A stretch of 64,000 nucleotides of DNA from Chitinophaga agri (GTDB taxonomy: Bacteria; Bacteroidota; Bacteroidia; Chitinophagales; Chitinophagaceae), in assembly GCF_010093065.1 (NCBI RefSeq), contig NZ_CP048113.1, forward strand, positions 3,782,001 through 3,846,000. Direction: 5' to 3'. The notes under the pieces are model-generated. The model made no database searches. It saw only the letters and a program-made list of their open reading frames with translations, and was not told where the DNA came from. This document shows positions 1-64,000 of this stretch, one piece after another. Each line of letters opens with the position of its first letter. Positions within the stretch are counted from its first letter, which is position 1. A program made the translations under genes and the position numbers.

Positions 1-1
1 A

Positions 2-757
2 TATGGCCCTATTGTAGATTTTTTTGCCGCAGAAGGGTTTGTGGTCATTCAACCTACTCATCAAAATTCCAAAGCACTCGCACTTTCTTCATCCCTTCCA
101 GAAGCACCCTTGTTTTGGAGTTCGCGGCCAGCGGATATGAAATTTATCCTTGATCATTTGGACGAAATTATTTCTACAGTACCAGGGTTAACCGGAAGAG
201 TGGAAAAAGCAAAAGTTGCTGCCATTGGCCATTCTTTAGGCGGCCATACCGTTGCTATGCTTGCTGGCATGGAAGTGACGGATCCCTCAACAGGCAAAAT
301 AGTGAATTTAACAGAGCCACGAATAAAAGCTCCTGTGCTGATTGGCTTACCTGGCGGTCCTGAAGGATTGAACGGAGCAGCCAGACATCATTTTCCTGTA
401 TTGGCAGCTTCAGATTTCCGCACTATGGTATTACCAGCGCTGATAGTCAACGGGGACAAAGACAAAAATCTCATGTTCTCTGATTTGGACAATTGGCGTG
501 CCGACGCTTATTATCAAAGTCCGGGCCCGAAGGATCTGCTGACCGTGTTTGGCGCTGAACACATCTTTGGTGGTATTTCAGGTTATGATGCCCTCGAGAC
601 GAGTGATGAAGATCCGGAGCGTGTTGCTTTTGTATGTAAAAGCATTCTTGCGTATATTCGGAGTACATTCGATCCAACCGATTTAAGTTGGGAACAAGCA
701 AAGAAAAGCCTTAACGGCGTACAGGGCGCTTTAGGCAGCATTGAAAGCAAATTATAA
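2..757 (+). CDS. alpha/beta hydrolase, 5' end cut by window
   Basis: The reading frame is open from base 2, so the start lies outside the window and the GTG at 41 is internal. The visible part shows the nucleophile elbow GHSLGG (bases 227-244), a likely acid region in NGDKDKN and a likely catalytic His in FGAEHIFGG, all in the order expected for an alpha/beta hydrolase. The fold resembles chlorophyllase or PAF-acetylhydrolase-like esterases; the substrate cannot be read from sequence. Ten bases separate it from the following AraC-type gene, so the two are probably co-transcribed. Confidence 0.8.
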   Translation, partial: YGPIVDFFAAEGFVVIQPTHQNSKALALSSSLPEAPLFWSSRPADMKFILDHLDEIISTVPGLTGRVEKAKVAAIGHSLGGHTVAMLAGMEVTDPSTGKIVNLTEPRIKAPVLIGLPGGPEGLNGAARHHFPVLAASDFRTMVLPALIVNGDKDKNLMFSDLDNWRADAYYQSPGPKDLLTVFGAEHIFGGISGYDALETSDEDPERVAFVCKSILAYIRSTFDPTDLSWEQAKKSLNGVQGALGSIESKL

Positions 758-766
758 ACAGACAAT

Positions 767-1680
767 ATGAAGGATGAAATGTCTAACCACAGATTCAATT
801 CTTTATCAAGGTTGCATAAGGCGCTGGATATGCCGGCGCCTATGCACCCATTGGTAAGTTTAATAAATAATGCAGAGGGGGCCATTCCACTGGAAAACCT
901 TCCCAGCCCCCATATCTTAAGTTTTTATAAGATATCCTATAAGATGAACTTCCAGGGAAAGTTCAAATATGGACAGCATTATTACGATTTCGACGAAGGG
1001 GGAATGTTTTTTGTTTCGCCGAATCAAATCACAGGAGGCCACGCACCACTAAGTGATCAATCTGGTTATACTTTGCTTTTCCACCCGGATTTTTTACTGG
1101 GTTACGAACTCGCTAAAAAAATTAAAGAGTATGGCTTTTTCTCCTATTCGACTAATGAAGCGTTGCACTTATCGGAGAAAGAAAAAACCATGATCATTTA
1201 TGTTTTTCAAAGTATTGAAGAAGAACTGAAAGGCAGAATTGATAATTTCAGCCAGGATGTTGTGATTTCTCATATTGAATTGCTGCTGAATTATGCCAAC
1301 CGATTCTACAGCCGGCAATTCATCACCCGTAAGGCGGTAAGCACGAATTTACTTCAAAGGGTAGAAGACATTTTATGCACCCACTTCCAGTCACCACATG
1401 CACAAAAGCAGGGGCTTCCAACTGTCCAATTTCTTTCTGCGCAATTAAACGTCAGTGCCAGTTATTTAAGTGATATGCTGCGATCACTTACCGGGCAAAA
1501 TGCACAACAACACATTCATAACCATCTGATTGAAAAAGCAAAGGAACAGTTATCGACAAGTGAGGCTTCGATAAGCGAAATAGCCTATGAATTAGGATTT
1601 GAACATCCCAATCCTTTAGTAAACTATTTAAGCTTAAAACCAGTATGTCGCCCTTGGATTTCAGACGTTCCTTCAATTAA
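767..1680 (+). pseudogene. AraC-family regulator, frameshifted in the HTH domain
   Basis: The protein has an N-terminal cupin-like sensing region and a C-terminal AraC double HTH (first helix pair around QFLSAQLNVSASYLSDMLR, second around ISEIAYELGFEHP). After FEHP the frame departs from the family and runs to a stop at 1712-1714. Shifting by one base at the CCC run (1607-1609) restores a normal AraC ending, FSKLFKLKTSMSPLDFRR, with a stop at 1678-1680. One C therefore seems to be missing. As written, the second recognition helix is lost and the protein should bind DNA poorly. A sequencing error is an equally good explanation. It sits 10 bases after the hydrolase. Confidence 0.85.
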
Positions 1681-1964
1681 AGCATATTCGAGTACAGTGC
1701 AACATTATTCTTAAGGTTAATTACGACTCATAGCATTTATTCCATCAAATCCCCTTCTCGACTGGGGATAAAAGGTTAAATCGTCGAAAGCGCACTTTTG
1801 TTTACGTGCACCTGCCGGCTGGAAATGATGTCCTAAGAATACAAAATTTATGCATAAATAATAACGACTAGCAATGGTGTATAAGCCTGCTTAGTATATT
1901 ACCCCACATTGATATCCCGATCAATAATGAGGGTATATTTGAACCCAAGCCCTTCTCAGAGATT

Positions 1965-1972
1965 CCAAACTA
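1965..1972. repeat. Target site duplication, left copy
   Basis: CCAAACTA directly precedes the left IS66 terminal repeat and is repeated exactly at 4322-4329 after the right one. The uninterrupted target shows no convincing gene; the IS appears to have landed in intergenic DNA between the AraC gene and the NTF2-like gene. Confidence 0.93.
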
Positions 1973-2038
1973 GTAAGGTTCCGGTAGACAGCATCTTCGG
2001 CATGTAAGTCTGAGGGTTTATGTTTGCGTTGTTTAAAT

Positions 2039-2380
2039 ATGCCCTGTATGCAATCATCCAATAATTCCACGATACGTTCATTTACAATATCGGAGAAGAA
2101 GAATATCGCGATGCAATGGAGCCAGTCAAACGTAAAGATGCAAGTGTTTTGTGATAATCATGGAATCACGGTCTCCATGCTCAAGAACTGGAGGAAGCAG
2201 TTTGCCACTCCTGCAAAAGTTCCCAGACGAAAACATTTCATTCAGCTCACACCTTCTAAGGCGAGTATACCAGATATTGCACTTCCATTCGCGGAGGTGA
2301 TATCTTTATCAGGTAACAGGATAATTTTTCATTCGGCGGTCAATACAGACATGCTAAAAGAGCTACTAAACAGTAAATAA
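2039..2380 (+). CDS. tnpA: IS66 accessory protein TnpA
   Basis: Small basic protein with a helix-turn-helix region (FCDNHGITVSMLKNWRKQF) typical of the first IS66 reading frame, which acts with TnpB and TnpC in transposition. The start at ATG 2039 is preferred over the upstream TTG at 2024; ATG 2048 is also possible. Its stop abuts the ATG of tnpB, an arrangement that suggests coupled translation. Confidence 0.85.
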   Translation: MPCMQSSNNSTIRSFTISEKKNIAMQWSQSNVKMQVFCDNHGITVSMLKNWRKQFATPAKVPRRKHFIQLTPSKASIPDIALPFAEVISLSGNRIIFHSAVNTDMLKELLNSK

Positions 2381-2737
2381 ATGCTGGCACTCTCGTCCTC
2401 ATGCAGGTATTTTCTGTATACTCAGCCAATCATGATAAGTAGTAGCTTTTACAAACTGGCGGCTATTGTCAATCAACAGATGCATTTGGATCCTTTAACC
2501 GGGGATGTCTATATTTTCTTTAACCGCAGAGCTACACATATCAAGCTACTTCAATGGCAGCAAGATGGATTTGCGATTTATTACAAGCGGCTTGAGAAGG
2601 GAACATTTGAGATTCCCAAACCAGGTGGGGTACAGTCTTCGCTTACTTCTACACAATTGATGCTTATTCTGCAAGGCATTCAGATGGATAAAGTCCAGTA
2701 CCGCAGGCGGTATTTTCGACAATCTGCCGATCATTAA
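2381..2737 (+). CDS. tnpB: IS66 accessory protein TnpB
   Basis: A 118-residue protein containing the IS66 Orf2 signature GDVYIFFNRRATHIKLLQWQ followed by YKRLEKGTFE, which identifies the family directly. The N-terminus RYFLYTQP also fits, although the usual TDMRKSFDGL segment that follows is replaced by a diverged sequence. The ATG follows the tnpA stop with no gap. Confidence 0.92.
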   Translation: MLALSSSCRYFLYTQPIMISSSFYKLAAIVNQQMHLDPLTGDVYIFFNRRATHIKLLQWQQDGFAIYYKRLEKGTFEIPKPGGVQSSLTSTQLMLILQGIQMDKVQYRRRYFRQSADH

Positions 2738-2786
2738 CATCGCGCTAACAAATAATTGATTTACATGTGATAACATTGCAATTGCA

Positions 2787-4276
2787 ATGAGTACGTCAGC
2801 AGAAGATAATGATTACAAACAGCTCTATGAGTCTGCCATCAACAAGGTTGAGCAGCTGCAGCATGAATTGAATCAGCTCAAGAAGATGATTTTCGGAGTT
2901 CGTCAGGAGCGATTTATTCCCGCAGATAAGAATCAACTGGCACTCGATATTCCAACAGAACAATCTGCTGCTGTTTGCAACGTGTTAGATGCAAAGAAGG
3001 TGACTTATGTCAAAGTTGTAAAACAAGATGCGACTCAAGCCAGAGATAGCCGTCATACCATACCATCTCACTTACGAAGAGAAGATGTAATTATAGATCC
3101 AGACCATATACCAGCTGGTAGTAAACATATTGGCACCACTGAAACTGAAGTGCTGGAATACAAACCCGCTGAAATTTATGTAGTCCGTTACATCCGTAAC
3201 AAGTACCTTCTCCCATCTGCGAATGAGACGTCGTCAAAAATTATTGTTGGACCTTTGCCAACATTACCAGTTGCAAAATCGATGATGGGGCCAGGCTTAC
3301 TGGCTCAACTGGTTGTTGAGAAGATCTGCGATCATCTCCCCGTGCATCGCCAGCAACAACGTCTGGAAAGAGATGGCATAAAGCTACCATACTCAACGCT
3401 GAGTGATGGTTTTGCTAAGACAGCTGCGTTAATTACTCCTATATACAGAGCGCTGGTAACAGAAGTACTCAACGCTGACTATTTGCAGGCTGATGAGACA
3501 TCGGTACCAGTGCTCGACAAGGATAAGAAAGGGAGCACTCATCGGGGTATTACTGGCTCTATCAGGATAGTATTAACAAGCTGCTTGTCTTTGATTATCA
3601 ACCCGGGCGTGGCCGAGAAGGACCCGCAGAAATGCTGAAAGATTTTTATGGTACGCTGCAAACAGACGCTTACTCTGCATATAATAGCATCGTTGACACC
3701 AATAATATAACATTGATCCACTGTCTTGCTCATGCAAGAAGGTACTTCTCTGACGCTATTTACAGCGACCGAGAAAGAGCAGAATATGTATTGGAACAGT
3801 TACAGCTCGTCTATCAGATTGAACGCGATAGCAGGGCGTTAAATCACGACAATGAAAAACGAGCAGCTTCAAGACAGAAGCACTCCTTACCTATACTGAA
3901 GAAATTAGGAAGCTGGATGGAAGACCAATACAAGCAGGTACTTCCACAAAGCCCGATAGGAAAAGCCCTTGCCTATAGTATAAAACGCTGGGATAAACTC
4001 TGTGCCTTCGTGTATGATGGAAAGCTACATCCAGATAATAACGCGGCTGAGAGATCTATAAGAGCGACTTTTATAGGCCGAAAGAATTACCTCTTTGCCG
4101 GGAGCCATGAATCAGCAAAGCGAATTGCAATGCTCTACAGCCTGATCGGAACCTGTAAACTACATAACATTAATCCCAGCCTTTGGCTAAAGGACGTTTT
4201 AATGGTCATTAACGACCATCCCATCAACAGAATCAAAGAGCTCCTACCTCATATCTGGATCACGAAGCAAAAGTAA
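2787..4276 (+). pseudogene. tnpC: IS66 transposase TnpC, frameshifted
   Basis: The DDE transposase is split in two frames, 2787-3638 and 3632-4276. Reading one extra G at the GGGG run 3544-3547 joins them into one protein of about 496 residues, with YYWLYQDSINKLLVFDYQPG across the join. The N-terminus has a coiled-coil-like segment and the zinc-finger-like IS66 region. Catalytic residues are visible: D in LQADET (3492), D in QTDAYSAY (3665) and E in NNAAERSIR (4049). All are intact, so only the one-base deletion inactivates it. Programmed frameshifting is not usual at this point in IS66. Confidence 0.92.
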
Positions 4277-4378
4277 CGCTCTCCAAAATCATTACATAGG
4301 TGCTGTCTACCGGATACTTACCCAAACTAGGCAGGCCCTGCATCAACTTAGTTCGCCGCGGCTGCGGTACAGAAAATA

Positions 4379-4415
4379 AAACGCTTTAAGTCTTTTGACT
4401 TGAAGCGTTTATTTT
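4379..4415 (+). terminator. Hairpin with T-run
   Basis: A 14-base stem (4379-4392 with 4397-4410, one G-U pair, loop TTTT) is followed by ATTTTTT. It lies just right of the IS66 insertion and was presumably the terminator of whatever transcript crossed the insertion site. Confidence 0.75.
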
Positions 4416-4583
4416 TTCAGCGAGTCAACACATATGATTCATTTTCAATCAGTAATAACACTCCAGTAACATCGTACCCCGCCGTTTTATTATTAAGCAT
4501 CCCGGCACTAAAACAGTTATAATTTATCAACCGGGCAGGTCTTTCACAAGATTGATTGATTTTTAGAAGTATTGATTTGATTT

Positions 4584-4619
4584 TTTGTAGCAGGAGGGGG
4601 CTTCCGGCTAGTACTTTTG
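4584..4619 (+). promoter_or_regulatory. Candidate promoter for the NTF2-like gene
   Basis: TACTTTTG at 4612-4619 matches the Bacteroidota -7 element TAnnTTTG exactly and lies 37 bases before the ATG. A TTTG at 4584-4587 could be the -33 element, but the spacer of 24 bases is longer than the usual 19-21, so the upstream half is uncertain. Confidence 0.4.
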
Positions 4620-4655
4620 TATCACAAACAATGACAAAAAACAAAAAAACATACC

Positions 4656-5105
4656 ATGAAAACGAAAGAACAAATCAGAACACTGGCACAACAAGCATTT
4701 AAAAATCACCTGGAATATTTATCTGCTGGGAGAATTACTGAATGGGTAGACTTGTTCACCAATGATGGTATACTGGAGTTTCCATATGGCCCTGCTGATT
4801 TCCCAACGCACGTAGAAGGAAAAAAGGCGCTTTATGACTATATGAAGAATTTCCCTGAACACTTTAAAGTACAATTCGAGAATCTTCATTTCCATGCCAC
4901 AGAAGATCCTGCGCTCGTCATTGCCGAATTTACAAGCACCGGACATGCTGTTTCCACCGGCAAACCCTACAACCAGAAATACATCTCAGTAGTTACCACC
5001 AACGAGGATGGGGAGATCATTAAGTATGTGGATTTCTGGAACCCAATGGTAGCATTAGAATCTATTAATGCACCATTGGCCAGCTTTGTGGGCAATCAGG
5101 CATAA
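4656..5105 (+). CDS. NTF2-like / SnoaL-fold protein
   Basis: A 149-residue protein with the cone-shaped NTF2-like fold pattern: an N-terminal helix (AQQAFKNHLEYLSAGRITEWVDLF), a short FTNDGILEFPYGPADFPTHVEGKKAL segment and a C-terminal sheet ending in the FWNP motif. Similar proteins include SnoaL-type isomerases, PhzA/B and limonene-epoxide-hydrolase relatives; the family is too diverse to name a substrate. No signal peptide, so it is cytoplasmic. It is followed by its own terminator and then by an AraC regulator on the same strand. Confidence 0.8.
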   Translation: MKTKEQIRTLAQQAFKNHLEYLSAGRITEWVDLFTNDGILEFPYGPADFPTHVEGKKALYDYMKNFPEHFKVQFENLHFHATEDPALVIAEFTSTGHAVSTGKPYNQKYISVVTTNEDGEIIKYVDFWNPMVALESINAPLASFVGNQA

Positions 5106-5121
5106 ACCTATAACTGCTACA

Positions 5122-5160
5122 GCCGGCCGCAGGTGTATTACCAGCGGCTGGCAATTTTTT
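5122..5160 (+). terminator. Terminator of the NTF2-like gene
   Basis: A 13-base stem (5122-5134 with 5140-5152, one G-U and one A-A mismatch) with a 5-base loop is followed by AATTTTTT. Its T-run covers the TTG at 5159, which argues against translation of the next gene starting there. Confidence 0.85.
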
Positions 5161-5185
5161 GTACTATTCTCTTCAATTAGTCTTC

Positions 5186-6148
5186 ATGAAATATTTCCGT
5201 AATTTTACCTTTCTGAAAAGCATTTTTTTGAATCATAATCAGAAGAAGGAATTGAGTAAACCGGAGACAATAGAAGAATATTATGCAAGCCGTCCTTTTC
5301 TGTCTACTGCTGACGTACAGAAAAACGCTGCACATTTTAACGTCTTTCGCATTGGCGAACCTAATATTGAAGATATCAGCGTGCCCTTTGGTAAAAAGGA
5401 CTATTACAAGATCTGTATCATTACAGGTAATAGTCGTATACACTATGCTGATAAAACGTTTGAGGTCCAGGAACACGGGCTCCTATTTGCCAATCCACAA
5501 ATCCCTTATAATTGGGAACCTATATCATCCAGTCAACAGGGTTTCAGCTGTATATTTAATGAAGCGTACTTCAATCACTTTGGCAGGATAAAGGATTATC
5601 CTGTTTTCAAACCAGGTGGGTTCCCTGTCTATGAATTGACAACTCAAGAGTTGTCGACGATCAAAGCCATCTTTGAGCAAATTATGAATGAAAAGGAAGG
5701 AAGGTTTGAGTTCAGAGATGATGCGATAAGAACACATATCCTTCAAATGATTCACAGCGCTATAAAGATGCGGCCCGCCACCAATACCATTCCGGAAAAA
5801 GTAAATGCAGCCGGAAGGATCGCTTCACTGTTTCTGGAATTGCTGGAACGTCAGTTCCCGTTAGAAAACAGTTCTTCCGAAATTCAGCTGCGCTCTGCGT
5901 CAGATTTCGCTTCGCAAATGGCCGTTCACGTCAACCATCTGAACAAATCAGTGAAAGAAATCACCAATAAAACCACGTCGGAGATCATCATGCAACGTCT
6001 GTTGCAGGAAGCAAAGATATTGCTGAAACATACAACCTGGCCTATATCTGACATTGCCTATGCACTTGGCTTCGAAGGGCCAACGCACTTCAGTGGTTTT
6101 ATTAAACGACAGCTACAGCTGTCTCCTTCTCAATACCGGAACACTTAA
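5186..6148 (+). CDS. AraC-family transcriptional regulator
   Basis: The N-terminal half is a cupin-like sensor region (KKDYYKICIITGNSRIHYADKTFEVQEHGLLFANP), and the C-terminal half has the AraC HTH pair (FASQMAVHVNHLNKSVKEIT and ISDIAYALGFEGPTHFSGFIKRQLQLSPSQYR). The start at ATG 5186 is chosen because the upstream TTG at 5159 overlaps the terminator of the previous gene; a start nearer LSKPETIEEYY (about 5253) is also possible, since many homologues begin at that motif. No obvious dedicated target gene follows on the same strand. Confidence 0.88.
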   Translation: MKYFRNFTFLKSIFLNHNQKKELSKPETIEEYYASRPFLSTADVQKNAAHFNVFRIGEPNIEDISVPFGKKDYYKICIITGNSRIHYADKTFEVQEHGLLFANPQIPYNWEPISSSQQGFSCIFNEAYFNHFGRIKDYPVFKPGGFPVYELTTQELSTIKAIFEQIMNEKEGRFEFRDDAIRTHILQMIHSAIKMRPATNTIPEKVNAAGRIASLFLELLERQFPLENSSSEIQLRSASDFASQMAVHVNHLNKSVKEITNKTTSEIIMQRLLQEAKILLKHTTWPISDIAYALGFEGPTHFSGFIKRQLQLSPSQYRNT

Positions 6149-6346
6149 TATACATGTTCGTCTTTGTTGTATAATGTTGATTCCAGTAAATTGCATTAAC
6201 AGGGATCCTTCCAAATGAACAGATTCGAAGTGTAATCAGGTAAACCCATAACTCTGATCCGGATATGCAGGCTGTTTATCCGCTGAGGTTTAAATTCGTT
6301 AAACTTTGTACGATATTGTTATCCTAAAGCATTATCTATCCATGTC

Positions 6347-6916
6347 TTACTTCCTTTCACGCAACAACTTCAATTCAGCTCCTTTATCCAGCCGGATTAA
6401 CAGGTCTTTAAAATTATACGCAACTTTTTTCACTTCGTCACTATCATCATGGTCCCATAAGACGATTGAATAATCATTCTCTTCAAAATGACCATTTACA
6501 TCAAAACAAAGTAATCCCCAATCACTCCAGTCAGCAAACGGAATATACCCTCTTTCAATAAGTTCTTCGGTCGGCCATCCGTGGAAAATCATTTTATGCT
6601 GATGTTCCAGCCAAGTATGTACCGGATGACTGCAAAAGGATGCTTCCGAGATATGTAATTCGTAGAAATGCTTATGCCGTAAAAACGTCTTGTAATCTTC
6701 CGGCAACTTATGACCGAGCTGCACTTCAAAAGACTCGATATCGCGCGCTGTCACGGTGCTATCTATCGGGAACCAGGTCCCCCAGTCGTCTTGCGACGCA
6801 TAAGCCGGATCAGTCATCTCAGCGGCTATCTCACCCGGATATTTATTGAACTCATTTTCTACTACTATTTTTAAATGAGCATCAATAATGCTTATGATCG
6901 TTTCTGCATTTGTCAC
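6347..6916 (-). CDS. SMI1/KNR4-family protein
   Basis: A 189-residue protein with the SMI1/KNR4 (SUKH) pattern: IESFEVQLGHKLPEDYKTFLRHK near residue 70, then IPFADWSDWGLLCFDV and IVLWDHDD. Members of this superfamily often act as immunity proteins against contact-dependent or polymorphic toxins, or stand alone in the cytoplasm. No toxin gene is next to it here, so an immunity role is only a possibility. Confidence 0.85.
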   Translation of the reverse strand: MTNAETIISIIDAHLKIVVENEFNKYPGEIAAEMTDPAYASQDDWGTWFPIDSTVTARDIESFEVQLGHKLPEDYKTFLRHKHFYELHISEASFCSHPVHTWLEHQHKMIFHGWPTEELIERGYIPFADWSDWGLLCFDVNGHFEENDYSIVLWDHDDSDEVKKVAYNFKDLLIRLDKGAELKLLRERK

Positions 6917-7615
6917 TGAATAAAATTTTATAAGTTACTGAAATAAAGAGGACATCCTGTTATCACAACTATCAGGTGTAACAATCCCGCCTGTTGTTAC
7001 AGTTCCGCCTTCTAAGCGCGATTGATAACACAATATTACCAAGCATATTGACAGCAGCTCCACCAACTACTTAATTCATGAACTAATCTATACTGAATGT
7101 ACCCAAAGCTATAATAATTGTTTCGCAGCCCTTACATCTGGCACAAATTATAACTTTAGATCCAGCATAAAATAAGCATCATTAAACCCATGCGTTATGT
7201 CCAGGTTCACGATTAATTAATTTTTACTAGTCGCTTCACTGGCTATTGATTGCATTAAATCCAAGGAGACACCTGCACCTACTCCCTTCCTGTATGAGAT
7301 ACACGCTAACAGGCATCCTATCTCAATTAGATACAGGCCCTGAAAAGAAAGTCTTTTACTTCGGTAACACCCCTATCGCAGTATGAAATTACCAAATGTT
7401 TATTTTGTATTTCATTCTTACTAGCCTGTACCATTATTGGAAAAATGGCCTATATTCACAACGCAATTTTAGAAAGGCCGTAATCGGCATCCTGGTTGAA
7501 CCCTAGCTACAATATTATATACACTCCAGTGATGAATAACTTTTACGTGTCAGCGTATGAAACCCATTATAGATTACCCTAAAGCTCATAGTTAACCATT
7601 TAAATAATCAATCAA
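6917..7615. other. 699-base intergenic region, nothing clear
   Basis: AT-rich spacer between the leftward SMI1/KNR4 gene and the rightward protease gene; it must contain both promoters. No open frame with coding character, no RNA gene and no strong hairpin was found. Confidence 0.5.
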
Positions 7616-8836
7616 ATGAAGACAACTATTCTCTATCGTTACCTGATCATTCTGTCAGTCGTATCAGGCGTTTTGTTTTCCTGTAGTAAAAAAGATATTG
7701 CACCCACACCGGCTGAAACAGCCGAAAACAATCCGGTTTTAAACTACATCAAGAAACTGGGTTACAACGAAAGCCAGATCAGGGATCTGGGCGATGAATA
7801 CCTCGTCGATGAAGACATCTTATTCAGTAAAACCGGCACTCCTGACCTTTCTGTATTTGATGCCCCCAAAACAGAACAATACGGCACCGCCAACTATGTA
7901 GGATACAGTGTACAGCCTAACATCCTGGTGTATGTAGATCCGTCAATGAGCGGCTATCAGAGTGAGATCAACAGTGCGATCACTATCTGGAACAGTGTTG
8001 CGAACTGCAGGGTTAAATTTAATTTAACGACATCATCTGCCGGTGCACATATCCGTATTGTAAACAGTAATCTTGGAACAGGTGTTTGCGGTGCGGCCTA
8101 TTTCCCTGTGAATGGCCAGCCTGGTTCACTGGTAAGGATCAACATTAACCAGATATCAGGTAACTCCTTTGAACAGCGTACACGCACCATTGCGCATGAA
8201 CTCGGACATTGTATTGGTTTCAGACATACTAACTGGCAGTCCGGCGAAGGTCGCTCCGGCACCCTGCCTGACAATGGCGCTTACTATGATGCCATCCATA
8301 TCCTGGGTACACCAACCGGTGGCGATGCAAGCTCGCTCATGAACGCCGGTCAATGTGGCATTGGCGCTACCGTTCTTTCTAATTACGATATCCTGGCAGT
8401 ACAGTTCCTGTATCCTGCACAGGCCCCTGTAGCGGGTAGTGTGCCTGTATTCAGATACTACTCAAGGTTCACCAATCAGGACTATTTCTACACGATTGAT
8501 ATTAATGAACTGGGTAATGGGTCCAATGGTGGATATATCTTTGAAGGTATTGCCTTTTATGCGTTCTCCAGCCAGGTAGCTAACTCTTCACCTGTATACC
8601 GCTGGTTGCGTTCAGGTAATGACCATTTCTGGACAATATCCGCCACAGAAATTCCAGGCTCCAGTACACTGGAAGGTGTGGCATTCTATGCATATACATC
8701 TCCAATCAACAATTCTGTACCAGTTATCAGGTACTTCAGTCCTTCATACGGCGATCACTTCTATACGAAGAATCCAAATGAGCTTTCATCTATACCTGGT
8801 TACAACCAGGAAGGTGTGGCCTGGTATGCTTATTAA
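7616..8836 (+). CDS. Secreted metzincin-type metalloprotease lipoprotein
   Basis: The N-terminus is a lipoprotein signal peptide (VLFSC lipobox, Cys near residue 23). The catalytic domain has HELGHCIGFRH at residues 194-204, a full HExxHxxGxxH zinc site, within an M57-like 'dual-action HEIGH' protease context. From about residue 275 there are three related repeats, each with the pattern PVxRxxS...DHFYT...NE...EGVAFYAY, which look like a DUF5648-type domain, probably a surface- or substrate-binding module. The product is likely anchored in the outer membrane. It is a single-gene unit with its own terminator. Confidence 0.88.
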   Translation: MKTTILYRYLIILSVVSGVLFSCSKKDIAPTPAETAENNPVLNYIKKLGYNESQIRDLGDEYLVDEDILFSKTGTPDLSVFDAPKTEQYGTANYVGYSVQPNILVYVDPSMSGYQSEINSAITIWNSVANCRVKFNLTTSSAGAHIRIVNSNLGTGVCGAAYFPVNGQPGSLVRININQISGNSFEQRTRTIAHELGHCIGFRHTNWQSGEGRSGTLPDNGAYYDAIHILGTPTGGDASSLMNAGQCGIGATVLSNYDILAVQFLYPAQAPVAGSVPVFRYYSRFTNQDYFYTIDINELGNGSNGGYIFEGIAFYAFSSQVANSSPVYRWLRSGNDHFWTISATEIPGSSTLEGVAFYAYTSPINNSVPVIRYFSPSYGDHFYTKNPNELSSIPGYNQEGVAWYAY

Positions 8837-8855
8837 CAGGCATGATCGTTACAAC

Positions 8856-8886
8856 AAAGCCGGCATTGATAATGCCGGCTTTGTTA
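8856..8886 (+). terminator. Terminator after the protease gene
   Basis: Perfect 12-base stem (8856-8867 with 8871-8882) around the loop GAT, followed by a short T-rich tail. Confidence 0.85.
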
Positions 8887-9240
8887 TATTCTTTTATCAG
8901 CCATCCACTCCCCTGCTGCCATATTATTCCCATATTGGCCTACTTATATAGCATATTATGTAAATCTCTTCCCTTCCTGCACACTTTTCGGTAGCCCAAG
9001 GCTGAATAACCGGACCATTTAGATCTTGGTCTCACTGGTAGTGAGAATATATTTTACTAGGCTTTAATATCTCTTTTCAAGGTTGTTTAGCCGATGCCCT
9101 GCATACGGTACTGCTTTTATATTATTATTGTGCTGCGGGAGCATGTAAATGGGGTGCAGATAGGAGGCACTGATCATGCTCACAGCCATAGTAGCAATGA
9201 ATTATCATAAATCATTAAATAGCAGAAAGGAAGAATAGTT
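8887..9240. other. Intergenic region with a small dyad
   Basis: About 350 bases before the YbaK-like gene. The only structure seen is a perfect 7-base dyad, TCTCACT-ggt-AGTGAGA (9030-9046), too far upstream to be a start-site operator with confidence. A purine-rich GAAAGGAAGAA at about 9223-9235 may serve as ribosome binding site of the next gene. Confidence 0.4.
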
Positions 9241-9780
9241 ATGTTTTATATCAGTGAAGTAAAGAAAACGCCACCTGTAGCATTTAAAACTGCCCTACAC
9301 GAAATGGTATACACCACGTTGCAACAATTTGGTGTACCATATGAACGTGTGGAAAATGATGAGGCGATCACCATGGAAGATTGCATCCTGATCGATCAGC
9401 AGCTAAAGATGAAAACAGTAAAAACACTGTTCCTCTGTAACCGGCAGCAAACTGCTTTTTATCTGCTGGTCACCACGGCAGACAAGCCATTTATTACAAA
9501 AGACTTCAGCAGTGCAATGGAAATTTCCCGGGTATCGTTCGCTCCGGCTGATCTGCTCCTGTCTATGTTAGGCACTGTAGTGGGTGCCGCTACCATATAC
9601 GGTATACTGCTGGACAAGGAAAACAAGGTACAGGTCGTGATAGACCAGGATGTACTCGCTGAAGAATGGTATGGCTGCAGTGACAGTACCACAACCGGCT
9701 ACATGAAAGTACCTACTAACTGGATCATGAACGACTTCCTCCGGTTTGCAGCACATACACCGAAATTCATTCAGCTGTAG
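9241..9780 (+). CDS. YbaK/ProX-type aminoacyl-tRNA deacylase family protein
   Basis: A 179-residue protein with the YbaK/EbsC-like editing-domain layout: an N-terminal helix, KMKTVKTLFLCNRQQTAFYLLVTTADKP (a conserved strand-loop with Lys and the family's 'T.K..' stretch), RVSFAPADLL and LGTVVGAATIYGILLD near residues 110-130. Members hydrolyse mischarged tRNAs such as Ala- or Cys-tRNA(Pro). It is closest in shape to stand-alone PrdX/ProXp proteins. A strong hairpin closes the gene. Confidence 0.83.
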   Translation: MFYISEVKKTPPVAFKTALHEMVYTTLQQFGVPYERVENDEAITMEDCILIDQQLKMKTVKTLFLCNRQQTAFYLLVTTADKPFITKDFSSAMEISRVSFAPADLLLSMLGTVVGAATIYGILLDKENKVQVVIDQDVLAEEWYGCSDSTTTGYMKVPTNWIMNDFLRFAAHTPKFIQL

Positions 9781-9809
9781 TATAATCAGATAAATTAAGA
9801 TCATACCTG

Positions 9810-9840
9810 ACAACGCATTCTCTCCGGAGGATGCGTTGTT
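9810..9840 (+). terminator. Terminator after the deacylase gene
   Basis: 9-base perfect stem ACAACGCAT (9810-9818) with ATGCGTTGT (9831-9839); the loop contains a further small palindrome CTCCGGAG (9822-9829). Confidence 0.75.
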
Positions 9841-9892
9841 GTTATATCATTGCTGTCAATCCCGCTTCCTGACATTTATCATAAAAGACTTT

Positions 9893-9923
9893 TTTGTCTC
9901 TTATTAAGAATGTTATAGCTTTG
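9893..9923 (+). promoter_or_regulatory. Promoter of hmp
   Basis: TTTG (9893-9896), 19 bases, then TAGCTTTG (9916-9923) is an exact fit to the Bacteroidota housekeeping promoter. An imperfect dyad AAAAGAC-tttttt-GTCTCTT overlaps the -33 element (about 9883-9900) and could bind a regulator, for example a nitric-oxide-responsive one; this is inference. Confidence 0.65.
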
Positions 9924-9988
9924 CATTCATAAACAGCGCGTTCGTTTAATATAATAAAAGACAAAAAGGTATTAATATATTAAATAAG

Positions 9989-11200
9989 ATGACCACAGAA
10001 CAGAAAGATATTGTATTAGCGACCGTTCCTTTCCTCAAGGAAAACGGCGTACAGCTGACCACGCATTTCTACAACAGAATGTTTCAGCATCACCCGGAAT
10101 TAAAGAACCTGTTCAACCTGGGCAACCAGCAGCAGGGGAAACAACAGCATGCCCTAGCAGGAGCCGTACTGGCCTATGCGGAAAATATCAATGACCCGTC
10201 CGTACTATTACCTGTAATAGACCGTATCGGGCAAAAACATACCAGCCTGGATATCAAACCTGAACAATACCAGATAGTAGGTGAACATCTGCTGGCCTCC
10301 ATTGGAGAAATACTGGGAGACGCGGCCACTCCGGAGATCCTGGGTGCCTGGAAGGCTGCCTACATGCAGCTGGCAGGGGTCATGTCAGGCTATGAAACAC
10401 GGTTATATCAGCTGAAACAGAACATTCCATATAGTTGGAATGGATGGCGCACATTTAAAGTTGGAAAACGTGTGATGGAATCTGATGAGATCTGCTCTTT
10501 CTACCTGTATCCCGCTGATGGTGGAAAAGTTCCTGCTCATCAACCCGGCCAATATATCAGCCTGAAAATGTTCCTGCCTGCAATCAATCTCACCCAGATC
10601 AGGCAATATAGCTTATCTGACACGCCCAATAATGACTACTTCCGTATCTCTGTGAAGAAAGAAAAGGGGGCCACTATTGATACCAATGGCATGATCAGCA
10701 ATGCGCTGCACGACCAGGCACCCGAAGGCACTGAAGTGATGCTGACAGCGCCATCAGGTAATTTCATCATACCGGCGGACCTCCGTCAACCAGTCATGTT
10801 CATCAGTGGAGGCGTCGGTGTCACTCCTTTTGTGAGCATGCTGCAACACGTGCTGGTACAGGAAAATCCGGTACCGGTTACCTGGCTACATGGCTGCAGG
10901 AACAGCAGTGTACATGCTTTCAAAAACTTTATCAACACACAGGCACAGCAAAACGCTCAACTCAAACAACACATCTTCTATAATACGGCGACGGAAACTG
11001 AATTAGCTGAAGGCATTCATACCGGTCACCTGGACCTGCATAAACTAACAGATCTGTCGCATACCAGCGACACGCTGTACTACGTATGTGGTCCTGGTCC
11101 TTTCATTGAAAAACAGGTACGTGATCTGAAATCCTTAGGGGTGGATCACGGAAGAATATTCTTTGAAGAATTCGGTCCGCAGGTATTACACGCGAACTAA
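9989..11200 (+). CDS. hmp: Flavohemoprotein, nitric oxide dioxygenase
   Basis: A 403-residue protein of normal Hmp length. Residues 1-140 are the globin domain with the proximal His at 84 (GQKHTSLDIKPEQY) and the Hmp N-terminal pattern LKENGVQLTTHFYNRMF. It continues with the FAD-binding domain (RQYSLSDTP, the FAD motif RxYS) and the NAD-binding domain (MFISGGVGVTPFVSML, YYVCGPGPF). It converts NO and O2 to nitrate using NAD(P)H in the cytoplasm and protects from nitrosative stress. It is monocistronic with a good promoter and terminator. Confidence 0.97.
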   Translation: MTTEQKDIVLATVPFLKENGVQLTTHFYNRMFQHHPELKNLFNLGNQQQGKQQHALAGAVLAYAENINDPSVLLPVIDRIGQKHTSLDIKPEQYQIVGEHLLASIGEILGDAATPEILGAWKAAYMQLAGVMSGYETRLYQLKQNIPYSWNGWRTFKVGKRVMESDEICSFYLYPADGGKVPAHQPGQYISLKMFLPAINLTQIRQYSLSDTPNNDYFRISVKKEKGATIDTNGMISNALHDQAPEGTEVMLTAPSGNFIIPADLRQPVMFISGGVGVTPFVSMLQHVLVQENPVPVTWLHGCRNSSVHAFKNFINTQAQQNAQLKQHIFYNTATETELAEGIHTGHLDLHKLTDLSHTSDTLYYVCGPGPFIEKQVRDLKSLGVDHGRIFFEEFGPQVLHAN

Positions 11201-11211
11201 CTGGGCATAAA

Positions 11212-11250
11212 AAAGCGGATATATCTCATGCGTGATATATCCGCTTTCAG
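11212..11250 (+). terminator. Terminator between hmp and the YdeI-family gene
   Basis: Perfect 14-base stem (11212-11225 with 11234-11247), A-rich before and T-rich at its right end, placed between two convergent genes and probably serving both. Confidence 0.85.
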
Positions 11251-11306
11251 TTACATTTCGTCAGCATTCTTACTAACATGCAGCGGTGTCATCACCAACC
11301 ATGATC

Positions 11307-11888
11307 TCATCTGAATTGTTTAGGTCGCTGATGCTGCGCCGCCTGTATCGCTATTTCTTCGATCCGCCGCTGTCTTGTTTCAGGTAGCTTCGCCAATACC
11401 AGCCACTGCAACAACATCTTTTTAACCGACTTACTCAGTCCTGTGAAGTAGTCCTTCGCGCCCGGATGTGCCTTTAATGCTTTTTGCAGATCACGCGGTA
11501 CTACCAGTGCCTCTACCTCATCTAATACTGACCAGGAGCCGTTTTCCTTCGCCACAGCAATACTCGCATGCCCCGCATCTGTCATTAACCCTGCAGCGAT
11601 CAACTCTTCTACTTTATCTTTGTTGATCTTCGACCATACACTATTCTTCTTCCGGCGACTAAAAAACTGCATAAACTGATCTCCATTGAGAGGTTTCGCC
11701 TTACTATCTATCCATCCAAAACAAAGTGCTTCTGTCACGGCCTCACTCCAGGTGATAGTCGGCTTATCTGCTGATTTCTTGTAATATACCAGCCAGACTG
11801 ATTGCTCCTTATCATGATGCTCCTGCAACCATGCGCGCCATTCCTGACGGCTTGCCGGACAAATAGTCGCTACCTCGTTCTTTTGCAT
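11307..11888 (-). CDS. YdeI/OmpD-associated family protein
   Basis: A 193-residue protein with the family pattern: WRAWLQEHHDKEQSVWLVYYKK near the start, ITWSEAVTEALCFGWIDSKAKPL, the FSRRKKNSVWSKINKDKVEELIAAG segment, and a basic C-terminal helix KLPETRQRRIEEI. These proteins are sometimes annotated as bacteriocin-protection proteins; their biochemistry is not settled. It has no signal peptide. Its promoter region carries a 23-base element shared exactly with the DinB-superfamily gene at 54455 (see findings). Confidence 0.85.
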   Translation of the reverse strand: MQKNEVATICPASRQEWRAWLQEHHDKEQSVWLVYYKKSADKPTITWSEAVTEALCFGWIDSKAKPLNGDQFMQFFSRRKKNSVWSKINKDKVEELIAAGLMTDAGHASIAVAKENGSWSVLDEVEALVVPRDLQKALKAHPGAKDYFTGLSKSVKKMLLQWLVLAKLPETRQRRIEEIAIQAAQHQRPKQFR

Positions 11889-11923
11889 AGTGATCGATTA
11901 TAGACCTGTAAGGTAACAGACTA

Positions 11924-11946
11924 TTGTGACAACCCTATGTCAGTAG
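11924..11946 (-). promoter_or_regulatory. Shared dyad operator, copy 1
   Basis: Read toward the YdeI-family gene, the element contains TGACA-TAGGGT-TGTCA, a dyad with 5-base arms and a 6-base spacer. The same 23 bases occur at 54390-54412, in the same orientation relative to a gene, and both copies are followed after 4-5 bases by CTGTTAC and a -7-like TTA. It is probably an operator or activator site overlapping the -33 region. Confidence 0.75.
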
Positions 11947-11982
11947 AGACAAACGCGATGAATAAAATATTACGCTAACCTG

Positions 11983-13191
11983 CTAATACTTCGCCTCACC
12001 TTTCAGATAGATCTGCTTCCTTTCTGTCTGTTTCTGGATACTCTTATAGATCGTATTCGTAAAAGAACTATCCACTGTACCTGCTCTTCGTTTCTTCAGA
12101 TCCGTCTTTATATATTCCTGCCTCAGTGCAGTATACTTCTTTAACTCACTATTCAGGCTATCACGTTCCGCGATCTTCTTTTGTACATACACTTTTCTCT
12201 GGGCAACCGTCATACTTTTCATCACATCTGGCAGTTCATCCTCTTTAATCGCATCAAGACTGACTGCCTTATTTCTATAGTCCTCCAGCATTTCCTTATT
12301 ACCGTAATAACTATTGGCACCAGACCAGGTAGTATTATACTCTGCCCGCTGCGCTTTTACGTTAGCACTGGAAGCGCCAGTTATCATTTTACTTTTGGAC
12401 ATTTTGTCGGATGACACGGCCTTCTCTCTGGCATTTCCATAATATAGCCTGGTCTCGTCTAAACGATCGGACAACTGCGCGATCCTGTCGTCATAAGGTG
12501 TATTGACCTGAATATCATTCGCATTCATACCCACCTGTGTATAACTTCCCTGATTGCAGGCCGCAATCTCTTTCCAGATCCTCATAGCCCCACGATGTCC
12601 ACCCATCAGGATCGTATTCAATACGATATCTTTTTCTTTCGCCATTGAACAACTTACCGGGTATTTTACATCATTCGGATAATCCATATGTGGCGGACAA
12701 TCCCCCACCAGGAATATGGTCTTATATGTCTTCAGCGACTTGTCCCACTGAAACTTGGTCACGGCCTCATACAAGGCCTGGTTTACGCTTTCCGGCTCAT
12801 CTCCACCGCCATCTGCGCTGATTTGCATCAGCTTCTCATATACCGCGTCCAGATCACTTGACAATGGGACCTGGCGGGTTACAAATCCGTCACCGATATC
12901 CCTGTAAAACAGCAGACCGACCTCAATAATCGGTGCGGGTTCCGCCTGGGCAAGGCTACCCGCTATTGACCATATCTTCTCTTTGGCAGCGCCAATAAGA
13001 CCACTCATGCTGCCGGTAGCATCCAGGGCAAATACGATCTGGATCCTGGACTGTGCCCGATGAGACTTCGCGGAAAGTGTATCCTGTATAGTAGCTGACA
13101 CTGTTGCTGATCTCACATCAGGAACGGCAGCGCCAGTGAACAAAGACGCGCCTATAACAGCTGCAACGGGGATGATAAACCTGTGGTTCAT
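11983..13191 (-). CDS. Secreted von Willebrand factor A domain protein
   Basis: A 402-residue protein with an N-terminal signal peptide (IPVAAVIGASLFTGAAV) and a vWA domain starting near residue 50: IQIVFALDATGSMSGLIGAAKEKIW holds the MIDAS DxTGS motif, and TIFLVGDCPPH the later MIDAS-type Asp. After the domain the chain is charged and helical (KKIAERDSLNSELKKYTALRQEYIKTDLKKR), suggesting a coiled coil. Probably periplasmic; the binding partner is unknown. Confidence 0.85.
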   Translation of the reverse strand: MNHRFIIPVAAVIGASLFTGAAVPDVRSATVSATIQDTLSAKSHRAQSRIQIVFALDATGSMSGLIGAAKEKIWSIAGSLAQAEPAPIIEVGLLFYRDIGDGFVTRQVPLSSDLDAVYEKLMQISADGGGDEPESVNQALYEAVTKFQWDKSLKTYKTIFLVGDCPPHMDYPNDVKYPVSCSMAKEKDIVLNTILMGGHRGAMRIWKEIAACNQGSYTQVGMNANDIQVNTPYDDRIAQLSDRLDETRLYYGNAREKAVSSDKMSKSKMITGASSANVKAQRAEYNTTWSGANSYYGNKEMLEDYRNKAVSLDAIKEDELPDVMKSMTVAQRKVYVQKKIAERDSLNSELKKYTALRQEYIKTDLKKRRAGTVDSSFTNTIYKSIQKQTERKQIYLKGEAKY

Positions 13192-13470
13192 GGGAATATA
13201 TTTTAAGTGATACTACCCCATGATTCACTGGAAAGCTGATTTCCATAATAAGATCTGTTAAGGAAAATATAAAAGCTGCTGTCGTCACAGTATATGCGTA
13301 AAAACGAATTCTCACGCTTGCAGATACATGGATAATAGATTAGAACCGATGCGATAGTACTGTTTAACGCTTTTGAGCAGCTAAGAGCGCAACTGGACTG
13401 CAAACTCAGATTCCCCATCGTAAAACTAATCGCATACTAATTAATACTTATATCTTACCTTAGCAGCGGT

Positions 13471-13545
13471 TTGACGGTAGCTCAATTGGAAGAGGACCTG
13501 CCTTTCACGCAGGGAGTTGCTGGTTCGAGTCCAGCCCTCAAACCA
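13471..13545 (+). tRNA. tRNA-Glu-like gene (anticodon TTC), irregular acceptor
   Basis: A clear tRNA shape: D-arm GCTC...GAG, anticodon stem CCTGC/GCAGG (497-501 and 509-513 of 13 kb) with loop CTTTCAC giving anticodon TTC, five-base variable loop, T-arm GCTGG-TTCGAGT-CCAGC and an encoded CCA. Between the T-arm and CCA there is one base too few, so the acceptor TTGACGG pairs with CCCTCAA only imperfectly; inserting a G (CCGTCAA) would make it perfect. The D-stem also has a G-G mismatch at 10-25. It may be an atypical functional tRNA, a decayed copy or a sequence error. Confidence 0.6.
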
Positions 13546-13568
13546 ATTTTTTCATATTTGCCCGCCCA

Positions 13569-14042
13569 CTATTTCACCACTGTAGCTTCCAGCTCTACTT
13601 TTAGTGTCTCAAACAGACTTTTCACCTCCATTAGTGTCACCGCCTGTTGCATACCATGCTTTTCCACCCATGGTTTAAAAATCTCAAAAAAGATCGGCAG
13701 CAGTTCTGCGGAAGATGTAGTATAGATATTCAGCCGTACGATATTCTTACAATCATACCCTGCTGTTTTAATCACCGTTTCCAGATTATCGATTGCCTGT
13801 AATAACTGTGTCCTCATATCGGCAGTGCTGGATGTACCATCTGCATTTACAGCGGCCTGCCCGGCGCAATAAAGTGTACCTGTCACGTTCTTTACTTCAA
13901 CAGCCTGTACATAACTACGCTGGTCCTGCCATTTCCATGGATTAAATACCTGTTTTTCCATCTTATATTGTTTTTGTATTTGTGCTGACACAGGCATAGC
14001 AGCGATCAGTACGCCTGCTAGTGCCATGATTACTTTTTGCAT
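13569..14042 (-). CDS. Secreted RidA/YjgF-like protein
   Basis: The start at 14042 gives a clean signal peptide, MQKVIMALAGVLIAAMPVSAQ, and a mature RidA-fold protein of about 135 residues (VTGTLYCAGQAAVNADG, ADMRTQLLQAIDNLETVIKTAGYDCKNIVRLNIYTT). RidA proteins deaminate reactive enamines/imines; this version is exported and lacks the clear Arg105 catalytic pattern (VTLMEVKSLFE in its place), so a true deaminase activity is uncertain. It lies directly downstream of the Crp/Fnr-type gene on the same strand. Confidence 0.8.
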   Translation of the reverse strand: MQKVIMALAGVLIAAMPVSAQIQKQYKMEKQVFNPWKWQDQRSYVQAVEVKNVTGTLYCAGQAAVNADGTSSTADMRTQLLQAIDNLETVIKTAGYDCKNIVRLNIYTTSSAELLPIFFEIFKPWVEKHGMQQAVTLMEVKSLFETLKVELEATVVK

Positions 14043-14136
14043 CTTTACAGTTGAAAATTTGTACTGCAAAGCTGTGAAGAACAGCGCAAACCTGACAGGA
14101 CATACCGCACAAATTACGCGTGACAAATGTCACACG

Positions 14137-14700
14137 CTAGGAAGACAGGCGACTAAGCGTCTCACGCGACACACCCAGATAAGAAGCGATCAGGGTTTTA
14201 TTGACACGTTGTACAAGAGAAGGATATTGTTTTAATAGCTGCTCATAACGTTCCTTCGCACTGGTAGATAGTAAAGACAGGATGCGTTGCTGTGAAGCGA
14301 TATAACTGGACTGTGATTTTTTCCAGAAGAAGTGTTCCAGTTTTGGAAGAGCAGCGAACAACTTATTATCATCATCAAGAGAAATGTACAATACTTCTGC
14401 ATCCTCAAGACAATCCAGTGACATGGTAGCCCTGGACCTGGTGAAGTAAGCCTGATAATCGCTTACCCACCAGTCATCCATAGCAAAATGCAGTATATGT
14501 TCTTTATCATTAGCATCCACGGATGATAACTTCAACAAACCAGATAACACAAAATAAGAGTATACCACACTATCTCCTTCCTGTATCAGATACTGGTGCT
14601 TTCTGACCTTTCTATAATGAAAATGCGATTGGATCAGGGCAAACTCATCATCGGTCAGTGGTACGATCTGCTCAATATGTGCTCTTAACTTTGTATACAT
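14137..14700 (-). CDS. Crp/Fnr-family transcriptional regulator
   Basis: A 187-residue regulator with an N-terminal cNMP-binding-like beta-roll (RKHQYLIQEGDSVVYSYFVLSGLLKLSS) and a C-terminal winged HTH (TLIASYLGVSRETLSRL). The protein ends just after the recognition helix, slightly shorter than usual. It lacks the Cys cluster of Fnr and the RxS cAMP pocket cannot be confirmed, so the signal is unknown. Together with the RidA-like gene downstream it may form a small unit. Confidence 0.87.
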   Translation of the reverse strand: MYTKLRAHIEQIVPLTDDEFALIQSHFHYRKVRKHQYLIQEGDSVVYSYFVLSGLLKLSSVDANDKEHILHFAMDDWWVSDYQAYFTRSRATMSLDCLEDAEVLYISLDDDNKLFAALPKLEHFFWKKSQSSYIASQQRILSLLSTSAKERYEQLLKQYPSLVQRVNKTLIASYLGVSRETLSRLSS

Positions 14701-14735
14701 AGTTATTCAGTTCCTGCTACAAACATACCGGAAAT

Positions 14736-15035
14736 TTACTTAGGTGAACATTCCGGTATATACTCCCGTTGATAATATTTATCTGGCGTACCTATATACT
14801 CATCCACAGCGTCATAGACTGTATACGAATCCACCTGCATTTCCCCCTGATACAGTACTACCGTCCGCACTCCAGGCGAAGGTGCAGGTGCCGTTGGAGC
14901 ATAATTCCTGCAGGGGAATAATATATGAATCAACATACAATAGAATTTCTCATGTGCGAGTCTTACGTCTTCCACCTGTTCATCCATAGATAGCTGCAAC
15001 AGATATTTCCGTTCATCTTCTATCTCACTGGCCAT
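14736..15035 (-). CDS. Hypothetical protein, 99 residues
   Basis: Not recognised. The protein starts MASEIEDERKYLLQLSMDEQVEDVRLAHEKFY, an acidic helical segment, followed by a proline-rich stretch (NYAPTAPAPSPG) and an acidic tail. No signal peptide or membrane segment. It lies upstream of the Crp/Fnr gene on the same strand; the coding call rests on length and composition only. Confidence 0.45.
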   Translation of the reverse strand: MASEIEDERKYLLQLSMDEQVEDVRLAHEKFYCMLIHILFPCRNYAPTAPAPSPGVRTVVLYQGEMQVDSYTVYDAVDEYIGTPDKYYQREYIPECSPK

Positions 15036-15101
15036 TCAGCTTTACCTGCTGTAATCAGGCGGATAATTGCTTCATCCCGCATAGTTGCCGTTTATAGATT
15101 A

Positions 15102-15597
15102 ATGGCGGAAGATATAAAAGGTCACCCCGGTATTTTGAATATTTTGCAAACGGCTATCCTCATAGCATTCATACATTTTTCATTATATTCGGGCATATCA
15201 TATACCTTGTTTCTCATGAAGCGTAGCTCCGTTTCCCTTGTATTTAATATCTTTCTGGTAATAGGAGGTGTCATCCTGATCGTAGGTAGCGTATTGTCCT
15301 ACAAGACCTGGAAGTTTACAAAAACAGCTGAAAAAACGACCGGAAAAGTAGTAGACCTCATCACCAGCAGATCTGATAGCTGTTGATATCAATCGGCGTT
15401 TTCACGTCAACAACCGTCACCCATTCTTTTTACGCTGTGAATGGAAAGACACGCTTACCGGGCAGCTACATACTTTTAAAAGCGGCTTTATATGGAATGA
15501 TCCCACTCCGCTTCTTAACAACCGTAAAAAAATTGATGTCTACATAGATCCTAACAACCCCGGGAAGTATTACGTGGATATTACTCCGTATGAATAA
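15102..15597 (+). pseudogene. DUF3592-like membrane protein, frameshifted
   Basis: The first part (15102-15386, 94 residues) has two hydrophobic segments (IAFIHFSLYSGISYTLFLM and LVFNIFLVIGGVILIVGSVL) and ends in TTGKVVDLITSRSDSC. In the next frame, from about 15385 to the TAA at 15595-15597, lies the rest of the protein, including RFHVNNRHPFFLRCEWKD, then TFKSGFIWNDPTPLL and IDVYIDPNNPGKYYVD, typical of DUF3592-type proteins. One extra base near TGTTGA (15381-15386) separates the frames. Real decay and assembly error cannot be told apart here. Confidence 0.75.
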
Positions 15598-15640
15598 GCA
15601 TATCCATTGATCTATGCTGCATATCCATTATAATTGCTCA

Positions 15641-16447
15641 TTATCCTCCCCCCTTCGTAGGCGGATATCCAAACTGTTTTTTAAACGCAAAAGAGAAATG
15701 CGACAGATCCTCAAACCCCACTTCCAGGTATACGTCGACAGGTTTCTTCCGCTTCTGTATTATTTCGTAATGTGCAAGTTCCAGTCGCTTTTGGGTCAGC
15801 CATCGCTGGGGAGTAGCACCAAAATGTCTTCTAAAATCCCGGTTAAAGGTGGATAAGCTTCTGCCCGTCAGATAACCAAATCGTTCCATCGGCATATTGA
15901 ACATAAAGTTCTTTTCCATGAAGCCCACCAGGTCGATCTTGCCTGGTTCATCAAAATTAGCCAATACGTTGTCGATGTCGGAATCTATCAACCGGAGGAT
16001 GCTGATAGCCTCATTTATCTTCATAGCGGCTATATGGACCGGAAAAGGGCCTTCTACGTCAAAATAGGGCAGTAGTGATGCCAGACAACTTTCCAGCAAC
16101 GGATGCCGGTCGAAACTGCGGATCTTCTGCGACACGGGCAACTGTAACTGAATATCGAGATCCGCATAGAAGGTTTTCAGACGTTCCACAGATAAATGCA
16201 TCGCCACTGTTCTGTGTGGCAATCCATCCTTGGGATAATTAATTACGGTAGACAACTGATGCCGGGGTATCAGGAAAACATCCCCTGCCTGAAACACATG
16301 TGTCGCTTCTGCCTGTATGATCTTTGTCTCTCCCGACATAAACCAGATAAGCATGTGATGTTCAAACACAACTTCTGTTTTGAACAGTTTATCCTCATAG
16401 CAGGACAACTTGATATCCGGGGTGATGTACTTCGTCTGGAATTCCAT
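15641..16447 (-). CDS. AraC-family transcriptional regulator
   Basis: The cupin sensor domain comes first (HHMLIWFMSGETKIIQAEATHVFQAGDVFLIPRHQLS), then an AraC HTH pair (MERFGYLTGRSLSTFNRDFRRHFGATPQRWL and PVDVYLEVGFEDLSHFSFAFKKQFGYPP). The start at 16447 (MEFQTKY) is preferred; 18 further bases in frame add a less likely extension. It ends 66 bases beyond the SDR gene on the same strand and probably controls that gene. Confidence 0.9.
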   Translation of the reverse strand: MEFQTKYITPDIKLSCYEDKLFKTEVVFEHHMLIWFMSGETKIIQAEATHVFQAGDVFLIPRHQLSTVINYPKDGLPHRTVAMHLSVERLKTFYADLDIQLQLPVSQKIRSFDRHPLLESCLASLLPYFDVEGPFPVHIAAMKINEAISILRLIDSDIDNVLANFDEPGKIDLVGFMEKNFMFNMPMERFGYLTGRSLSTFNRDFRRHFGATPQRWLTQKRLELAHYEIIQKRKKPVDVYLEVGFEDLSHFSFAFKKQFGYPPTKGGG

Positions 16448-16513
16448 ATTATACAGGTTAAACAATCGTGGTAAGGAATATTCGCAAGGTCATGGTAAAT
16501 TACTGAAAGCATC

Positions 16514-17533
16514 TCACACAGCATCAAAAACTATATTGGTCATTGCTTCACTCAAACGCCAGAGACGCTGGGCATTCGCTTCATCCAGGGAATAGGGACG
16601 TACTCCTTTTAAGGTCCAGGGCTCATCATAGTGGTGCACTATATCTCCATTATCGATGACTGCCACATCCACGTCCTCACAATATACCCCACCTATGTGA
16701 TCCAGCATAGGACTGGTGGCGCACCATACCGTTGTAGCCGCTCCCTGAGGCACTGTTTTAAGTTTCGCGGCTACCTCCGGATAAATATTCCCATTCGTAT
16801 CATGTGTACCCATTTGCTGGAATAGGGCCATAGGTGCTTCACGCCCCAGGTCTGTTCCATTCACTGACCCCGGGTGTAATGAGTACGCCCGCACATGACT
16901 ACTGCTACCCCGTTTGTCCAGTTCTACGGTGAATAAGTTATTAGCCGTCTTCGACTGACCATATCCCTGTAAGGTCTCGTATGTCCGTGACTCAAAATTA
17001 GGATCATCAAAATTGAACGGTGCGATCTGATGACCAAAGGAAGATACATTTATCACTCTCGCACCATTAGCCTTTTTTAATGCGGGCCATAACCGGGCGG
17101 TCAACTGAAAATGTCCCAGGTGATTAGTGGCCAGTTGTGATTCATAACCACGGTCGTCCTTTCTGAATGGCACCCACATAATACCAGCGTTATTGATCAG
17201 CCGATGTAATGGCCTGCCAGATGCAATAAATGTACTCGCAAACAAGTCGACAGACTGTGGATCCATCAGATCCATTTTAGCTACTTCTATATGAGCAATA
17301 CCACCTACATTAGCAGCTGCCTTTTCCACATCTCTGGCAGGTACGATCACGGTAGCACCAGCAGCGGCCAGTATCCTGGTTGTTTCAAGTCCGATACCGG
17401 CATACCCGCCTGTAATAATGACGATCTTCCCGGTAAGATCGATCCCTTTCATCACATCCGCAGCAGTAGATGCTGCATTAAATCCTGAATGCAAAGGCTG
17501 CTGTAAAGCCCCATGGTAGTTGTGCTGTTTCAT
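16514..17533 (-). CDS. Short-chain dehydrogenase/reductase
   Basis: SDR with the NAD(P)-binding motif TGGYAGIG, the NNAGIM structural motif and the catalytic YGQSK (Y-xxx-K). The ATG at 17533 gives 339 residues; an in-frame extension upstream is unlikely. The length is more like the retinol-dehydrogenase/WW-oxidoreductase-type SDRs than classical 250-residue ones. The substrate is unknown. It lies upstream of the AraC gene, in the same direction. Confidence 0.92.
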   Translation of the reverse strand: MKQHNYHGALQQPLHSGFNAASTAADVMKGIDLTGKIVIITGGYAGIGLETTRILAAAGATVIVPARDVEKAAANVGGIAHIEVAKMDLMDPQSVDLFASTFIASGRPLHRLINNAGIMWVPFRKDDRGYESQLATNHLGHFQLTARLWPALKKANGARVINVSSFGHQIAPFNFDDPNFESRTYETLQGYGQSKTANNLFTVELDKRGSSSHVRAYSLHPGSVNGTDLGREAPMALFQQMGTHDTNGNIYPEVAAKLKTVPQGAATTVWCATSPMLDHIGGVYCEDVDVAVIDNGDIVHHYDEPWTLKGVRPYSLDEANAQRLWRLSEAMTNIVFDAV

Positions 17534-17692
17534 TGTCAGATCATTTTTTGATGAAACAAAAGTACATGCTAATCCCATGGAGGGCTTTGTTCACGATGTC
17601 AATTTTACTTTGTTAAAAATGTCATCTCTTCATTAGCCGGTGTATCTATTCGTTTGCAGCACAAAAACAGATGATTGCAGGCAATGCAGATG

Positions 17693-18961
17693 TCAGCGTT
17701 CATGTAAAAACACCTCCACAGATCTATTAAATGCATCAGGGACCTCCCTGGGCGCATCATGTGAAGCGCCTTTAAAGATCTTCAGTTGCCCGTGGGGAAT
17801 TGTTCCGGCAATCAAACGGGTATGCGCTTCTTTAATAACATCATATTCGCCGGCGGTAATCAGCACCGGACATTTAATCGCTTTCAGGTCTTCCGGATTT
17901 ATATTGGGCTCTTCCAGTAAACTGAGTTTCACCCGTATTGCAAAAGGATCACCTCCCTGCAGTGTCTTTATCTGATTGCGTACAGTATCCAGCACCCAAC
18001 CGTATACGGCGTTAGTATCCGCAGATAGATTAGCGCCCATGGTAACCAGCTTCCTGACTTTTTCAGGATGACGCATAGCCAGGATCAATCCGGTATTGCC
18101 CCCATCACTCCAGCCCAACACATTGACGGAATCCAGTTTTAGTTCATGTAGTAGTGTATACATATCCTCCGCATAGAGGTCATAGGTAAGCCGGCTGGTA
18201 TCCGCTGTAGATTTTCCATGCCCACGGGTATCTACCGCAATCACGTGGTATGACTTTGCCAGTACTGGTATCTGATGTTCGAACGATACGATGCTCTCCA
18301 GCGCTCCGTGCAATAACAGTAAAGGCGCACCCTCTCCATATTCCTCATAGTAGATCCGGCTGCCATTAATATTGGCATAATGCCCGGCTTTTTCATTCCT
18401 GCCATAACTGGTCAGCAATACACCGGAAGCATCAACCATTAATGCCTGCTTCCCGCCATGTACCTGCTGCTCAGCAGTCGCGATCTTAACCGAAGCCGGC
18501 TGATTAAAGAACTTCCAGGACGACAGATCTGATGCTTCAAAATCCTTATTATCCAGCGTGATCTCCTGCTTTTTTATCACCAGCTTCAGGTCGTCATAAA
18601 CGAATTTTCCCCTGCCGCTATAATACCCGCCAACTGCAATGGAAGTAGCCCGTGCATCTATCTTACCAGATACAATCAGCCGGTTCCACTCCCGTGGTTT
18701 AAAATCCCTCATACTCCGTTTACTGAGGGCTGTACCTGACTGACTATCATTATTGAAGTTAAGCACCATCAGGGCCGTTTCTGCCGCCGGATCGTCACTA
18801 TCCGGGTACATCCACCCTTCCAGGGTAAAAGAGGCGCCCTGAAGGGCTGTAACGTCGATTCTCTGGAAAAAGGTACCAGGAGGTTGCTGTCGGGCACTTG
18901 CAGTCATTGAAATAAACAGGGCAGCGCAGCAATAAAAGAGGGCATTAATAAGTGATCGCAT
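17693..18961 (-). CDS. Secreted two-domain alpha/beta hydrolase
   Basis: After a signal peptide (ALFYCCAALFISMTASA) comes a beta-rich domain to about residue 165 (ASFTLEGWMYPDSDDPAAETALM, FVYDDLKLVI), resembling a carbohydrate-binding or jelly-roll module. The alpha/beta hydrolase domain then shows oxyanion-hole HGALES, nucleophile GWSDGG, acid in AGEYDVI and His in GASHDAP. The domain order is unusual for this hydrolase class, which normally stands alone. Periplasmic or secreted; substrate unknown. Confidence 0.87.
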   Translation of the reverse strand: MRSLINALFYCCAALFISMTASARQQPPGTFFQRIDVTALQGASFTLEGWMYPDSDDPAAETALMVLNFNNDSQSGTALSKRSMRDFKPREWNRLIVSGKIDARATSIAVGGYYSGRGKFVYDDLKLVIKKQEITLDNKDFEASDLSSWKFFNQPASVKIATAEQQVHGGKQALMVDASGVLLTSYGRNEKAGHYANINGSRIYYEEYGEGAPLLLLHGALESIVSFEHQIPVLAKSYHVIAVDTRGHGKSTADTSRLTYDLYAEDMYTLLHELKLDSVNVLGWSDGGNTGLILAMRHPEKVRKLVTMGANLSADTNAVYGWVLDTVRNQIKTLQGGDPFAIRVKLSLLEEPNINPEDLKAIKCPVLITAGEYDVIKEAHTRLIAGTIPHGQLKIFKGASHDAPREVPDAFNRSVEVFLHER

Positions 18962-19503
18962 ATACGGGTTAGCATTTGGTGGTGTACCAGATGTGTCTCA
19001 GGACTATCAGAGATAAATTAGGGCAAAAAAAGCGTATTCCCAAAAAGGGCTGCTTTATTTATGGAAATCTGCCTTTATCTCATCTTAATAGTGTAAGCAT
19101 CCTGTTATAGCATATTCCTTCATCTACATATAGCAATTATGCCCTTCAGCTATTATCTGTTCATCCCCTGTTTTCTGCTCATGACCACCTGTCACGAAGA
19201 CAGCACTGAGACGTACATCCGGGAAGTCCCCGATACCGGCTATTACCAACCCCTTTTGGCGATATATTGGCGTCTCCCCCGGATACTGATCCCTCTGTGG
19301 CAATTCAAGATTAGGCACCTTATTAAAAGGAGGCCATTGTATACAGTTATCCTGTCCTGTGTATACGGGCATTATAAAAACAAAACTGCGCATCAAATTC
19401 ATGGCTGACAGTGATGACAGCACAAATATTATCTACAGCAATGAATTTGATGGCAGTATCAACCCGGGGCAGTTCTGGGTACCCCAGGATGCCTTCTGAT
19501 AAA
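18962..19503 (+). other. Gene-poor region with a possible lipoprotein remnant
   Basis: No intact gene. From 19139 a frame begins MPFSYYLFIPCFLLMTTC, which looks like a lipoprotein signal with an LMTTC lipobox, but after HEDSTETY the frame becomes unlike a protein. A different frame near 19400-19499 reads TNIIYSNEFDGSINPGQFWVPQD, again protein-like, and ends at a stop. This may be a small lipoprotein gene broken by frameshifts; the evidence is weak. Confidence 0.35.
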
Positions 19504-21093
19504 CTACGATAGTTCAATCTCCCTGACAATATTGATCTCTCCGAGAAAATACTCATCATGACTGATCACGATCAACGTCCCCTGGTATTCATTTACCGCC
19601 GCCGTCAGGATCTCTATATTCTGAATATCAAGGTTATTGGTGGGTTCATCCAGCATGATAATATCAGGCGCCTGATTACCTATTGTCAGTGAGCATAACA
19701 TTAACCGCATTTTCTCTCCACCACTAAGTGCAATACAGGGTTTATCCCAGTACTCACGGGTGAATAAGAAGCGGTTCAGCCGTGTTTTGATCTCATGTTC
19801 CTGTAAACCTGTCTTGTTATACTGAGCCGCCTGCTCATATACACTACGGCTGTTATCGATCAATGAATAATCCTGATCTATGTATACGGTTTTTACAATG
19901 GCCCGTCCTATCGTACCCTGCTGAGGCACCAGTTCTCCCAGTAGCATCCTGATCAGCGTTGTCTTACCGGAACCATTCGGCCCTTTTACCACAATACGTT
20001 CTCCGCTGACGATCTGGAAATTCAGGGGTTCTTCCCAGAGTAGCTTACTACCATAACTGAAGTTGATCTCTTTCGCAGTAACAAGGATCTTTCCTTTGTG
20101 CAGAGAAGAATTATCAAAGTCCATCTTCATCTTATCCATGTCGGGCAACTCCTTCCGCAGTTCGTTCAACTCATCGGAGATATTCCCTACCTTCTCTGCA
20201 TGGACGCCTTTCATGCGGGAGGTGCTTTTCTCCGCATTGTTACGCAGCGTATTCATAGATATGGTCGGCAAACCGGCCTTTTCCTGTTTCTTTTTGCCAC
20301 GGGCATCCAGCTTTTGCTGCCGTTCCATCGATTCCCGCTCTGTGTCCCGGGCCTTCCGTAGCTCTTTTTCCTTACTCTTTACATCCTGGCTCAGGGCCTC
20401 ACCAGCGATCATCTTCTGCTCTGCATAAAACTCATAGTTACCGCCATAAACAGTTATTCCACGCTTACTCAATTCACAAACGGTATCTAACAGGTTCAGT
20501 AGTGTACGGTCATGACTCACTATCACCAGCGCATGACCGGTAGAAGATACATAGTCATACAACAAGCGACGGGCTCGTATATCCAGGTGATTACTCGGTT
20601 CATCAAGCAGTACCAGTTCAGGCTGATGTATAGTGATACCAGCAAGGAAGATCTTTGTTTTTTGTCCGCCACTCAGCATACGCATCGGCTGCATCAGATC
20701 GATATCATGCAGTTGCCAGTAGGCAAATGCTTCTTCGCAACGTTCTTCTATGGTCCAGTCATCATCTAATGTTGTCATATGAACATCCGTGACGTTACCC
20801 GCGAGTATTTCACGCAGGGCAATGATCTTATCTGCCACACCAAGCGCCTGCGCTACCGTATGGTCGTTATACTGGCCGAACAGTTGTGGTACATAGTATG
20901 GCTGCACCTCAGATTTAATAATACCTGAAGCGGGATGTAGTACCCCTGCTAAGATCTTTAATAATGTAGACTTACCTGCACCGTTGTTACCGATCAGGGC
21001 AATTTTATCCTGTTTATTAACAACGAGGTTAATATCCGAAAATAGTATATCTCTATTGGGATGGGTATAGGTTACCCCTTGAAGAATAAGCAT
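19504..21093 (-). CDS. ABC-F family ATP-binding protein
   Basis: 529 residues with two ATP-binding cassettes and no membrane segments. Walker A motifs are GNNGAGKST and GPNGSGKTT, signatures LSGGQ and LSGGE, Walker B LVLLDEPSNHLD and IIMLDEPTNNLD. A charged linker of about 80 residues joins them (RESMERQQKLDARGKKKQEKAG). ABC-F proteins act on the ribosome; some are translation factors and some give antibiotic resistance by ribosome protection. Which subgroup this is cannot be decided from sequence alone. Confidence 0.93.
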   Translation of the reverse strand: MLILQGVTYTHPNRDILFSDINLVVNKQDKIALIGNNGAGKSTLLKILAGVLHPASGIIKSEVQPYYVPQLFGQYNDHTVAQALGVADKIIALREILAGNVTDVHMTTLDDDWTIEERCEEAFAYWQLHDIDLMQPMRMLSGGQKTKIFLAGITIHQPELVLLDEPSNHLDIRARRLLYDYVSSTGHALVIVSHDRTLLNLLDTVCELSKRGITVYGGNYEFYAEQKMIAGEALSQDVKSKEKELRKARDTERESMERQQKLDARGKKKQEKAGLPTISMNTLRNNAEKSTSRMKGVHAEKVGNISDELNELRKELPDMDKMKMDFDNSSLHKGKILVTAKEINFSYGSKLLWEEPLNFQIVSGERIVVKGPNGSGKTTLIRMLLGELVPQQGTIGRAIVKTVYIDQDYSLIDNSRSVYEQAAQYNKTGLQEHEIKTRLNRFLFTREYWDKPCIALSGGEKMRLMLCSLTIGNQAPDIIMLDEPTNNLDIQNIEILTAAVNEYQGTLIVISHDEYFLGEINIVREIELS

Positions 21094-21267
21094 GATTTAA
21101 CTCCTAAAAGAATGAATAATAACCACCAACGGCTGTGCCGGGCGATCTAGTTATTGTTTCTGAAAGAAATTAAATCTCACATGAAGGTATGAATTCGTTA
21201 AAGCAGGATGTAAAAATATAAAAAAATCTGGAACTCCAAATCCAGACGCAACAATTCAGCCGCGTTT

Positions 21268-21723
21268 TTAGCTATTGTCCCAGCGCTTACGTATGAGTAG
21301 TAGCATCACCCAGTAAGGCACAAATAACAGAAATGACTGTATTGATGGAGGATTAAATGGGAGGGAAAATATCATATCAGCGACAGCAGCTATTCCCCAT
21401 ATGATAGCGACCCCCAAATTAAAACGAATAGCCCACCGCTTTCCTTTCAGGACAAAATAAGCCATGAGTATCCAGGCAATCGCCGTGATGACCGCCAGTA
21501 CATAATTGCCAACAATGACTCTTTTTATATCACTATTATAAAATGGGAAGTTCTCTGAATTTAGCAGGTATACCAGGCCATAGGTCCGGTAGACGATTGT
21601 CCAGGCAGCCAAAAAGAATATTACGCATAAATATATCTTCAGGGCTATAGATAAAAGTCGCTTACGGTCTACCGTCAGACTTTGATCAAATGATTCATCA
21701 AAAATGCTTTGTTGCTGGCTCAT
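21268..21723 (-). CDS. Small membrane protein, paralogue 1 of 4
   Basis: 151 residues, four predicted membrane segments. It starts MSQQQSIFDESFDQSLTVDRKRLLSIALKIYL, carries the central motif GKRWAIRFN and ends in PYWVMLLLIRKRWDN. The same N-terminal SIFDxxF, WAIxFN and C-terminal PYWxMLxxIxxRW pattern recurs in the three following genes, so they are tandem duplicates. Function unknown. Confidence 0.8.
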   Translation of the reverse strand: MSQQQSIFDESFDQSLTVDRKRLLSIALKIYLCVIFFLAAWTIVYRTYGLVYLLNSENFPFYNSDIKRVIVGNYVLAVITAIAWILMAYFVLKGKRWAIRFNLGVAIIWGIAAVADMIFSLPFNPPSIQSFLLFVPYWVMLLLIRKRWDNS

Positions 21724-21753
21724 GTAATTATAGGTGATAGGTAAAGACTTATA

Positions 21754-22212
21754 CTACTGCTCCCATTTCCGTTGTATCCGGAAGAGAAATATCCAATAAG
21801 GTAAAAATACTAAGAACGGTATAAATAGCAATAGTAAAGATAAACCGTATATAGCGAAACATGATGCGGAGAATAACAACCAGCATCCAGCCACAATACC
21901 ATTAAACTTAATGGCCCATTTCACCTCCCGCCATACGAGGAATGTCATCAGAAATAAAGTGATAATGGCGATCATCAAAAAAATGCTGGCCGCTATGACA
22001 GGCAGCCATCCGGAAGACCTGACATCTTCACTGGGCCACATCAGCAACATTACCAATGTAATTGATAACAACAGGGAAAACAGACAGGATACACTCATAC
22101 CCAGCCATATGTATATTTTTAAAAAGAGCGATAACAATTCTCTGCGGCGAACGGGTATCCCCCCGTTAAACTCATCACCGAAGATGCTTGGTTGATCAGC
22201 CATAACAAACAA
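21754..22212 (-). CDS. Small membrane protein, paralogue 2 of 4
   Basis: About 149-152 residues, starting MADQPSIFGDEFNGGIPVRRRELLSLFLKIYIW (ATG at 22203 is likely, since the other copies start at the same motif). Four hydrophobic segments, motif VKWAIKFN and end LPYWIFLFRIQRKWEQ. It lies 30 bases upstream of paralogue 1. Confidence 0.8.
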   Translation of the reverse strand: MFVMADQPSIFGDEFNGGIPVRRRELLSLFLKIYIWLGMSVSCLFSLLLSITLVMLLMWPSEDVRSSGWLPVIAASIFLMIAIITLFLMTFLVWREVKWAIKFNGIVAGCWLLFSASCFAIYGLSLLLLFIPFLVFLPYWIFLFRIQRKWEQ

Positions 22213-22334
22213 ATTTATTAATCAGAAAATCAGTAACGCTTATTCCTGTGTTTCCTCCTGCCATTACTAACTATACAACTGCCACCGCCGGTGCGGCTCA
22301 TCAAATGTACCGGATTGATACACTATAATGGCTT

Positions 22335-22817
22335 TTATTTTTTAGTCTGTATTAGCTGTTCCCATCTTTTCTGTATACGATATAACATGATCCAGTAAGG
22401 CAGGAAGAAAAGCGTAGGAAGAAATATCGTTAGATCTTCAGAGATAACACCCGTCCTAATATCAAACATTCGAAACAGTAACGATAATAATGTCAATACT
22501 GCGAATACCCAGTTTATCCTGATAGCCCATTTCATTTCCTTCCAGATAACACCACCGATCAGCACCAACACACTACCGCCTACAAAACTCAATATTAAAC
22601 GACCTATCCAATAAGTCAGCATATCAGTATCTGAAAAAAGATCATTTTTTCCCACCAGGGAACTGAATAACGAGCACAATCCTTCCAATAGGAATATGCA
22701 CCCCAACACCATAAAAAACCATACGTACATTTTAACGGCAAGGGAGAGTAAGGTACGGCGACGTATAGACAGGTTGTCATCGAAACCGGCGTCGAAGATG
22801 CTTTGCTGTTCGTTCAT
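22335..22817 (-). CDS. Small membrane protein, paralogue 3 of 4
   Basis: 160 residues from the ATG at 22817 (MNEQQSIFDAGFDDNLSIRRRTLLSLAVKMYVW), with motif MKWAIRIN and end LPYWIMLYRIQKRWEQ. It is closest in layout to paralogues 2 and 4. The 120-base gap to paralogue 2 shows no strong terminator. Confidence 0.8.
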   Translation of the reverse strand: MNEQQSIFDAGFDDNLSIRRRTLLSLAVKMYVWFFMVLGCIFLLEGLCSLFSSLVGKNDLFSDTDMLTYWIGRLILSFVGGSVLVLIGGVIWKEMKWAIRINWVFAVLTLLSLLFRMFDIRTGVISEDLTIFLPTLFFLPYWIMLYRIQKRWEQLIQTKK

Positions 22818-22880
22818 AAAATACAGGGATCTGAAATTAAAATACAAATTTAGTCAAAAATCGTTGTTCCATGCATGCAG

Positions 22881-23333
22881 TTACCGTTCCCATTTACGCT
22901 GAATGCGAAACAGCATGATCCAGTAAGGCAAAAAGGCTATAGCCGTAGGGGCCATTAATTCCAATGCAAACTTTCCAGCCATAACAACAGTCAACGCTGC
23001 AAATGCCACCCATATAGCAAAGACAGCCCAGTTAAATCTGATGGCCCATTTCCATCCCATTAACACCATAAATGCCATTAAAAATACTACAATGGCGGCG
23101 GTCAGTATCAGGATACTGGAGGCTACAATAGGCCACTGTGGCAGAGACAGCGATTCATCCGGAGGTGATATCAACAAGCGGATCACTATTACAAAAAAAT
23201 ATAGCGTGAATATCGCCGATACCATCATAAGCACCCAGATGTTTATCTTCAGTCCGACAGATAGTAATGTCCTGCGGGAAGTTGGAATGGCTGCATCAAA
23301 TTGTTCGTCAAAAATACTCTCTGGTTGGTTTAT
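22881..23333 (-). CDS. Small membrane protein, paralogue 4 of 4, start ATG changed to ATA
   Basis: The frame reads NQPESIFDEQFDAAIPTSRRTLLSVGLKINIW before the first ATG at 23234, matching the N-termini of the other three copies exactly where they start. At the expected start position (23331-23333, read on the minus strand) there is ATA instead of ATG. The rest of the protein (WKWAIRFN, LPYWIMLFRIQRKWER) is intact. Either ATA is used as a rare start, or the start was lost by point mutation. Confidence 0.7.
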   Translation of the reverse strand: MNQPESIFDEQFDAAIPTSRRTLLSVGLKINIWVLMMVSAIFTLYFFVIVIRLLISPPDESLSLPQWPIVASSILILTAAIVVFLMAFMVLMGWKWAIRFNWAVFAIWVAFAALTVVMAGKFALELMAPTAIAFLPYWIMLFRIQRKWER

Positions 23334-23379
23334 ATAGTAACAGGGACTTAATTCGAAGACCGCAGGTAAATAAAAAAGG

Positions 23380-23409
23380 GACTCCTCACCGGTCGACCAG
23401 TGAGGAGTC
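23380..23409 (-). terminator. Terminator of the OsmC-family gene
   Basis: Perfect 10-base stem GACTCCTCAC / GTGAGGAGTC with a 10-base loop. The A-run at 23372-23377 gives a T-run on the minus strand. Confidence 0.85.
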
Positions 23410-23444
23410 AGAAAAAGGATATATGTTGATTTGTTAAACCTGAA

Positions 23445-23861
23445 TTAGGCAACCAGCTCTGCCTGCAGAGAGATCTCGATAGCCGCATACGCACGGCTTA
23501 CCGGGCAACCTGCCTTTGCACCTGCTGCGATCTCCTGGAACTTCTCATTCGTGATACCTGGTACCTTTGCCTTCAGCGACAGGTCTGAACGGGTAATCGT
23601 TCCATTGTCCAGGGTTACAGCGGCCGTAGTTTCCAGGGTATCCGCCTTATAACCTGCAGCTTCAAGGTCGAGGGTCAGCTTCATATTAAAGCAACCTGCA
23701 TGTGCTGCTGCCATCAGTTCTTCCGGATTGGTACCTACACCTTCAGCGAAACGGCTGTTGAAAGAATATTGCGTTTTGTTCAGCGCAGTACTCTGGGTAG
23801 TGATGTTACCGTTACCTTCCTTGATGGTGCCATTCCAGATGGCAGATGCTGTACGTTTCAT
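23445..23861 (-). CDS. OsmC-family peroxiredoxin
   Basis: 138 residues with both conserved Cys motifs of OsmC/Ohr proteins: AAHAGCFNMKL and AGAKAGCPVSRAY. The sequence is OsmC-like rather than Ohr-like. OsmC proteins are thiol peroxidases that remove organic hydroperoxides in the cytoplasm. It has its own terminator; no regulator is directly next to it. A second, unrelated OsmC-family gene is at 42230. Confidence 0.92.
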   Translation of the reverse strand: MKRTASAIWNGTIKEGNGNITTQSTALNKTQYSFNSRFAEGVGTNPEELMAAAHAGCFNMKLTLDLEAAGYKADTLETTAAVTLDNGTITRSDLSLKAKVPGITNEKFQEIAAGAKAGCPVSRAYAAIEISLQAELVA

Positions 23862-24051
23862 ACTATTAAATGTTTTAAGTGTTTTGCTTGTTTGTGTATC
23901 ATTAACTGATGATACAAAAGTACGCCGGCGCTACAGGGTGAACAATGCACATTTGGCGACTTATATTGTACTTTTTACCCCTGTCGCTCACTTGTATTGC
24001 CGGCGATGAACAAAACAATGGCACACTATATAATATATGCCATCTTATACA

Positions 24052-24462
24052 CTATAACCTCCTGTCTGACTCTTCTATGGGCAGGTCATTAATACTCGCA
24101 AACCTGCGCTGCATGAGCCCATTCTCGTCAAACTCCCAGTTTTCATTGCCATAGGCCCTGAACCATTGACCATTCTTATCATGATACTCATACTCAAATC
24201 TCACGGCAATCCTGTTGTCAGTAAAAGCCCATAATTCCTTCTTCAGCTTATAGTCCAGCTCACGCTCCCATTTACCTGCCAGGAATTCCTTTGCAGCGGC
24301 CCGTCCATTCAGGAAAGTTGACCGGTTCCTCCATTCTGTATCAACAGTATATGCCAGGGACACTCTTTCAGGGTCCTGTGAATTCCAGGCATCTTCAGCA
24401 AGTTGTACTTTCTCCTTTGCCGTTTCCAGTGTGAACGGCGGTAGTGGATATCTCTTTTCCAT
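24052..24462 (-). CDS. DUF1348 / NTF2-like protein
   Basis: 136 residues, beginning [47 protein letters not shown], the DUF1348 pattern, and ending with [24 protein letters not shown]. It belongs to the SnoaL-like superfamily; catalytic function unknown. It is 11 bases downstream of a TetR gene on the same strand, and these two families are often paired. Confidence 0.9.
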
Positions 24463-24473
24463 GATATATTATT

Positions 24474-25013
24474 TTAACTGATTAATGAATTGGCTATTTT
24501 CTTTGCGCGGTTTACAGGCCATTGATCTCTGTACAGCTGACTCTCTACGAAAGCACCTTCATACAATAAATAGATATGATCTGCCAGCTCCGCATGCTGC
24601 AACAGGTCTTTGAAATGCTGCCTGATGTTACTCTTATGTGCATAGATCACCTCTCTTACCTTGGTATTATCTGCCGGAATTTCCGACAGTATATTCAGGA
24701 ACGCACATCCCCGGAAATCTTCCTGCTCATTCAGCAATGAAATCAGGTCGAAAGATGCAAGCACTTTCATTTTAGGTGTCCGCTTCTGTGCACTCAGGGC
24801 CTGCGATTGTTCCTCGATATACTGATGCCTTTTCTCCAGCACTCCCACACACAGATCCTCCTTTGACTTGAAGTGCTGATAAAAGCTGGCTTTCGCCACT
24901 TCCGCCTCTTCTATGATCTGATTAATGCCGGTAGAATTGTATCCCTGCCCCAGGAATAACCGGTAGGCTGTATCCAGTATCCGTACTCTTGGTTGTTGTG
25001 ATTCGTTGCTCAT
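24474..25013 (-). CDS. TetR/AcrR-family regulator
   Basis: 179 residues with the TetR N-terminal HTH (ILDTAYRLFLGQGYNSTGINQIIEEAEVAKASFYQHFKSKEDLC) and a C-terminal ligand-binding helix bundle (YAHKSNIRQHFKDLLQHAELADHIYLLYEGAF). It probably represses the unit with the downstream DUF1348 gene. A palindrome-like ACAGACAAGTCTGTCT at about 25045-25060, just upstream, fits an autoregulatory operator. Confidence 0.92.
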   Translation of the reverse strand: MSNESQQPRVRILDTAYRLFLGQGYNSTGINQIIEEAEVAKASFYQHFKSKEDLCVGVLEKRHQYIEEQSQALSAQKRTPKMKVLASFDLISLLNEQEDFRGCAFLNILSEIPADNTKVREVIYAHKSNIRQHFKDLLQHAELADHIYLLYEGAFVESQLYRDQWPVNRAKKIANSLIS

Positions 25014-25044
25014 GACTCAAAGGTAAATACTTTTCCAATACAAA

Positions 25045-25060
25045 CAGACAAGTCTGTCTA
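25045..25060 (-). promoter_or_regulatory. TetR-type palindrome
   Basis: ACAGACAAGTCTGTCT contains the perfect palindrome ACAGAC-TTGT-reading dyad AGACAAGTCT/AGACTTGTCT within it, about 30-45 bases upstream of the TetR start. Position and symmetry fit an autoregulatory operator. Confidence 0.55.
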
Positions 25061-25119
25061 TTTTATTTTTTTATGCTTTTTGAGAAGAAAAAGAGCGATT
25101 ATAGCAAACCAGGAAAGAA

Positions 25120-25549
25120 TACCACATTTATGATAACCGGAGACGGCTTATTGAGGAAGGACAGGTGACCAGCCACCAGGACACCACACACCTGTCAAAA
25201 TAAACAGGTCTGGGAACTTGATAGCATAGGACACAGGATCAGTGAAACGATCTATGATGAGAAAGGAAATATGATGAGTTTAGAAAAAAGACTATTTAAT
25301 CATAAGCACGATTTAACAATGCTGGCAGTAAAAGACAATAAAAAGCCGGAAACAATAAAACAAATGGAATACGACCCTTATGGCAACGTGACTAAACAAG
25401 CATGTATAGACCCTTCAAATGGCCAGACAACTGAAATAACACTGTTCGACTATCAATATGATACTACAGGTAACTGGATAAAGAGGAGTCTCAGAAAAGA
25501 AGGTCAGGCGATCACCGGCACAAAAATAAGGATCATTAATTACTATTAA
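25120..25549 (+). pseudogene. YD-repeat-like protein fragment, frameshifted
   Basis: Two frames together read as one protein: YHIYDNRRRLIEEGQVTSHQ up to 25201, then from about 25200 VWELDSIGHRISETIYDEKG..., continuing through MEYDPYGNVTKQACIDPSNG and DYQYDTTGNWIKRS to the stop at 25549. The YD.xGN pattern recurs several times and resembles the YD-like repeats of Bacteroidota hypothetical proteins. There is no signal peptide or start before the first part. It seems to be the 3' end of a larger gene, broken at the AAAA run 25197-25200. Confidence 0.6.
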
Positions 25550-25553
25550 TAAA

Positions 25554-25588
25554 AACCGGCGCAGCTGCTATCCGCAACCGCGCCGGTT
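25554..25588 (+). terminator. Terminator between convergent genes
   Basis: 9-base perfect stem AACCGGCGC (25554-25562) with GCGCCGGTT (25580-25588), between the YD-like remnant and the leftward YegP gene. Confidence 0.75.
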
Positions 25589-25604
25589 CCTTCTTACACA
25601 TCTC

Positions 25605-25937
25605 TTAAGCTACGGGCTCCACAACCTGGGCCTCCGGCGCATTTTTCTTCACCGACTCGATGCCATTGTCTCTGCCAGCTTCACTGCTGTACATCTGACT
25701 GGTACCGATCACCTGCCCGTTACCTGCTTTAAGATTGAAATACGCTCTGCCATCCTTTGCGGTCAGTCGTTCATAACGCGCATCGTTTGGTGCATTCTTC
25801 TTTACGGATTCTATCCCGTTGTCACATGCAGCTTTGGTGGTATAGCCTTCGCTGGTCAGAATAGTTTCGCCATTACCGGCATTTAACTTAAAACGGTACT
25901 CTCCGTTTGCACTTTGTGTGATGAGAAATTTACTCAT
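25605..25937 (-). CDS. YegP/DUF1508-family protein
   Basis: 110 residues in two DUF1508 repeats: GEYRFKLNAGNGETILTSEGYTTKAACDNGIESVKKNAP and GRAYFNLKAGNGQVIGTSQMYSSEAGRDNGIESVKKNAP. The duplicated form is the usual YegP layout. Small cytoplasmic protein of unknown role. Confidence 0.93.
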   Translation of the reverse strand: MSKFLITQSANGEYRFKLNAGNGETILTSEGYTTKAACDNGIESVKKNAPNDARYERLTAKDGRAYFNLKAGNGQVIGTSQMYSSEAGRDNGIESVKKNAPEAQVVEPVA

Positions 25938-26105
25938 GGGGTGGTGTATTTTAGTATGCCCAAATTAATCATTTCCACCTAAACTACCGATTACCTTCAA
26001 CGGGGATTTTTCCCCTTTCGGCTATTTATTTTCCTCATACAACAAATTAACTGCCTCGTTGGTCTTATTACTGACATCTTTGCTTTTCCAATAAAAGAAC
26101 AGTAT

Positions 26106-27416
26106 ATGCGCAGATCTAAAAAGAAACTGTTGATCATCGGCCTGTTTATTGCCGTGTTAATAGCCATTCAGTTTGTCAGACCGGATATTTCTCATCCGCC
26201 CGTTACCGGAGAGATCAAAGCTCCGGCCGAAGTAACAAAGATACTGCAGCGGTCCTGTTATGACTGTCACTCCAATCAGACCCAGCTCAGATGGTTTGAC
26301 CAGATAGCACCAGCCTCCTGGCTGATAGCACAGCACATCCGGGAAGCCCGTGAGACGCTTAACTTTTCTAACTGGGATAGCCTTTCCACCGGCGATCAGA
26401 AAGCGAATCTCTTCCTCTCTGTCAATCAGATCATGTTTAAAGAAATGCCCCTCGGCTCATATACGACCTTTCACCCGGATGCCAGCGTTTCTGACAAGGA
26501 CCTGCTGACACTGAAAACGTATGTCAACAGCCTGGCCCCGGTAAAGATCTCAGACACCGCCCGTGTGACCGTAGCCAATAAACAGTTCAGTCAATGGACG
26601 GCAGGTATACTGCCCTCTACCCGGCAGGTACAACCCGTGCTGAATGGCATCACTTATATTAACGGCTACCGCAACTGGCAGATCGTAAGCATATCTGACC
26701 GCTATGATAATGGTACCATGCGGGTGATCCTGGGGAATGATATTGCCATGAAAGCCATCCATGAGCATACCACCAATCCATGGCCTAACGGCACCACCTT
26801 TGCCAAGGTAGCCTGGGAACAACTGGTTGATAGTAACAAAATAGCCGGCAGCGGCGAGCTGAAACAGGTCGAATTCATGATCAAGGATGATCAGAAATTT
26901 GCTTCCTCAGCTGGCTGGGGCTGGGCCAGATGGAAAGGCAATGACCTGAAACCATATGGTAAAACCCTCACCTTCTCGCAGGAATGTGTGAACTGTCACC
27001 ACCCGGTAAAACAGGAGGACTATGTATTTACACAACCGCTGACAGATAATGAACGACCGGAAAAGATCACCGGATTACCAAAGCAACAGCTGATCACCAC
27101 ACTCATTGACAAGAACAAACATCAACATAGTGTGTTATATGGCAATGAGATAGCCGTGCAACATGCCAGAAGCGGCGCAGCAGGACCGTATCCCGCAGGC
27201 GCTGTACTGACCCTGGCCACCTGGTCACAACAGGATGATGCCCGCTGGTTTGGTGCACTTGTGCCCGGTCATCTGCAATCGGTAGAGGTGGTGAAAGCAG
27301 GCCCGGCTATCAGCTATGAAAGTTATCAGGGAGCAGACTGGAAAAAGGTAAGTACAGCAGCGCCGGACAGGGTCAGCTATATTACGCAACTGAAGGCTGC
27401 CGTGATTTTTAATTAA
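26106..27416 (+). CDS. Haem-binding protein with cytochrome P460-like domain
   Basis: 436 residues. An N-terminal membrane anchor (LLIIGLFIAVLIAIQFVRP) is followed by a haem-binding domain with CYDCHSN (CxxCH, residue about 51) and the pattern SWLIAQHIREARETLNFSNW. The second half resembles cytochrome P460 (NGYRNWQIVSISDRYDNGTMRVILGNDIA) and contains a second CxxCH (ECVNCHHP, about residue 298). Two covalent haems are therefore expected. It probably faces the periplasm and works in electron transfer or haem-linked oxidation; substrate unknown. Confidence 0.87.
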   Translation: MRRSKKKLLIIGLFIAVLIAIQFVRPDISHPPVTGEIKAPAEVTKILQRSCYDCHSNQTQLRWFDQIAPASWLIAQHIREARETLNFSNWDSLSTGDQKANLFLSVNQIMFKEMPLGSYTTFHPDASVSDKDLLTLKTYVNSLAPVKISDTARVTVANKQFSQWTAGILPSTRQVQPVLNGITYINGYRNWQIVSISDRYDNGTMRVILGNDIAMKAIHEHTTNPWPNGTTFAKVAWEQLVDSNKIAGSGELKQVEFMIKDDQKFASSAGWGWARWKGNDLKPYGKTLTFSQECVNCHHPVKQEDYVFTQPLTDNERPEKITGLPKQQLITTLIDKNKHQHSVLYGNEIAVQHARSGAAGPYPAGAVLTLATWSQQDDARWFGALVPGHLQSVEVVKAGPAISYESYQGADWKKVSTAAPDRVSYITQLKAAVIFN

Positions 27417-27531
27417 TGAGACTGCCCCCGGTGGGTGCAATCATCAGGATGAACAGGCTGGTGTCAGTTGCGTACGAGCACCTTTAGCATGATTTTTTCC
27501 TAGCTTTATACGGACCATTAAACATCGCCTT

Positions 27532-28407
27532 ATGAATCAATTGAAAATAGGTTGGGCTGGTTTGGGCCATATGGGTATTCCCATGGTAACAAACCTCGTA
27601 AAAGCAGGCTTTGACGTCAAAGTGTATAACAGAACGACTTCCAAAGCCATTGAACTAAAGGAAAAACTGGGCGTGAAAGTGGCGCAGTGTCCAAAGCAGC
27701 TGACAGAAGATACAGATGTCATCATTACCATGGTGACCGACGATGCTGCTTTGAAGGAGATCTATGAAGGCACAGACGGCATCCTGTCTGTCACCCTGAA
27801 GCCGGACATGCTGGCCATAGATATGAGCACTGTCTCTCCGGACACCAGTAAACAGCTGGCGGCATTGTGTGAAGCGGAGGGCATCTGGTACATGGACGCA
27901 CCGGTATCCGGCAGTGTTAAGCCAGCACAGGACGGACAGCTGATCTTCATGGCCGGTGGACGCGAGGAAGACTTTAACCGCGCTAAGCCCATCTTTGATG
28001 TACTGGGGAAGGCTGCACATCTGTTAGGCGAGAATGGCGCAGGAAACTACGCAAAACTGGCCATTAACACCTATCTGGGCATTACCCTCCAGGGATTGTC
28101 GGAAGCGGTCCTGTTTGCCCGTAATAATGGTATTACACCAGATCAGTTCCTGCCATTGATCAGTAATGGGCCGATAGCCAGCACTATCTCAACCATGAAA
28201 TCACAGAACATCATCAACCGCGATTTCACGCCCGCGTTCCAGTTAAGTCTTCTGGCTAAAGATATCAGACTGGCCAAAGGACAGGGCATGGAAACACCCA
28301 TCGGGAGCGCGCTGCATGATAGTCTGCAGGAGGCGGTCGCCGCAGGATTAGGCACCTCGGACATCATAGCGATCTATCAATATCTTGAAAGTAAATACGC
28401 TGAATAA
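27532..28407 (+). CDS. NAD(P)-dependent 3-hydroxyisobutyrate dehydrogenase-like protein
   Basis: 291 residues. N-terminal Rossmann motif GLGHMGIPMVTNLVKAGF, the family signature DAPVSGSVKPAQDGQL and the catalytic Lys in GNYAKLAINTYLG fit the beta-hydroxyacid dehydrogenase family (3-hydroxyisobutyrate, tartronate semialdehyde or succinic semialdehyde reductases). The exact substrate cannot be called. A strong terminator follows. Confidence 0.92.
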   Translation: MNQLKIGWAGLGHMGIPMVTNLVKAGFDVKVYNRTTSKAIELKEKLGVKVAQCPKQLTEDTDVIITMVTDDAALKEIYEGTDGILSVTLKPDMLAIDMSTVSPDTSKQLAALCEAEGIWYMDAPVSGSVKPAQDGQLIFMAGGREEDFNRAKPIFDVLGKAAHLLGENGAGNYAKLAINTYLGITLQGLSEAVLFARNNGITPDQFLPLISNGPIASTISTMKSQNIINRDFTPAFQLSLLAKDIRLAKGQGMETPIGSALHDSLQEAVAAGLGTSDIIAIYQYLESKYAE

Positions 28408-28412
28408 ACAGA

Positions 28413-28440
28413 AAGGCCGGTTCTCACAACCGGCTTTTTT
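28413..28440 (+). terminator. Terminator after the dehydrogenase gene
   Basis: A 10-base stem with one bulged G around the loop CTCAC is followed by TTTTTT. Confidence 0.85.
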
Positions 28441-28498
28441 ATCCTCCCCACTCGCCATAACACTGTTCCTGGCTTTCAATTTTTCCGCCAACTTTTAA

Positions 28499-28543
28499 AA
28501 TGATATTAAAATGTAATATCATTGTACTGTATTACCCAATACA
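28499..28543. promoter_or_regulatory. Two dyads upstream of the GH128-like gene
   Basis: A perfect dyad AATGATATTA-aaatg-TAATATCATT (28499-28523) is followed by a second, TGTATT-accc-AATACA (28528-28543). Both lie 37-80 bases before the ATG at 28580 and so probably in the promoter or 5' leader. They are good candidates for operator sites. Confidence 0.6.
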
Positions 28544-28579
28544 ACCATATTCTGAATGCCCAACTTTAAACATCCTGGA

Positions 28580-29473
28580 ATGACCAAACTGACACTCGCA
28601 CTCTTAATGAGTGCCTCCCTGTTCCTTGCCTCCTGCAGCAAAGACAAAGACACACCAACCGGCGGAAACGGCAATGGCAACGGCAACGAAGGTACGTACC
28701 AGAAACCTGCCAATAAAAAAGGCGCAGACTTCAGCACCAACGTAGACTTCGGCACCTGGTACAGTAACGTAGTGAACCTGAAAAGCCACTGGTTCTATAC
28801 CTGGGGAACAGAAATGCCCGGCAAAACAGTTCCACAGAACTGCGAGTTCGTACCTATGTTCTGGGGCAAAGGCAATGTTACCAAAGAACTGATCGATTCT
28901 GTTAAAAAGATGAAAGCAGCCGGTACGGCCAAATATGTATTAGGTTTCAACGAGCCTGACCTGGGAGACCAGTCCAACATGACCGTACAGGAAGCGCTGG
29001 ACCTCTGGCCACAGCTGGAAAGCATTGGCTTACCACTGGGTAGCCCTGCTGCTGCATGGCCTGAACAGGCATGGATCTATGAGTTCCTCGACAAAGCGAT
29101 TCAGCAAAAACGCCGCGTGGATTTCATCTGTGTACACATGTACGTGGGAACGGATGATGTACACTTCGTGAATACCTTACAGAAGCTGTATGATAAATAC
29201 CACCTGCCGATCTGGATCACTGAGTTTGCGACTGCAGACCACAATGCAACTACCATCGACGGTAATATGTACAGACCGGAACAGGTACTTGCCTTCATGC
29301 AACGCCTGTTACCTAAACTGGAGGAACTGCCATACGTACATCGTTATTCCTGGTTCTCCAGCTCCGTGACCAGTACCCGGTTATGGCCATCCTCACTGAT
29401 AGCTGCTGATGGTAAGCTCACGACGTTAGGTCAGTGGTACGCCAACTACAAGCCTAATCTGCAGGTAAAATAA
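28580..29473 (+). CDS. GH128-like glycoside hydrolase lipoprotein
   Basis: About 297 residues from ATG 28580 (MTKLTLALL), giving a lipoprotein signal with an LASC lipobox and a Gly/Asn-rich linker. The rest matches the Glyco_hydro_cc / GH128 pattern: YVLGFNEPDLGDQSNMT holds the acid/base Glu (FNEPD) and PIWITEFATA the nucleophile Glu. GH128 enzymes cleave beta-1,3-glucans. Probably tethered to the outer membrane and free-standing, not part of the SusCD loci here. Confidence 0.87.
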   Translation: MTKLTLALLMSASLFLASCSKDKDTPTGGNGNGNGNEGTYQKPANKKGADFSTNVDFGTWYSNVVNLKSHWFYTWGTEMPGKTVPQNCEFVPMFWGKGNVTKELIDSVKKMKAAGTAKYVLGFNEPDLGDQSNMTVQEALDLWPQLESIGLPLGSPAAAWPEQAWIYEFLDKAIQQKRRVDFICVHMYVGTDDVHFVNTLQKLYDKYHLPIWITEFATADHNATTIDGNMYRPEQVLAFMQRLLPKLEELPYVHRYSWFSSSVTSTRLWPSSLIAADGKLTTLGQWYANYKPNLQVK

Positions 29474-29488
29474 CTGACATACTAAACA

Positions 29489-29514
29489 AAAAGAGCCGGA
29501 TAACCGGCTCTTTT
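29489..29514 (+). terminator. Bidirectional terminator
   Basis: Perfect stem AAAAGAGCCGG / CCGGCTCTTTT with loop ATAA, between the GH128-like gene and the leftward lipoprotein gene; A-run and T-run on both sides fit either direction. Confidence 0.9.
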
Positions 29515-29544
29515 TGTTTATCAGACATTGTCTTCGTACTGAGA

Positions 29545-29967
29545 TCAAGTGCAGGGTATAGTGTCAAACACTTTACTCCCTCTGCCCTCCTGACATTTCC
29601 AGCATTCCTGTATACCAGTCACCTGCCACATACCGTCCTTCTGCTGTAAAGTAAGGATGAACATCTCTCCTTCTACTGCATCATCCGGCAACCCTTCATT
29701 CCTCAAATACACGGTCGCCTCATGTATGGCTGGCCCCACATTCTTCGTTTTCACCTGAACGGTACGGCTCCTGGCCCCGGATACCGGTTGAAAATACCGC
29801 TCAGCGATCTTACCGGGTTCGTTTACCCAGGCTTCCTGCTTCGCAGCGCCTTCAGCTATCAAGGCATTCAGCTTATCAACGCTGAGCTGTTTGCTATGCC
29901 TGAAAGCAGGCGTCTCACAGGCATATAACAAAGTCAGTATAGCGGCAAATACCAGGAGTTGTTTCAT
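29545..29967 (-). CDS. Hypothetical lipoprotein
   Basis: 140 residues with a lipoprotein signal (VFAAILTLLYAC, Cys at about 17). The mature part has QLSVDKLNALIAEGAAKQEAWV and VEGEMFILTLQQKDGMWQVTGIQECWKCQ; the paired Cys in CWKC and a final Cys are notable and could form disulphides or bind metal. Not recognised. Confidence 0.6.
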   Translation of the reverse strand: MKQLLVFAAILTLLYACETPAFRHSKQLSVDKLNALIAEGAAKQEAWVNEPGKIAERYFQPVSGARSRTVQVKTKNVGPAIHEATVYLRNEGLPDDAVEGEMFILTLQQKDGMWQVTGIQECWKCQEGRGSKVFDTIPCT

Positions 29968-30010
29968 AGCGCAATTTGTTTCTCTAATATTGCTCTTTTT
30001 CCGCTAACTT

Positions 30011-30052
30011 CTAATAAAACTTTGGCAGCGGGTTCAATGTAAGGTTACCACG
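30011..30052. repeat. Duplicated 3' tail of the aldo/keto reductase gene
   Basis: These 42 bases match 32089-32130 at 41 of 42 positions. On the minus strand they encode RGNLTLNPLPKFY and a stop, the exact end of the aldo/keto reductase at 32089. The fragment has no rest of the gene, so it is a scar of a duplication or insertion, and 30053-32088 sits between the two copies. Confidence 0.9.
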
Positions 30053-30219
30053 TTAACAACTATTCTAATAAGGCACAAATAATGACTTGCTGGAAAATAT
30101 CTATCAAATCATTTATTTTAACATATCTCGTCCTATATTGCTCAACGGTTTGAACAATATACATCGAAATAATTACACGCAAGCAGCACCCTATACTATA
30201 TTATTATATATAATCAAAA

Positions 30220-31947
30220 ATGAAAAGTTTAAGTTTTTTACTGGTCGGCATTAGCCTTTGTTTTACTTGTTTTGCTCAGACGCCAACTATTAAATGGGGA
30301 GAAGAATTTAAGTTACATAAAGGGAGTGGTAACCCAGAAATAATATCTGTCGACAAATCTGGCGCCTATCTACAGGAAAGACATCAAGCGATAGTTAGAT
30401 ATTGTTTATTAATTACGACTGCCCGCGAATGCGCTGGTCTTATAAAAATGGACAAGAATTTAAAAGAGGTATACCGGAAAGATTTCTATAAAGAGTTGAA
30501 AGGAAAGCAATTCAGACAGTTCTTCACATTGCAAGATAAAATGTTTCTTATCTCATCTGCCTACAACCGTCCTAACAAGACAGATATCATTTATGCCGCT
30601 GCAATCAACAAAAGCACCGGAGAACTAACAGAAGAACTGAAAGAAGTAGCCAGCTTACAAAAAGACCAAAAGAGTGATATCATCGATTTCAAAATCACCT
30701 ACAATGCAGATAGCACCAACATTGTAATGGTGAGTACCATAAGAGGAAAAGAAAGAAACGAATACAAAGTGCAGAAATTTGACAAAAACTTTAAACCAAG
30801 CGGCAACCCTGTAGTGCTGACAAATGAGTTTGAAGCTAAAAAATACCAGCTTCAGGATTTACTATACCTAAGCAATAATAAAATCCTACTCGTAGGACGG
30901 GTGTATGAATATGCACAAGATAAAAATCAGAAATCGAAGTCCCTTCATTTCATCAATTATAATATACGCTTGTATAATGACAAAGGAGAGCAACAGTCGG
31001 AGATTAATACCACTTTCAACGGAAAATGGCTCAACAGCACCAAACTGGTGCATGAAAAGAATAAAGATCTTGTGCTGGCTGCATTCTACAGCAATAGTGA
31101 GAAAAGTGGAACGATCAATGGTATGCTGGTACAACGGATCAATATAAATGATGGATCGGTCATCTCCACCAGTAATAAAGAAATCAATAACTCCCTTATA
31201 ACTGCAAACAATGATGATGATAAAGATGGTGATGACGACAAAGACAATAAAAGAAAAGAAAGAGAGAACCGGAACAAACCGAAAAACGAATCAGCGTTAT
31301 TCTCAAAATATATGCAGTTCAGGAATATTTTTTATACCGCTGACAATGGATTGGTTATTCTTGCCGAACCATACCATCATTATGTAACATCTATATATAT
31401 TCCAGGTGCGCCTAGTGTTGTCGGTGGCGGTACATCAGGCACCTTCACTTCGACCTACCATTACCTTTCCGGTGATCTGATGATGTGTAAAATCAATGAT
31501 AATGGTAATATCGCCTGGATGGAGATTGTGCCGAAAGACCAACGGGAAACAACGTCTACACCGAGTACTATTAATTCCGGTTCTGAATATAACTATTCCG
31601 GATATTTCGAGTCAGAAGACAGACCTTGTTATTCCGGGTTTGGCGCGATGCAAATAAACGGTAATATTAAGGTCATATTTAATGATAGCCCTCAAAACAT
31701 CAACGTCACACACGCAGGTCTGAAAACAAAAAAAGTCATTACCTACGATGATTCCGACTGCTATTTACTCAGTATCGATGCAATCTCCGGTAAAGTTGAA
31801 AGAAAAAAATTCTTCTCCAATAACAATACGCCTATCGTGATGCCTCATTTAGCGTCTATCATCAACAATGAAATGTATGTCGTAGGCAAAACCAACTTTA
31901 TATGGAGCAAAAGTAAACTTGCGGTAGCGAAGATTACTGTGAGGTAA
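30220..31947 (+). CDS. Hypothetical secreted protein, 575 residues
   Basis: Signal peptide LLVGISLCFTCFAQ, then a long beta-rich protein resembling a propeller-like repeat layout (KGSGNPEIISVDKSGAYLQE, FDKNFKPSGNPVVLTNEF, LLYLSNNKILLVGRVYEYA, MMCKINDNGNIAWMEIVPK). In the middle, near residues 325-350, there is an Asp/Lys-rich low-complexity stretch (NNDDDKDGDDDKDNKRKERE). No known domain was recognised. It lies between the duplicated gene tail and a MITE-like repeat, so it may have arrived with them. Confidence 0.7.
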   Translation: MKSLSFLLVGISLCFTCFAQTPTIKWGEEFKLHKGSGNPEIISVDKSGAYLQERHQAIVRYCLLITTARECAGLIKMDKNLKEVYRKDFYKELKGKQFRQFFTLQDKMFLISSAYNRPNKTDIIYAAAINKSTGELTEELKEVASLQKDQKSDIIDFKITYNADSTNIVMVSTIRGKERNEYKVQKFDKNFKPSGNPVVLTNEFEAKKYQLQDLLYLSNNKILLVGRVYEYAQDKNQKSKSLHFINYNIRLYNDKGEQQSEINTTFNGKWLNSTKLVHEKNKDLVLAAFYSNSEKSGTINGMLVQRININDGSVISTSNKEINNSLITANNDDDKDGDDDKDNKRKERENRNKPKNESALFSKYMQFRNIFYTADNGLVILAEPYHHYVTSIYIPGAPSVVGGGTSGTFTSTYHYLSGDLMMCKINDNGNIAWMEIVPKDQRETTSTPSTINSGSEYNYSGYFESEDRPCYSGFGAMQINGNIKVIFNDSPQNINVTHAGLKTKKVITYDDSDCYLLSIDAISGKVERKKFFSNNNTPIVMPHLASIINNEMYVVGKTNFIWSKSKLAVAKITVR

Positions 31948-31970
31948 TATTTGCGCTCACGAATTACAAA

Positions 31971-32074
31971 GAGGTCGTATCCAAAATAATTTGACCGATT
32001 TGAGAACTCCTTCATAAAGTTTCTCTTATTACGTATTCGAATAAACAGGACAATATTATTTTTGATACAACCTC
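31971..32074. mobile_element. MITE-like element, about 104 bases
   Basis: Imperfect terminal inverted repeats of 26-27 bases, starting GAGGTCGTATC on the left and read from the right end GAGGTTGTATC, match at 23 positions with three mismatches and one gap. There is no ORF inside. The ends resemble the GAGGnTGTnTC termini of some IS5/IS1182-type elements. It stops 14 bases before the aldo/keto reductase stop codon. Confidence 0.65.
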
Positions 32075-32088
32075 TTTTAGCACATCTG

Positions 32089-33132
32089 CTAATAAAACTT
32101 TGGCAGCGGGTTCAATGTCAGGTTACCACGCTGATGCCAGTACGGATAGATGGTCGGCGCATCGCTGGCAGCGTCCAGCCTTTTCACCTGTTCTACCGTA
32201 AGGTTCCAGCCTACAGCTGCCAGGTTCTGTTTCAGCTGCTCTTCATTCCTTGCGCCGATGATCACACTGGAGACCGTCGGTCTTTGCAGCAGCCAGTTAA
32301 GTGCTATTTGGGCTACACGCTTGCCTGTTTCTGCAGCTATTTCATCCAGCACATCTACTACTTTATACAATAATTCGTCAGGTACTGCGAATGATGGTAC
32401 AGGACTACCTCCCTGGGCTACACGGCTATCGGCAGGGAAAGGCTGATCACGGCGGTATTTACCACCCAGCATACCCGATGCCAGCGGGCTCCATACCAGT
32501 GCCCCTACTTTCTGGTCAATGCCCAGTGGCATGAGTTCCCACTCATACTCTCTGTTCACCAGGGAATAATACACCTGATGAGCTACATACCTGTTCCATC
32601 CATATCTCTCTGACACTGACAGCGACTTCATCAAATGCCAGCCGGAGAAGTTAGAGGCGGCGATATAACGGATCTTGCCGCTCTGTACCAGGTCATCCAG
32701 TCCGCGTAATACCTCCTCCACAGGCGTATTACCATCAAAGCCATGCATATGATAAATGTCTATGTAATCAGTATTCAGCCTTCTGAGACTTGCTTCGACA
32801 TTTTTGATCAGCTGAGAACGCCCCGACCCCTGGTAATTGGCGCCGGATGCATTACTCATGGGAAAAGTAGACTTAGTGGAGATTAACACCTTATCACGCT
32901 GGCCGGCGATGGCCTTTCCCAGGATCTCTTCAGAGAGACCATCGGAATATATATCTGCTGTATCAAATAAATTAACGCCGGCATCGAGGCACAGATTGAT
33001 CATACGTGTCGCCTCTTCTACCTGTGTACTGCCCCATGCTTTAAAAAACTCGCCACTTCCTCCAAAGGTCGCCGTTCCAAAGGTTAATACCGGCACCTGC
33101 AATCCTGATCCTCCTAAAAATCTGTATTCCAT
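32089..33132 (-). CDS. Aldo/keto reductase
   Basis: 347 residues from the ATG at 33132 (MEYRFLGGSGLQVPVLTFGTATFGG). Conserved AKR features: DTADIYSDGLSEEILGKAI holds catalytic Asp and Tyr, a catalytic Lys in VLISTKS, His in YHMHGFD, and the NADPH-binding SSVIIGARNEEQLKQNL near the C-terminus. It belongs to the YhdN/Kv-beta-like group with NADPH. It lies beside the MITE-like repeat; its last 42 bases are duplicated at 30011-30052. Confidence 0.93.
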   Translation of the reverse strand: MEYRFLGGSGLQVPVLTFGTATFGGSGEFFKAWGSTQVEEATRMINLCLDAGVNLFDTADIYSDGLSEEILGKAIAGQRDKVLISTKSTFPMSNASGANYQGSGRSQLIKNVEASLRRLNTDYIDIYHMHGFDGNTPVEEVLRGLDDLVQSGKIRYIAASNFSGWHLMKSLSVSERYGWNRYVAHQVYYSLVNREYEWELMPLGIDQKVGALVWSPLASGMLGGKYRRDQPFPADSRVAQGGSPVPSFAVPDELLYKVVDVLDEIAAETGKRVAQIALNWLLQRPTVSSVIIGARNEEQLKQNLAAVGWNLTVEQVKRLDAASDAPTIYPYWHQRGNLTLNPLPKFY

Positions 33133-33534
33133 TGTTTTCACGTTAAATATTAAAGAATTAGATAGCCAGGCAAAGATCGGGAATTGCACATTCCGATTAC
33201 CTGTACTTTTTACATATATATCTGTAGATATTAAGGAAACCAGTCACATAAGACCCTCCTTCAGTATACCATCGTTTATTTTTTGTTCAGGTAGGCTTTC
33301 TCTTACGTTTCTCCTACGTTTTAAAACGTAAGAGAAACGTAAGAGAAAGCCTACTTAAACGAAGCTTGTCTTAATACAGAAAAACTTTACAGTTCTACTG
33401 TGGAAGATCAGGATTGACTTTACAACTATTGCTAATTCCAGTTTAGACTTACACGCCGAGACTGCCACAACTACAGTTCCCGGCACTTTTGCATATTATT
33501 TGTGATGTAACTGGTATACCAACAGTTATAAATC
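33133..33534. other. Divergent promoter region, 402 bases
   Basis: Between the leftward aldo/keto reductase and rightward thioredoxin genes. Apart from the 64-base palindrome (33291-33354), no coding sequence or second structure was seen; both promoters must lie here. Confidence 0.5.
33291..33354. repeat. 64-base near-perfect palindrome
   Basis: Two arms of 32 bases match as inverted repeats at 31 positions and meet at TTTTAAAA with no loop. Within each arm CTCTTACGTTT or a close variant is repeated, so it looks like stacked inverted repeats. It lies between the divergent aldo/keto reductase and thioredoxin genes, so it is not an ordinary terminator. Confidence 0.9.
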
Positions 33535-33831
33535 ATGGCAACATTTTCAGAGATCATAAATAGTGACAAACCGGTATTAGTGGATTTCTTTGCTACCTGG
33601 TGCGGACCCTGTAAAATGCAGGCGCCTATACTGGATCAGCTGAAACAGAAAGTAGGCGATACGGCCACTATCCTGAAGATAGATGTGGATAAAAATCCCG
33701 CTGCGGCGAATGCATATAATGTACAGGGTGTACCTACGCTCATCCTTTTCAAACAGGGTAAGATCGTATGGCGCCAATCTGGCGTGGTACCAGTGAACAA
33801 CCTGGAACAGATTGTCAGGCAGAACGCCTGA
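33535..33831 (+). CDS. trxA: Thioredoxin
   Basis: 98 residues with the active-site WCGPCK (Cys 23 and 26), the cis-proline region [11 protein letters not shown] and no signal peptide, so a cytoplasmic thioredoxin. It reduces disulphides in partner proteins. It is slightly short at the C-terminus compared with E. coli TrxA, within the normal range. Symbol trxA is a family name; the genome may have other copies. Confidence 0.93.
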
Positions 33832-33914
33832 GCCGTCGAGTAACAAAGAATGCTGCAATATGAAGTATAACATATATTTTTATATATCTTAGTGCTTCAC
33901 ATTGTAGCATTTCA

Positions 33915-34721
33915 ATGAAAGAAATTTACGCAACCCTAAGCCAGATCGGTCAGTATACCAACCCCTTCGCTATTATTTCCGGTGCTGTTCTCTATGGTAT
34001 AACAGCTTTAATACTGACAATCATTGTCTTGATCATTTTCCGGAAAAAAATACGGGTGCCCCGCAGGCACAAAGCCCTGAAAGTACTCGCATACAGCTAT
34101 TTTATCCTACTACCGTTACTGTCAGGTTTCCTCTGGGCCAAATGGGGCTTCTTCAAAAGCCTTCGAAAAGACATCAAGGCGCATACGGAAGTGTATATCA
34201 AACAGATACCTCCCTCATTCGACACAAGTATCTCCGGGGCAGTACACACCTATATGCAGGATAACAAGGCAACGCTGTCCACCATGTCCACCGACCAGCT
34301 GATAGATGTACTGGCGGACGTGATCTATACACAGTACTACAGCACCCTTTCCAGTCAGGAGACTGCCAAACAGGTGAGTAACACCTTCTTTTCCTGGGTA
34401 TTGAAACTGACCAAGGGAAAAGGTATGGCACAGCTGATCAAACACAACATTCACAAGATCCTGAAAGAGAAACTGGGATTAGATGAGGAAGTCAGCAAAG
34501 AACTGATGGCCTCCCGCATTGAAGAAGTAGTAAGAATGGGACTATTTGCGAAAATAGCCCTCATTCAGGCCGACCATTTCCTGAAAGGCATACAGAAAGG
34601 CGTACTGATCCTCTTCTGTATTTTAATGGCCGTTCCCCTGGCAGAGGTCCTGATCGCTCATTACCTGCTAAAAAAGAAACCACCTGTGCCCCAGGCTAAA
34701 CCTGTTATGACCCAGGTTTAA
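33915..34721 (+). CDS. Hypothetical membrane protein
   Basis: 268 residues with two N-terminal membrane segments (GITALILTIIVLIIFRK and ALKVLAYSYFILLPLLSGFLW), a helical soluble region and a third segment near the C-terminus (GVLILFCILMAVPLAEVLIAHYL), then a Pro/Lys tail. Not recognised. It follows thioredoxin on the same strand, but an operon is not certain. Confidence 0.6.
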   Translation: MKEIYATLSQIGQYTNPFAIISGAVLYGITALILTIIVLIIFRKKIRVPRRHKALKVLAYSYFILLPLLSGFLWAKWGFFKSLRKDIKAHTEVYIKQIPPSFDTSISGAVHTYMQDNKATLSTMSTDQLIDVLADVIYTQYYSTLSSQETAKQVSNTFFSWVLKLTKGKGMAQLIKHNIHKILKEKLGLDEEVSKELMASRIEEVVRMGLFAKIALIQADHFLKGIQKGVLILFCILMAVPLAEVLIAHYLLKKKPPVPQAKPVMTQV

Positions 34722-34821
34722 CCACTTATGACCCTAAAAGCGTGTTTCATGCCATTTCCCAGCTGCTGACATGGATATGCCGGTACCTTTGCTGCATATT
34801 CACTGATTAACAGAACGGGTT

Positions 34822-35697
34822 ATGGTAAAGTCCACACAGACCATTGCACTGAAATATGCTCATTTTATAGATGCCGCCTACCAGGTGACGGAACAGAGTC
34901 CGCTACAGGAGGAATATCCATATTTTCCGTTAGGTTATTCACTTGTCTATAACATTCACAGAAAGGAAAGTAAAAAGGGGAAAACGTCGCTGATATACAG
35001 TGGTTTTCTGGCTAAAAGTATCTTTTCACCGGATGCACCTACTACTTATGTGCTGGCATTGCGCGGTTCCGATGATTTTCTGAGCTGGGCAGAGACGCTG
35101 GACACCCTGCCAGCCCCTGGGCCATTCGGGAATAACAGTGGCAATGTTGTATCCGGATTCCTGGATATGTTTAACAGTATGACTTTCTCAGAGCCCGGAC
35201 AGGTAAAGCCGAAAGGGTTATTGAAATATATCAGATATAGTATCAACTACACCGACATGCAGTCGGAAGATGATACACAGCCTATGGTTTGTGCCGGGCA
35301 TAGTCTGGGCGCTGCAATGGCAACCTTATTCGCCGCGGGAGACGCCTACACGCTGCATCCATGCCGCTTGTATACCTTCGGTTCCCCCTGCGTGGGCGAC
35401 GCGGCCTTTGTTTCGTTTCACAATTCGCTGATCACGACCAGCGAGCGCTATTACAATCTGCCCGATCTTATCCCTACACTGTTAGATGCATTTGGTTATG
35501 ACCACGTGCACACAGGAATACCCCTTGATTCTCTGGGGTATCCCTCCCTCAGCTGGTTGCCGGATTGTACACATTCCCTCAGAACATACATGTACCTGCT
35601 CGGTGCCGATACCTCGGTACTGGGCGCGAATTGCCTTATCTCCGATATAGACGATGACGTCATGATTAAGAAATTAAGCTTCAGAAGAAGATATTAG
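34822..35697 (+). CDS. Lipase class 3 family protein
   Basis: 291 residues with the class 3 lipase core: VLALRGSDDFLSWAETLDTLPAPGPF, nucleophile GHSLGAAMATLFAAGDA, YTFGSPCVGDAAF, acid in LPDLIPTLLDAFGYDHVHTG and His H near the end. No signal peptide. Cytoplasmic triacylglycerol-lipase-like hydrolase; the true substrate is unknown. Confidence 0.87.
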   Translation: MVKSTQTIALKYAHFIDAAYQVTEQSPLQEEYPYFPLGYSLVYNIHRKESKKGKTSLIYSGFLAKSIFSPDAPTTYVLALRGSDDFLSWAETLDTLPAPGPFGNNSGNVVSGFLDMFNSMTFSEPGQVKPKGLLKYIRYSINYTDMQSEDDTQPMVCAGHSLGAAMATLFAAGDAYTLHPCRLYTFGSPCVGDAAFVSFHNSLITTSERYYNLPDLIPTLLDAFGYDHVHTGIPLDSLGYPSLSWLPDCTHSLRTYMYLLGADTSVLGANCLISDIDDDVMIKKLSFRRRY

Positions 35698-35728
35698 TTC
35701 ACTATGGTTATGTTAATCAGGAAGTAAA

Positions 35729-35762
35729 GCCGCTTCGTTTATACGAGGGGGCCTTTTTCTTT
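35729..35762 (+). terminator. Terminator after the lipase gene
   Basis: A GC-rich stem with wobble pairs (GCC..TCGT / ACGA..GGC around TTAT) is followed by CTTTTTCTTTT. Confidence 0.6.
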
Positions 35763-35839
35763 TAATGGAATTGTACGGAAACGGAAAAACCGCACCTCCT
35801 CATTGTCCCGGTAAAGTCCCAGCTTCTATGTAGTTTGGC

Positions 35840-35872
35840 CGTCGCTAGTTCGTCGCTTGTTCGTCGCTTGTT
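35840..35872. repeat. 11-base tandem repeat, three units
   Basis: CGTCGCTAGTT, CGTCGCTTGTT and CGTCGCTTGTT follow one another directly. The same 11-base unit recurs at 59360-59405, 24 kb away, also between genes. The unit length is not a multiple of three, so it is not a coding repeat. Confidence 0.8.
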
Positions 35873-35949
35873 ATACCCGTCCAGGCCCGGAGACTTTTAC
35901 CCAAAAAAGGAGATGCGGTTGTCTGATATCTATGATTAAGGCAAGTTAC

Positions 35950-36486
35950 TTATGACAATGCAGGTGCTGGAGGGAAATCAACAGGCACATTTGTAATACC
36001 GTGCAGATAGTTAGTGATCATCTTATCACCGATCAGCACTACGATATCTACCAGATTTTCGGTTGTATAACCGGCATCAAAGAACTGATCTACCAATGCG
36101 GCTTCAGGCTTACCGTTATTTTCTACTGCACTCTTCACCAATGTAGCAATAGCATTCAGTTTAGGATCGAAAGAAGCGCCGCCCTTGCGGATCTCAATGA
36201 TCTGCTCATCAGAGAATCCGTTCAGTTTACCAATATAAGTATGTGCCGCCAGACAGTATTCACACTCATTCACCTGGCTAACTACCAGATTCACTACTTC
36301 TTTCTCTTTTGGTTTCAGAGAAGTTTTTGCACCCTGTAATGCAAGGTATGTACCCAGTGCATTTTCAGAATGTGCCATCGTAGCGTACAGGTTAGGCACT
36401 TTGCCGATACCTTTTTTCAGATTGTCAAACAGTACCTGGTTGTTAGCACTTACTTCTTCTCTGGTAGGAACATTGAACGTTTTCAT
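35950..36486 (-). CDS. Carboxymuconolactone decarboxylase / AhpD-like protein
   Basis: 178 residues from ATG 36486 (MKTFNVPTREEVS). The pattern VNLVVSQVNECEYCLAAHTYIGKLNGFSDEQI contains the AhpD-type CxxC-x-x-H motif and its following helices. Members act as alkylhydroperoxidases or carboxymuconolactone decarboxylases; the CxxC suggests a redox role. The same-strand upstream region contains a GGGATA-taac-TATCCC dyad (36613-36628). Confidence 0.9.
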   Translation of the reverse strand: MKTFNVPTREEVSANNQVLFDNLKKGIGKVPNLYATMAHSENALGTYLALQGAKTSLKPKEKEVVNLVVSQVNECEYCLAAHTYIGKLNGFSDEQIIEIRKGGASFDPKLNAIATLVKSAVENNGKPEAALVDQFFDAGYTTENLVDIVVLIGDKMITNYLHGITNVPVDFPPAPALS

Positions 36487-36884
36487 TTTTTTATGATTTG
36501 ATATGTGTGTGTTCGTCGTTATTGACAATGTAAAATTGCATCAAAAGCAGACCGTAAAAAATGGATAGTATTCTCCATGTCTTGTACATTTTTCCCCTAC
36601 CGGATCATGGCTGGGATATAACTATCCCTTCAGTAACGGATAAATGAAGTTATTATAAGAGGATTATAATGGAATAAGGGATCGTTCATGCACCTACCTA
36701 TACATATATATAGGAAGAATAGTACACTAAACAGATGATAATCAACTCAATGAAAAAATACGCTGTATTGTAACCCTGCCCGGCGCCGGTTTTTTTTCAT
36801 AAAAACGGAAAATAATTTTGTCCTGCGCAAAAAAAGTGCGCACATGGCTTTCAACTTTGTATCATCAAACAAAAACAAACGGTC
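36487..36884. promoter_or_regulatory. Divergent promoter region of the CMD gene and rsr
   Basis: Contains a perfect dyad GGGATA-taac-TATCCC (36613-36628), and just upstream of rsr two self-complementary TGCGCA hexamers (36824-36829, 36837-36842) separated by AAAAAAG. Right of them, TGGC (36845-36848) and TTTG (36856-36859) are spaced much like a -24/-12 promoter (GG, 10 bases, TG instead of GC). The same bases give CAACTTTG, a one-mismatch fit to the Bacteroidota -7 element. Which of these is used is open. Confidence 0.45.
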
Positions 36885-38417
36885 ATGAGATTCAACATCC
36901 TTAAAAAAGCAGCACAGGTAACCAATCACGGTGGCGCAAAAGCATACGCGCTGACACCGGAACTGGAGCTGTACAGCACTGTGGTGACAGCTTCTCTTAA
37001 CGACCAGTTTTATGAAAAGGCCGACACAAAGCTGGAACGTATCAGAGAGCTGATTGCTAAAAACGATCCTCAATTCGTCGCAAAGCTTGCCGTATACACG
37101 CGTGAAAAGATGTACATGCGTACAGTGCCGCTGGTATTGACAGTAGAACTTGCGAAACTGCATCAAGGCGACGACCTGGTAGGAAAGCTGACAGGTCGTG
37201 TGATACAGCGTGCAGATGAAATCACTGAGTTACTGGCATACTACACCCTGGCAAATGACAGAGGTGAAACAGTGAAGAAGCTTAATCGCCTGAGTAAGCA
37301 AATACAAAAGGGACTGGTCACTGCGTTCAACAAATTTGACGAATATCAGTTTGCAAAATACAACCGTAAAACCGCTATCACCCTGAAAGATGCGCTGTTC
37401 ATTGTGCATCCGAAAGCAAAGGATGAGACACAGCAGGCATTATTCAACAAGATAGTGAACAACGAGTTATCAACACCTTACACATGGGAAACTGAGTTGT
37501 CAGCGGCCGGACAATACACATACAAGGATGAACTGCAAAAGGCAGAAGCATTCAAAGCGGTGTGGACACAACTGATAGAAAGCGGAAAACTGGGTTACAT
37601 GGCAGCATTACGTAACCTGCGCAATATGCTGCAATATGGTGTAACAGCTGCGTATATGCTAAAGGTGGCGCGTATGCTGTCAGACAGAGAAGCGATCATG
37701 AAGGCGAAGCAATTTCCTTTCCGTTATCTGGCTGCATACAGAGAGATAAAAGATTTAAAGCACAGCTGTTTGCCTGATATCAGAAATGCCATTGAGGCAG
37801 CCCTGCAAACCAGTGTTTCCACCCTGAAAGGATTTGATAGTGACACCCGTGTGGTGATCGCATGTGACGTATCAGGTTCCATGCAACAACCGATCTCTCC
37901 AAAGAGCAAAGTGTTGCTGTATGATATCGGTCTGCTATTGGGTATGCTGTTAAAGCACAGATGTAAAAACGTAGTCTCCGGTATGTTTGGTGACACCTGG
38001 AAAATAGTTGATATGTCTTCGGATAAGATCTTAAGTAACGTAGACGAATTCTACCGCAGGGAAGGGGAAGTGGGTTACGCCACCAACGGATTCCTGGTAC
38101 TGGAAGATCTGATCAAAAGAAAACAGGTTGCTGATAAGATCATGCTGTTCACTGACGGGCAGTTGTGGGATAGTACGACCAACAACAATGCCGCAGCGAA
38201 CGCTATATCAGCAAAATGGACATGGTATAAGCAGCATGTAGCGCCTGATGCGAAGCTGTATCTGTTCAATCTGGCGGGTTACAATACGGTACCGCTGGAC
38301 GTACGTCAGGACGATGTTTACCTCATTGCGGGATGGAGTGATAAGATCTTCGGAATACTGGATGCGATTGAAAGAGGAAGCGACGCCGTTACTGAGATAG
38401 CCGGCCTTTCTTTCTAA
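36885..38417 (+). CDS. rsr: Ro60/Rsr-like TROVE-vWA protein
   Basis: 510 residues. The first two thirds are a TROVE domain of stacked helical repeats (FVAKLAVYTREKMYMRTVPLVLTVELAKLH, LGYMAALRNLRNML, FPFRYLAAYREI), the ring that binds Y RNAs and misfolded RNAs in the animal autoantigen Ro60 and bacterial Rsr. The last third is a vWA domain with MIDAS DVSGS at residues 328-332 and MLFTDGQLWD. The position next to four Y-RNA-like genes agrees. Bacterial Rsr helps RNA maturation and decay, often with 3' exonucleases such as PNPase. No RtcA/RtcB genes are in the window. Confidence 0.93.
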   Translation: MRFNILKKAAQVTNHGGAKAYALTPELELYSTVVTASLNDQFYEKADTKLERIRELIAKNDPQFVAKLAVYTREKMYMRTVPLVLTVELAKLHQGDDLVGKLTGRVIQRADEITELLAYYTLANDRGETVKKLNRLSKQIQKGLVTAFNKFDEYQFAKYNRKTAITLKDALFIVHPKAKDETQQALFNKIVNNELSTPYTWETELSAAGQYTYKDELQKAEAFKAVWTQLIESGKLGYMAALRNLRNMLQYGVTAAYMLKVARMLSDREAIMKAKQFPFRYLAAYREIKDLKHSCLPDIRNAIEAALQTSVSTLKGFDSDTRVVIACDVSGSMQQPISPKSKVLLYDIGLLLGMLLKHRCKNVVSGMFGDTWKIVDMSSDKILSNVDEFYRREGEVGYATNGFLVLEDLIKRKQVADKIMLFTDGQLWDSTTNNNAAANAISAKWTWYKQHVAPDAKLYLFNLAGYNTVPLDVRQDDVYLIAGWSDKIFGILDAIERGSDAVTEIAGLSF

Positions 38418-38445
38418 GGATTCATTTTTTGTTCACCTCATTTTT

Positions 38446-38474
38446 ACATCCCTCCAAAAGGGAGGGATGTTTTT
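38446..38474 (+). terminator. Terminator-like hairpin between rsr and the Y RNA array
   Basis: Perfect 10-base stem ACATCCCTCC (38446-38455) with GGAGGGATGT (38461-38470) around AAAAG, followed by TTTT. It separates the rsr mRNA from the RNA genes, which may therefore be transcribed by read-through or by a promoter downstream of it. Confidence 0.8.
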
Positions 38475-38483
38475 AAAATATTG

Positions 38484-38629
38484 CAGGACCAAGGTGTCGT
38501 TGATAAGTCTTACTTCGTAGGGAATACGAGTGTGCGGGTGCAATTCCCGCTCCGCTGCCGGCGGATGGCGTAATCAGTAGCGCGCGTATATAGAAAGGGC
38601 TTATTATTTATTACCCGGCAACGGTCCTG
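38484..38629 (+). ncRNA. Y RNA-like gene 1, with permuted tRNA-like module
   Basis: The ends pair (CAGGACC 38484-38490 with GGTCCTG 38623-38629), then GTTG with CAAC, then ATAAG with CTTAT, as in a Y RNA stem. The 5' arm carries the conserved GTGTCGTTG...TTACTTCG (38494-38517). The centre holds a tRNA-like module in the order T-arm GCGGG-TGCAATT-CCCGC (38534-38550), acceptor hairpin TCCGC-tgccg-GCGGA (38551-38565), then a D-arm TGGCGTAATCAGTAGCGC. The T-loop has G at the place of T55, unlike units 3 and 4. It probably binds the Rsr protein encoded just upstream. Confidence 0.85.
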
Positions 38630-38638
38630 TATGCATAA

Positions 38639-38718
38639 CAGCTACAAGTGTCGTAGAAAGGTGTTACTTCTCTGTCAGGAAAACAAGCACACACTTTTCG
38701 CTTATTACCTAAGGGCTG
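38639..38718 (+). ncRNA. Y RNA-like gene 2, minimal form
   Basis: About 80 bases, lying 9 bases after unit 1. The ends pair through CAGCT / GGCTG. The 5' arm has the same conserved GTGTCGTAG...TTACTTCT (38648-38671) and the 3' arm the conserved ATTACC (38704-38709). AAAG pairs with CTTT inside. No T-arm or D-arm is present; the centre is an A-rich loop. Its size and layout recall the short animal Y RNAs. Confidence 0.7.
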
Positions 38719-38737
38719 ATTATGTCTGTACTTTTAT

Positions 38738-38894
38738 AAAAAACGAGTGTCGTAGGGAAGTAATACTTCGACTCCAAATCGACAAATAATCTGCTACGGG
38801 GGTTCGAGTCCCTCTCCGCTGAAAGGCGGATGGTCGAGGTGGTTAGGCGCAGATGGAAAACAACATTATTTTCCGCCTGTTACCTCGTTTTTTT
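38738..38894 (+). ncRNA. Y RNA-like gene 3, with permuted tRNA-like module
   Basis: A 10-base closing stem AAAAAACGAG (38738-38747) with CTCGTTTTTT (38884-38893) ends in a T-run. The 5' arm has GTGTCGTAG...TACTTCG (38747-38770), the 3' arm GTTACC. Inner stem GGAAGTAAT pairs with ATTATTTTCC. The tRNA-like module is T-arm GGGGG-TTCGAGT-CCCTC (38798-38814, canonical T-loop), acceptor hairpin TCCGC-tgaaag-GCGGA (38815-38830) and D-arm TGGTCGAGGTGGTTAGGCGC. The closing stem plus T-run also makes an intrinsic terminator. Confidence 0.88.
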
Positions 38895-38904
38895 ATTTTC
38901 TTAA

Positions 38905-39058
38905 GGCAGGTGTCGTAGGAAAGCGTTACTTCGCAGGATCTGAAGGCTAGGGGTTCGAATCCTCTCCTGTTTCAACCATGTTGGACAGGTAGCTCAACCT
39001 GGATAGAGCATCAGGCAAAACAGTCGCTTCCGTATTGTTACCCTGCCTGCATTTTTTT
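38905..39058 (+). ncRNA. Y RNA-like gene 4, with permuted tRNA-like module
   Basis: Closing stem GGCAGG (38905-38910) with CCTGCC (39042-39047), followed by a run of seven T. Conserved 5' arm GTGTCGTAGGAAAGCGTTACTTCG (38910-38933, in two parts of 12), 3' arm GTTACC, inner stem GGAAAGCG with CGCTTCC. The module has T-arm AGGGG-TTCGAAT-CCTCT, a longer acceptor hairpin starting CCTGT and closing ACAGG with a CAAC-cat-GTTG tip, and an almost perfect D-arm TAGCTCAACCTGGATAGAGCA with the GG pair. It is the most tRNA-like of the four. Confidence 0.9.
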
Positions 39059-39100
39059 ATGTGTTTATTGGACTTAAACTTGTTTTCATTCTATGATGAC

Positions 39101-39134
39101 AGCGGGAGAAATATTTATTTCTTCCGCTTTTTTT
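39101..39134 (+). terminator. Strong terminator after the Y RNA array
   Basis: Stem AGCGGGAGAAAT (39101-39112) with ATTTCTTCCGCT (one G-U pair), followed by TTTTTTTT. It closes the array some 50 bases after unit 4. Confidence 0.9.
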
Positions 39135-39588
39135 TCATTTATGTTATCCACATTTTTCACTACGCACGATGAATGCGTAATGCTCCTGTATCTTTGTTAT
39201 GTAAACAAGACGGTCAAACACACGAAACACCTGTCCTATTGAATATAAACCCGCCGGGAAGGAGATGAACCCCTCTTTCAGGCAATTAAAAATCAATCTT
39301 GTAATGCATAAAACTTTGGTTATGTAAGTACTGTTTTTCTCAAAGAACCATGATACCATCTTATTTAGCAATACGCTTTTGACTATGTAATACGAATCCC
39401 ATGGCGCCTGCAGCTGGCATACGCAGACAGGCGCCAACTTTCAAACGTTTTTATCCGGATACTGCGTAAGACGCAGCATTCATATCACTTACGAAAAGCG
39501 ATCGTCGTAACACGGGCTTTTGTGTGCATAGGTGAGACGACAACTATGCAAATAATATAGCCACATCTTTTAACTTTTTTAATACACT
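39135..39588. other. 454-base region with no clear gene
   Basis: Between the array terminator and the next hypothetical gene. A minus-strand frame of 97 codons (39144-39437) has poor protein character and is not called. There are no further copies of the GTGTCGT arm. The promoter of the next gene presumably lies at its right end. Confidence 0.45.
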
Positions 39589-40101
39589 ATGCTGAAATCA
39601 AGAATCAATCAATTTGTTGCAACCTATTTTAACAATGGTAATCCCGGTTATTTATCGAGGCCCGGTCAACTGGCATCCGGTGGTTCTATTACAACCGTTG
39701 CGACAATTGATAACAGAGAGCTGAAAAACACAGATGGTTTATTGGAATTGTCCGGTTTTGGTTCTGTGGATAATATCGATCCATTATCCACGTCAGCTGA
39801 TGACCTGGTAATGATTTTCGGAGATGAAAAAGATCAGCATCAGGAGCTGGTGCTGTTTGACCAGGCGTTCAACAGCAGCAATGTAACATTCAGAATAGAC
39901 ATGCAGCTGCATTATGCTGTTATTTCATACGAAGGCATCTGTACTATCAGCTTTTCAACAGGTGAAGTGAAGACTTTCTATGTGTATATACCCGATGTTG
40001 GAGAGAATAATTTCACTGCTATCCGCTTTAAGAATACAAAGCGTTCAAATAGCGATGTACAAACAATTATCAGGGCATTCAATGTAGTGCTCGTGCGTTA
40101 A
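39589..40101 (+). CDS. Hypothetical protein, 170 residues
   Basis: Not recognised. Soluble, no signal peptide, beta-rich (LLELSGFGSVDNIDPLSTSADDLVMIFGDE, VTFRIDMQLHYAVISYEGICTISFSTGEVKTFYVYIPD). Its place right after the rsr-Y RNA locus, on the same strand but behind a strong terminator, does not establish a link. Confidence 0.65.
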   Translation: MLKSRINQFVATYFNNGNPGYLSRPGQLASGGSITTVATIDNRELKNTDGLLELSGFGSVDNIDPLSTSADDLVMIFGDEKDQHQELVLFDQAFNSSNVTFRIDMQLHYAVISYEGICTISFSTGEVKTFYVYIPDVGENNFTAIRFKNTKRSNSDVQTIIRAFNVVLVR

Positions 40102-40304
40102 CTCATCCATCATTTCGTTAGGAGCCGCGGTCTCCGTCAGTGCATAGTGGCAAGGCGCCTGCTGCTTGCACTGATCTTACCCCAAACCCCTGCTATGGCC
40201 TTTTACATAACCTATGCCGGCCTTGCTTCCATTATTGTTTTCCCTATATAGTGTTTCAGTCTGGTCTTTGCGGCGCCAGGCTGAACACGTTTTTATACCC
40301 CTGC

Positions 40305-41549
40305 CTAACGCAGATACCGCAATCTGATCACATGTAACACCCGCAGCCAGTGATTAATCCCTCTCTGATGCAGCATAAATGCCAGCACGATCAGGATACC
40401 CATAATGCCTTCAGCAAATACCACTACCCCAACGCCGAAATAGTGTGCCAGATACCCTATCACCAGGCTACCGATCGGCAGCATCCCCTGGTAAGACATG
40501 ATATAATAACTCAGTGTTCTGGCCCTCATTTCTGAAGAAGCATGCGTTTGCAGATAAGTATTGATCGCGGAGTTCTGGATCATTAATCCACCACCAGTAG
40601 CAGCCGTTGCCAGTAACGCAAATACGATAGAAGAAGACACCGCTAAACCGAGGAGGGCTACAGCGAAAACAGTACTCGATACTATCGTCAGCCGCATCAG
40701 ATCGTGCCCTGGTTTTAATGTCGCCATAAACACCGCACCAAACAACGCACCTAAACCCGCAGCACTTTCAAACCAGCTGAATGTGGTCGCATCACCATGA
40801 AAAACATCTTTTGCAAATACGGGCAACAGGGTGGTATATGGAATGACCAGCAGACTGGAAGCTGCCAGCAGTAGTATCAGCGAAGAGAGATCGGGAGAAT
40901 CTTTCAGGTATTCATATCCTTTACGCAGGTCGGCCCATATATTCACCTCTGAACGGGATGCGGGGATCAGCGTCAGCTTCATCATCAGCAAACAACAGAT
41001 CACTGCTATAAAGCTTAGGAAGTTGATCAGGAAACACACATCTTCACCGAATGAGCTCAGTATAATACCTGCCAGTGCCGGCCCTACTAACCGGGCAGCG
41101 TTAAAGGCGGAGGAGTTCAGCGCGATCGCATTGGGGAGATCTTCTTTATTATCCACCAGGTCGACCATCAGGGCCTGCCGGGCAGTTGTATCAAATGCAT
41201 TAATTAAACCCTGTAGGAGACTTAATGCGGCAATCCAGACCATATTATAGTAGTTCAGCCAGATCATGGCAGCCAGCACCCCCGCCTGGACCATGAGGCC
41301 TACCTGGGTGACCATCACCACCCTGAACTTATTATGTCGGTCTATAAAGCTACCGGCAAAGGGAGCCAGTACCAGGGAAGGTATCAGACTGAGGAAAGTC
41401 ACCAGTCCAAGCAGGAAGGCCGAGCCTGTGATGCGGTATACCAGCCAGCTGATAGCGACCCGCTGCATCCATGTGCCTATGAGAGAAATGGCTTGTCCAA
41501 TAAAGTGAAGTCTGAAGTTATGGTGTTTTAATGAACGAAATATTGACAT
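40305..41549 (-). CDS. MFS transporter, MFS_3/EntS-like
   Basis: 414 residues with about 12 membrane segments. The N-terminal MSIFRSLKHHNFRLHFIGQAISLIGTWMQRVAISWLVYRITGSAFLLGLV and DRHNKFRVVMVTQ loop fit the MFS_3 exporter subfamily (EntS-like and macrolide/other drug exporters). It is divergent from a MarR gene with mirrored operator sites between them, so it is probably a repressed exporter. Confidence 0.92.
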   Translation of the reverse strand: MSIFRSLKHHNFRLHFIGQAISLIGTWMQRVAISWLVYRITGSAFLLGLVTFLSLIPSLVLAPFAGSFIDRHNKFRVVMVTQVGLMVQAGVLAAMIWLNYYNMVWIAALSLLQGLINAFDTTARQALMVDLVDNKEDLPNAIALNSSAFNAARLVGPALAGIILSSFGEDVCFLINFLSFIAVICCLLMMKLTLIPASRSEVNIWADLRKGYEYLKDSPDLSSLILLLAASSLLVIPYTTLLPVFAKDVFHGDATTFSWFESAAGLGALFGAVFMATLKPGHDLMRLTIVSSTVFAVALLGLAVSSSIVFALLATAATGGGLMIQNSAINTYLQTHASSEMRARTLSYYIMSYQGMLPIGSLVIGYLAHYFGVGVVVFAEGIMGILIVLAFMLHQRGINHWLRVLHVIRLRYLR

Positions 41550-41569
41550 ATTTAATAAAGAAAATTAAT

Positions 41570-41775
41570 AAAGTTACTTTACAAAAGTACGAATTAATTA
41601 GGAATTAGGAACTGGCAATCGGGAAATTAATGCCTAAAGAGCCTGCCATTAATATACTCAACAGATACAAAAGGTCATCCGGTGGCTCAAGCACATCGAT
41701 ATGCTATTTTATTTCCCTTCATTACAGCCCATTCCTAATTCTTAATTTCTAATTCCTAATTAATAAAGTAACTTT
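41570..41775. promoter_or_regulatory. Mirrored MarR-type operators
   Basis: AAAGTTACTTT (41570-41580) faces the MFS gene and AAAGTAACTTT (41765-41775) faces the MarR gene: the same palindromic 11-mer next to each promoter. Next to each lies a 16-base inverted copy of CTAATTCCTAATTAAT (left about 41592-41607, right about 41747-41762). TAACTTTG (41769-41776) is an exact -7 element for marR, so the right operator covers the promoter. Confidence 0.75.
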
Positions 41776-41793
41776 GCCATTTGATTCTGTATT

Positions 41794-42237
41794 ATGTCCG
41801 CAAACACTTCGCACACTTATGAAGTAGCCGCTTCCCTACGCAGTACGGTCACCCGCCTGGTAAGGCAGCTACGCAAACAAAATATCAGCTCCGATTTCTC
41901 TAACGCAGAGTTGCTGACAATGGGCCTGTTAGACCAGCATGGCAAATTGCTTCCTTCTGCCCTGGCGGAAATGGAGCGCATCTCGGCACAGGCCATTTCC
42001 CAGATACTCAACCGGCTGGAAGAGGTCGGGTGTGTAAACCGGGTCATGGATGAGACAGATAAGCGGAAATCGGTGGTTTCACTAACGGAGAAAGGCACAC
42101 AACACCTGATTGAAAACAGGAGAATTAAGGAAGAATGGCTGGTGAAGGCGATGGACAAGCTGTTTTCCGCCGAGGAACTGGCACTGATAGAAGCATTCCT
42201 GCCCCTCCTGCAGCGACTTGCCGAATACAATGGTTAA
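41794..42237 (+). CDS. MarR-family regulator
   Basis: 147 residues with the winged HTH (LDQHGKLLPSALAEMERISAQAISQILNRLEEVGCVNRVMDETDKRKSVVSLTEKG). It is divergent from the MFS exporter and overlaps the following OsmC-family gene by 8 bases, so it probably controls both, sensing a toxic compound or peroxide. No obvious Cys sensor of the OhrR type (no early Cys) is visible. Confidence 0.92.
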   Translation: MSANTSHTYEVAASLRSTVTRLVRQLRKQNISSDFSNAELLTMGLLDQHGKLLPSALAEMERISAQAISQILNRLEEVGCVNRVMDETDKRKSVVSLTEKGTQHLIENRRIKEEWLVKAMDKLFSAEELALIEAFLPLLQRLAEYNG

Positions 42238-42718
42238 AACGATACTACATATGAAAGGCACCCACCACTATGCGATGACCACCCGCTGGACTGGCAATAC
42301 TGGCTCCGGAACTACTGGTTATCAGTCTTATGAACGCAGTCACGTATTACAGGTATCCGGCAAACCAGACATTCCCGGCTCCTCCGATCCTGCCTTCCGC
42401 GGCGACAAGACCCGTTACAATCCGGAAGAAATGCTCGTAGGTTCACTCTCCTCCTGTCATATGCTGTGGTACCTGCATCTTTGCTCGGTCGCGGGGATTG
42501 TGGTAACAGATTATATTGACCATGCTACAGGTACAATGGTAGAAACAGCTGATGGCGGAGGATACTTTTCAGAAGTGACCCTCCACCCGGAGGTCACTAT
42601 TACCGATCCCGCCATGATTGACCAGGCCAATGCGCTGCATGGAAAAGCCAACGAGTTATGCTTCATTGCGAACTCCGTAAAGTTCCCGGTACATCACCAG
42701 GCGACCTGCAAAGCATAA
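42230..42718 (+). CDS. OsmC-family protein
   Basis: 162 residues from the ATG at 42230, which overlaps the marR stop (ATGGTTAA), a sign of translational coupling. OsmC motifs LSSCHMLWYLHLCSVAG and NELCFIANSVKFPVHH carry conserved Cys residues. Organic hydroperoxide reduction is the likely role, in the same operon as a MarR regulator, a typical pairing (ohr-ohrR type). Confidence 0.9.
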   Translation: MVKTILHMKGTHHYAMTTRWTGNTGSGTTGYQSYERSHVLQVSGKPDIPGSSDPAFRGDKTRYNPEEMLVGSLSSCHMLWYLHLCSVAGIVVTDYIDHATGTMVETADGGGYFSEVTLHPEVTITDPAMIDQANALHGKANELCFIANSVKFPVHHQATCKA

Positions 42719-42944
42719 CTCCCGGAGTACTGTGAGAACTACTGAAAACAGTAAGTAGTGGCACTCAGCGTTATACTACCGCCTATCAATTTTATGCCCC
42801 AAAAGTGTGAAAAAAGCATAAAAACGAGTTAAAATACAACAGAAACCCTACCGATCTCATGATTTTAACATTTGGGTAGCGATAAATTTCTCTAAATTTA
42901 TATGTGTATAACGTATGCGCTTATATCCAGTTTAACTTGAAAGT

Positions 42945-43583
42945 ATGAGAAAAATATTGGCAACAGGATTGGTTATTACCTCGTTAGGTCTGCTTACTTA
43001 TGTGTATGCCTTTAAAAAAGAGGAAGCGCCATTGCGTTCAGGGGACGTTATCTTTCAGACATCTATGTCACCACAGTGCCAGGCCGTCAGGCTGGCTACA
43101 CACTCCAGGTTCAGTCATTGTGGTATGATCTGGAAAATAGATAATAAAGACTATGTACTTGAAGCGGTCCAACCAGTTAAAATAACGCCACTGGATGAAT
43201 GGATCTCGCATGGAGATGGGAAGAAGTATGTGGTACGCCGTCTTAAGAATGCAGATAAAGTATTAACAGACAAGGTACTCAGCGAAATGGAAGCGGAAGG
43301 GAAAAAGATGATCGGCAAACCTTATGATGGATATTTTGAATGGTCAGATGATAGAATATATTGTTCAGAGCTGATATGGAAGATTTATAAGAGAGCTGCT
43401 GGTGTAGCCGTAGGCAGGCTGCAAAAGATAAAAGATTTTGATTTGAGCAGCGGCCCGGTAAAAGAGATTATCCGCGAACGTTATGGTGATAATCTCCCTA
43501 TTAATGAAACAGTTATCTCACCGCAAAGCATCTATGAATCTAGTTTATTTGTGACCGTAAGGTCAAAATATGGCGAAAAATAG
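42945..43583 (+). CDS. YiiX/NlpC-P60-like permuted papain-fold hydrolase
   Basis: 212 residues. N-terminal membrane segment or signal (ILATGLVITSLGLLTYVYAF), then SGDVIFQTS, THSRFSHCGMIWKI (His) and RIYCSELIWKIYKRAAG (catalytic Cys), the order seen in YiiX-type circularly permuted NlpC/P60 enzymes. It probably cleaves amide bonds in cell-wall peptides or lipids on the outside of the inner membrane. Confidence 0.85.
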   Translation: MRKILATGLVITSLGLLTYVYAFKKEEAPLRSGDVIFQTSMSPQCQAVRLATHSRFSHCGMIWKIDNKDYVLEAVQPVKITPLDEWISHGDGKKYVVRRLKNADKVLTDKVLSEMEAEGKKMIGKPYDGYFEWSDDRIYCSELIWKIYKRAAGVAVGRLQKIKDFDLSSGPVKEIIRERYGDNLPINETVISPQSIYESSLFVTVRSKYGEK

Positions 43584-43681
43584 TATTATCTCAGTAACTT
43601 TGTACTCCAAGGTCTGGTGTAACCAGTAAGAACAAGGTGCGATTTTTTATATCAACGGCGTAGTACCGTTATTCCAATCCT

Positions 43682-44776
43682 ATGAATATGAAAAGATTTT
43701 CTACATTCTTCTTGCTGTCCGCAGCATTTTCAATCCCTACTATTGCCCAAAACTACAAGCAGGACTTCGAGAAATTAAGCAACAGTGGCGACACAACCAA
43801 ACAGCGCATCCTCCTGGCTAAATGGGAGAAAGCTAAACCCAATGACGCTGAACTTTACATTGCTTACTTCAATTATTACGTCTCCAAAAGTAAAACTGAA
43901 GTAGTGACCATTAACCACACTGCTAATGGTTCTAACTCCCTGAAAGCCGGAAAAAATGGTGATCCTGCTGGTTATACCAGTGAAGTCGGTTACAAAAAAG
44001 AACCGCTCAACAAAGGATTCAAATACATCAATTCCGGTATTGCCAAATTCCCGAACAGACTGGATATGCGCTTCGGCAAGATATACATGCTGGGTGAGAA
44101 TTACAACTATACTTATCTGACAAAAGAACTCGTATCGGCTATCAATTACGGCCATACGATCGACAATAAATGGAAATGGGCAGACAATAAACCACTGGAA
44201 AAGCCGGAGCAGTTCATGCTGAACGCTGTACAGGAGTATGTGGCCCAGATCTATAACGTAGGTAAGAGCCAGGCGGATAATATCCAGCTGATCTCTGAAA
44301 CGGTATTGAAATATTATCCTAAGCACGTAGAAAGCCTGTCAGACCTCGGACTCGCCTATACGCTGAAAGAAGATAATGAAAATGCGCTCAAGACCTTCCT
44401 GAAGGCCAATGCAATAGCACCGAAAGACTATATTGTTCTGAACAATATCGCAAACCTTTACTCCAAGAAAGGCGATGACGCTACCGCAGTTAAATATTAC
44501 GAACAGACTTTAAAAGTAGGTGACCAGGAAGCAAAAGACCTGGCCAGCGCTGAAATAAAACGGATCAATGCAAAGAAGCCGGTTCCAAAGGCTACAATGC
44601 CTAAACCTGCCACTGCTACCGCTAAAACTTCTGCTGAAAAAACAACGAACAGCAAACCCACTACTGCGAAGACAGTATCCAAAACCAAAACGGCCGCTGA
44701 CAAATCAAGCTCTTCTAAATCAACTGCTGCGAAAGAGGCTAAAAAGCCTACAAGCAAGACGCCTTCTAAGCACTAG
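43682..44776 (+). CDS. TPR-repeat protein with basic low-complexity tail
   Basis: 364 residues. After a signal peptide (FFLLSAAFSIPTIAQ) come TPR-like helices, clearest in ESLSDLGLAYTLKEDNENALKTFLKANAIAPKDYIVLNNIANLYSKKGDDATAVKYYEQTL near residues 220-280. The last 70 residues are Lys/Thr/Ala/Ser-rich (TKTAADKSSSSKSTAAKEAKKPTSK), a histone-H1-like tail that could bind nucleic acid or polyanions. Periplasmic scaffolding is the likely role. Confidence 0.82.
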   Translation: MNMKRFSTFFLLSAAFSIPTIAQNYKQDFEKLSNSGDTTKQRILLAKWEKAKPNDAELYIAYFNYYVSKSKTEVVTINHTANGSNSLKAGKNGDPAGYTSEVGYKKEPLNKGFKYINSGIAKFPNRLDMRFGKIYMLGENYNYTYLTKELVSAINYGHTIDNKWKWADNKPLEKPEQFMLNAVQEYVAQIYNVGKSQADNIQLISETVLKYYPKHVESLSDLGLAYTLKEDNENALKTFLKANAIAPKDYIVLNNIANLYSKKGDDATAVKYYEQTLKVGDQEAKDLASAEIKRINAKKPVPKATMPKPATATAKTSAEKTTNSKPTTAKTVSKTKTAADKSSSSKSTAAKEAKKPTSKTPSKH

Positions 44777-44786
44777 CTTAGAAGGC
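44761..44786 (+). terminator. Hairpin overlapping the stop codon
   Basis: Perfect 11-base stem GCCTTCTAAGC / GCTTAGAAGGC with loop ACTA spans the TAG of the TPR gene. There is no T-run, so it may be an mRNA stabiliser rather than a classical terminator. Confidence 0.6.
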
Positions 44787-44811
44787 GCCCGCCGGCAAAG
44801 CAGATTGCACA

Positions 44812-45180
44812 TTATTTGATCGACTGCAGCAAACTACAGAACTCCAGCTTCTCATCTGAAGTCAAAAATGAATTGGCAATTGTTTCGCTAATTAAGTCGC
44901 TCGTCAGGGAAAATTCATCGTAAAGGTCATTTTGTTCCACTCCGTACTTCTTCGCCGTTGAAAAACGAACTGCTCCCAGGATCTCTTTAGAAGGTACCTT
45001 TTTTTCTACCAGCAAAGGCCGGATAGAATACAGCATTTCGTTGTTCGCTATTTCTATCTTCTTCTGATATTCGGTCTTCCCGTGCCTTGAGAAATATTGC
45101 CTGGTCAGTAAATAAACTATAAAACCAAGCATAGTTGCAACAGTTGCAGTAAAAACAATGTTTTCAGATAAGTTCACCAT
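44812..45180 (-). CDS. Hypothetical protein with one membrane segment
   Basis: 122 residues, with one N-terminal hydrophobic segment (ENIVFTATVATMLGFIVYLL) and a soluble charged part (KTEYQKKIEIANNEMLYSIRPLLVEKKVPSKEIL). Not recognised; no context clue. Confidence 0.55.
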   Translation of the reverse strand: MVNLSENIVFTATVATMLGFIVYLLTRQYFSRHGKTEYQKKIEIANNEMLYSIRPLLVEKKVPSKEILGAVRFSTAKKYGVEQNDLYDEFSLTSDLISETIANSFLTSDEKLEFCSLLQSIK

Positions 45181-45498
45181 AGATAATTAGGAAGGCTAAA
45201 GCGTGTATTAATATATTATAAACATACGCAATGTATGGTAGTACAGTTTCAATTGTACAACTGTTAATTGCATGTTTGAACAGCCTTCTTTTTCGCTTTT
45301 GTTACAACTAACTGCTAATCAATACTACCCAAAAAATGTACTCATGGAAACACAAGTGAGTACTACTACCTGCTATTAAATAAACAGAAATACCTCCTCA
45401 TATTATTGATCTCAATCCCCGTAAGGTCCCACCATTACTGGTATCACAGGCAGTCCTAACCAAATATCCCGGAAAAAATATTTTTCAGAAAAAATTCA

Positions 45499-45534
45499 AA
45501 AAGCTCCTGCCGGACCACACCAGCAGGAGCTTTT
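45499..45534 (-). terminator. Terminator, within a 374-base spacer
   Basis: Perfect 12-base stem AAAAGCTCCTGC / GCAGGAGCTTTT with a 12-base loop, directly after the stop of the endonuclease/phosphatase-family gene. The rest of the spacer 45181-45498 holds no gene or RNA that could be recognised. Confidence 0.88.
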
Positions 45535-45554
45535 TATATGATAATTCAAATGTG

Positions 45555-46490
45555 CTATTTCCAGGAAACAACTACCATCACCGGAAAGTGATCTGACGGC
45601 TCACGTGCCACATATTTATTCAGTGACACTTCTTTTGGAAAGTCGGCTGAAGCCACCTTTTCATCTCCTTCGTTTTCCTTTACCACCGGACCACGGTAAG
45701 TATCAGTCAGGATACCGTATTTTTCCACACGGAATTGTTTGGTCAGGAAAATGTGGTCAATGCGGCTGTCTGTCTTACTGTTTGTATTGAACGCATTGAA
45801 AGTGCCATTCTCTGCATAGCGGATAGCGGTCGTCTCATATGCATCTTTCAGCAAGCCGGAAGTATTGATCAGTGTGTAAGATTCACTGCGCTGATCTACG
45901 TTGAAATCGCCGGTCAGGATAGTCGGTATATTGCCGGCCATCTTTCTTACTTTGTCCATCACCAGTTTGGCACTCTCCGCTCTTGCTTTCACACCAATAT
46001 GGTCCATGTGCAGATTGAAGAAATAGAAAGTGAATCCGGTTTTGGTCTCTTTGAATTTACCCCATGAACAAAGTCTTGGCAATACAGCATCCCATCCTTT
46101 ATTCGGCCTGTCAGTCACCTCTGACATCCAGAAATCACCATGTTCCAGCAATTTAAATTTTCTGGTATTATAAAAGATAGCAGAATACTCACCTGCCTCT
46201 TTCCCATCATCACGGCCCACCCCGATATACGCATAACCAGGCAGCGTATCTTTCAGGTTCTCCAGCTGGTGATGCATACATTCCTGCGTACCGAAAATAT
46301 CAAATCCATGAAAACGGATCATAGCAGCGATCACCGGATAACGCTGTTTCCAGCCGTTGCCATGAGCGGCATCTTCGGTGTTATTGTCGTTACGCATGTT
46401 GTAAGAGGCCACCGTTATTCTCTGCGCCATCACAGCACAGCTCAATACGGTCAAAACAGCCACCAGGAACATCTTTCTTTTCATCTGCAT
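45555..46490 (-). CDS. Secreted endonuclease/exonuclease/phosphatase (EEP) family protein
   Basis: 311 residues with signal peptide (FLVAVLTVLSCAVMA) and the EEP-fold motifs: ASYNMRNDN, FGTQECMHHQ (metal-binding Glu), LTGDFNVDQRS (Asp/Asn) and REPSDHFPVMV (Asp-His). Secreted EEP proteins hydrolyse phosphodiesters or phosphomonoesters such as nucleic acids or sphingomyelin-like lipids. It follows SusD by 33 bases and is the third gene of this SusCD operon, so its substrate is probably the one the SusCD pair imports. Confidence 0.9.
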   Translation of the reverse strand: MQMKRKMFLVAVLTVLSCAVMAQRITVASYNMRNDNNTEDAAHGNGWKQRYPVIAAMIRFHGFDIFGTQECMHHQLENLKDTLPGYAYIGVGRDDGKEAGEYSAIFYNTRKFKLLEHGDFWMSEVTDRPNKGWDAVLPRLCSWGKFKETKTGFTFYFFNLHMDHIGVKARAESAKLVMDKVRKMAGNIPTILTGDFNVDQRSESYTLINTSGLLKDAYETTAIRYAENGTFNAFNTNSKTDSRIDHIFLTKQFRVEKYGILTDTYRGPVVKENEGDEKVASADFPKEVSLNKYVAREPSDHFPVMVVVSWK

Positions 46491-46522
46491 CTCTAATTTA
46501 TAATGATCATTTAATTACCTGA

Positions 46523-48328
46523 TTACAGCTCCCATCCCGGGTTCTGGCCCAGTTTAGGATTCAGCTGCAGGTCAGTATAAGGTACCGGATAAAGGTACTT
46601 ATAATCTGCCCATTCACGGGAAACGTTGTCCAGCCAGTGTATTTCACCATGTGTATCCTGTGATAACACCTGCGGATTCACTGTACCATTCAGTGTCTGA
46701 TTCACATTGATATAAGTCACACCACTGATCTGCTGTGCCGGTGCTGTTTTATAAAAACACACATCCATCTTACCATCTGCATTCAGGTCCATTGGTACAT
46801 CCAGTGCCGGTACATACATACCCGTCCATGATCTGGTCAGCAGGTCGCCCTGTTTCCATCTCACCAGGTCATAAAAACGGAAGCCTTCCAGCACCAGTTC
46901 TATTCCACGCTCCCTGCGTATCTCCAGCAAGGCTGCATCCGAAATACCCGGGAAATAGTTTGTCTTCAGATAGTTATCAGCCACTGTTGGTTTTGCGGAG
47001 ACACCTCCGGTAATACCGGCACGTGTACGTAATGCACCTACTGTTTTCGCCCAGTCATTATCAGACAGCTTACCCAGTTCTGCTGTTGCCTCTGCATAGT
47101 TCAGCAGGATCTCTGCGTAACGCATCAGACAAATGGCGTTCGTTCCGGTTGTACCCGCATCATAGTAGGTATCGTCCAGTGAAAACTTAATTGGCATATA
47201 CCCGGTGTAAGTATAAGAAAATACCGGAGGAGCTGCAACCGTTTTTCCATTATCGGTACGGGTGTAAGCTCCCATACGGATAGTTTGCTGCAGGCGCTTA
47301 TCGCGTCCCTGTGTTTCTTTTATGAACGGCAGGGTATCATATCCTGCTTTACTGGTGAAAGGCGTACCATCTATATTCAGATAGGTATTGATGAAGTTCC
47401 TGGTAAAGCTCAGGCGGTTACCATACGTGGCAGATGTGAAGTACCAGTTGGCATCATTGTACACAGCCAAAGTACTGCTGGTAACGTTGGACAGCATGAC
47501 TTCCGTTGCTACCGGTGCTGTACTGATGAACAGCTGACGGTATGCCAGTGCGGTACCGCCTGTCTGATTGAGGGTGTAACCGCCTTCGTCCATTACTTTC
47601 TTAGCTGCATCAGCCGCCTTTTGTAATAATGCAGGAGCGGTTTCAGCCAGGTTGTAGGATGTCTGGTATTTGCGGAAAGTCCCTTCAAATAAACATACTC
47701 TCGACTTCAGACCATACACCACATATTTAGTGATCTGACTGGCCGTTGCATCACTTTTCAGCGTGATATGCTCAGCCGCGAAGTCCAGGTCAGCAATAAC
47801 AGAATCCATCACCAGCGTACGGTTATCTCTGCCTGCATACAGTCCTTCCTGGTCATCAATGCTCAGCGGCTTATTGATCCAGGGTACATTACCGAAGCGT
47901 TTTACTTTTTCGAAGTAAAAGTATGCACGGAAGAAACGTGCCAGGCCAATGTAGTTATTACGGACAGTCGAGTCTATCGCGGGATTATTACAGTTGACGA
48001 TGAAATAGTTGATATTACGCAGTTGCTTCCAGTCCCATCCATCTGCCACACGTGCGTTGTAGGCGCCTGTTCTCAGAAAGTCAGGCACACCACTTACGGC
48101 GCTGTAATCGGCCATGGCATCTTTCCGGAACACATCACCCATGCCTGGCAGTACATCATAAAAAGAGTTGGTATATAACTTCATACCTGCTTCGCTGCCG
48201 AAGATGGCATCTCTGTCGGCAGTAGCTACAGGCGTCTGGTCCAGGTTCTTGGAACAGCTGCTCAGCAACGCAGCCATACCTGCGATCATCAGCACACGCT
48301 GCAGCCGGGAAATATATTGTTGTATCAT
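46523..48328 (-). CDS. SusD/RagB-family lipoprotein
   Basis: 601 residues with lipobox LSSC (Cys about 25) and SusD features: the N-terminal helical TPR-like part, FYFEKVKRFGNVPWINKPLS, GLKSRVCLFEGTFRKY and the C-terminal RERGIELVLEGFRFYDLVRWKQGD. It is the surface lid that captures substrate for the neighbouring SusC channel. The gap of 24 bases to the SusC gene shows one operon. Confidence 0.96.
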   Translation of the reverse strand: MIQQYISRLQRVLMIAGMAALLSSCSKNLDQTPVATADRDAIFGSEAGMKLYTNSFYDVLPGMGDVFRKDAMADYSAVSGVPDFLRTGAYNARVADGWDWKQLRNINYFIVNCNNPAIDSTVRNNYIGLARFFRAYFYFEKVKRFGNVPWINKPLSIDDQEGLYAGRDNRTLVMDSVIADLDFAAEHITLKSDATASQITKYVVYGLKSRVCLFEGTFRKYQTSYNLAETAPALLQKAADAAKKVMDEGGYTLNQTGGTALAYRQLFISTAPVATEVMLSNVTSSTLAVYNDANWYFTSATYGNRLSFTRNFINTYLNIDGTPFTSKAGYDTLPFIKETQGRDKRLQQTIRMGAYTRTDNGKTVAAPPVFSYTYTGYMPIKFSLDDTYYDAGTTGTNAICLMRYAEILLNYAEATAELGKLSDNDWAKTVGALRTRAGITGGVSAKPTVADNYLKTNYFPGISDAALLEIRRERGIELVLEGFRFYDLVRWKQGDLLTRSWTGMYVPALDVPMDLNADGKMDVCFYKTAPAQQISGVTYINVNQTLNGTVNPQVLSQDTHGEIHWLDNVSREWADYKYLYPVPYTDLQLNPKLGQNPGWEL

Positions 48329-48352
48329 TACTGTCGTTTGATTGTATTATTA

Positions 48353-51300
48353 TCAGAATGTAACACTCAGACCAAGGGTCATGCTCTTCAGAATAGGATA
48401 GTTGTTACCATTACCAGAGTTGCCGGTATCGGTCACCGTGTCGGACCTGCCAATACTTTCCGGATCGAGGTCTTTTGTTACCTTGAACATAGGAGAATGC
48501 GCCCACAGGTTTTCGCCGGAGAGGTATACGCGTGCAGCAGATAACTTCGCATGGCTGATAAATGTCTTCGGCAGGTTATAACCTATCTGCACATTTTTCA
48601 GTCGGAGGTACGCAGCGTTCTGCAGGTATTTAGACTGTTTGGCATTCAATACACCAGAACCATTCTGCGCAGTATAACCACGATAACGTGGGAAATATGC
48701 ATCTGGGTTCTCTTCAGACCAGATCTTTCCTACCTGTGATTTAGGCATGAAGTTGTAAGGTCTGTTATACTGCCCCCAGAATACATCTGACTCAGCGCCA
48801 GGCCACCAGTCCTGTTTACCTACGCCCTGGAAGAAAGTGCTGAAAAAGAAGTTATTCCAGCCTGCATCCAGTGTCAAACCATAGCTGTAACGCGGTGTAC
48901 TGTTACCGATGATGCTCAGATCGCCATGGTCAGTCAGTGTATTAGCACCGTTGTTGATCACACCATCGTTGTTCAGGTCTTTGAATTTCACATCACCTGG
49001 CAGCCACTGGCCGCTGTTGGATGCTTTGAACAACGCCTGTGCAGCTTTTGCCTGACCTACGTTCTGTGCTGTCCAGTAACCATCATTGGTATACCCCCAG
49101 ATCTCACCATATTTCTGACCAGCATAGTAGTCCGTCAGCTTGTTATTCGTATTATTATACCTGGTGATAGTGGATGTGTAGTCAGAGATCACAGCAGTGA
49201 TGCCATAGTTAAATGGTTTATCAGCCAGTTTAAACTGATCTCTCCAGGTCACTGTTGCTTCCCATCCTACTGTTTTCAAATCAGCATAGTTACCTTTTGG
49301 TACGTCGTTGCCAAATACGGCTGGCAATGTCTGCCCTACGGTAAACATGTCAGTTGTTCTGCGTACATACGCATCTCCACTTACGGTCAAACGACTATTC
49401 AGGAATGCCATGTCAATACCACCATTGGTCGTCGTAGCTGTTTCCCAGGTCAGGCCATTCGGCAGTACACCCGGCTGGTTAGTCATCTGTGGTCTGATGC
49501 CATTGATCACACGGCCAGACTGTGCAATGAGGAACTGTTCCTGGAATGCGTAAGAAGCAATATTACCGTTACCCAGGGAGCCATAGGAACCACGGATCTT
49601 CAGGTCAGACATGATCCTCGCAGGCACTTTCCAGAACTTCTCCTGAGATACTCTCCAACCTGCGGATACAGACGGGAAGAACGCGTAGCGCTGGTTGGAA
49701 GGGAATTTGGAAGAACCATCATAACGGCCGTTCACTTCCAGTAAGTAGCGATCTCTAAATGCATAGTTCATACGGAAGAACTCACCCTGGATAGCCCATT
49801 TCTCATAACCACCGGCAGTCGTAACATTACTGCCCAATGCCAGGTTCAGGTCTTTCGCATCACTGTAGATCAGACCATTTCTTGTAACCTGCATACCATT
49901 GAAGGTGGTCTGCTCATAGTTGAAACCACCTAACAATTTCAGGTAGTGACCACCGGCGAAAGTGTTCTCATATTCACCATACAGGTTAGATGCAAAATAT
50001 CTGCTCACAGAATCTCTCATCATCAGGTCATTATAACCCGTACCCACGTATGCCACTACGCCAGGTGCAGCGCTGTAAGGCACCTGTACACGCAGACGTT
50101 TCTGTTTTTCGGTGATGCTCTGATAGGTAAAGTCGCCCCGCAGTCTCAGTTTGTTCTTAGCTACGTTAGCAATGAATCCTGCTGTATTACGGAAGAGTGC
50201 GCGGTTGAAATCAACACCGTTCTTACCATATACAAAATCACCTACGGTGTAAGCGGCGGTATAGGTCAGCGAGCCATCCGGGTTGTACAGCATAGAGGAA
50301 GGATGTGCCTCATCTGCCATGTTCCTCCAGATACCACCACCTTCACCAACGTTCAGCGGATTATGATATTCCCTGCTGGAATACTCGGTATTATTATATA
50401 CCTGCAACCAGTCAGTCAGCTGAATATTACCTTTCGCACGTACGTTATACATTTTGTAGTCATCAGAGTTGAAGCGGAAAAGCCCTTCCTGTCCGTAGTA
50501 ACGTCCGGATACAGCGTAACTCGCCTTCCCACTGCTTCCTGACACAGAGAGGTTCTGATCGATGGAAGAAGTACGGTTCTTATACAATAGTCCGTACCAG
50601 TCTGTGTTACCATAATACACATAGTTACCGTTAGCATCCAGCTCTGTCTTTGGCAGAGAAGGATTATCGTTGTGTGCCTTCAGTGCTTCCAGGTAAGCAA
50701 GGGAGAACTTCTGCGTTTTGTTGATGTTCTGCGGTGACTGTGAGTAGTCGTTCCAGGCAGACCATGCTTCATTGAAGTTCTTCGCATACTCGTAACCATT
50801 GGTCACCATATCAGGAACAGTGGTCGGCTTTTTCACAGAATAGTTAGATGAATAGGTAACGCTCAGTTTATCTTTAGTGGGCGTTTTGGTAGTGATCAGT
50901 ACCACACCAAAAGCAGCCCTCGCTCCATAGATAGCAGCGGAAGAGGCGTCTTTCAGTACAGAAATGCTGGCTACATCAGCAGGGTTCAGCATACTGGGGT
51001 CGCCTTCCACACCATCGATCAGTACCAGCGCATTACCACCCTGACCTATAGAGGTTGTACCACGGATGTTAAATGCCGGTGACTGAATAGGCTTACCATC
51101 CCCCATTACCAGGTTCAGGTTAGGAATAACACCCTGCAGGCCCTGACTCAGGTTAGGTATAGGCCGGTTTTCCAGGACCTTTCCTGACACCTGGGATACG
51201 GCGCCGGTCAGGTTTACTTTTTTCTGGGTACCATAACCTACCACCACCACGTCGTTCAGTGCCGATACATTGCTACGCAGCACCAGATGAATATCTGACT

Positions 51301-51553
51301 GGGTAGTTACCTTAAAAGTGTCTGTTTTGTACCCAATGGAACTGAAGATCAGTACCGGGTTGTCAGTTGCGTTCAGCGTGAAAAGCCCTTTTTCATCTGT
51401 CCCCGTCCCATTAACGGTCCCCATTACTTTAACTGTTGCCCCGATCACCGGTTGCCCTGTCTCGTCAGTGACCCGGCCTTTAACAATACGCGACTGTGCG
51501 TAGGTGTTAAAAACACAACATGTCAGCAAAAGGACGCATAACCATCTTTTCAT
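48353..51553 (-). CDS. SusC/RagA-family TonB-dependent transporter
   Basis: 1,066 residues from the ATG at 51553 (MKRWLCVLLLTCCVFNTYAQ, signal peptide). It has a carboxypeptidase-like regulatory domain (GRVTDETGQPVIGATVKV), a plug domain (VVVGYGTQKKVNLTGAVSQ) and a beta-barrel to the final aromatic SVTF. It lacks the extra N-terminal domain of anti-sigma-interacting transporters, which fits the absence of a sigma/anti-sigma pair; regulation more likely involves the divergent gene at 51805. Confidence 0.96.
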   Translation of the reverse strand: MKRWLCVLLLTCCVFNTYAQSRIVKGRVTDETGQPVIGATVKVMGTVNGTGTDEKGLFTLNATDNPVLIFSSIGYKTDTFKVTTQSDIHLVLRSNVSALNDVVVVGYGTQKKVNLTGAVSQVSGKVLENRPIPNLSQGLQGVIPNLNLVMGDGKPIQSPAFNIRGTTSIGQGGNALVLIDGVEGDPSMLNPADVASISVLKDASSAAIYGARAAFGVVLITTKTPTKDKLSVTYSSNYSVKKPTTVPDMVTNGYEYAKNFNEAWSAWNDYSQSPQNINKTQKFSLAYLEALKAHNDNPSLPKTELDANGNYVYYGNTDWYGLLYKNRTSSIDQNLSVSGSSGKASYAVSGRYYGQEGLFRFNSDDYKMYNVRAKGNIQLTDWLQVYNNTEYSSREYHNPLNVGEGGGIWRNMADEAHPSSMLYNPDGSLTYTAAYTVGDFVYGKNGVDFNRALFRNTAGFIANVAKNKLRLRGDFTYQSITEKQKRLRVQVPYSAAPGVVAYVGTGYNDLMMRDSVSRYFASNLYGEYENTFAGGHYLKLLGGFNYEQTTFNGMQVTRNGLIYSDAKDLNLALGSNVTTAGGYEKWAIQGEFFRMNYAFRDRYLLEVNGRYDGSSKFPSNQRYAFFPSVSAGWRVSQEKFWKVPARIMSDLKIRGSYGSLGNGNIASYAFQEQFLIAQSGRVINGIRPQMTNQPGVLPNGLTWETATTTNGGIDMAFLNSRLTVSGDAYVRRTTDMFTVGQTLPAVFGNDVPKGNYADLKTVGWEATVTWRDQFKLADKPFNYGITAVISDYTSTITRYNNTNNKLTDYYAGQKYGEIWGYTNDGYWTAQNVGQAKAAQALFKASNSGQWLPGDVKFKDLNNDGVINNGANTLTDHGDLSIIGNSTPRYSYGLTLDAGWNNFFFSTFFQGVGKQDWWPGAESDVFWGQYNRPYNFMPKSQVGKIWSEENPDAYFPRYRGYTAQNGSGVLNAKQSKYLQNAAYLRLKNVQIGYNLPKTFISHAKLSAARVYLSGENLWAHSPMFKVTKDLDPESIGRSDTVTDTGNSGNGNNYPILKSMTLGLSVTF

Positions 51554-51645
51554 GATGTTTCTGGTTGTGATTTTTGTAATAATTGGAAATAGAGTTATTG
51601 GGCACAAAGGAAGGTTTGGGGTATGAACAGGGGGATTAATAAGCG

Positions 51646-51754
51646 GTTAACGTGGTTTACTAAGATGATTAACCCAGGTATGTTAACAGATTAATCTACT
51701 AAATAACAATCGTTTACGCTTGCACGAAATACCTGCTGTTAAAGAAAAGTTAAC
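51646..51754. promoter_or_regulatory. Cluster of GTTAAC palindromes
   Basis: Three GTTAAC hexamers (51646-51651, 51682-51687, 51749-51754) and a related ATTAAC (51668-51673) lie between the divergent SusC and regulator genes. The spacings are 36 and 67 bases. They are candidate sites for a regulator shared by both promoters, possibly the one encoded at 51805. Confidence 0.5.
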
Positions 51755-51804
51755 ACACCGTTGATAATAAAGGATATAACTTGCCGGCTCAAAACAGTGA
51801 CATA

Positions 51805-54363
51805 ATGAGGGTTGTTCGTGAATGTACTCTGTTGAAAAGCTGCCTCCATATATACATTTTACCGGTATTATTCATGCTAATACCCAGGCATCTTTTTGCC
51901 CAGGAAGAATATGGTCTTCAGTTTGCCAGCAAAGGCATGGACCCCGACGCCAGGACCGGCATGAATGTATTTCCGGATCAGCCATTTAAAGCCGGTAACC
52001 AGTTCTCACTCGCTTTTGATATTTCATTTATACCTAATAGTGGTTCTTACTTCGGATACATCTTCCGGCTCACCGACGAAAAAGACCAGCACATAGACCT
52101 TGTCTACAACGTCCGTACGGCCGCTCTGGAAATCATCGCCGGCGATGATTACACGGGCATCTCGATCAAAACACCACCTGATACTTTCATCAGTCAATGG
52201 CAACACCTCCGGTTACGGGTAGATAAAGTGCCCTCCGCACTGACTTTCGAAATGAACGGTCGGGTGGTGGGTAAAGCTCCCCTCCGGTCTGCTGTAGGAG
52301 GAAAATGGCGATTATCATTCGGCGCTAACCGCTATGGCAGGGATAAGACCTTTGACCTGGCACCCATGCGGCTGAGAGATCTTAAAATATTCAAAGAAAA
52401 CGAACTCACCTATCACTGGCCCTTACGCCAGTCTACAGGCCATACAGCTACCGACGTCCGCCAACACCAGGTCGCAGTCATTGATCACCCTATATGGTTA
52501 GCATATGTCTACCGCAACTGGGAACAAACCGGTGCGTTTACCACTATGGGGAATGCCAGTGTCGCTTTCGACAAGGAAAAAGGCACTGTGTATATCTGTG
52601 CACGTGATAGTCTGTTCAGATATGACGTCAATAAAGATATCCTGTATGTGGATAGTCTGTCAAAGACACAGGGACTTCCGGCCGGCAATCAATCCGTCTA
52701 TGGCCGTAATGCCCTCTACAACTTCCTGCCGGACCTGAAAACGGTCACTACCTACGATGAAACAAAACATGCCTGGGATATGCAGGTGGATAATGACAGC
52801 GTCACTAAATACTGGCATGCCAACAGGTTCTATGCTCCTTTCGACAGCGCTATCTATGTTATAGGTGGATATGGTAACTACCGTTACACAAATGAGGTAC
52901 AACGCTATCGTGTCAGTACACATAAATGGGAGGATGTGCAGACTTCCGGCGATACCTACACGCCCCGTTATCAGGCGGCCCTGGGTACAACTGAGAACGG
53001 CGACTCTGCCTATATTATAGGTGGATACGGCAGTATAAATGGCGACCAGCTACTGAACCCACACCATCTCTATGATCTTCATCTCTTTGATGCCCGCACC
53101 GGGGCATTCAGGAAGATATATGAGTTACCTGTTCCTGAACATCCTTTTGCTTTCGGGAACACCATGGTCATTGACACGAAGGAAAAAAGTTTCTATGCAC
53201 TGACCTTCGACAATGACAAAATGGAGTCTTCCCTTCAGCTGATCCGGGGATCGCTGACAAGGCCGGTATATACCCGGCTGGCAACACCTATTCCCTTCCG
53301 GTATTTCGACATCAGGGCCAGGGCTGAGCTATTTTATTATGAGAAGGCACAGCGACTGGTGGTGGTTACACTGTTCACTCCGCAGAACCATGTGACGCAG
53401 GTGCGCCTATACACAATACTCTTCCCTCCTGCCCTGCTGGCATCACCTGATACACCTGGCCCCCGAAGCCACTGGCTACTCTGGGGAGCAATAAGCGCCA
53501 GCGTGCTGGTGACGATCGGCTGGCTGTTCCGCCGTAAACGGACCGTCGCTTCCCCGCTGGCCGTACCAGTTATCCACACCAATGCATTGCCTTCTTCAGG
53601 CCCGGCTATCCCTGTCAACATAACACCTGAACCAGCAGCAATGCCAATGGCCAGTCCTGCGCCTGGCGCAACGATCTTCCTGTTTGGACACTTCACTGTA
53701 CTGGACAAAGATGGTAATAACATCACCCGGCTATTCAGTCCACTTGTGAAGGAATTGTTCCTGCTGTTACTATTACATTCCATCCCCGACAGGAAAGGCA
53801 TTACGTCTGACAAGATAAATGAAACCCTGTGGCCGGGCAGGTCAGGCAAAGACGCCAGGAACAACCGCTCTGTCAATATCGTTAAACTTAAAAACGTACT
53901 GGACAAACTGGGGCACTACACCCTGGAAAAAGATGGTGACAAATGGCTGCTGAATTTTGACCCCGGGCAGGTAAAGATCGACCTGCTGCAATATTTCGCG
54001 TCTGCCGGCCAGATCGCTGATCAGCTGGTCTTCACTGCCAGGGGAGGTCTGCTCACGGAGACAGAATACAGCTGGCTGGACAAGTTTAAATCGGAATTCT
54101 CTACCAGCATTACTACCCACTTCCTGCAGCATCTTCAGGAAAACACAGATAAATACCCCCCGGAACTGGCCATCGCCATTGCCAACAGCATACTCAACTT
54201 TGACGCACTCAGTGAAGAAGCGGTTATGTTCAAATGCAGAGCACTGGTTGTTCTGAAGCAACATGCCTCAGCCAGAGCGATTTACAACAGTTTTAAGAAG
54301 GAATATGAGAACATCTACGGGGAAACATTCGAAAAGGAATACCAGGCATTATTAGTGGATTAG
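51805..54363 (+). CDS. Membrane-anchored regulator: LamG/Kelch sensor, SARP-like DNA-binding domain
   Basis: About 852 residues from ATG 51805 (an in-frame TTG at 51781 with a better ribosome site is also possible). Signal-like segment LHIYILPVLFMLIPRHLFA, a LamG-like domain (FDISFIPNSGSYFGYIFRL, LRDLKIFKEN), Kelch repeats (YVIGGYGNYRYTNEVQRYRVSTHKWEDV, YIIGGYGSINGDQ), a membrane segment (LLWGAISASVLVTIGWLF) and a cytoplasmic SARP/OmpR-like winged helix ending in bacterial-activator-type helices (FSPLVKELFLLLLLHS, GITSDKINETLWPG). It looks like a one-component transmembrane regulator and is divergent from SusC. Confidence 0.85.
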   Translation: MRVVRECTLLKSCLHIYILPVLFMLIPRHLFAQEEYGLQFASKGMDPDARTGMNVFPDQPFKAGNQFSLAFDISFIPNSGSYFGYIFRLTDEKDQHIDLVYNVRTAALEIIAGDDYTGISIKTPPDTFISQWQHLRLRVDKVPSALTFEMNGRVVGKAPLRSAVGGKWRLSFGANRYGRDKTFDLAPMRLRDLKIFKENELTYHWPLRQSTGHTATDVRQHQVAVIDHPIWLAYVYRNWEQTGAFTTMGNASVAFDKEKGTVYICARDSLFRYDVNKDILYVDSLSKTQGLPAGNQSVYGRNALYNFLPDLKTVTTYDETKHAWDMQVDNDSVTKYWHANRFYAPFDSAIYVIGGYGNYRYTNEVQRYRVSTHKWEDVQTSGDTYTPRYQAALGTTENGDSAYIIGGYGSINGDQLLNPHHLYDLHLFDARTGAFRKIYELPVPEHPFAFGNTMVIDTKEKSFYALTFDNDKMESSLQLIRGSLTRPVYTRLATPIPFRYFDIRARAELFYYEKAQRLVVVTLFTPQNHVTQVRLYTILFPPALLASPDTPGPRSHWLLWGAISASVLVTIGWLFRRKRTVASPLAVPVIHTNALPSSGPAIPVNITPEPAAMPMASPAPGATIFLFGHFTVLDKDGNNITRLFSPLVKELFLLLLLHSIPDRKGITSDKINETLWPGRSGKDARNNRSVNIVKLKNVLDKLGHYTLEKDGDKWLLNFDPGQVKIDLLQYFASAGQIADQLVFTARGGLLTETEYSWLDKFKSEFSTSITTHFLQHLQENTDKYPPELAIAIANSILNFDALSEEAVMFKCRALVVLKQHASARAIYNSFKKEYENIYGETFEKEYQALLVD

Positions 54364-54389
54364 AAATAAAGTTTGGGGGCGACACTTTC

Positions 54390-54412
54390 CTACTGACATA
54401 GGGTTGTCACAA
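54390..54412 (+). promoter_or_regulatory. Shared dyad operator, copy 2
   Basis: TGACA-TAGGGT-TGTCA with flanks, 23 bases identical to the element at 11924-11946, 43 bases upstream of the DinB-superfamily gene. After it comes CTGTTACTTTG, in which TTACTTTG is a near-fit -7 element, so the dyad covers the -33 region. Confidence 0.75.
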
Positions 54413-54454
54413 GGTGGCTGTTACTTTGTTTCAGCATCAAAAAAACACACAATA

Positions 54455-54967
54455 ATGGAAATCATTCAATCTCTACTCAAAGAAATGGAACAGGAAGCAC
54501 AAACCACCCGCAAAATGCTTTCTATCATTCCTGAAGACAAGTTCAACTGGCAGCCGCACCCTAAAAGCATGTCAGTGATCAGGCTCGCTACCCACATAGG
54601 AGAATTACCATCCTGGGTAGGCATGGTCCTTAATACCAAAGAACTGGATTTCGCCACTGCCCCATATGACCCTAAAGTGATCAATAGTGTCAGCGAACTA
54701 CTGGCTTATTTCGAAGAAAACCTGGCCCAGGCAAAAGCAGAGCTGGAAAAAGCGAAACTGTCCCAGCTGGATGAGCAGTGGGTACTGAGAAACGGAGAAG
54801 ACATCTACAGTTCTTCTACAAAAGCTGAGTTCATCCGTGTTTCCTACTCACAGATCGTACACCACAGGGCGCAGTTGGGAGTATTCCTCCGCCTGCTGGA
54901 CATACCGATCCCGGGTAGCTACGGACCAAGTGCTGATGAGCAGTTTGAAGTACTGGAAAAAGCGTAA
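54455..54967 (+). CDS. DinB-superfamily (DUF1572/DfsB-like) protein
   Basis: 170 residues from ATG 54455 (MEIIQSLLKEMEQEAQTTRKML). DinB-like four-helix bundle with metal-binding His pattern: LATHIGELPSWVG (His in the middle helix) and QIVHHRAQLGVFLRLL (His-His near residue 140). Many members are thiol-dependent transferases or hydrolases; this is not DNA polymerase IV. It shares its promoter element with the YdeI-family gene at 11307-11888. Confidence 0.9.
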   Translation: MEIIQSLLKEMEQEAQTTRKMLSIIPEDKFNWQPHPKSMSVIRLATHIGELPSWVGMVLNTKELDFATAPYDPKVINSVSELLAYFEENLAQAKAELEKAKLSQLDEQWVLRNGEDIYSSSTKAEFIRVSYSQIVHHRAQLGVFLRLLDIPIPGSYGPSADEQFEVLEKA

Positions 54968-55038
54968 ACCGTGTTTATAAAGTCTGTATGGTGTAATGCT
55001 CGTTATGGTGACAGCAACGCACTACAGTAAATAAGACA

Positions 55039-55070
55039 GGAAAGCCTGATCAAGGATGATCAGGCTTTCC
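55039..55070. terminator. Terminator between convergent genes
   Basis: Perfect 13-base stem GGAAAGCCTGATC / GATCAGGCTTTCC with loop AAGGAT, between the DinB-superfamily and vWA genes. Confidence 0.8.
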
Positions 55071-55088
55071 CCATATTGCTGGTGACCG

Positions 55089-56483
55089 TTATTTTTTGAC
55101 ATCTACCGCTCTCCCCTTTTTCATATTATAGTTCATGGACTTGTTCATCTTCTGATACATATTTTTCTCAGATGCCCGCATCACTTTCACAGCATCCATC
55201 TGCTGTACATACGAGGACATTTTCTGTACCTGGGCTGCCAGTTTAGGCGAATTATAAACAGCCTGTTTTTCTTTCAGTGCCTGTATAGCAGCGGCGCCTT
55301 TCTTACGTGCACTTTCATACTGTCCTTTATCCACATCTGCCATGATATCGTCAAAGTGTTCCGTTGATTCAAACAGGGCCAGCATTTCCTGTACATCCTT
55401 TTCCTCGCCGGTCTTTATCAACTCCTTATCCGATGTCATCTTAACCACTACAGGTTTTCCTTCTTTCACCTGTTCAAAGGAGGCCGCATCCGTATATCCC
55501 ACCGAGCAGTCAAACCGCAGATCGCCGGTATAGGACCCTTTACTTGTCAGTTTAATCAGGATCGCTTTCTCATCATTAGCGTACAGGTCATTAAACCGGA
55601 TCAGCACTTTACCATTTTTTACCTCATAAGGATACCCGTATACATGCACACATTCCATATTCTGTGGAATAGTGACTTCCGCCCACGCATGCTGTGCCAC
55701 AACACTCAGTAAGCCTTTCAGTTCACTGGCGAATATCTGCGGGATCTTATCCGGACTGTCAATAAAATAATAATTAGCACGGCCGGTTTCTGCCAGCATG
55801 GTCAGCAGGTCTTCGTTATAATCGGCCCCCAGACCAAATGTGGATAACGCCACCCCCTCTTCCTTGTACTTATTCTCCGCCAGCTTTTTCAGCGCCTGGG
55901 GATCAGTAATACCCTGATTTGCCAAACCATCCGTTAGCAATAATACCCTGTTCACATAGCCTTCCTTACGGGTGGCTTTCGCCTGACTATACCCCTCCAG
56001 CATACCGCCACTAAGGTTAGTCGCGCCACGGTCACTGATCTTATCTATCACGCTCTTTAATGCCTCCTTATTTTTCACCAGCTGCGAAGCACTGCTTACC
56101 TCTACCTGGTCATCATAGTTCACGATTGACAGGTAGTCTGTACTGTTCAGCTGATCTATCAGGAACTTGGCCGCCTGTCTGGCATACCGGATCTTATCGC
56201 CTTCCATCGAGCCGCTCCTGTCCAGAACCAGCGATATATTCAGCGGCACCCTCGGTTTAGTCGTCGGTCCTTCTCCACTTTTGATATTCACATACAGGTA
56301 ACTGTCGCCACTACTGTTCTGGTATACCCAGCTGTTACCCGGTTTAACATACCATTCAACTACTTTTTTATCATCTGATAAGACAGCTGTCATTTCTTCT
56401 TCCCGGCGGGCAGATGTGCCTCCGGCAGATGTCAGCCATACTGGTATTGATAAACTTGCAAGGAAAAGCAGGGCATAGTGCAT
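55089..56483 (-). CDS. Secreted vWA-domain protein, YfbK-like
   Basis: 464 residues from ATG 56483 (MHYALLFLASLSIPVWLTSA, signal peptide). It has a vWA domain with MIDAS DRSGSMEG, VLLLTDGLANQG and the layout of YfbK-type proteins, followed by a beta-sandwich (AWAEVTIPQNMECVHVYGYPYEV) and a helical C-terminus (AAAIQALKEKQAVYNSP). Probably a cell-surface or periplasmic adhesion or scaffold protein. Single gene with its own terminator. Confidence 0.88.
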   Translation of the reverse strand: MHYALLFLASLSIPVWLTSAGGTSARREEEMTAVLSDDKKVVEWYVKPGNSWVYQNSSGDSYLYVNIKSGEGPTTKPRVPLNISLVLDRSGSMEGDKIRYARQAAKFLIDQLNSTDYLSIVNYDDQVEVSSASQLVKNKEALKSVIDKISDRGATNLSGGMLEGYSQAKATRKEGYVNRVLLLTDGLANQGITDPQALKKLAENKYKEEGVALSTFGLGADYNEDLLTMLAETGRANYYFIDSPDKIPQIFASELKGLLSVVAQHAWAEVTIPQNMECVHVYGYPYEVKNGKVLIRFNDLYANDEKAILIKLTSKGSYTGDLRFDCSVGYTDAASFEQVKEGKPVVVKMTSDKELIKTGEEKDVQEMLALFESTEHFDDIMADVDKGQYESARKKGAAAIQALKEKQAVYNSPKLAAQVQKMSSYVQQMDAVKVMRASEKNMYQKMNKSMNYNMKKGRAVDVKK

Positions 56484-56638
56484 AAGGCAATAGATTTTAG
56501 GGTGAATGAATGTTTCCCCTAGGATGCAGCAACGAGCAACATTCCATAAAACAAAACACCACTTTAACATTTCTTTGGCGGTGACGTTTCCGGGGGAAAG
56601 GGTATGTTCTTTGCTGCTTATCTTTCAAACAGTTACAT

Positions 56639-58117
56639 ATGGCACAGCCGGCAGTCACCGTCATTTTTCCCCACCAGTTATATAAGCAGCATCCGGCACT
56701 GGATAAACAACGTGCGGTATATCTTGTAGAAGAACAGCTTTATTTCCGGCAATATGCCTTCCATCAGCACAAGCTGACATTACACCGTGCCAGTATGAAA
56801 TACTACCAGCACTACCTTGAACAGAAAGGATATCACGTCACGTATATTGACAGTCTACACTCACATGCGGCTATCGGAGACTGCATCAAATGGTTCCACA
56901 GCCGGCAGGTACAAGAACTGCATTATGCGGATACTGACGATTATCTGCTCGAACGACGTATCAACCGGTACTGCCGTCAGTATGAGATCACTACGCAGTC
57001 CTACGCCAATCCGGGATTTATCAACACGCCTGATGACGTAGCTGACTTCTTCGATAACCGGAAGCGCTATTTCATGCAGGACTTCTACATCTACCAGCGG
57101 AAGACACGCCAGATCCTCATTGAGCAAAATGGCCCTGCAGGCGGGCACTGGAGCTACGACCAGGACAACCGTAAAAAGATCCCCAAAGGAGAACGCATTC
57201 CTGACATCCGGTATCCACGCGCCAATGCCTGGCTGAAAGAAGCCATTGACCATGTGCAGCAGCATTATCCGGACAACCCGGGCGACGCGGCACATTTTCG
57301 CTACCCGGTCACGCATCAGCAGGCAGAACACTGGCTGGAACAGTTCCTGGAAGAACGCTTTCAGCAATTTGGCGTCTATGAAGATGCTATTGTGCAGACA
57401 GAAAGCATCCTGTACCATAGTATGCTCACCCCTGCACTGAACATAGGGTTGTTACTACCCATGCAGATATTGAATAAAGCGCTGGACATGGCGCCTGCAT
57501 ATAAAGTGCCCATTAACTCACTGGAAGGCTTTGTAAGGCAGATACTGGGATGGCGGGAGTTTATGCGTATACTTTACAGGAGGGAAGGTAATAAGCAACG
57601 CACCACGAACTTCTGGGACCATGAACGGCCGCTCCCTGCGGGTTTTTATTCGGGTACTACCGGCATTCCTCCTATTGATCAAACTATTCATAAACTGCTC
57701 AAATATGGGTATACTCATCATATAGAACGGCTAATGCTACTCGGCAATTTTATGCTATTGTGTGAACTGCATCCTGATAGTGTATATCAGTGGTTCATGG
57801 AATTATACATTGATGCCTATGACTGGGTAATGGTGCCAAATGTATATGGCATGAGTCAGTTTGCTGACGGGGGACTGATGAGCACCAAACCCTATATCAG
57901 CAGCAGTAATTATGTACTGAAAATGAGTAATTATCCAAAAGGCGAATGGTGCACTGTATGGGACGGCCTGTTCTGGCGTTTCCTGCATAAACACCGGGAA
58001 TTTCTGGGAGAAAATCAAAGACTGGGAATGCTGGTCGCCATGCTGGATAAAATCGAGAAAAACGTCTTAAAAGCACACCTGCATCATGCAGAACAATTCC
58101 TCGGCAAACTAATGTAG
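56639..58117 (+). CDS. Cryptochrome/photolyase-related protein, DPRP group
   Basis: 492 residues of the deoxyribodipyrimidine-photolyase-related group: VTVIFPHQLYKQHPAL at the start, MKYYQHYLEQKGYHVTYID, YANPGFINTPDDVADFF, FVRQILGWREFMRILY and MSQFADGGLMSTKPYISSSNYVLKMSNYPKG. PhrB-like members bind a [4Fe-4S] cluster through four Cys, two of them in a YCxxC motif at this last place; here the sequence is YPKGEW with single Cys at 375 and 438, so the cluster seems absent. Role: light-dependent DNA repair or light sensing. dinB follows after 21 bases. Confidence 0.88.
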   Translation: MAQPAVTVIFPHQLYKQHPALDKQRAVYLVEEQLYFRQYAFHQHKLTLHRASMKYYQHYLEQKGYHVTYIDSLHSHAAIGDCIKWFHSRQVQELHYADTDDYLLERRINRYCRQYEITTQSYANPGFINTPDDVADFFDNRKRYFMQDFYIYQRKTRQILIEQNGPAGGHWSYDQDNRKKIPKGERIPDIRYPRANAWLKEAIDHVQQHYPDNPGDAAHFRYPVTHQQAEHWLEQFLEERFQQFGVYEDAIVQTESILYHSMLTPALNIGLLLPMQILNKALDMAPAYKVPINSLEGFVRQILGWREFMRILYRREGNKQRTTNFWDHERPLPAGFYSGTTGIPPIDQTIHKLLKYGYTHHIERLMLLGNFMLLCELHPDSVYQWFMELYIDAYDWVMVPNVYGMSQFADGGLMSTKPYISSSNYVLKMSNYPKGEWCTVWDGLFWRFLHKHREFLGENQRLGMLVAMLDKIEKNVLKAHLHHAEQFLGKLM

Positions 58118-58138
58118 CTTTGTACGACTGCGGCTACC

Positions 58139-59257
58139 ATGGAAAGTGAAACTAACAGGAAACAACGGAAGATCATCCATATTGATATGGATGCATTTTA
58201 TGCATCTGTAGAGCAGCGCGATCACCCGGAATATCGCGGAAAAGCCATTGCAGTAGGCGGCTCTCCCGAAGGAAGAGGAGGTGTGGTCGCTACCGCCAGC
58301 TATGAGGCGCGGAAGTTCGGTGTACGCTCCGCCATGCCCTCTAAAAGAGCATTACAGCTTTGTCCGGAGATCATTTTCGTCAGACCCAGGTTTGATGTGT
58401 ACAAAGAGGCTTCCCGTAAAATACGGGAGATCTTTGCCCGCCATACGGATATGATTGAACCACTCTCACTTGACGAAGCTTTTCTCGACGTTACGGAAGA
58501 CAAACAACAGATCGGCTCCGCCATTGAGATTGCCAAACTGATCAAACAGGCGATCAGGGACGAATTGCAGCTCACTGCATCAGCAGGTGTATCTGTCAAT
58601 AAATTCGTAGCAAAAATAGCCTCAGACCTCAATAAACCTGATGGCCTTACGTTCATCGGGCCCTCTTCCATAGAGGCCTTTATGGAGAAACTGCCGGTAG
58701 AAAAATTCTTCGGTGTCGGTAAAGTGACGGCAGATAAGATGAAAAGAATGGGCCTGCATACCGGCGCTGACCTGAAAAGACTGTCAGAGCATGATCTTAA
58801 ACAGCACTTTGGTAAACCCGGTGCGTTTTACTACAAAATAGTCAGAGGGATCGACGACCGCGAAGTACAACCACACCGTGAAACAAAATCCATGGGTGCG
58901 GAAGACACGTTCCCCTTCGATCTTACCAAAGCGGAAGAAATGTTTGCCGAGCTGGAAAAGATCACGCACACTGTCGTTGAAAGACTCAAGCGGTATGGTC
59001 TCAAAGGAAGGACCATTACCCTGAAGATCAAGTACAGCGATTTCAGACAGATCACCCGGAACCAATCCTACCCTTTCCCTGTCGGCGATTTTGAAAAGAT
59101 ACTGGACACAGCAAAACAGCTCCTGCTGGCCACAGAACCTGAAGATAAGCCTGTCAGGTTATTAGGCATCTCACTCTCTAACTTTGGAGATCTTATTCCG
59201 GTCACCGGCAAAACAGGGAATCCTGCCCAGCTATCCCTGTTCGATTTCAACGAATAG
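58139..59257 (+). CDS. dinB: DNA polymerase IV
   Basis: 372 residues, normal length for Y-family polymerase IV. Motifs: IIHIDMDAFYASVEQRD (catalytic Asp pair), SLDEAFLDVTEDK (SxDE), SAGVSVNKFVAKIASDLNKPDG, GVGKVTADKM and the C-terminal beta-clamp-binding QLSLFDF. It carries out error-prone translesion synthesis. The 21-base gap from the photolyase-like gene suggests a small DNA-damage operon. Confidence 0.97.
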   Translation: MESETNRKQRKIIHIDMDAFYASVEQRDHPEYRGKAIAVGGSPEGRGGVVATASYEARKFGVRSAMPSKRALQLCPEIIFVRPRFDVYKEASRKIREIFARHTDMIEPLSLDEAFLDVTEDKQQIGSAIEIAKLIKQAIRDELQLTASAGVSVNKFVAKIASDLNKPDGLTFIGPSSIEAFMEKLPVEKFFGVGKVTADKMKRMGLHTGADLKRLSEHDLKQHFGKPGAFYYKIVRGIDDREVQPHRETKSMGAEDTFPFDLTKAEEMFAELEKITHTVVERLKRYGLKGRTITLKIKYSDFRQITRNQSYPFPVGDFEKILDTAKQLLLATEPEDKPVRLLGISLSNFGDLIPVTGKTGNPAQLSLFDFNE

Positions 59258-59271
59258 CTTTTACAATTAAA

Positions 59272-59305
59272 AATGCCGCCCCACCCCTGCGGATGAGACG
59301 GCATT
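59272..59305 (+). terminator. Terminator after dinB
   Basis: AATGCCG (59272-59278) pairs with CGGCATT (59299-59305) around a GC-rich loop, followed by CTCT only, so the T-run is weak. Confidence 0.6.
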
Positions 59306-59359
59306 CTCTAACACTTAATATGCCATATTGGCATGGTCATTTTTATAGTGTTTCCATAG

Positions 59360-59405
59360 CGCTTGTTCGTCGCTAGTTCGTCGCTAGTAGCTCGCTTGTA
59401 GCTCC
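59360..59405. repeat. 11-base tandem repeat, second copy
   Basis: Units CGTCGCTAGTT, CGTCGCTAGTA and GCTCGCTTGTA lie in a row, flanked by partial units. It is the same family as 35840-35872. Both sites are between genes and after a terminator. Confidence 0.75.
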
Positions 59406-59455
59406 AGCTTTCTCACAGCCCCCGAAACAACACTAACAAAATGATTTATAATTCA

Positions 59456-61084
59456 TTATAAGTGATAACCCGGATTCTGTTTCAGATTCGGGTTAATGTT
59501 ACGCTGCCTTTGTGGCACTGCGAACAACTCCTGGTTTTTACTATTTGTAGGCTTATGGTCCCACCAGGATGCAGTTGTAAACTTATCCCAGCGTATCAGC
59601 TCCTGACGGCGATATCCTTCAAATATGAACTCACGTCCCAGTTCTGCCAGCAGCTCATCCATTGTGAGCGTAGCAATAGTATACTTATGCTGCTCCCATA
59701 CTGCCGGATCGAATGCACGTATCCTGCAGGCATTCACCAGGTCTACGGCTTCCTGTACAGGTGCCTTACCATTCTTACGCATCAGGGCTTCTGCTTTCGC
59801 AAAATAGACCCATGATAAACGGTAAACCGCCCAGTCAGTGCTGTTGTAACCATCACTGTTGATAGGGCCGAGTTTATACTTATTGAAACGTACACCGCTG
59901 TTCTCTTCGCCCTGGGTCATATCAGACTGGGTACTGTTCTGTTTATTCTTACGGATGTTATCCACAAAAACGAGCGGTTTGCCATCGTATTCATTACCAC
60001 CGTCTGCAATAACCGTATCCTGTGTGCCATACATATATTGCACACCTTCCAGTATCCATTCCTTCTTGCGTTTATCTGCATCGTCGAAGGTTGTATATAC
60101 ACCCGGAATAACCACTACTCCATCATTACCCGTAATAGGATTACCGTTGATCTTGTTCTGGTTGAAGTGGTAGAAATCACCAGGCCACTGTGGCGCAAAA
60201 TCAGACTGGGTATACTCATATGCAATGGAGAAGATGATCTCTCTGGAAAGGTCATTTCTTGGCTTATACGTATCCGTGATATTCGGATCAAGCGCCAATG
60301 CACCATTCATACCGCCCGCTTCATTGTTGATCAGCTTATTTGCAGCAGCGATACAATCATCCCAGCGTGGTGTACCTACCCATTTCTCTGCGTTCAGGTA
60401 TAACTCTACCAGCATTGCATAGCCACCTGCTTTTGACATACGTCCCAGCAATGATCTGGATAATAGCGGTGCCTTTTCGATATTGTCTTTGATCTCTTTC
60501 TCTACGAATTCAAATACTTCCTGTCTGGTCTTTGTTTCCGGACTGGTAGGTGTACCTATCTGTGTCACGATCGGCACATTCCCCCACAGGTCCAGCGCCC
60601 TCAGATAATGGAATGCACGCAGCATGCGTAATTCGGAAGTATAGGCATCTTTCTCTTCCTGCGTCAGCCCCATCGCACCCGCGTCTCGTTTCTCAATATT
60701 CTCGATCGCATCCGTACAGAAGCCGAGCCCTGTCCATATCAGGTTCCAGCAGTCATACATCGGTCCGTCGTCAGGTGTCCAGGTATGATAATGCAGTCGG
60801 ATCCAGTTTCCGTCATCATAACCGTGACGACCTTTTACCGGCCATGCCAGCTGATCGGCCGACAATTCACTCAAACGCCACCAGCCGCTTTGTCCCGGCG
60901 TGGTCCATGCATTCGCATGTGTATATGGTCTTAATACGGCGGATATTACTTCGTTCTTGTTGTTATAAAAGTCATCTGTGATGATCTCATCATACACATT
61001 TTCTGAAAGGTCTGTACAGCTATCTGCAAATAATGGCAGAAAGGACAGTAAAGTATATGCGGCTATTTTTTTAAATCGTTTCAT
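59456..61084 (-). CDS. SusD/RagB-family lipoprotein
   Basis: 542 residues with lipobox FADSC (Cys about 23) and SusD features (LRAFHYLRALDLWGNVPIVTQIG, LSWVYFAKAEALMRKNGKAP, GREFIFEGYRRQELIRWDKF). The C-terminal NPNLKQNPGY is typical. It lies 27 bases after the SusC gene and forms one operon with it. No degradative enzyme is visible before the window ends. Confidence 0.96.
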   Translation of the reverse strand: MKRFKKIAAYTLLSFLPLFADSCTDLSENVYDEIITDDFYNNKNEVISAVLRPYTHANAWTTPGQSGWWRLSELSADQLAWPVKGRHGYDDGNWIRLHYHTWTPDDGPMYDCWNLIWTGLGFCTDAIENIEKRDAGAMGLTQEEKDAYTSELRMLRAFHYLRALDLWGNVPIVTQIGTPTSPETKTRQEVFEFVEKEIKDNIEKAPLLSRSLLGRMSKAGGYAMLVELYLNAEKWVGTPRWDDCIAAANKLINNEAGGMNGALALDPNITDTYKPRNDLSREIIFSIAYEYTQSDFAPQWPGDFYHFNQNKINGNPITGNDGVVVIPGVYTTFDDADKRKKEWILEGVQYMYGTQDTVIADGGNEYDGKPLVFVDNIRKNKQNSTQSDMTQGEENSGVRFNKYKLGPINSDGYNSTDWAVYRLSWVYFAKAEALMRKNGKAPVQEAVDLVNACRIRAFDPAVWEQHKYTIATLTMDELLAELGREFIFEGYRRQELIRWDKFTTASWWDHKPTNSKNQELFAVPQRQRNINPNLKQNPGYHL

Positions 61085-61111
61085 CGCTGATAATTTCGTT
61101 TTAGGATCTGA

Positions 61112-64000
61112 TTAGAAACTTACACTCAAACCGGCCAGGAAGCCTCTGGTGCTCAGATAAGGGGTACGCTCATCGCTGGTATTGATCGCATCGATACCTG
61201 GATTCAGCCCAGTGTCTTTAATAAAGTCAGGATCATTACCTGTATATTTGGTGATGGTCGCCAGGTTAGAACCAGTCAGATAGAAACGCACGTTTTTCAC
61301 CCATTTATTTCCATGCAGTGGTACGGTATAACCAATGGTCACTTCATCCAGTTTCATGTAACCACCTTTCTCCAGGTAGTAGTCAGAATACTGATAGCTA
61401 TCCTTCAGCTGTGCATGTTTTGTGAAAGCAGTTTCCAGTACATTATTAGGCAATGACTGCTTTGTACCGTAGAACATTTCCATGGTGTTCAGCACATCAT
61501 ATCCGAACTTACCGCGCATGAATACCCGCAGGTCAAATCCTTTGTAGCGGAAGGTGTTGGTCAGTGACAGATAATATTTAGGTATTGCGTTACCGATCAC
61601 TGCATAGTCCTCTTCCCTGTTGATATCTTCCGGACGTGCAGTGGTACCGTCTTTCTTGTAAAACAGCCATTTACCATCTTCTGTAAATCCGGCGAAACGT
61701 TTACCGTAGAAGTTGCCGAGGCGGTCGTGTTCATAGGTTCTGATGGCGTAACCCAATGCACCATAGCCACCTATTTCCCCATACTCTTTACGGGCAATTT
61801 TATAGATGTCATTGGAGAATTTATCCAGTGTAGTACGTGCTGTACTGAATGCGAGATCCGCATTCCAGGAGAAGTGTTTGTTTTTAACGGGTGCACCGCT
61901 GACAGTGATCTCCAGACCACGACCGGAGATAGTACCGACATTCGCATAGATCTTGTCTGTTACAAATGGAGGAAGTTGTGAGTCGAAGGTTTCGAGTACG
62001 TCGGTTGTCACCCTTCTGTATACGTCAATGGAACCTGATAAGCGGCCTTTGAACATGCTGTAGTCCACACCGATGTTATACTCCGCTTTCTTTTCCCATT
62101 TCAGGTTCGGATTAGGGTTCTTGTTGGGACCATATGTCTGGCGCCAGATACCATCGGGATTGATGTAGGTACCGCCTTTTCCCATGGTAACCAGTGAGCT
62201 GTAGTTATCAATACCTGAGTTACCAGTGACACCATAACCTGCTCTCAGTTTCAGGTCATCGATAAAGGTCACTTCACTCATGAAGTCTTCCTTGCTCAGG
62301 TTCCATCCGATGGAAGCAGCAGGGAAGTTTCCCCATTTGTTGTTCACACCAAAGCGGGAAGAACCTTCACGGCGCAATATTAAACTTGCGAGGTATTTAT
62401 CTTTATAGGAGTAGTTCACCCTGCCGAAGAATGCGATCAGTGTGTTATCATTTTTATAGCTTTCCATCTTGGCTTTACCTAATCCAAGCTGAATACCATC
62501 TTCCAGGTTATTTTCTTCCAGCAGGTCATTTACAAAGCCATAGTTACTGGCATTAAAGCCCTGGTTCACTTCATAACGGTAGCTGTAACCGGCGATCGCG
62601 GTGATGTTATGATCGTCGTGCACGCGGATATTATATTCGAGTGTAGGCTCTACTGCGTATTTAATTTTCAGCTCACTGTTCTGAGAAGCAAAACCGGAAG
62701 ACTGATAATCTTCTACCGATGATTCAGATGCTAATTGTCTGTAGGCACCATCGATATAACTATCACGTTGTACAGAACCAAACAGGGATGCTCTGAGGCC
62801 TTTCACCATGTCCAGCGATACCTTTGCATCACCGGAAGTTGTTTGCTGCTGGCGCCTGTTAGTTTCCTGGTGTAAACGGGCCAGTTCGTTGGTACTGGTG
62901 CGTTCAAAGTACCAGGTACCATCGTCATTCCATGGAGAGTAGGTGGGGTTGAATGTATAATATCCCTGCAGGGCGCCACCGCCACCCAGGAGGTCTGCTT
63001 TATTGAAGTTGCTGGCCAGGTTGAACTGCGCACTCAGTTTGTCGTTCAGACCTCTGGTATTGAGACTCAGACGGCCGCCATACTGCTGACGCGTATTGGC
63101 TTTCATAATACCCTGCAGGTCCTGGTAGTAAACACTGGCACGATACGTTGTACTTTCATTACCACCGGAGAATGACAGGTTATGATTCTGTGTAAGATTG
63201 CCATGATCTACAAGCAGGTCTACAAAATCAGTACGATGGCCTTTATCGGTAGCGATGATCTCGCCACTGGCCAGCTTCGCCGCGTATTGATCGGGCGTCA
63301 GAAATTTCGGACGACGCTGTACAAACTCCTTACGTACATAACTGTTGTAATCTACACGGGTAGGGCCAGATTTACCACGTTTGGTGGTAATTAATATTAC
63401 ACCACCGTTGGCCTGTGTACCGTAAATAGCTGCAGCAGAACCATCTTTCAGTACAGAGATGGAAGCAATATCATCCTGTTGTAACAGATCCAGGTTACCA
63501 CCCGGAATACCATCGATGACAACCAGAGGAGAAGAACTACCAGTCAGGGATGTTACACCGCGCAACTGCAGGGTGACACCTGAATTCGGGTTTGTTCCCC
63601 CCTGGCGGGTGATCTGTAAACCGGCTACTTTACCCTGTACAAGGTCCATAGCATTACGCGCACCACTCTGACGGAATTCTTCAGCATTGATGGAGGTCAC
63701 TGCGGAAGTCACTTCAGATTTCTTTTGTGTACCGTAACCTACAACGACAACATCTTTCAATGCTGTCACATCGGGCGGCAAACTCACATTCGTTGCACCC
63801 GCAGTACTGATCTGCTGTTCTGTTCTTTTATATCCGACGAAAGTAAAAATCAATGTAGTGGCACTATCTGGTGCTTCCAGTTTATAGGTACCATCAGGAC
63901 CGGTCTGTGTCCCTTTGCTGGTACCTTTGACCTGAACGGTGACGCCCGGCAATGGTGTGTTTCCCTGCGCATCAGTAACTTTACCGGTGATGGTCCGGTT
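61112..64000 (-). CDS. SusC/RagA-family TonB-dependent transporter, N-terminus beyond window
   Basis: At least 960 residues are visible; the frame stays open to the right window edge, where it reads NRTITGKVTDAQGNTPLPGV, the start of the carboxypeptidase-like domain, so only the signal peptide is likely missing. The plug begins at VVVGYGTQKKSEVTSAVTS and the barrel ends in GLSVSF. It is closer in layout to the typical SusC of polysaccharide or peptide loci than to siderophore receptors. Confidence 0.95.
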   Translation of the reverse strand, partial: NRTITGKVTDAQGNTPLPGVTVQVKGTSKGTQTGPDGTYKLEAPDSATTLIFTFVGYKRTEQQISTAGATNVSLPPDVTALKDVVVVGYGTQKKSEVTSAVTSINAEEFRQSGARNAMDLVQGKVAGLQITRQGGTNPNSGVTLQLRGVTSLTGSSSPLVVIDGIPGGNLDLLQQDDIASISVLKDGSAAAIYGTQANGGVILITTKRGKSGPTRVDYNSYVRKEFVQRRPKFLTPDQYAAKLASGEIIATDKGHRTDFVDLLVDHGNLTQNHNLSFSGGNESTTYRASVYYQDLQGIMKANTRQQYGGRLSLNTRGLNDKLSAQFNLASNFNKADLLGGGGALQGYYTFNPTYSPWNDDGTWYFERTSTNELARLHQETNRRQQQTTSGDAKVSLDMVKGLRASLFGSVQRDSYIDGAYRQLASESSVEDYQSSGFASQNSELKIKYAVEPTLEYNIRVHDDHNITAIAGYSYRYEVNQGFNASNYGFVNDLLEENNLEDGIQLGLGKAKMESYKNDNTLIAFFGRVNYSYKDKYLASLILRREGSSRFGVNNKWGNFPAASIGWNLSKEDFMSEVTFIDDLKLRAGYGVTGNSGIDNYSSLVTMGKGGTYINPDGIWRQTYGPNKNPNPNLKWEKKAEYNIGVDYSMFKGRLSGSIDVYRRVTTDVLETFDSQLPPFVTDKIYANVGTISGRGLEITVSGAPVKNKHFSWNADLAFSTARTTLDKFSNDIYKIARKEYGEIGGYGALGYAIRTYEHDRLGNFYGKRFAGFTEDGKWLFYKKDGTTARPEDINREEDYAVIGNAIPKYYLSLTNTFRYKGFDLRVFMRGKFGYDVLNTMEMFYGTKQSLPNNVLETAFTKHAQLKDSYQYSDYYLEKGGYMKLDEVTIGYTVPLHGNKWVKNVRFYLTGSNLATITKYTGNDPDFIKDTGLNPGIDAINTSDERTPYLSTRGFLAGLSVSF

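Follow-up and report, generated by a model that had tools for sequence, protein, structure and literature searches.

The functions of bacterial Ro60 (Rsr) and Y RNAs had previously been studied only in Deinococcus, according to PMC7790460. In that organism, two reports describe Rsr as binding the lower stem of the Y RNA, with the Y RNA in turn tethering PNPase (PMC4726728, PMC8058203). In Salmonella, the literature describes an rsr-yrlBA-rtcBA operon that is activated by conditions producing tRNA fragments, DNA damage included (PMC7790460), and a YrlA that is tRNA-like and a substrate of DusA and TruB (PMC8394870).

The locus described here resembles the Salmonella YrlA/YrlB-Rsr system, as presented in PMC7790460 and PMC8394870, in having Y RNA genes with rsr, an end stem, a tRNA-like domain (in Salmonella, that of YrlA) and a tie to rtcB. 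It differs in that the array holds four units rather than two Y RNAs, rtcB is unlinked and joined through an operator-like repeat rather than by an operon, the candidate regulator is a WYL-domain protein in place of the sigma-54 activator RtcR, and, unlike YrlA of Salmonella, the units fall under the Rfam YrlA cutoff. With the RYPER complex of Deinococcus radiodurans (Rsr-Y RNA-PNPase; PMC4726728, PMC8058203), the locus is alike by description in having Rsr plus Y RNA, with the lower stem as the predicted binding site of Rsr, and it differs in having an array of four. We are fairly confident that this is a Ro60 (Rsr) locus, from a Chitinophaga-type bacterium, with four Y RNA genes, most likely forming one stress-induced unit, within an RNA-repair regulon that is probably WYL-controlled. 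The RNA family, its structure and conservation, and the repeat common to rsr and rtcB are established by comparison among genomes, at the level of sequence.

The rsr gene and its array of RNA units

The window (the whole stretch of DNA analyzed, 64,000 nucleotides, positions 3,782,001-3,846,000) belongs to a 7.97-Mb single-contig genome (7,969,925 bases). Its relevant features, numbered from the first letter of the window, are as follows.

36824-36842, no strand assigned: operator-like inverted repeat TGCGCA-AAAAAAG-TGCGCA, 42 nt upstream of the rsr start codon
36885-38417, plus strand: rsr, Ro60-related protein of 510 aa, TROVE plus vWA-like
38447-38469, plus strand: hairpin, then TTTTT, directly 3' of the rsr stop; fold −17.5 kcal/mol
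38484-38629, plus strand: Y RNA unit U1, with tRNA-like module
38639-38718, plus strand: Y RNA unit U2, without module; weakest of the four
38740-38891, plus strand: Y RNA unit U3, with tRNA-like module
38904-39048, plus strand: Y RNA unit U4, with tRNA-like module

The rsr product matches the TROVE family (PF05731) at E 2.3e-30, with 106.6 bits against a cutoff of 23, scores 23.5 bits for the Ro60 vWA domain (PF25045, cutoff 27.7), and carries the motifs DVSGSM at residue 328 and LFTDGQ at residue 421. The gene is present once in the genome, its protein is 76% identical to that of C. pinensis YS-16, and the nearest rsr loci among those retrieved are from Chitinophaga. Two structures related to Rsr, 9l5y and 9kop (E 1.3e-27), are labelled only as TROVE domain-containing proteins.

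The initial annotation had described a TROVE-vWA gene followed within 70 bases by four RNA units that begin with a near-identical 5' arm, are each closed by their own end-pairing and, in three cases, hold tRNA-like modules, and our analysis bears out each part of this description. The outer stem of U1, the first unit, is separated from the rsr stop by 66 bases, and all four units lie at 38484-39048 on the rsr strand with one 5' arm in common (starts at 38494, 38648, 38747 and 38910, the last arm ending at 38932). The arm pattern GTGTCGTWG-N8-TACTTC occurs exactly at these four sites only in the 7,969,925 bases; at up to two mismatches there are 37 matches (18 forward and 19 reverse, the four array arms counted) vs 48 for a reversed control, so that the looser matches are at chance level.

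Each unit follows the same plan of an outer stem, an internal loop (GUGUCGU on the 5' strand vs UUAC on the 3' strand) and an inner stem, then mostly UUACUUCG. In U1 the outer stem is 38484-38490/38623-38629 and the inner stem 38503-38509/38598-38604; in U2, 38639-38643/38714-38718 (with an internal loop) and 38656-38664/38691-38699, around an interior of 32 nt; in U3, 38740-38747/38884-38891 and 38756-38764/38865-38874, with a U-run where the outer stem ends; and in U4, 38904-38910/39042-39048 and 38918-38925/39025-39031, with a U-run beginning 3 nt past the outer stem. The interior of U1, U3 and U4 is a permuted tRNA-like module, ordered as T-arm, loop-closed acceptor-like hairpin and D-arm, with no anticodon loop. 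These three elements lie at 38534-38550, 38551-38565 and 38568-38583 in U1, at 38798-38814, 38815-38830 and 38832-38848 in U3, and at 38949-38965, 38966-38989 and 38992-39009 in U4. U1 has an altered elbow, its T-loop reading TGCAATT and its D-loop having no GG. Vertebrate Y RNAs, which work with Ro60, have an end stem, an internal loop or bulge and an upper stem; the general plan is alike, and sequence homology is not claimed.

Pairing, covariation and model searches

When the four 5' halves were tried against all four bodies, each paired best with its own (−17.9, −20.1, −22.3 and −24.5, the best off-diagonal value being −14.7). The same held in a larger set of 244 arms located downstream of rsr and drawn from 78 loci (the window and 77 of the 80 retrieved loci; 249 arms before five matches were dropped as T-arms), where the own 3' partner gave a mean of −18.4 vs −9.5 for swapped partners (100 swaps, sd of means 0.17), and a value of −12 was reached by 234 of the 244 own pairs vs 21.7% of swapped pairs. 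Single-sequence folding gave z-scores of −2.4 for U1, +0.6 for U2, whose own fold is no more stable than its shuffles, −2.1 for U3 and −0.45 for U4. With these scores modest (U1, U3) or nil, the evidence for the units rests on comparison rather than on single folds.

Compensatory stem changes in relatives, which the initial annotation had proposed as a check, were seen in the pair counts of four alignments. The U4 group (A1, 9 rows) had 96.1% of cells paired and changes on both sides in 11 of 35 pairs; the U1 group (A2, 10 rows), 97.6% and 10 of 29; the U3 group (A3, 8 rows), 88.6% and 13 of 37, with 65% in the inner stem, probably from rows mixing two subgroups; and a wider set (A6, 22 rows, window row excluded), 84.8% and 27 of 34. 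Within A6, paired cells fell to 55% in the anticodon-side stem, 70% in the inner stem and 78% in the D-stem, partly because of alignment gaps. Paired cells and covariation score exceeded all 500 shuffles in A1, A2, A3 and A6; a third measure, further pair types, was weak in A1 (26 of 500 shuffles reached the observed value) and did not rise above shuffles in A3 (453 of 500). The shuffles keep the relatedness among rows, slid structures gave 41-60% paired, and the orthologue groups A1-A4 and the A6 rows (22 out of 89 candidates) were picked by hand. The pair counts cover the U1, U3 and U4 groups, and MAFFT misaligned the inner stem of the U2 relatives (A4). By these alignments, the modules of U1, U3 and U4 carry compensatory changes.

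A covariance model (R1) was built from A6, that is, from 22 units of other genomes and no window sequence. In the window it recovered U4 (E 1.2e-19), U1 (E 1.4e-14) and U3 (E 9.5e-14), and up to E 10 its sole further match lay inside a real tRNA (E 0.61), U2 being unlisted; genome-wide, where 150 of 1,629 first-look candidates were scored, U2 reached 32.3 bits (E 0.003). Rfam at the gathering threshold had no match at the units in the window. At a relaxed threshold U4 was best matched by YrlA (RF02553; 31.5 bits, E 1.5e-4), whose scores were 24.7 bits for U1 (module part only) and 21.7 for U3; all three lie below the YrlA gathering score of 69 bits, and at gathering YrlA gave 0 matches in 15 related loci. 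The covariance-model check proposed in the initial annotation thus succeeded for U1, U3 and U4 (E 1e-13 to 1e-19), was weak for U2, and fell below the Rfam YrlA cutoff. This suggests that the cutoff misses such units in the window and in the 15 loci searched.

Judged from their sequences, the units are bacterial Y RNAs in a broad sense, under the Rfam YrlA cutoff: they lie beside a Ro60 orthologue, and their ends pair in a long stem, as seen from the swap test for all four and from the pair counts for the U1, U3 and U4 groups. Chen et al. reportedly stated in 2014 that a species has at least one Y RNA with a tRNA-like domain, and U1, U3 and U4 each have one.

Unit number and orthology among relatives

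The comparison set, all from Bacteroidota, was made up of the 80 top-ranking loci among 239 found with this Rsr, and being so picked it leans to nearer relatives. R1, run in two halves, gave 393 matches at E <=0.01 over the 80 loci; after two upstream full-length and 15 partial matches were dropped, 376 full-length units remained behind rsr, all on the rsr strand. They occur in 78 of the 80 loci, the other two being contigs that end 213 and 341 nt past rsr. Many weaker R1 matches are module-less units, which lie outside the model's design. The initial annotation had called four units a clearly expanded system, a view that does not survive this comparison: four is the median of the 80 loci, at least four units are found in 54, and the maximum is 11 (Chryseobacterium L079). 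The median was 7 for the 21 Chryseobacterium loci and 4 for both the 18 Flavobacterium and the 17 Chitinophaga-type loci, suggesting that several Y RNAs per locus are a common arrangement in the relatives sampled.

The arm itself tracks rsr, and the refuting condition named in the initial annotation, a general repeat occurring without that gene, is not borne out. Across 294 genomes of the family, TROVE was found in 21 and the exact arm in 21, with both in 16; that is, the exact arm is carried by 16 of 21 genomes with TROVE (the other five have no exact arm pattern) vs 5 of 273 without (Fisher p 4e-18). In G085, one of the five genomes that have the arm and no TROVE, a pair of closed units lies near RtcB and an AAA ATPase; in G114, which does have rsr, closed units occur at two places distant from that gene. 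Seven viral loci searched for phage-borne arrays gave one chance-like arm match.

Could the units be real Y RNAs whose number reflects dosage or drift, all doing the same job for Rsr with meaningless sequence differences? The arm and the gate stems are indeed common to all units, three of the four also have the tRNA-like fold, and unit number varies from 4 to 7 in close relatives (L002-L010). It also fits that no module resembles one tRNA: the D and T halves best match different tRNAs (in U4, Arg and Met, respectively, in a comparison with 25 distinct tRNAs from 30 of 80 host tRNA matches), and the idea that each module copies a single host tRNA found no support. The interiors tell against this reading. 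Among the matches listed, window U1-U4 correspond in order to units 1-4 of L002, 1, 2, 3 and 5 of L003, and 2, 3, 4 and 6 of L004, at 56-78% identity vs 22-53% for the best match inside the array, so the array has not been homogenized and the four unit types are older than the split of these four genomes; one-to-one correspondence fades in L005-L010. L002, the locus of strain YS-16, has one unit beyond these four. Likewise, U2 relatives have no module in all ten aligned rows, and the altered elbow of U1 is identical in the window, L002, L003 and L004. We regard dosage or drift as unlikely, albeit the strongest of the competing explanations.

Modules and what they may display

A broader extension, which we put forward tentatively and consider somewhat short of likely, is that Bacteroidota Rsr may be a platform for interchangeable RNA mimics, in which up to 11 Y RNAs would share the same Rsr handle and carry different display modules, each bringing in or holding off the enzymes of that RNA class, under one WYL operator common to RtcB. 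The display modules would be permuted tRNA elbows (as in three window units, one of which has a changed elbow), a T-arm with a likely pseudoknot (32 rows, after eight duplicates were dropped from 40), none at all or, in some Chryseobacterium, 23S rRNA helices H69-H71. The last was the exception among the matches listed when 380 units were compared with their own rRNA operon, rnpB and tmRNA; other known RNAs were rejected as module sources, the matches listed being mostly short ones at the level of the minus-strand control or generic T-arms. At the elbow, G at T-loop position 55 went with a D-loop without GG in 6 of 6 units vs 5 of 77 others, where 19 of 102 units were dropped for having no D-arm, four of the six G55 units share one origin, and doubtful D-arm calls include L071 and window U3, one of the five and a wrong call.

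Rather less probable is that the modules act as decoys, sequestering enzymes that cut or modify tRNA, such as phage or toxin tRNases, with Rsr only stabilizing the modules. The link of the locus to RtcB, an RNA ligase, through the operator-like repeat is compatible with it, as are the strong differences in unit number between genera. A competitive-inhibitor role for YrlA was raised in PMC7790460, which also reports that no YrlA fragments were detected and takes YrlA as a non-substrate, a point against decoys. The modules moreover have no anticodon arm, which is the usual cut site of anticodon nucleases.

One tail or four RNAs

The row could instead form a single extended 3' structure on the rsr mRNA with a role in regulating that gene, an improbable reading that has in its favor the short spacers between units (9, 21 and 12 nt), the position of every unit on the rsr strand and the absence of a promoter motif common to the sequences ahead of the units. 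Yet each unit has a closing stem of its own, U-runs follow U3 and U4, an operator copy separates the array from rsr in Flavobacterium loci, and in one genome (G089) closed units flank rtcB on a different contig from rsr. A reading of the units as tRNA genes in decay, or as an array of repeats with no function at the RNA level, draws on a sub-cutoff tRNA score of 20.2 bits at the array and on the way adjacent tRNA genes mimic the permuted module at their junction (R1 match at 6892586), and it is already contradicted, its chance being negligible: ARAGORN found no tRNA at the array (its sole window tRNA being tRNA-Glu at 13470), the units show no cloverleaf with an anticodon in normal order, outer and inner stems outside the module covary, and the arms track rsr across genomes.

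Returning to four separate Y RNAs, the short spacers offer scant space for promoters, and the array would accordingly be read through from rsr and then cut or terminated unit by unit. The hairpin at 38447-38469 could be a transcription end ahead of the array, and it has a counterpart in 8 of the 9 loci L002-L010, the exception being L003.

An operator-like repeat common to rsr, rtcB and a WYL gene

The inverted repeat TGCGCA-N7-TGCGCA ahead of rsr, common to rtcB and a WYL/SPFH site, is new here. By title, nothing in the literature searched dealt with Bacteroidota Y RNA arrays or the TGCGCA repeat; the main Y RNA papers lay outside that search, which is hence no proof of novelty. With up to two mismatches allowed, 78 of 81 loci carry the repeat no more than 250 nt ahead of rsr: 32 have it exactly, 35 with a single mismatch and 11 with two (it is missed at L025 and L036, with three mismatches each, and at L039). 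The corresponding figures were 9 of 387 for real control windows taken 1-3 kb upstream and 0.2% for mononucleotide shuffles. In the window, TTTG follows at 36856-36859, 13 nt past the repeat, which we take to fit the Bacteroidota −7 element, and TTTG lies 13-14 nt past the repeat in 65 of the 78 loci. A further copy is found no more than 90 nt past the rsr stop, ahead of the array, in 17 of 18 Flavobacterium loci and in L040; the window has no copy between rsr and the array.

The exact repeat occurs at three sites in the host genome (a control pattern at none). The first is the one ahead of rsr, the second is 41 nt upstream of an rtcB gene (PF01139, E 1.7e-80), and the third lies between a divergent WYL-WCX gene (39 nt away) and a tRNA-like RNA that has an SPFH gene behind it. 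RtcB matches are at 6.69 and 3.96 Mb and rsr is at 3.82 Mb; thus rtcB is not in an operon with rsr, the repeat-bearing copy being 2.87 Mb away and the second RtcB gene (3.96 Mb) having no exact repeat. In two other genomes (G055, G125) the repeat separates rsr from a divergently oriented neighbor, and the start of that neighbor resembles the WYL protein. Of eight genomes searched, three have no exact repeat (G058 and G288, with TROVE, and G085, without), and neither of the two exact sites in G114 is at its rsr. No recognized RNA-repair gene lies alongside several of the exact sites found in G006, G055, G114 and G089, as judged by Pfam on a minority of neighbors; in G006, four of six sites were inspected, plus one just upstream of its rsr by coordinates.

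PMC4012209 predicts that WYL domains are regulators that bind ligands, and it assigns RtcR a divergent CARF domain. Within the Ro60-Y RNA regulon that we favor, a WYL-domain regulator would act through the repeat upon RNA damage; each Y RNA would bind Rsr via its lower stem and gate the ring, with U1, U3 and U4 displaying a tRNA-elbow mimic that may recruit, or compete for, tRNA-acting enzymes or PNPase, and U2 presumably displaying nothing; and RtcB would reseal cut RNA within the same response. Conserved, non-identical Y RNAs, together with a repeat common to rtcB and placed by a WYL gene, offer a candidate regulator and stress signal in culturable environmental bacteria, and the same motif ahead of rsr and an RNA-repair gene gives a handle on the possible roles of these little-understood RNAs.

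The tRNA-like RNA by the SPFH gene was found independently as the fourth-ranked genome match of R1 (E 2.9e-4). A weak match (20.9 bits) lies by one exact repeat site in G114, and a similar tRNA-like RNA occupies the equivalent place in G006 (43.7 bits).

Module classes within the Y RNA units

A second class of Y RNA module, arranged as GGGGAGGAAU...T-arm...GCCCC, was found in Spirosoma, Flavobacterium, Chryseobacterium and others. Thirty-one units of this class were listed, with examples at these rsr loci of Bacteroidota relatives, among others:

L014 1874-2009, second-class unit
L022 5730-5864, second-class unit
L015, L016, L017 and L018, second-class units

The opening bases of the module are able to pair with the stretch preceding CCCC, with a mean of 3.2 pairs compared with 2.5 in swaps, a value that none of 1000 swaps equalled, and with only 2 pairs in several rows of the comparison. 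Such a pairing would be a pseudoknot.

In Chryseobacterium, 7 of the 21 loci contain one Y RNA unit each with a module of ~180 nt that starts with the conserved H69-H71 stretch of 23S rRNA:

L079 8524-8747, unit with 23S-like module
L054, L059, L065, L068, L069 and L077, units with 23S-like module

The L079 module is 97% identical to 23S rRNA across 33 nt, and an exact 25-mer of 23S is present in the modules of both L065 and L079. The remainder of the module is conserved among these units, and its comparison with 23S pieces gave no additional long match.

Within the tRNA-like modules, the elbow of the window's first unit, U1 (38536-38583), and of its orthologues in the nearest Chitinophaga-type relatives (L002, L003, L004) has a T-loop G at the U55 position and a D-loop without GG; these two changes occur jointly, in the lineage of the window and these three relatives, plus L078.

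tRNA-related features and Y RNA-like units around and away from the array

Several further tRNA-related features were observed, among them a stretch that, by eye, resembles a tRNA interrupted by a long insertion and is extra to the units in L003 and L004; tRNA genes mixed among the Y RNA units, or within the same locus; in Chryseobacterium, matches to the tRNA-like module, including two full-length ones, that precede rsr by ~2.4-3.2 kb; and a permuted tRNA-like RNA without Y arms, which lies behind the shared operator-like repeat and is flanked by a WYL regulator gene and an SPFH gene.

L003 5560-5700, split-tRNA-like stretch between rsr and the array
L004 5790-6020, split-tRNA-like stretch between the first two units of the array
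L039 5637-6661, also L036 and L052, Y RNA units together with tRNA genes
L034 1422, L038 1096, L044 1117, L054 1407, L056 1162, L057 799, L059 998, L065 770, L067 1482, L068 965, upstream module matches
L140 2241-2320 (the window's own genome, 4671740-4671819) and L157 1662-1737, tRNA-like RNA without Y arms

Y RNA-like units also lie away from rsr, adjoining the RNA ligase RtcB in two genomes of the family (G085 and G089) and at two further places in a third (G114); no TROVE gene was found in G085.

L095 3908-4160, units away from rsr
L093 2016-2310 and 3958, units away from rsr
L090 and L091, units away from rsr

An Rsr relative is encoded in 100 phage records, 20 of which have an organism name beginning with Bacteroides. 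Near the window's locus, a short repeat of the TCGTCGCTNGT kind and a GTCGT...ACGAC inverted repeat were noted by eye (35838-35872 and 39500-39550).
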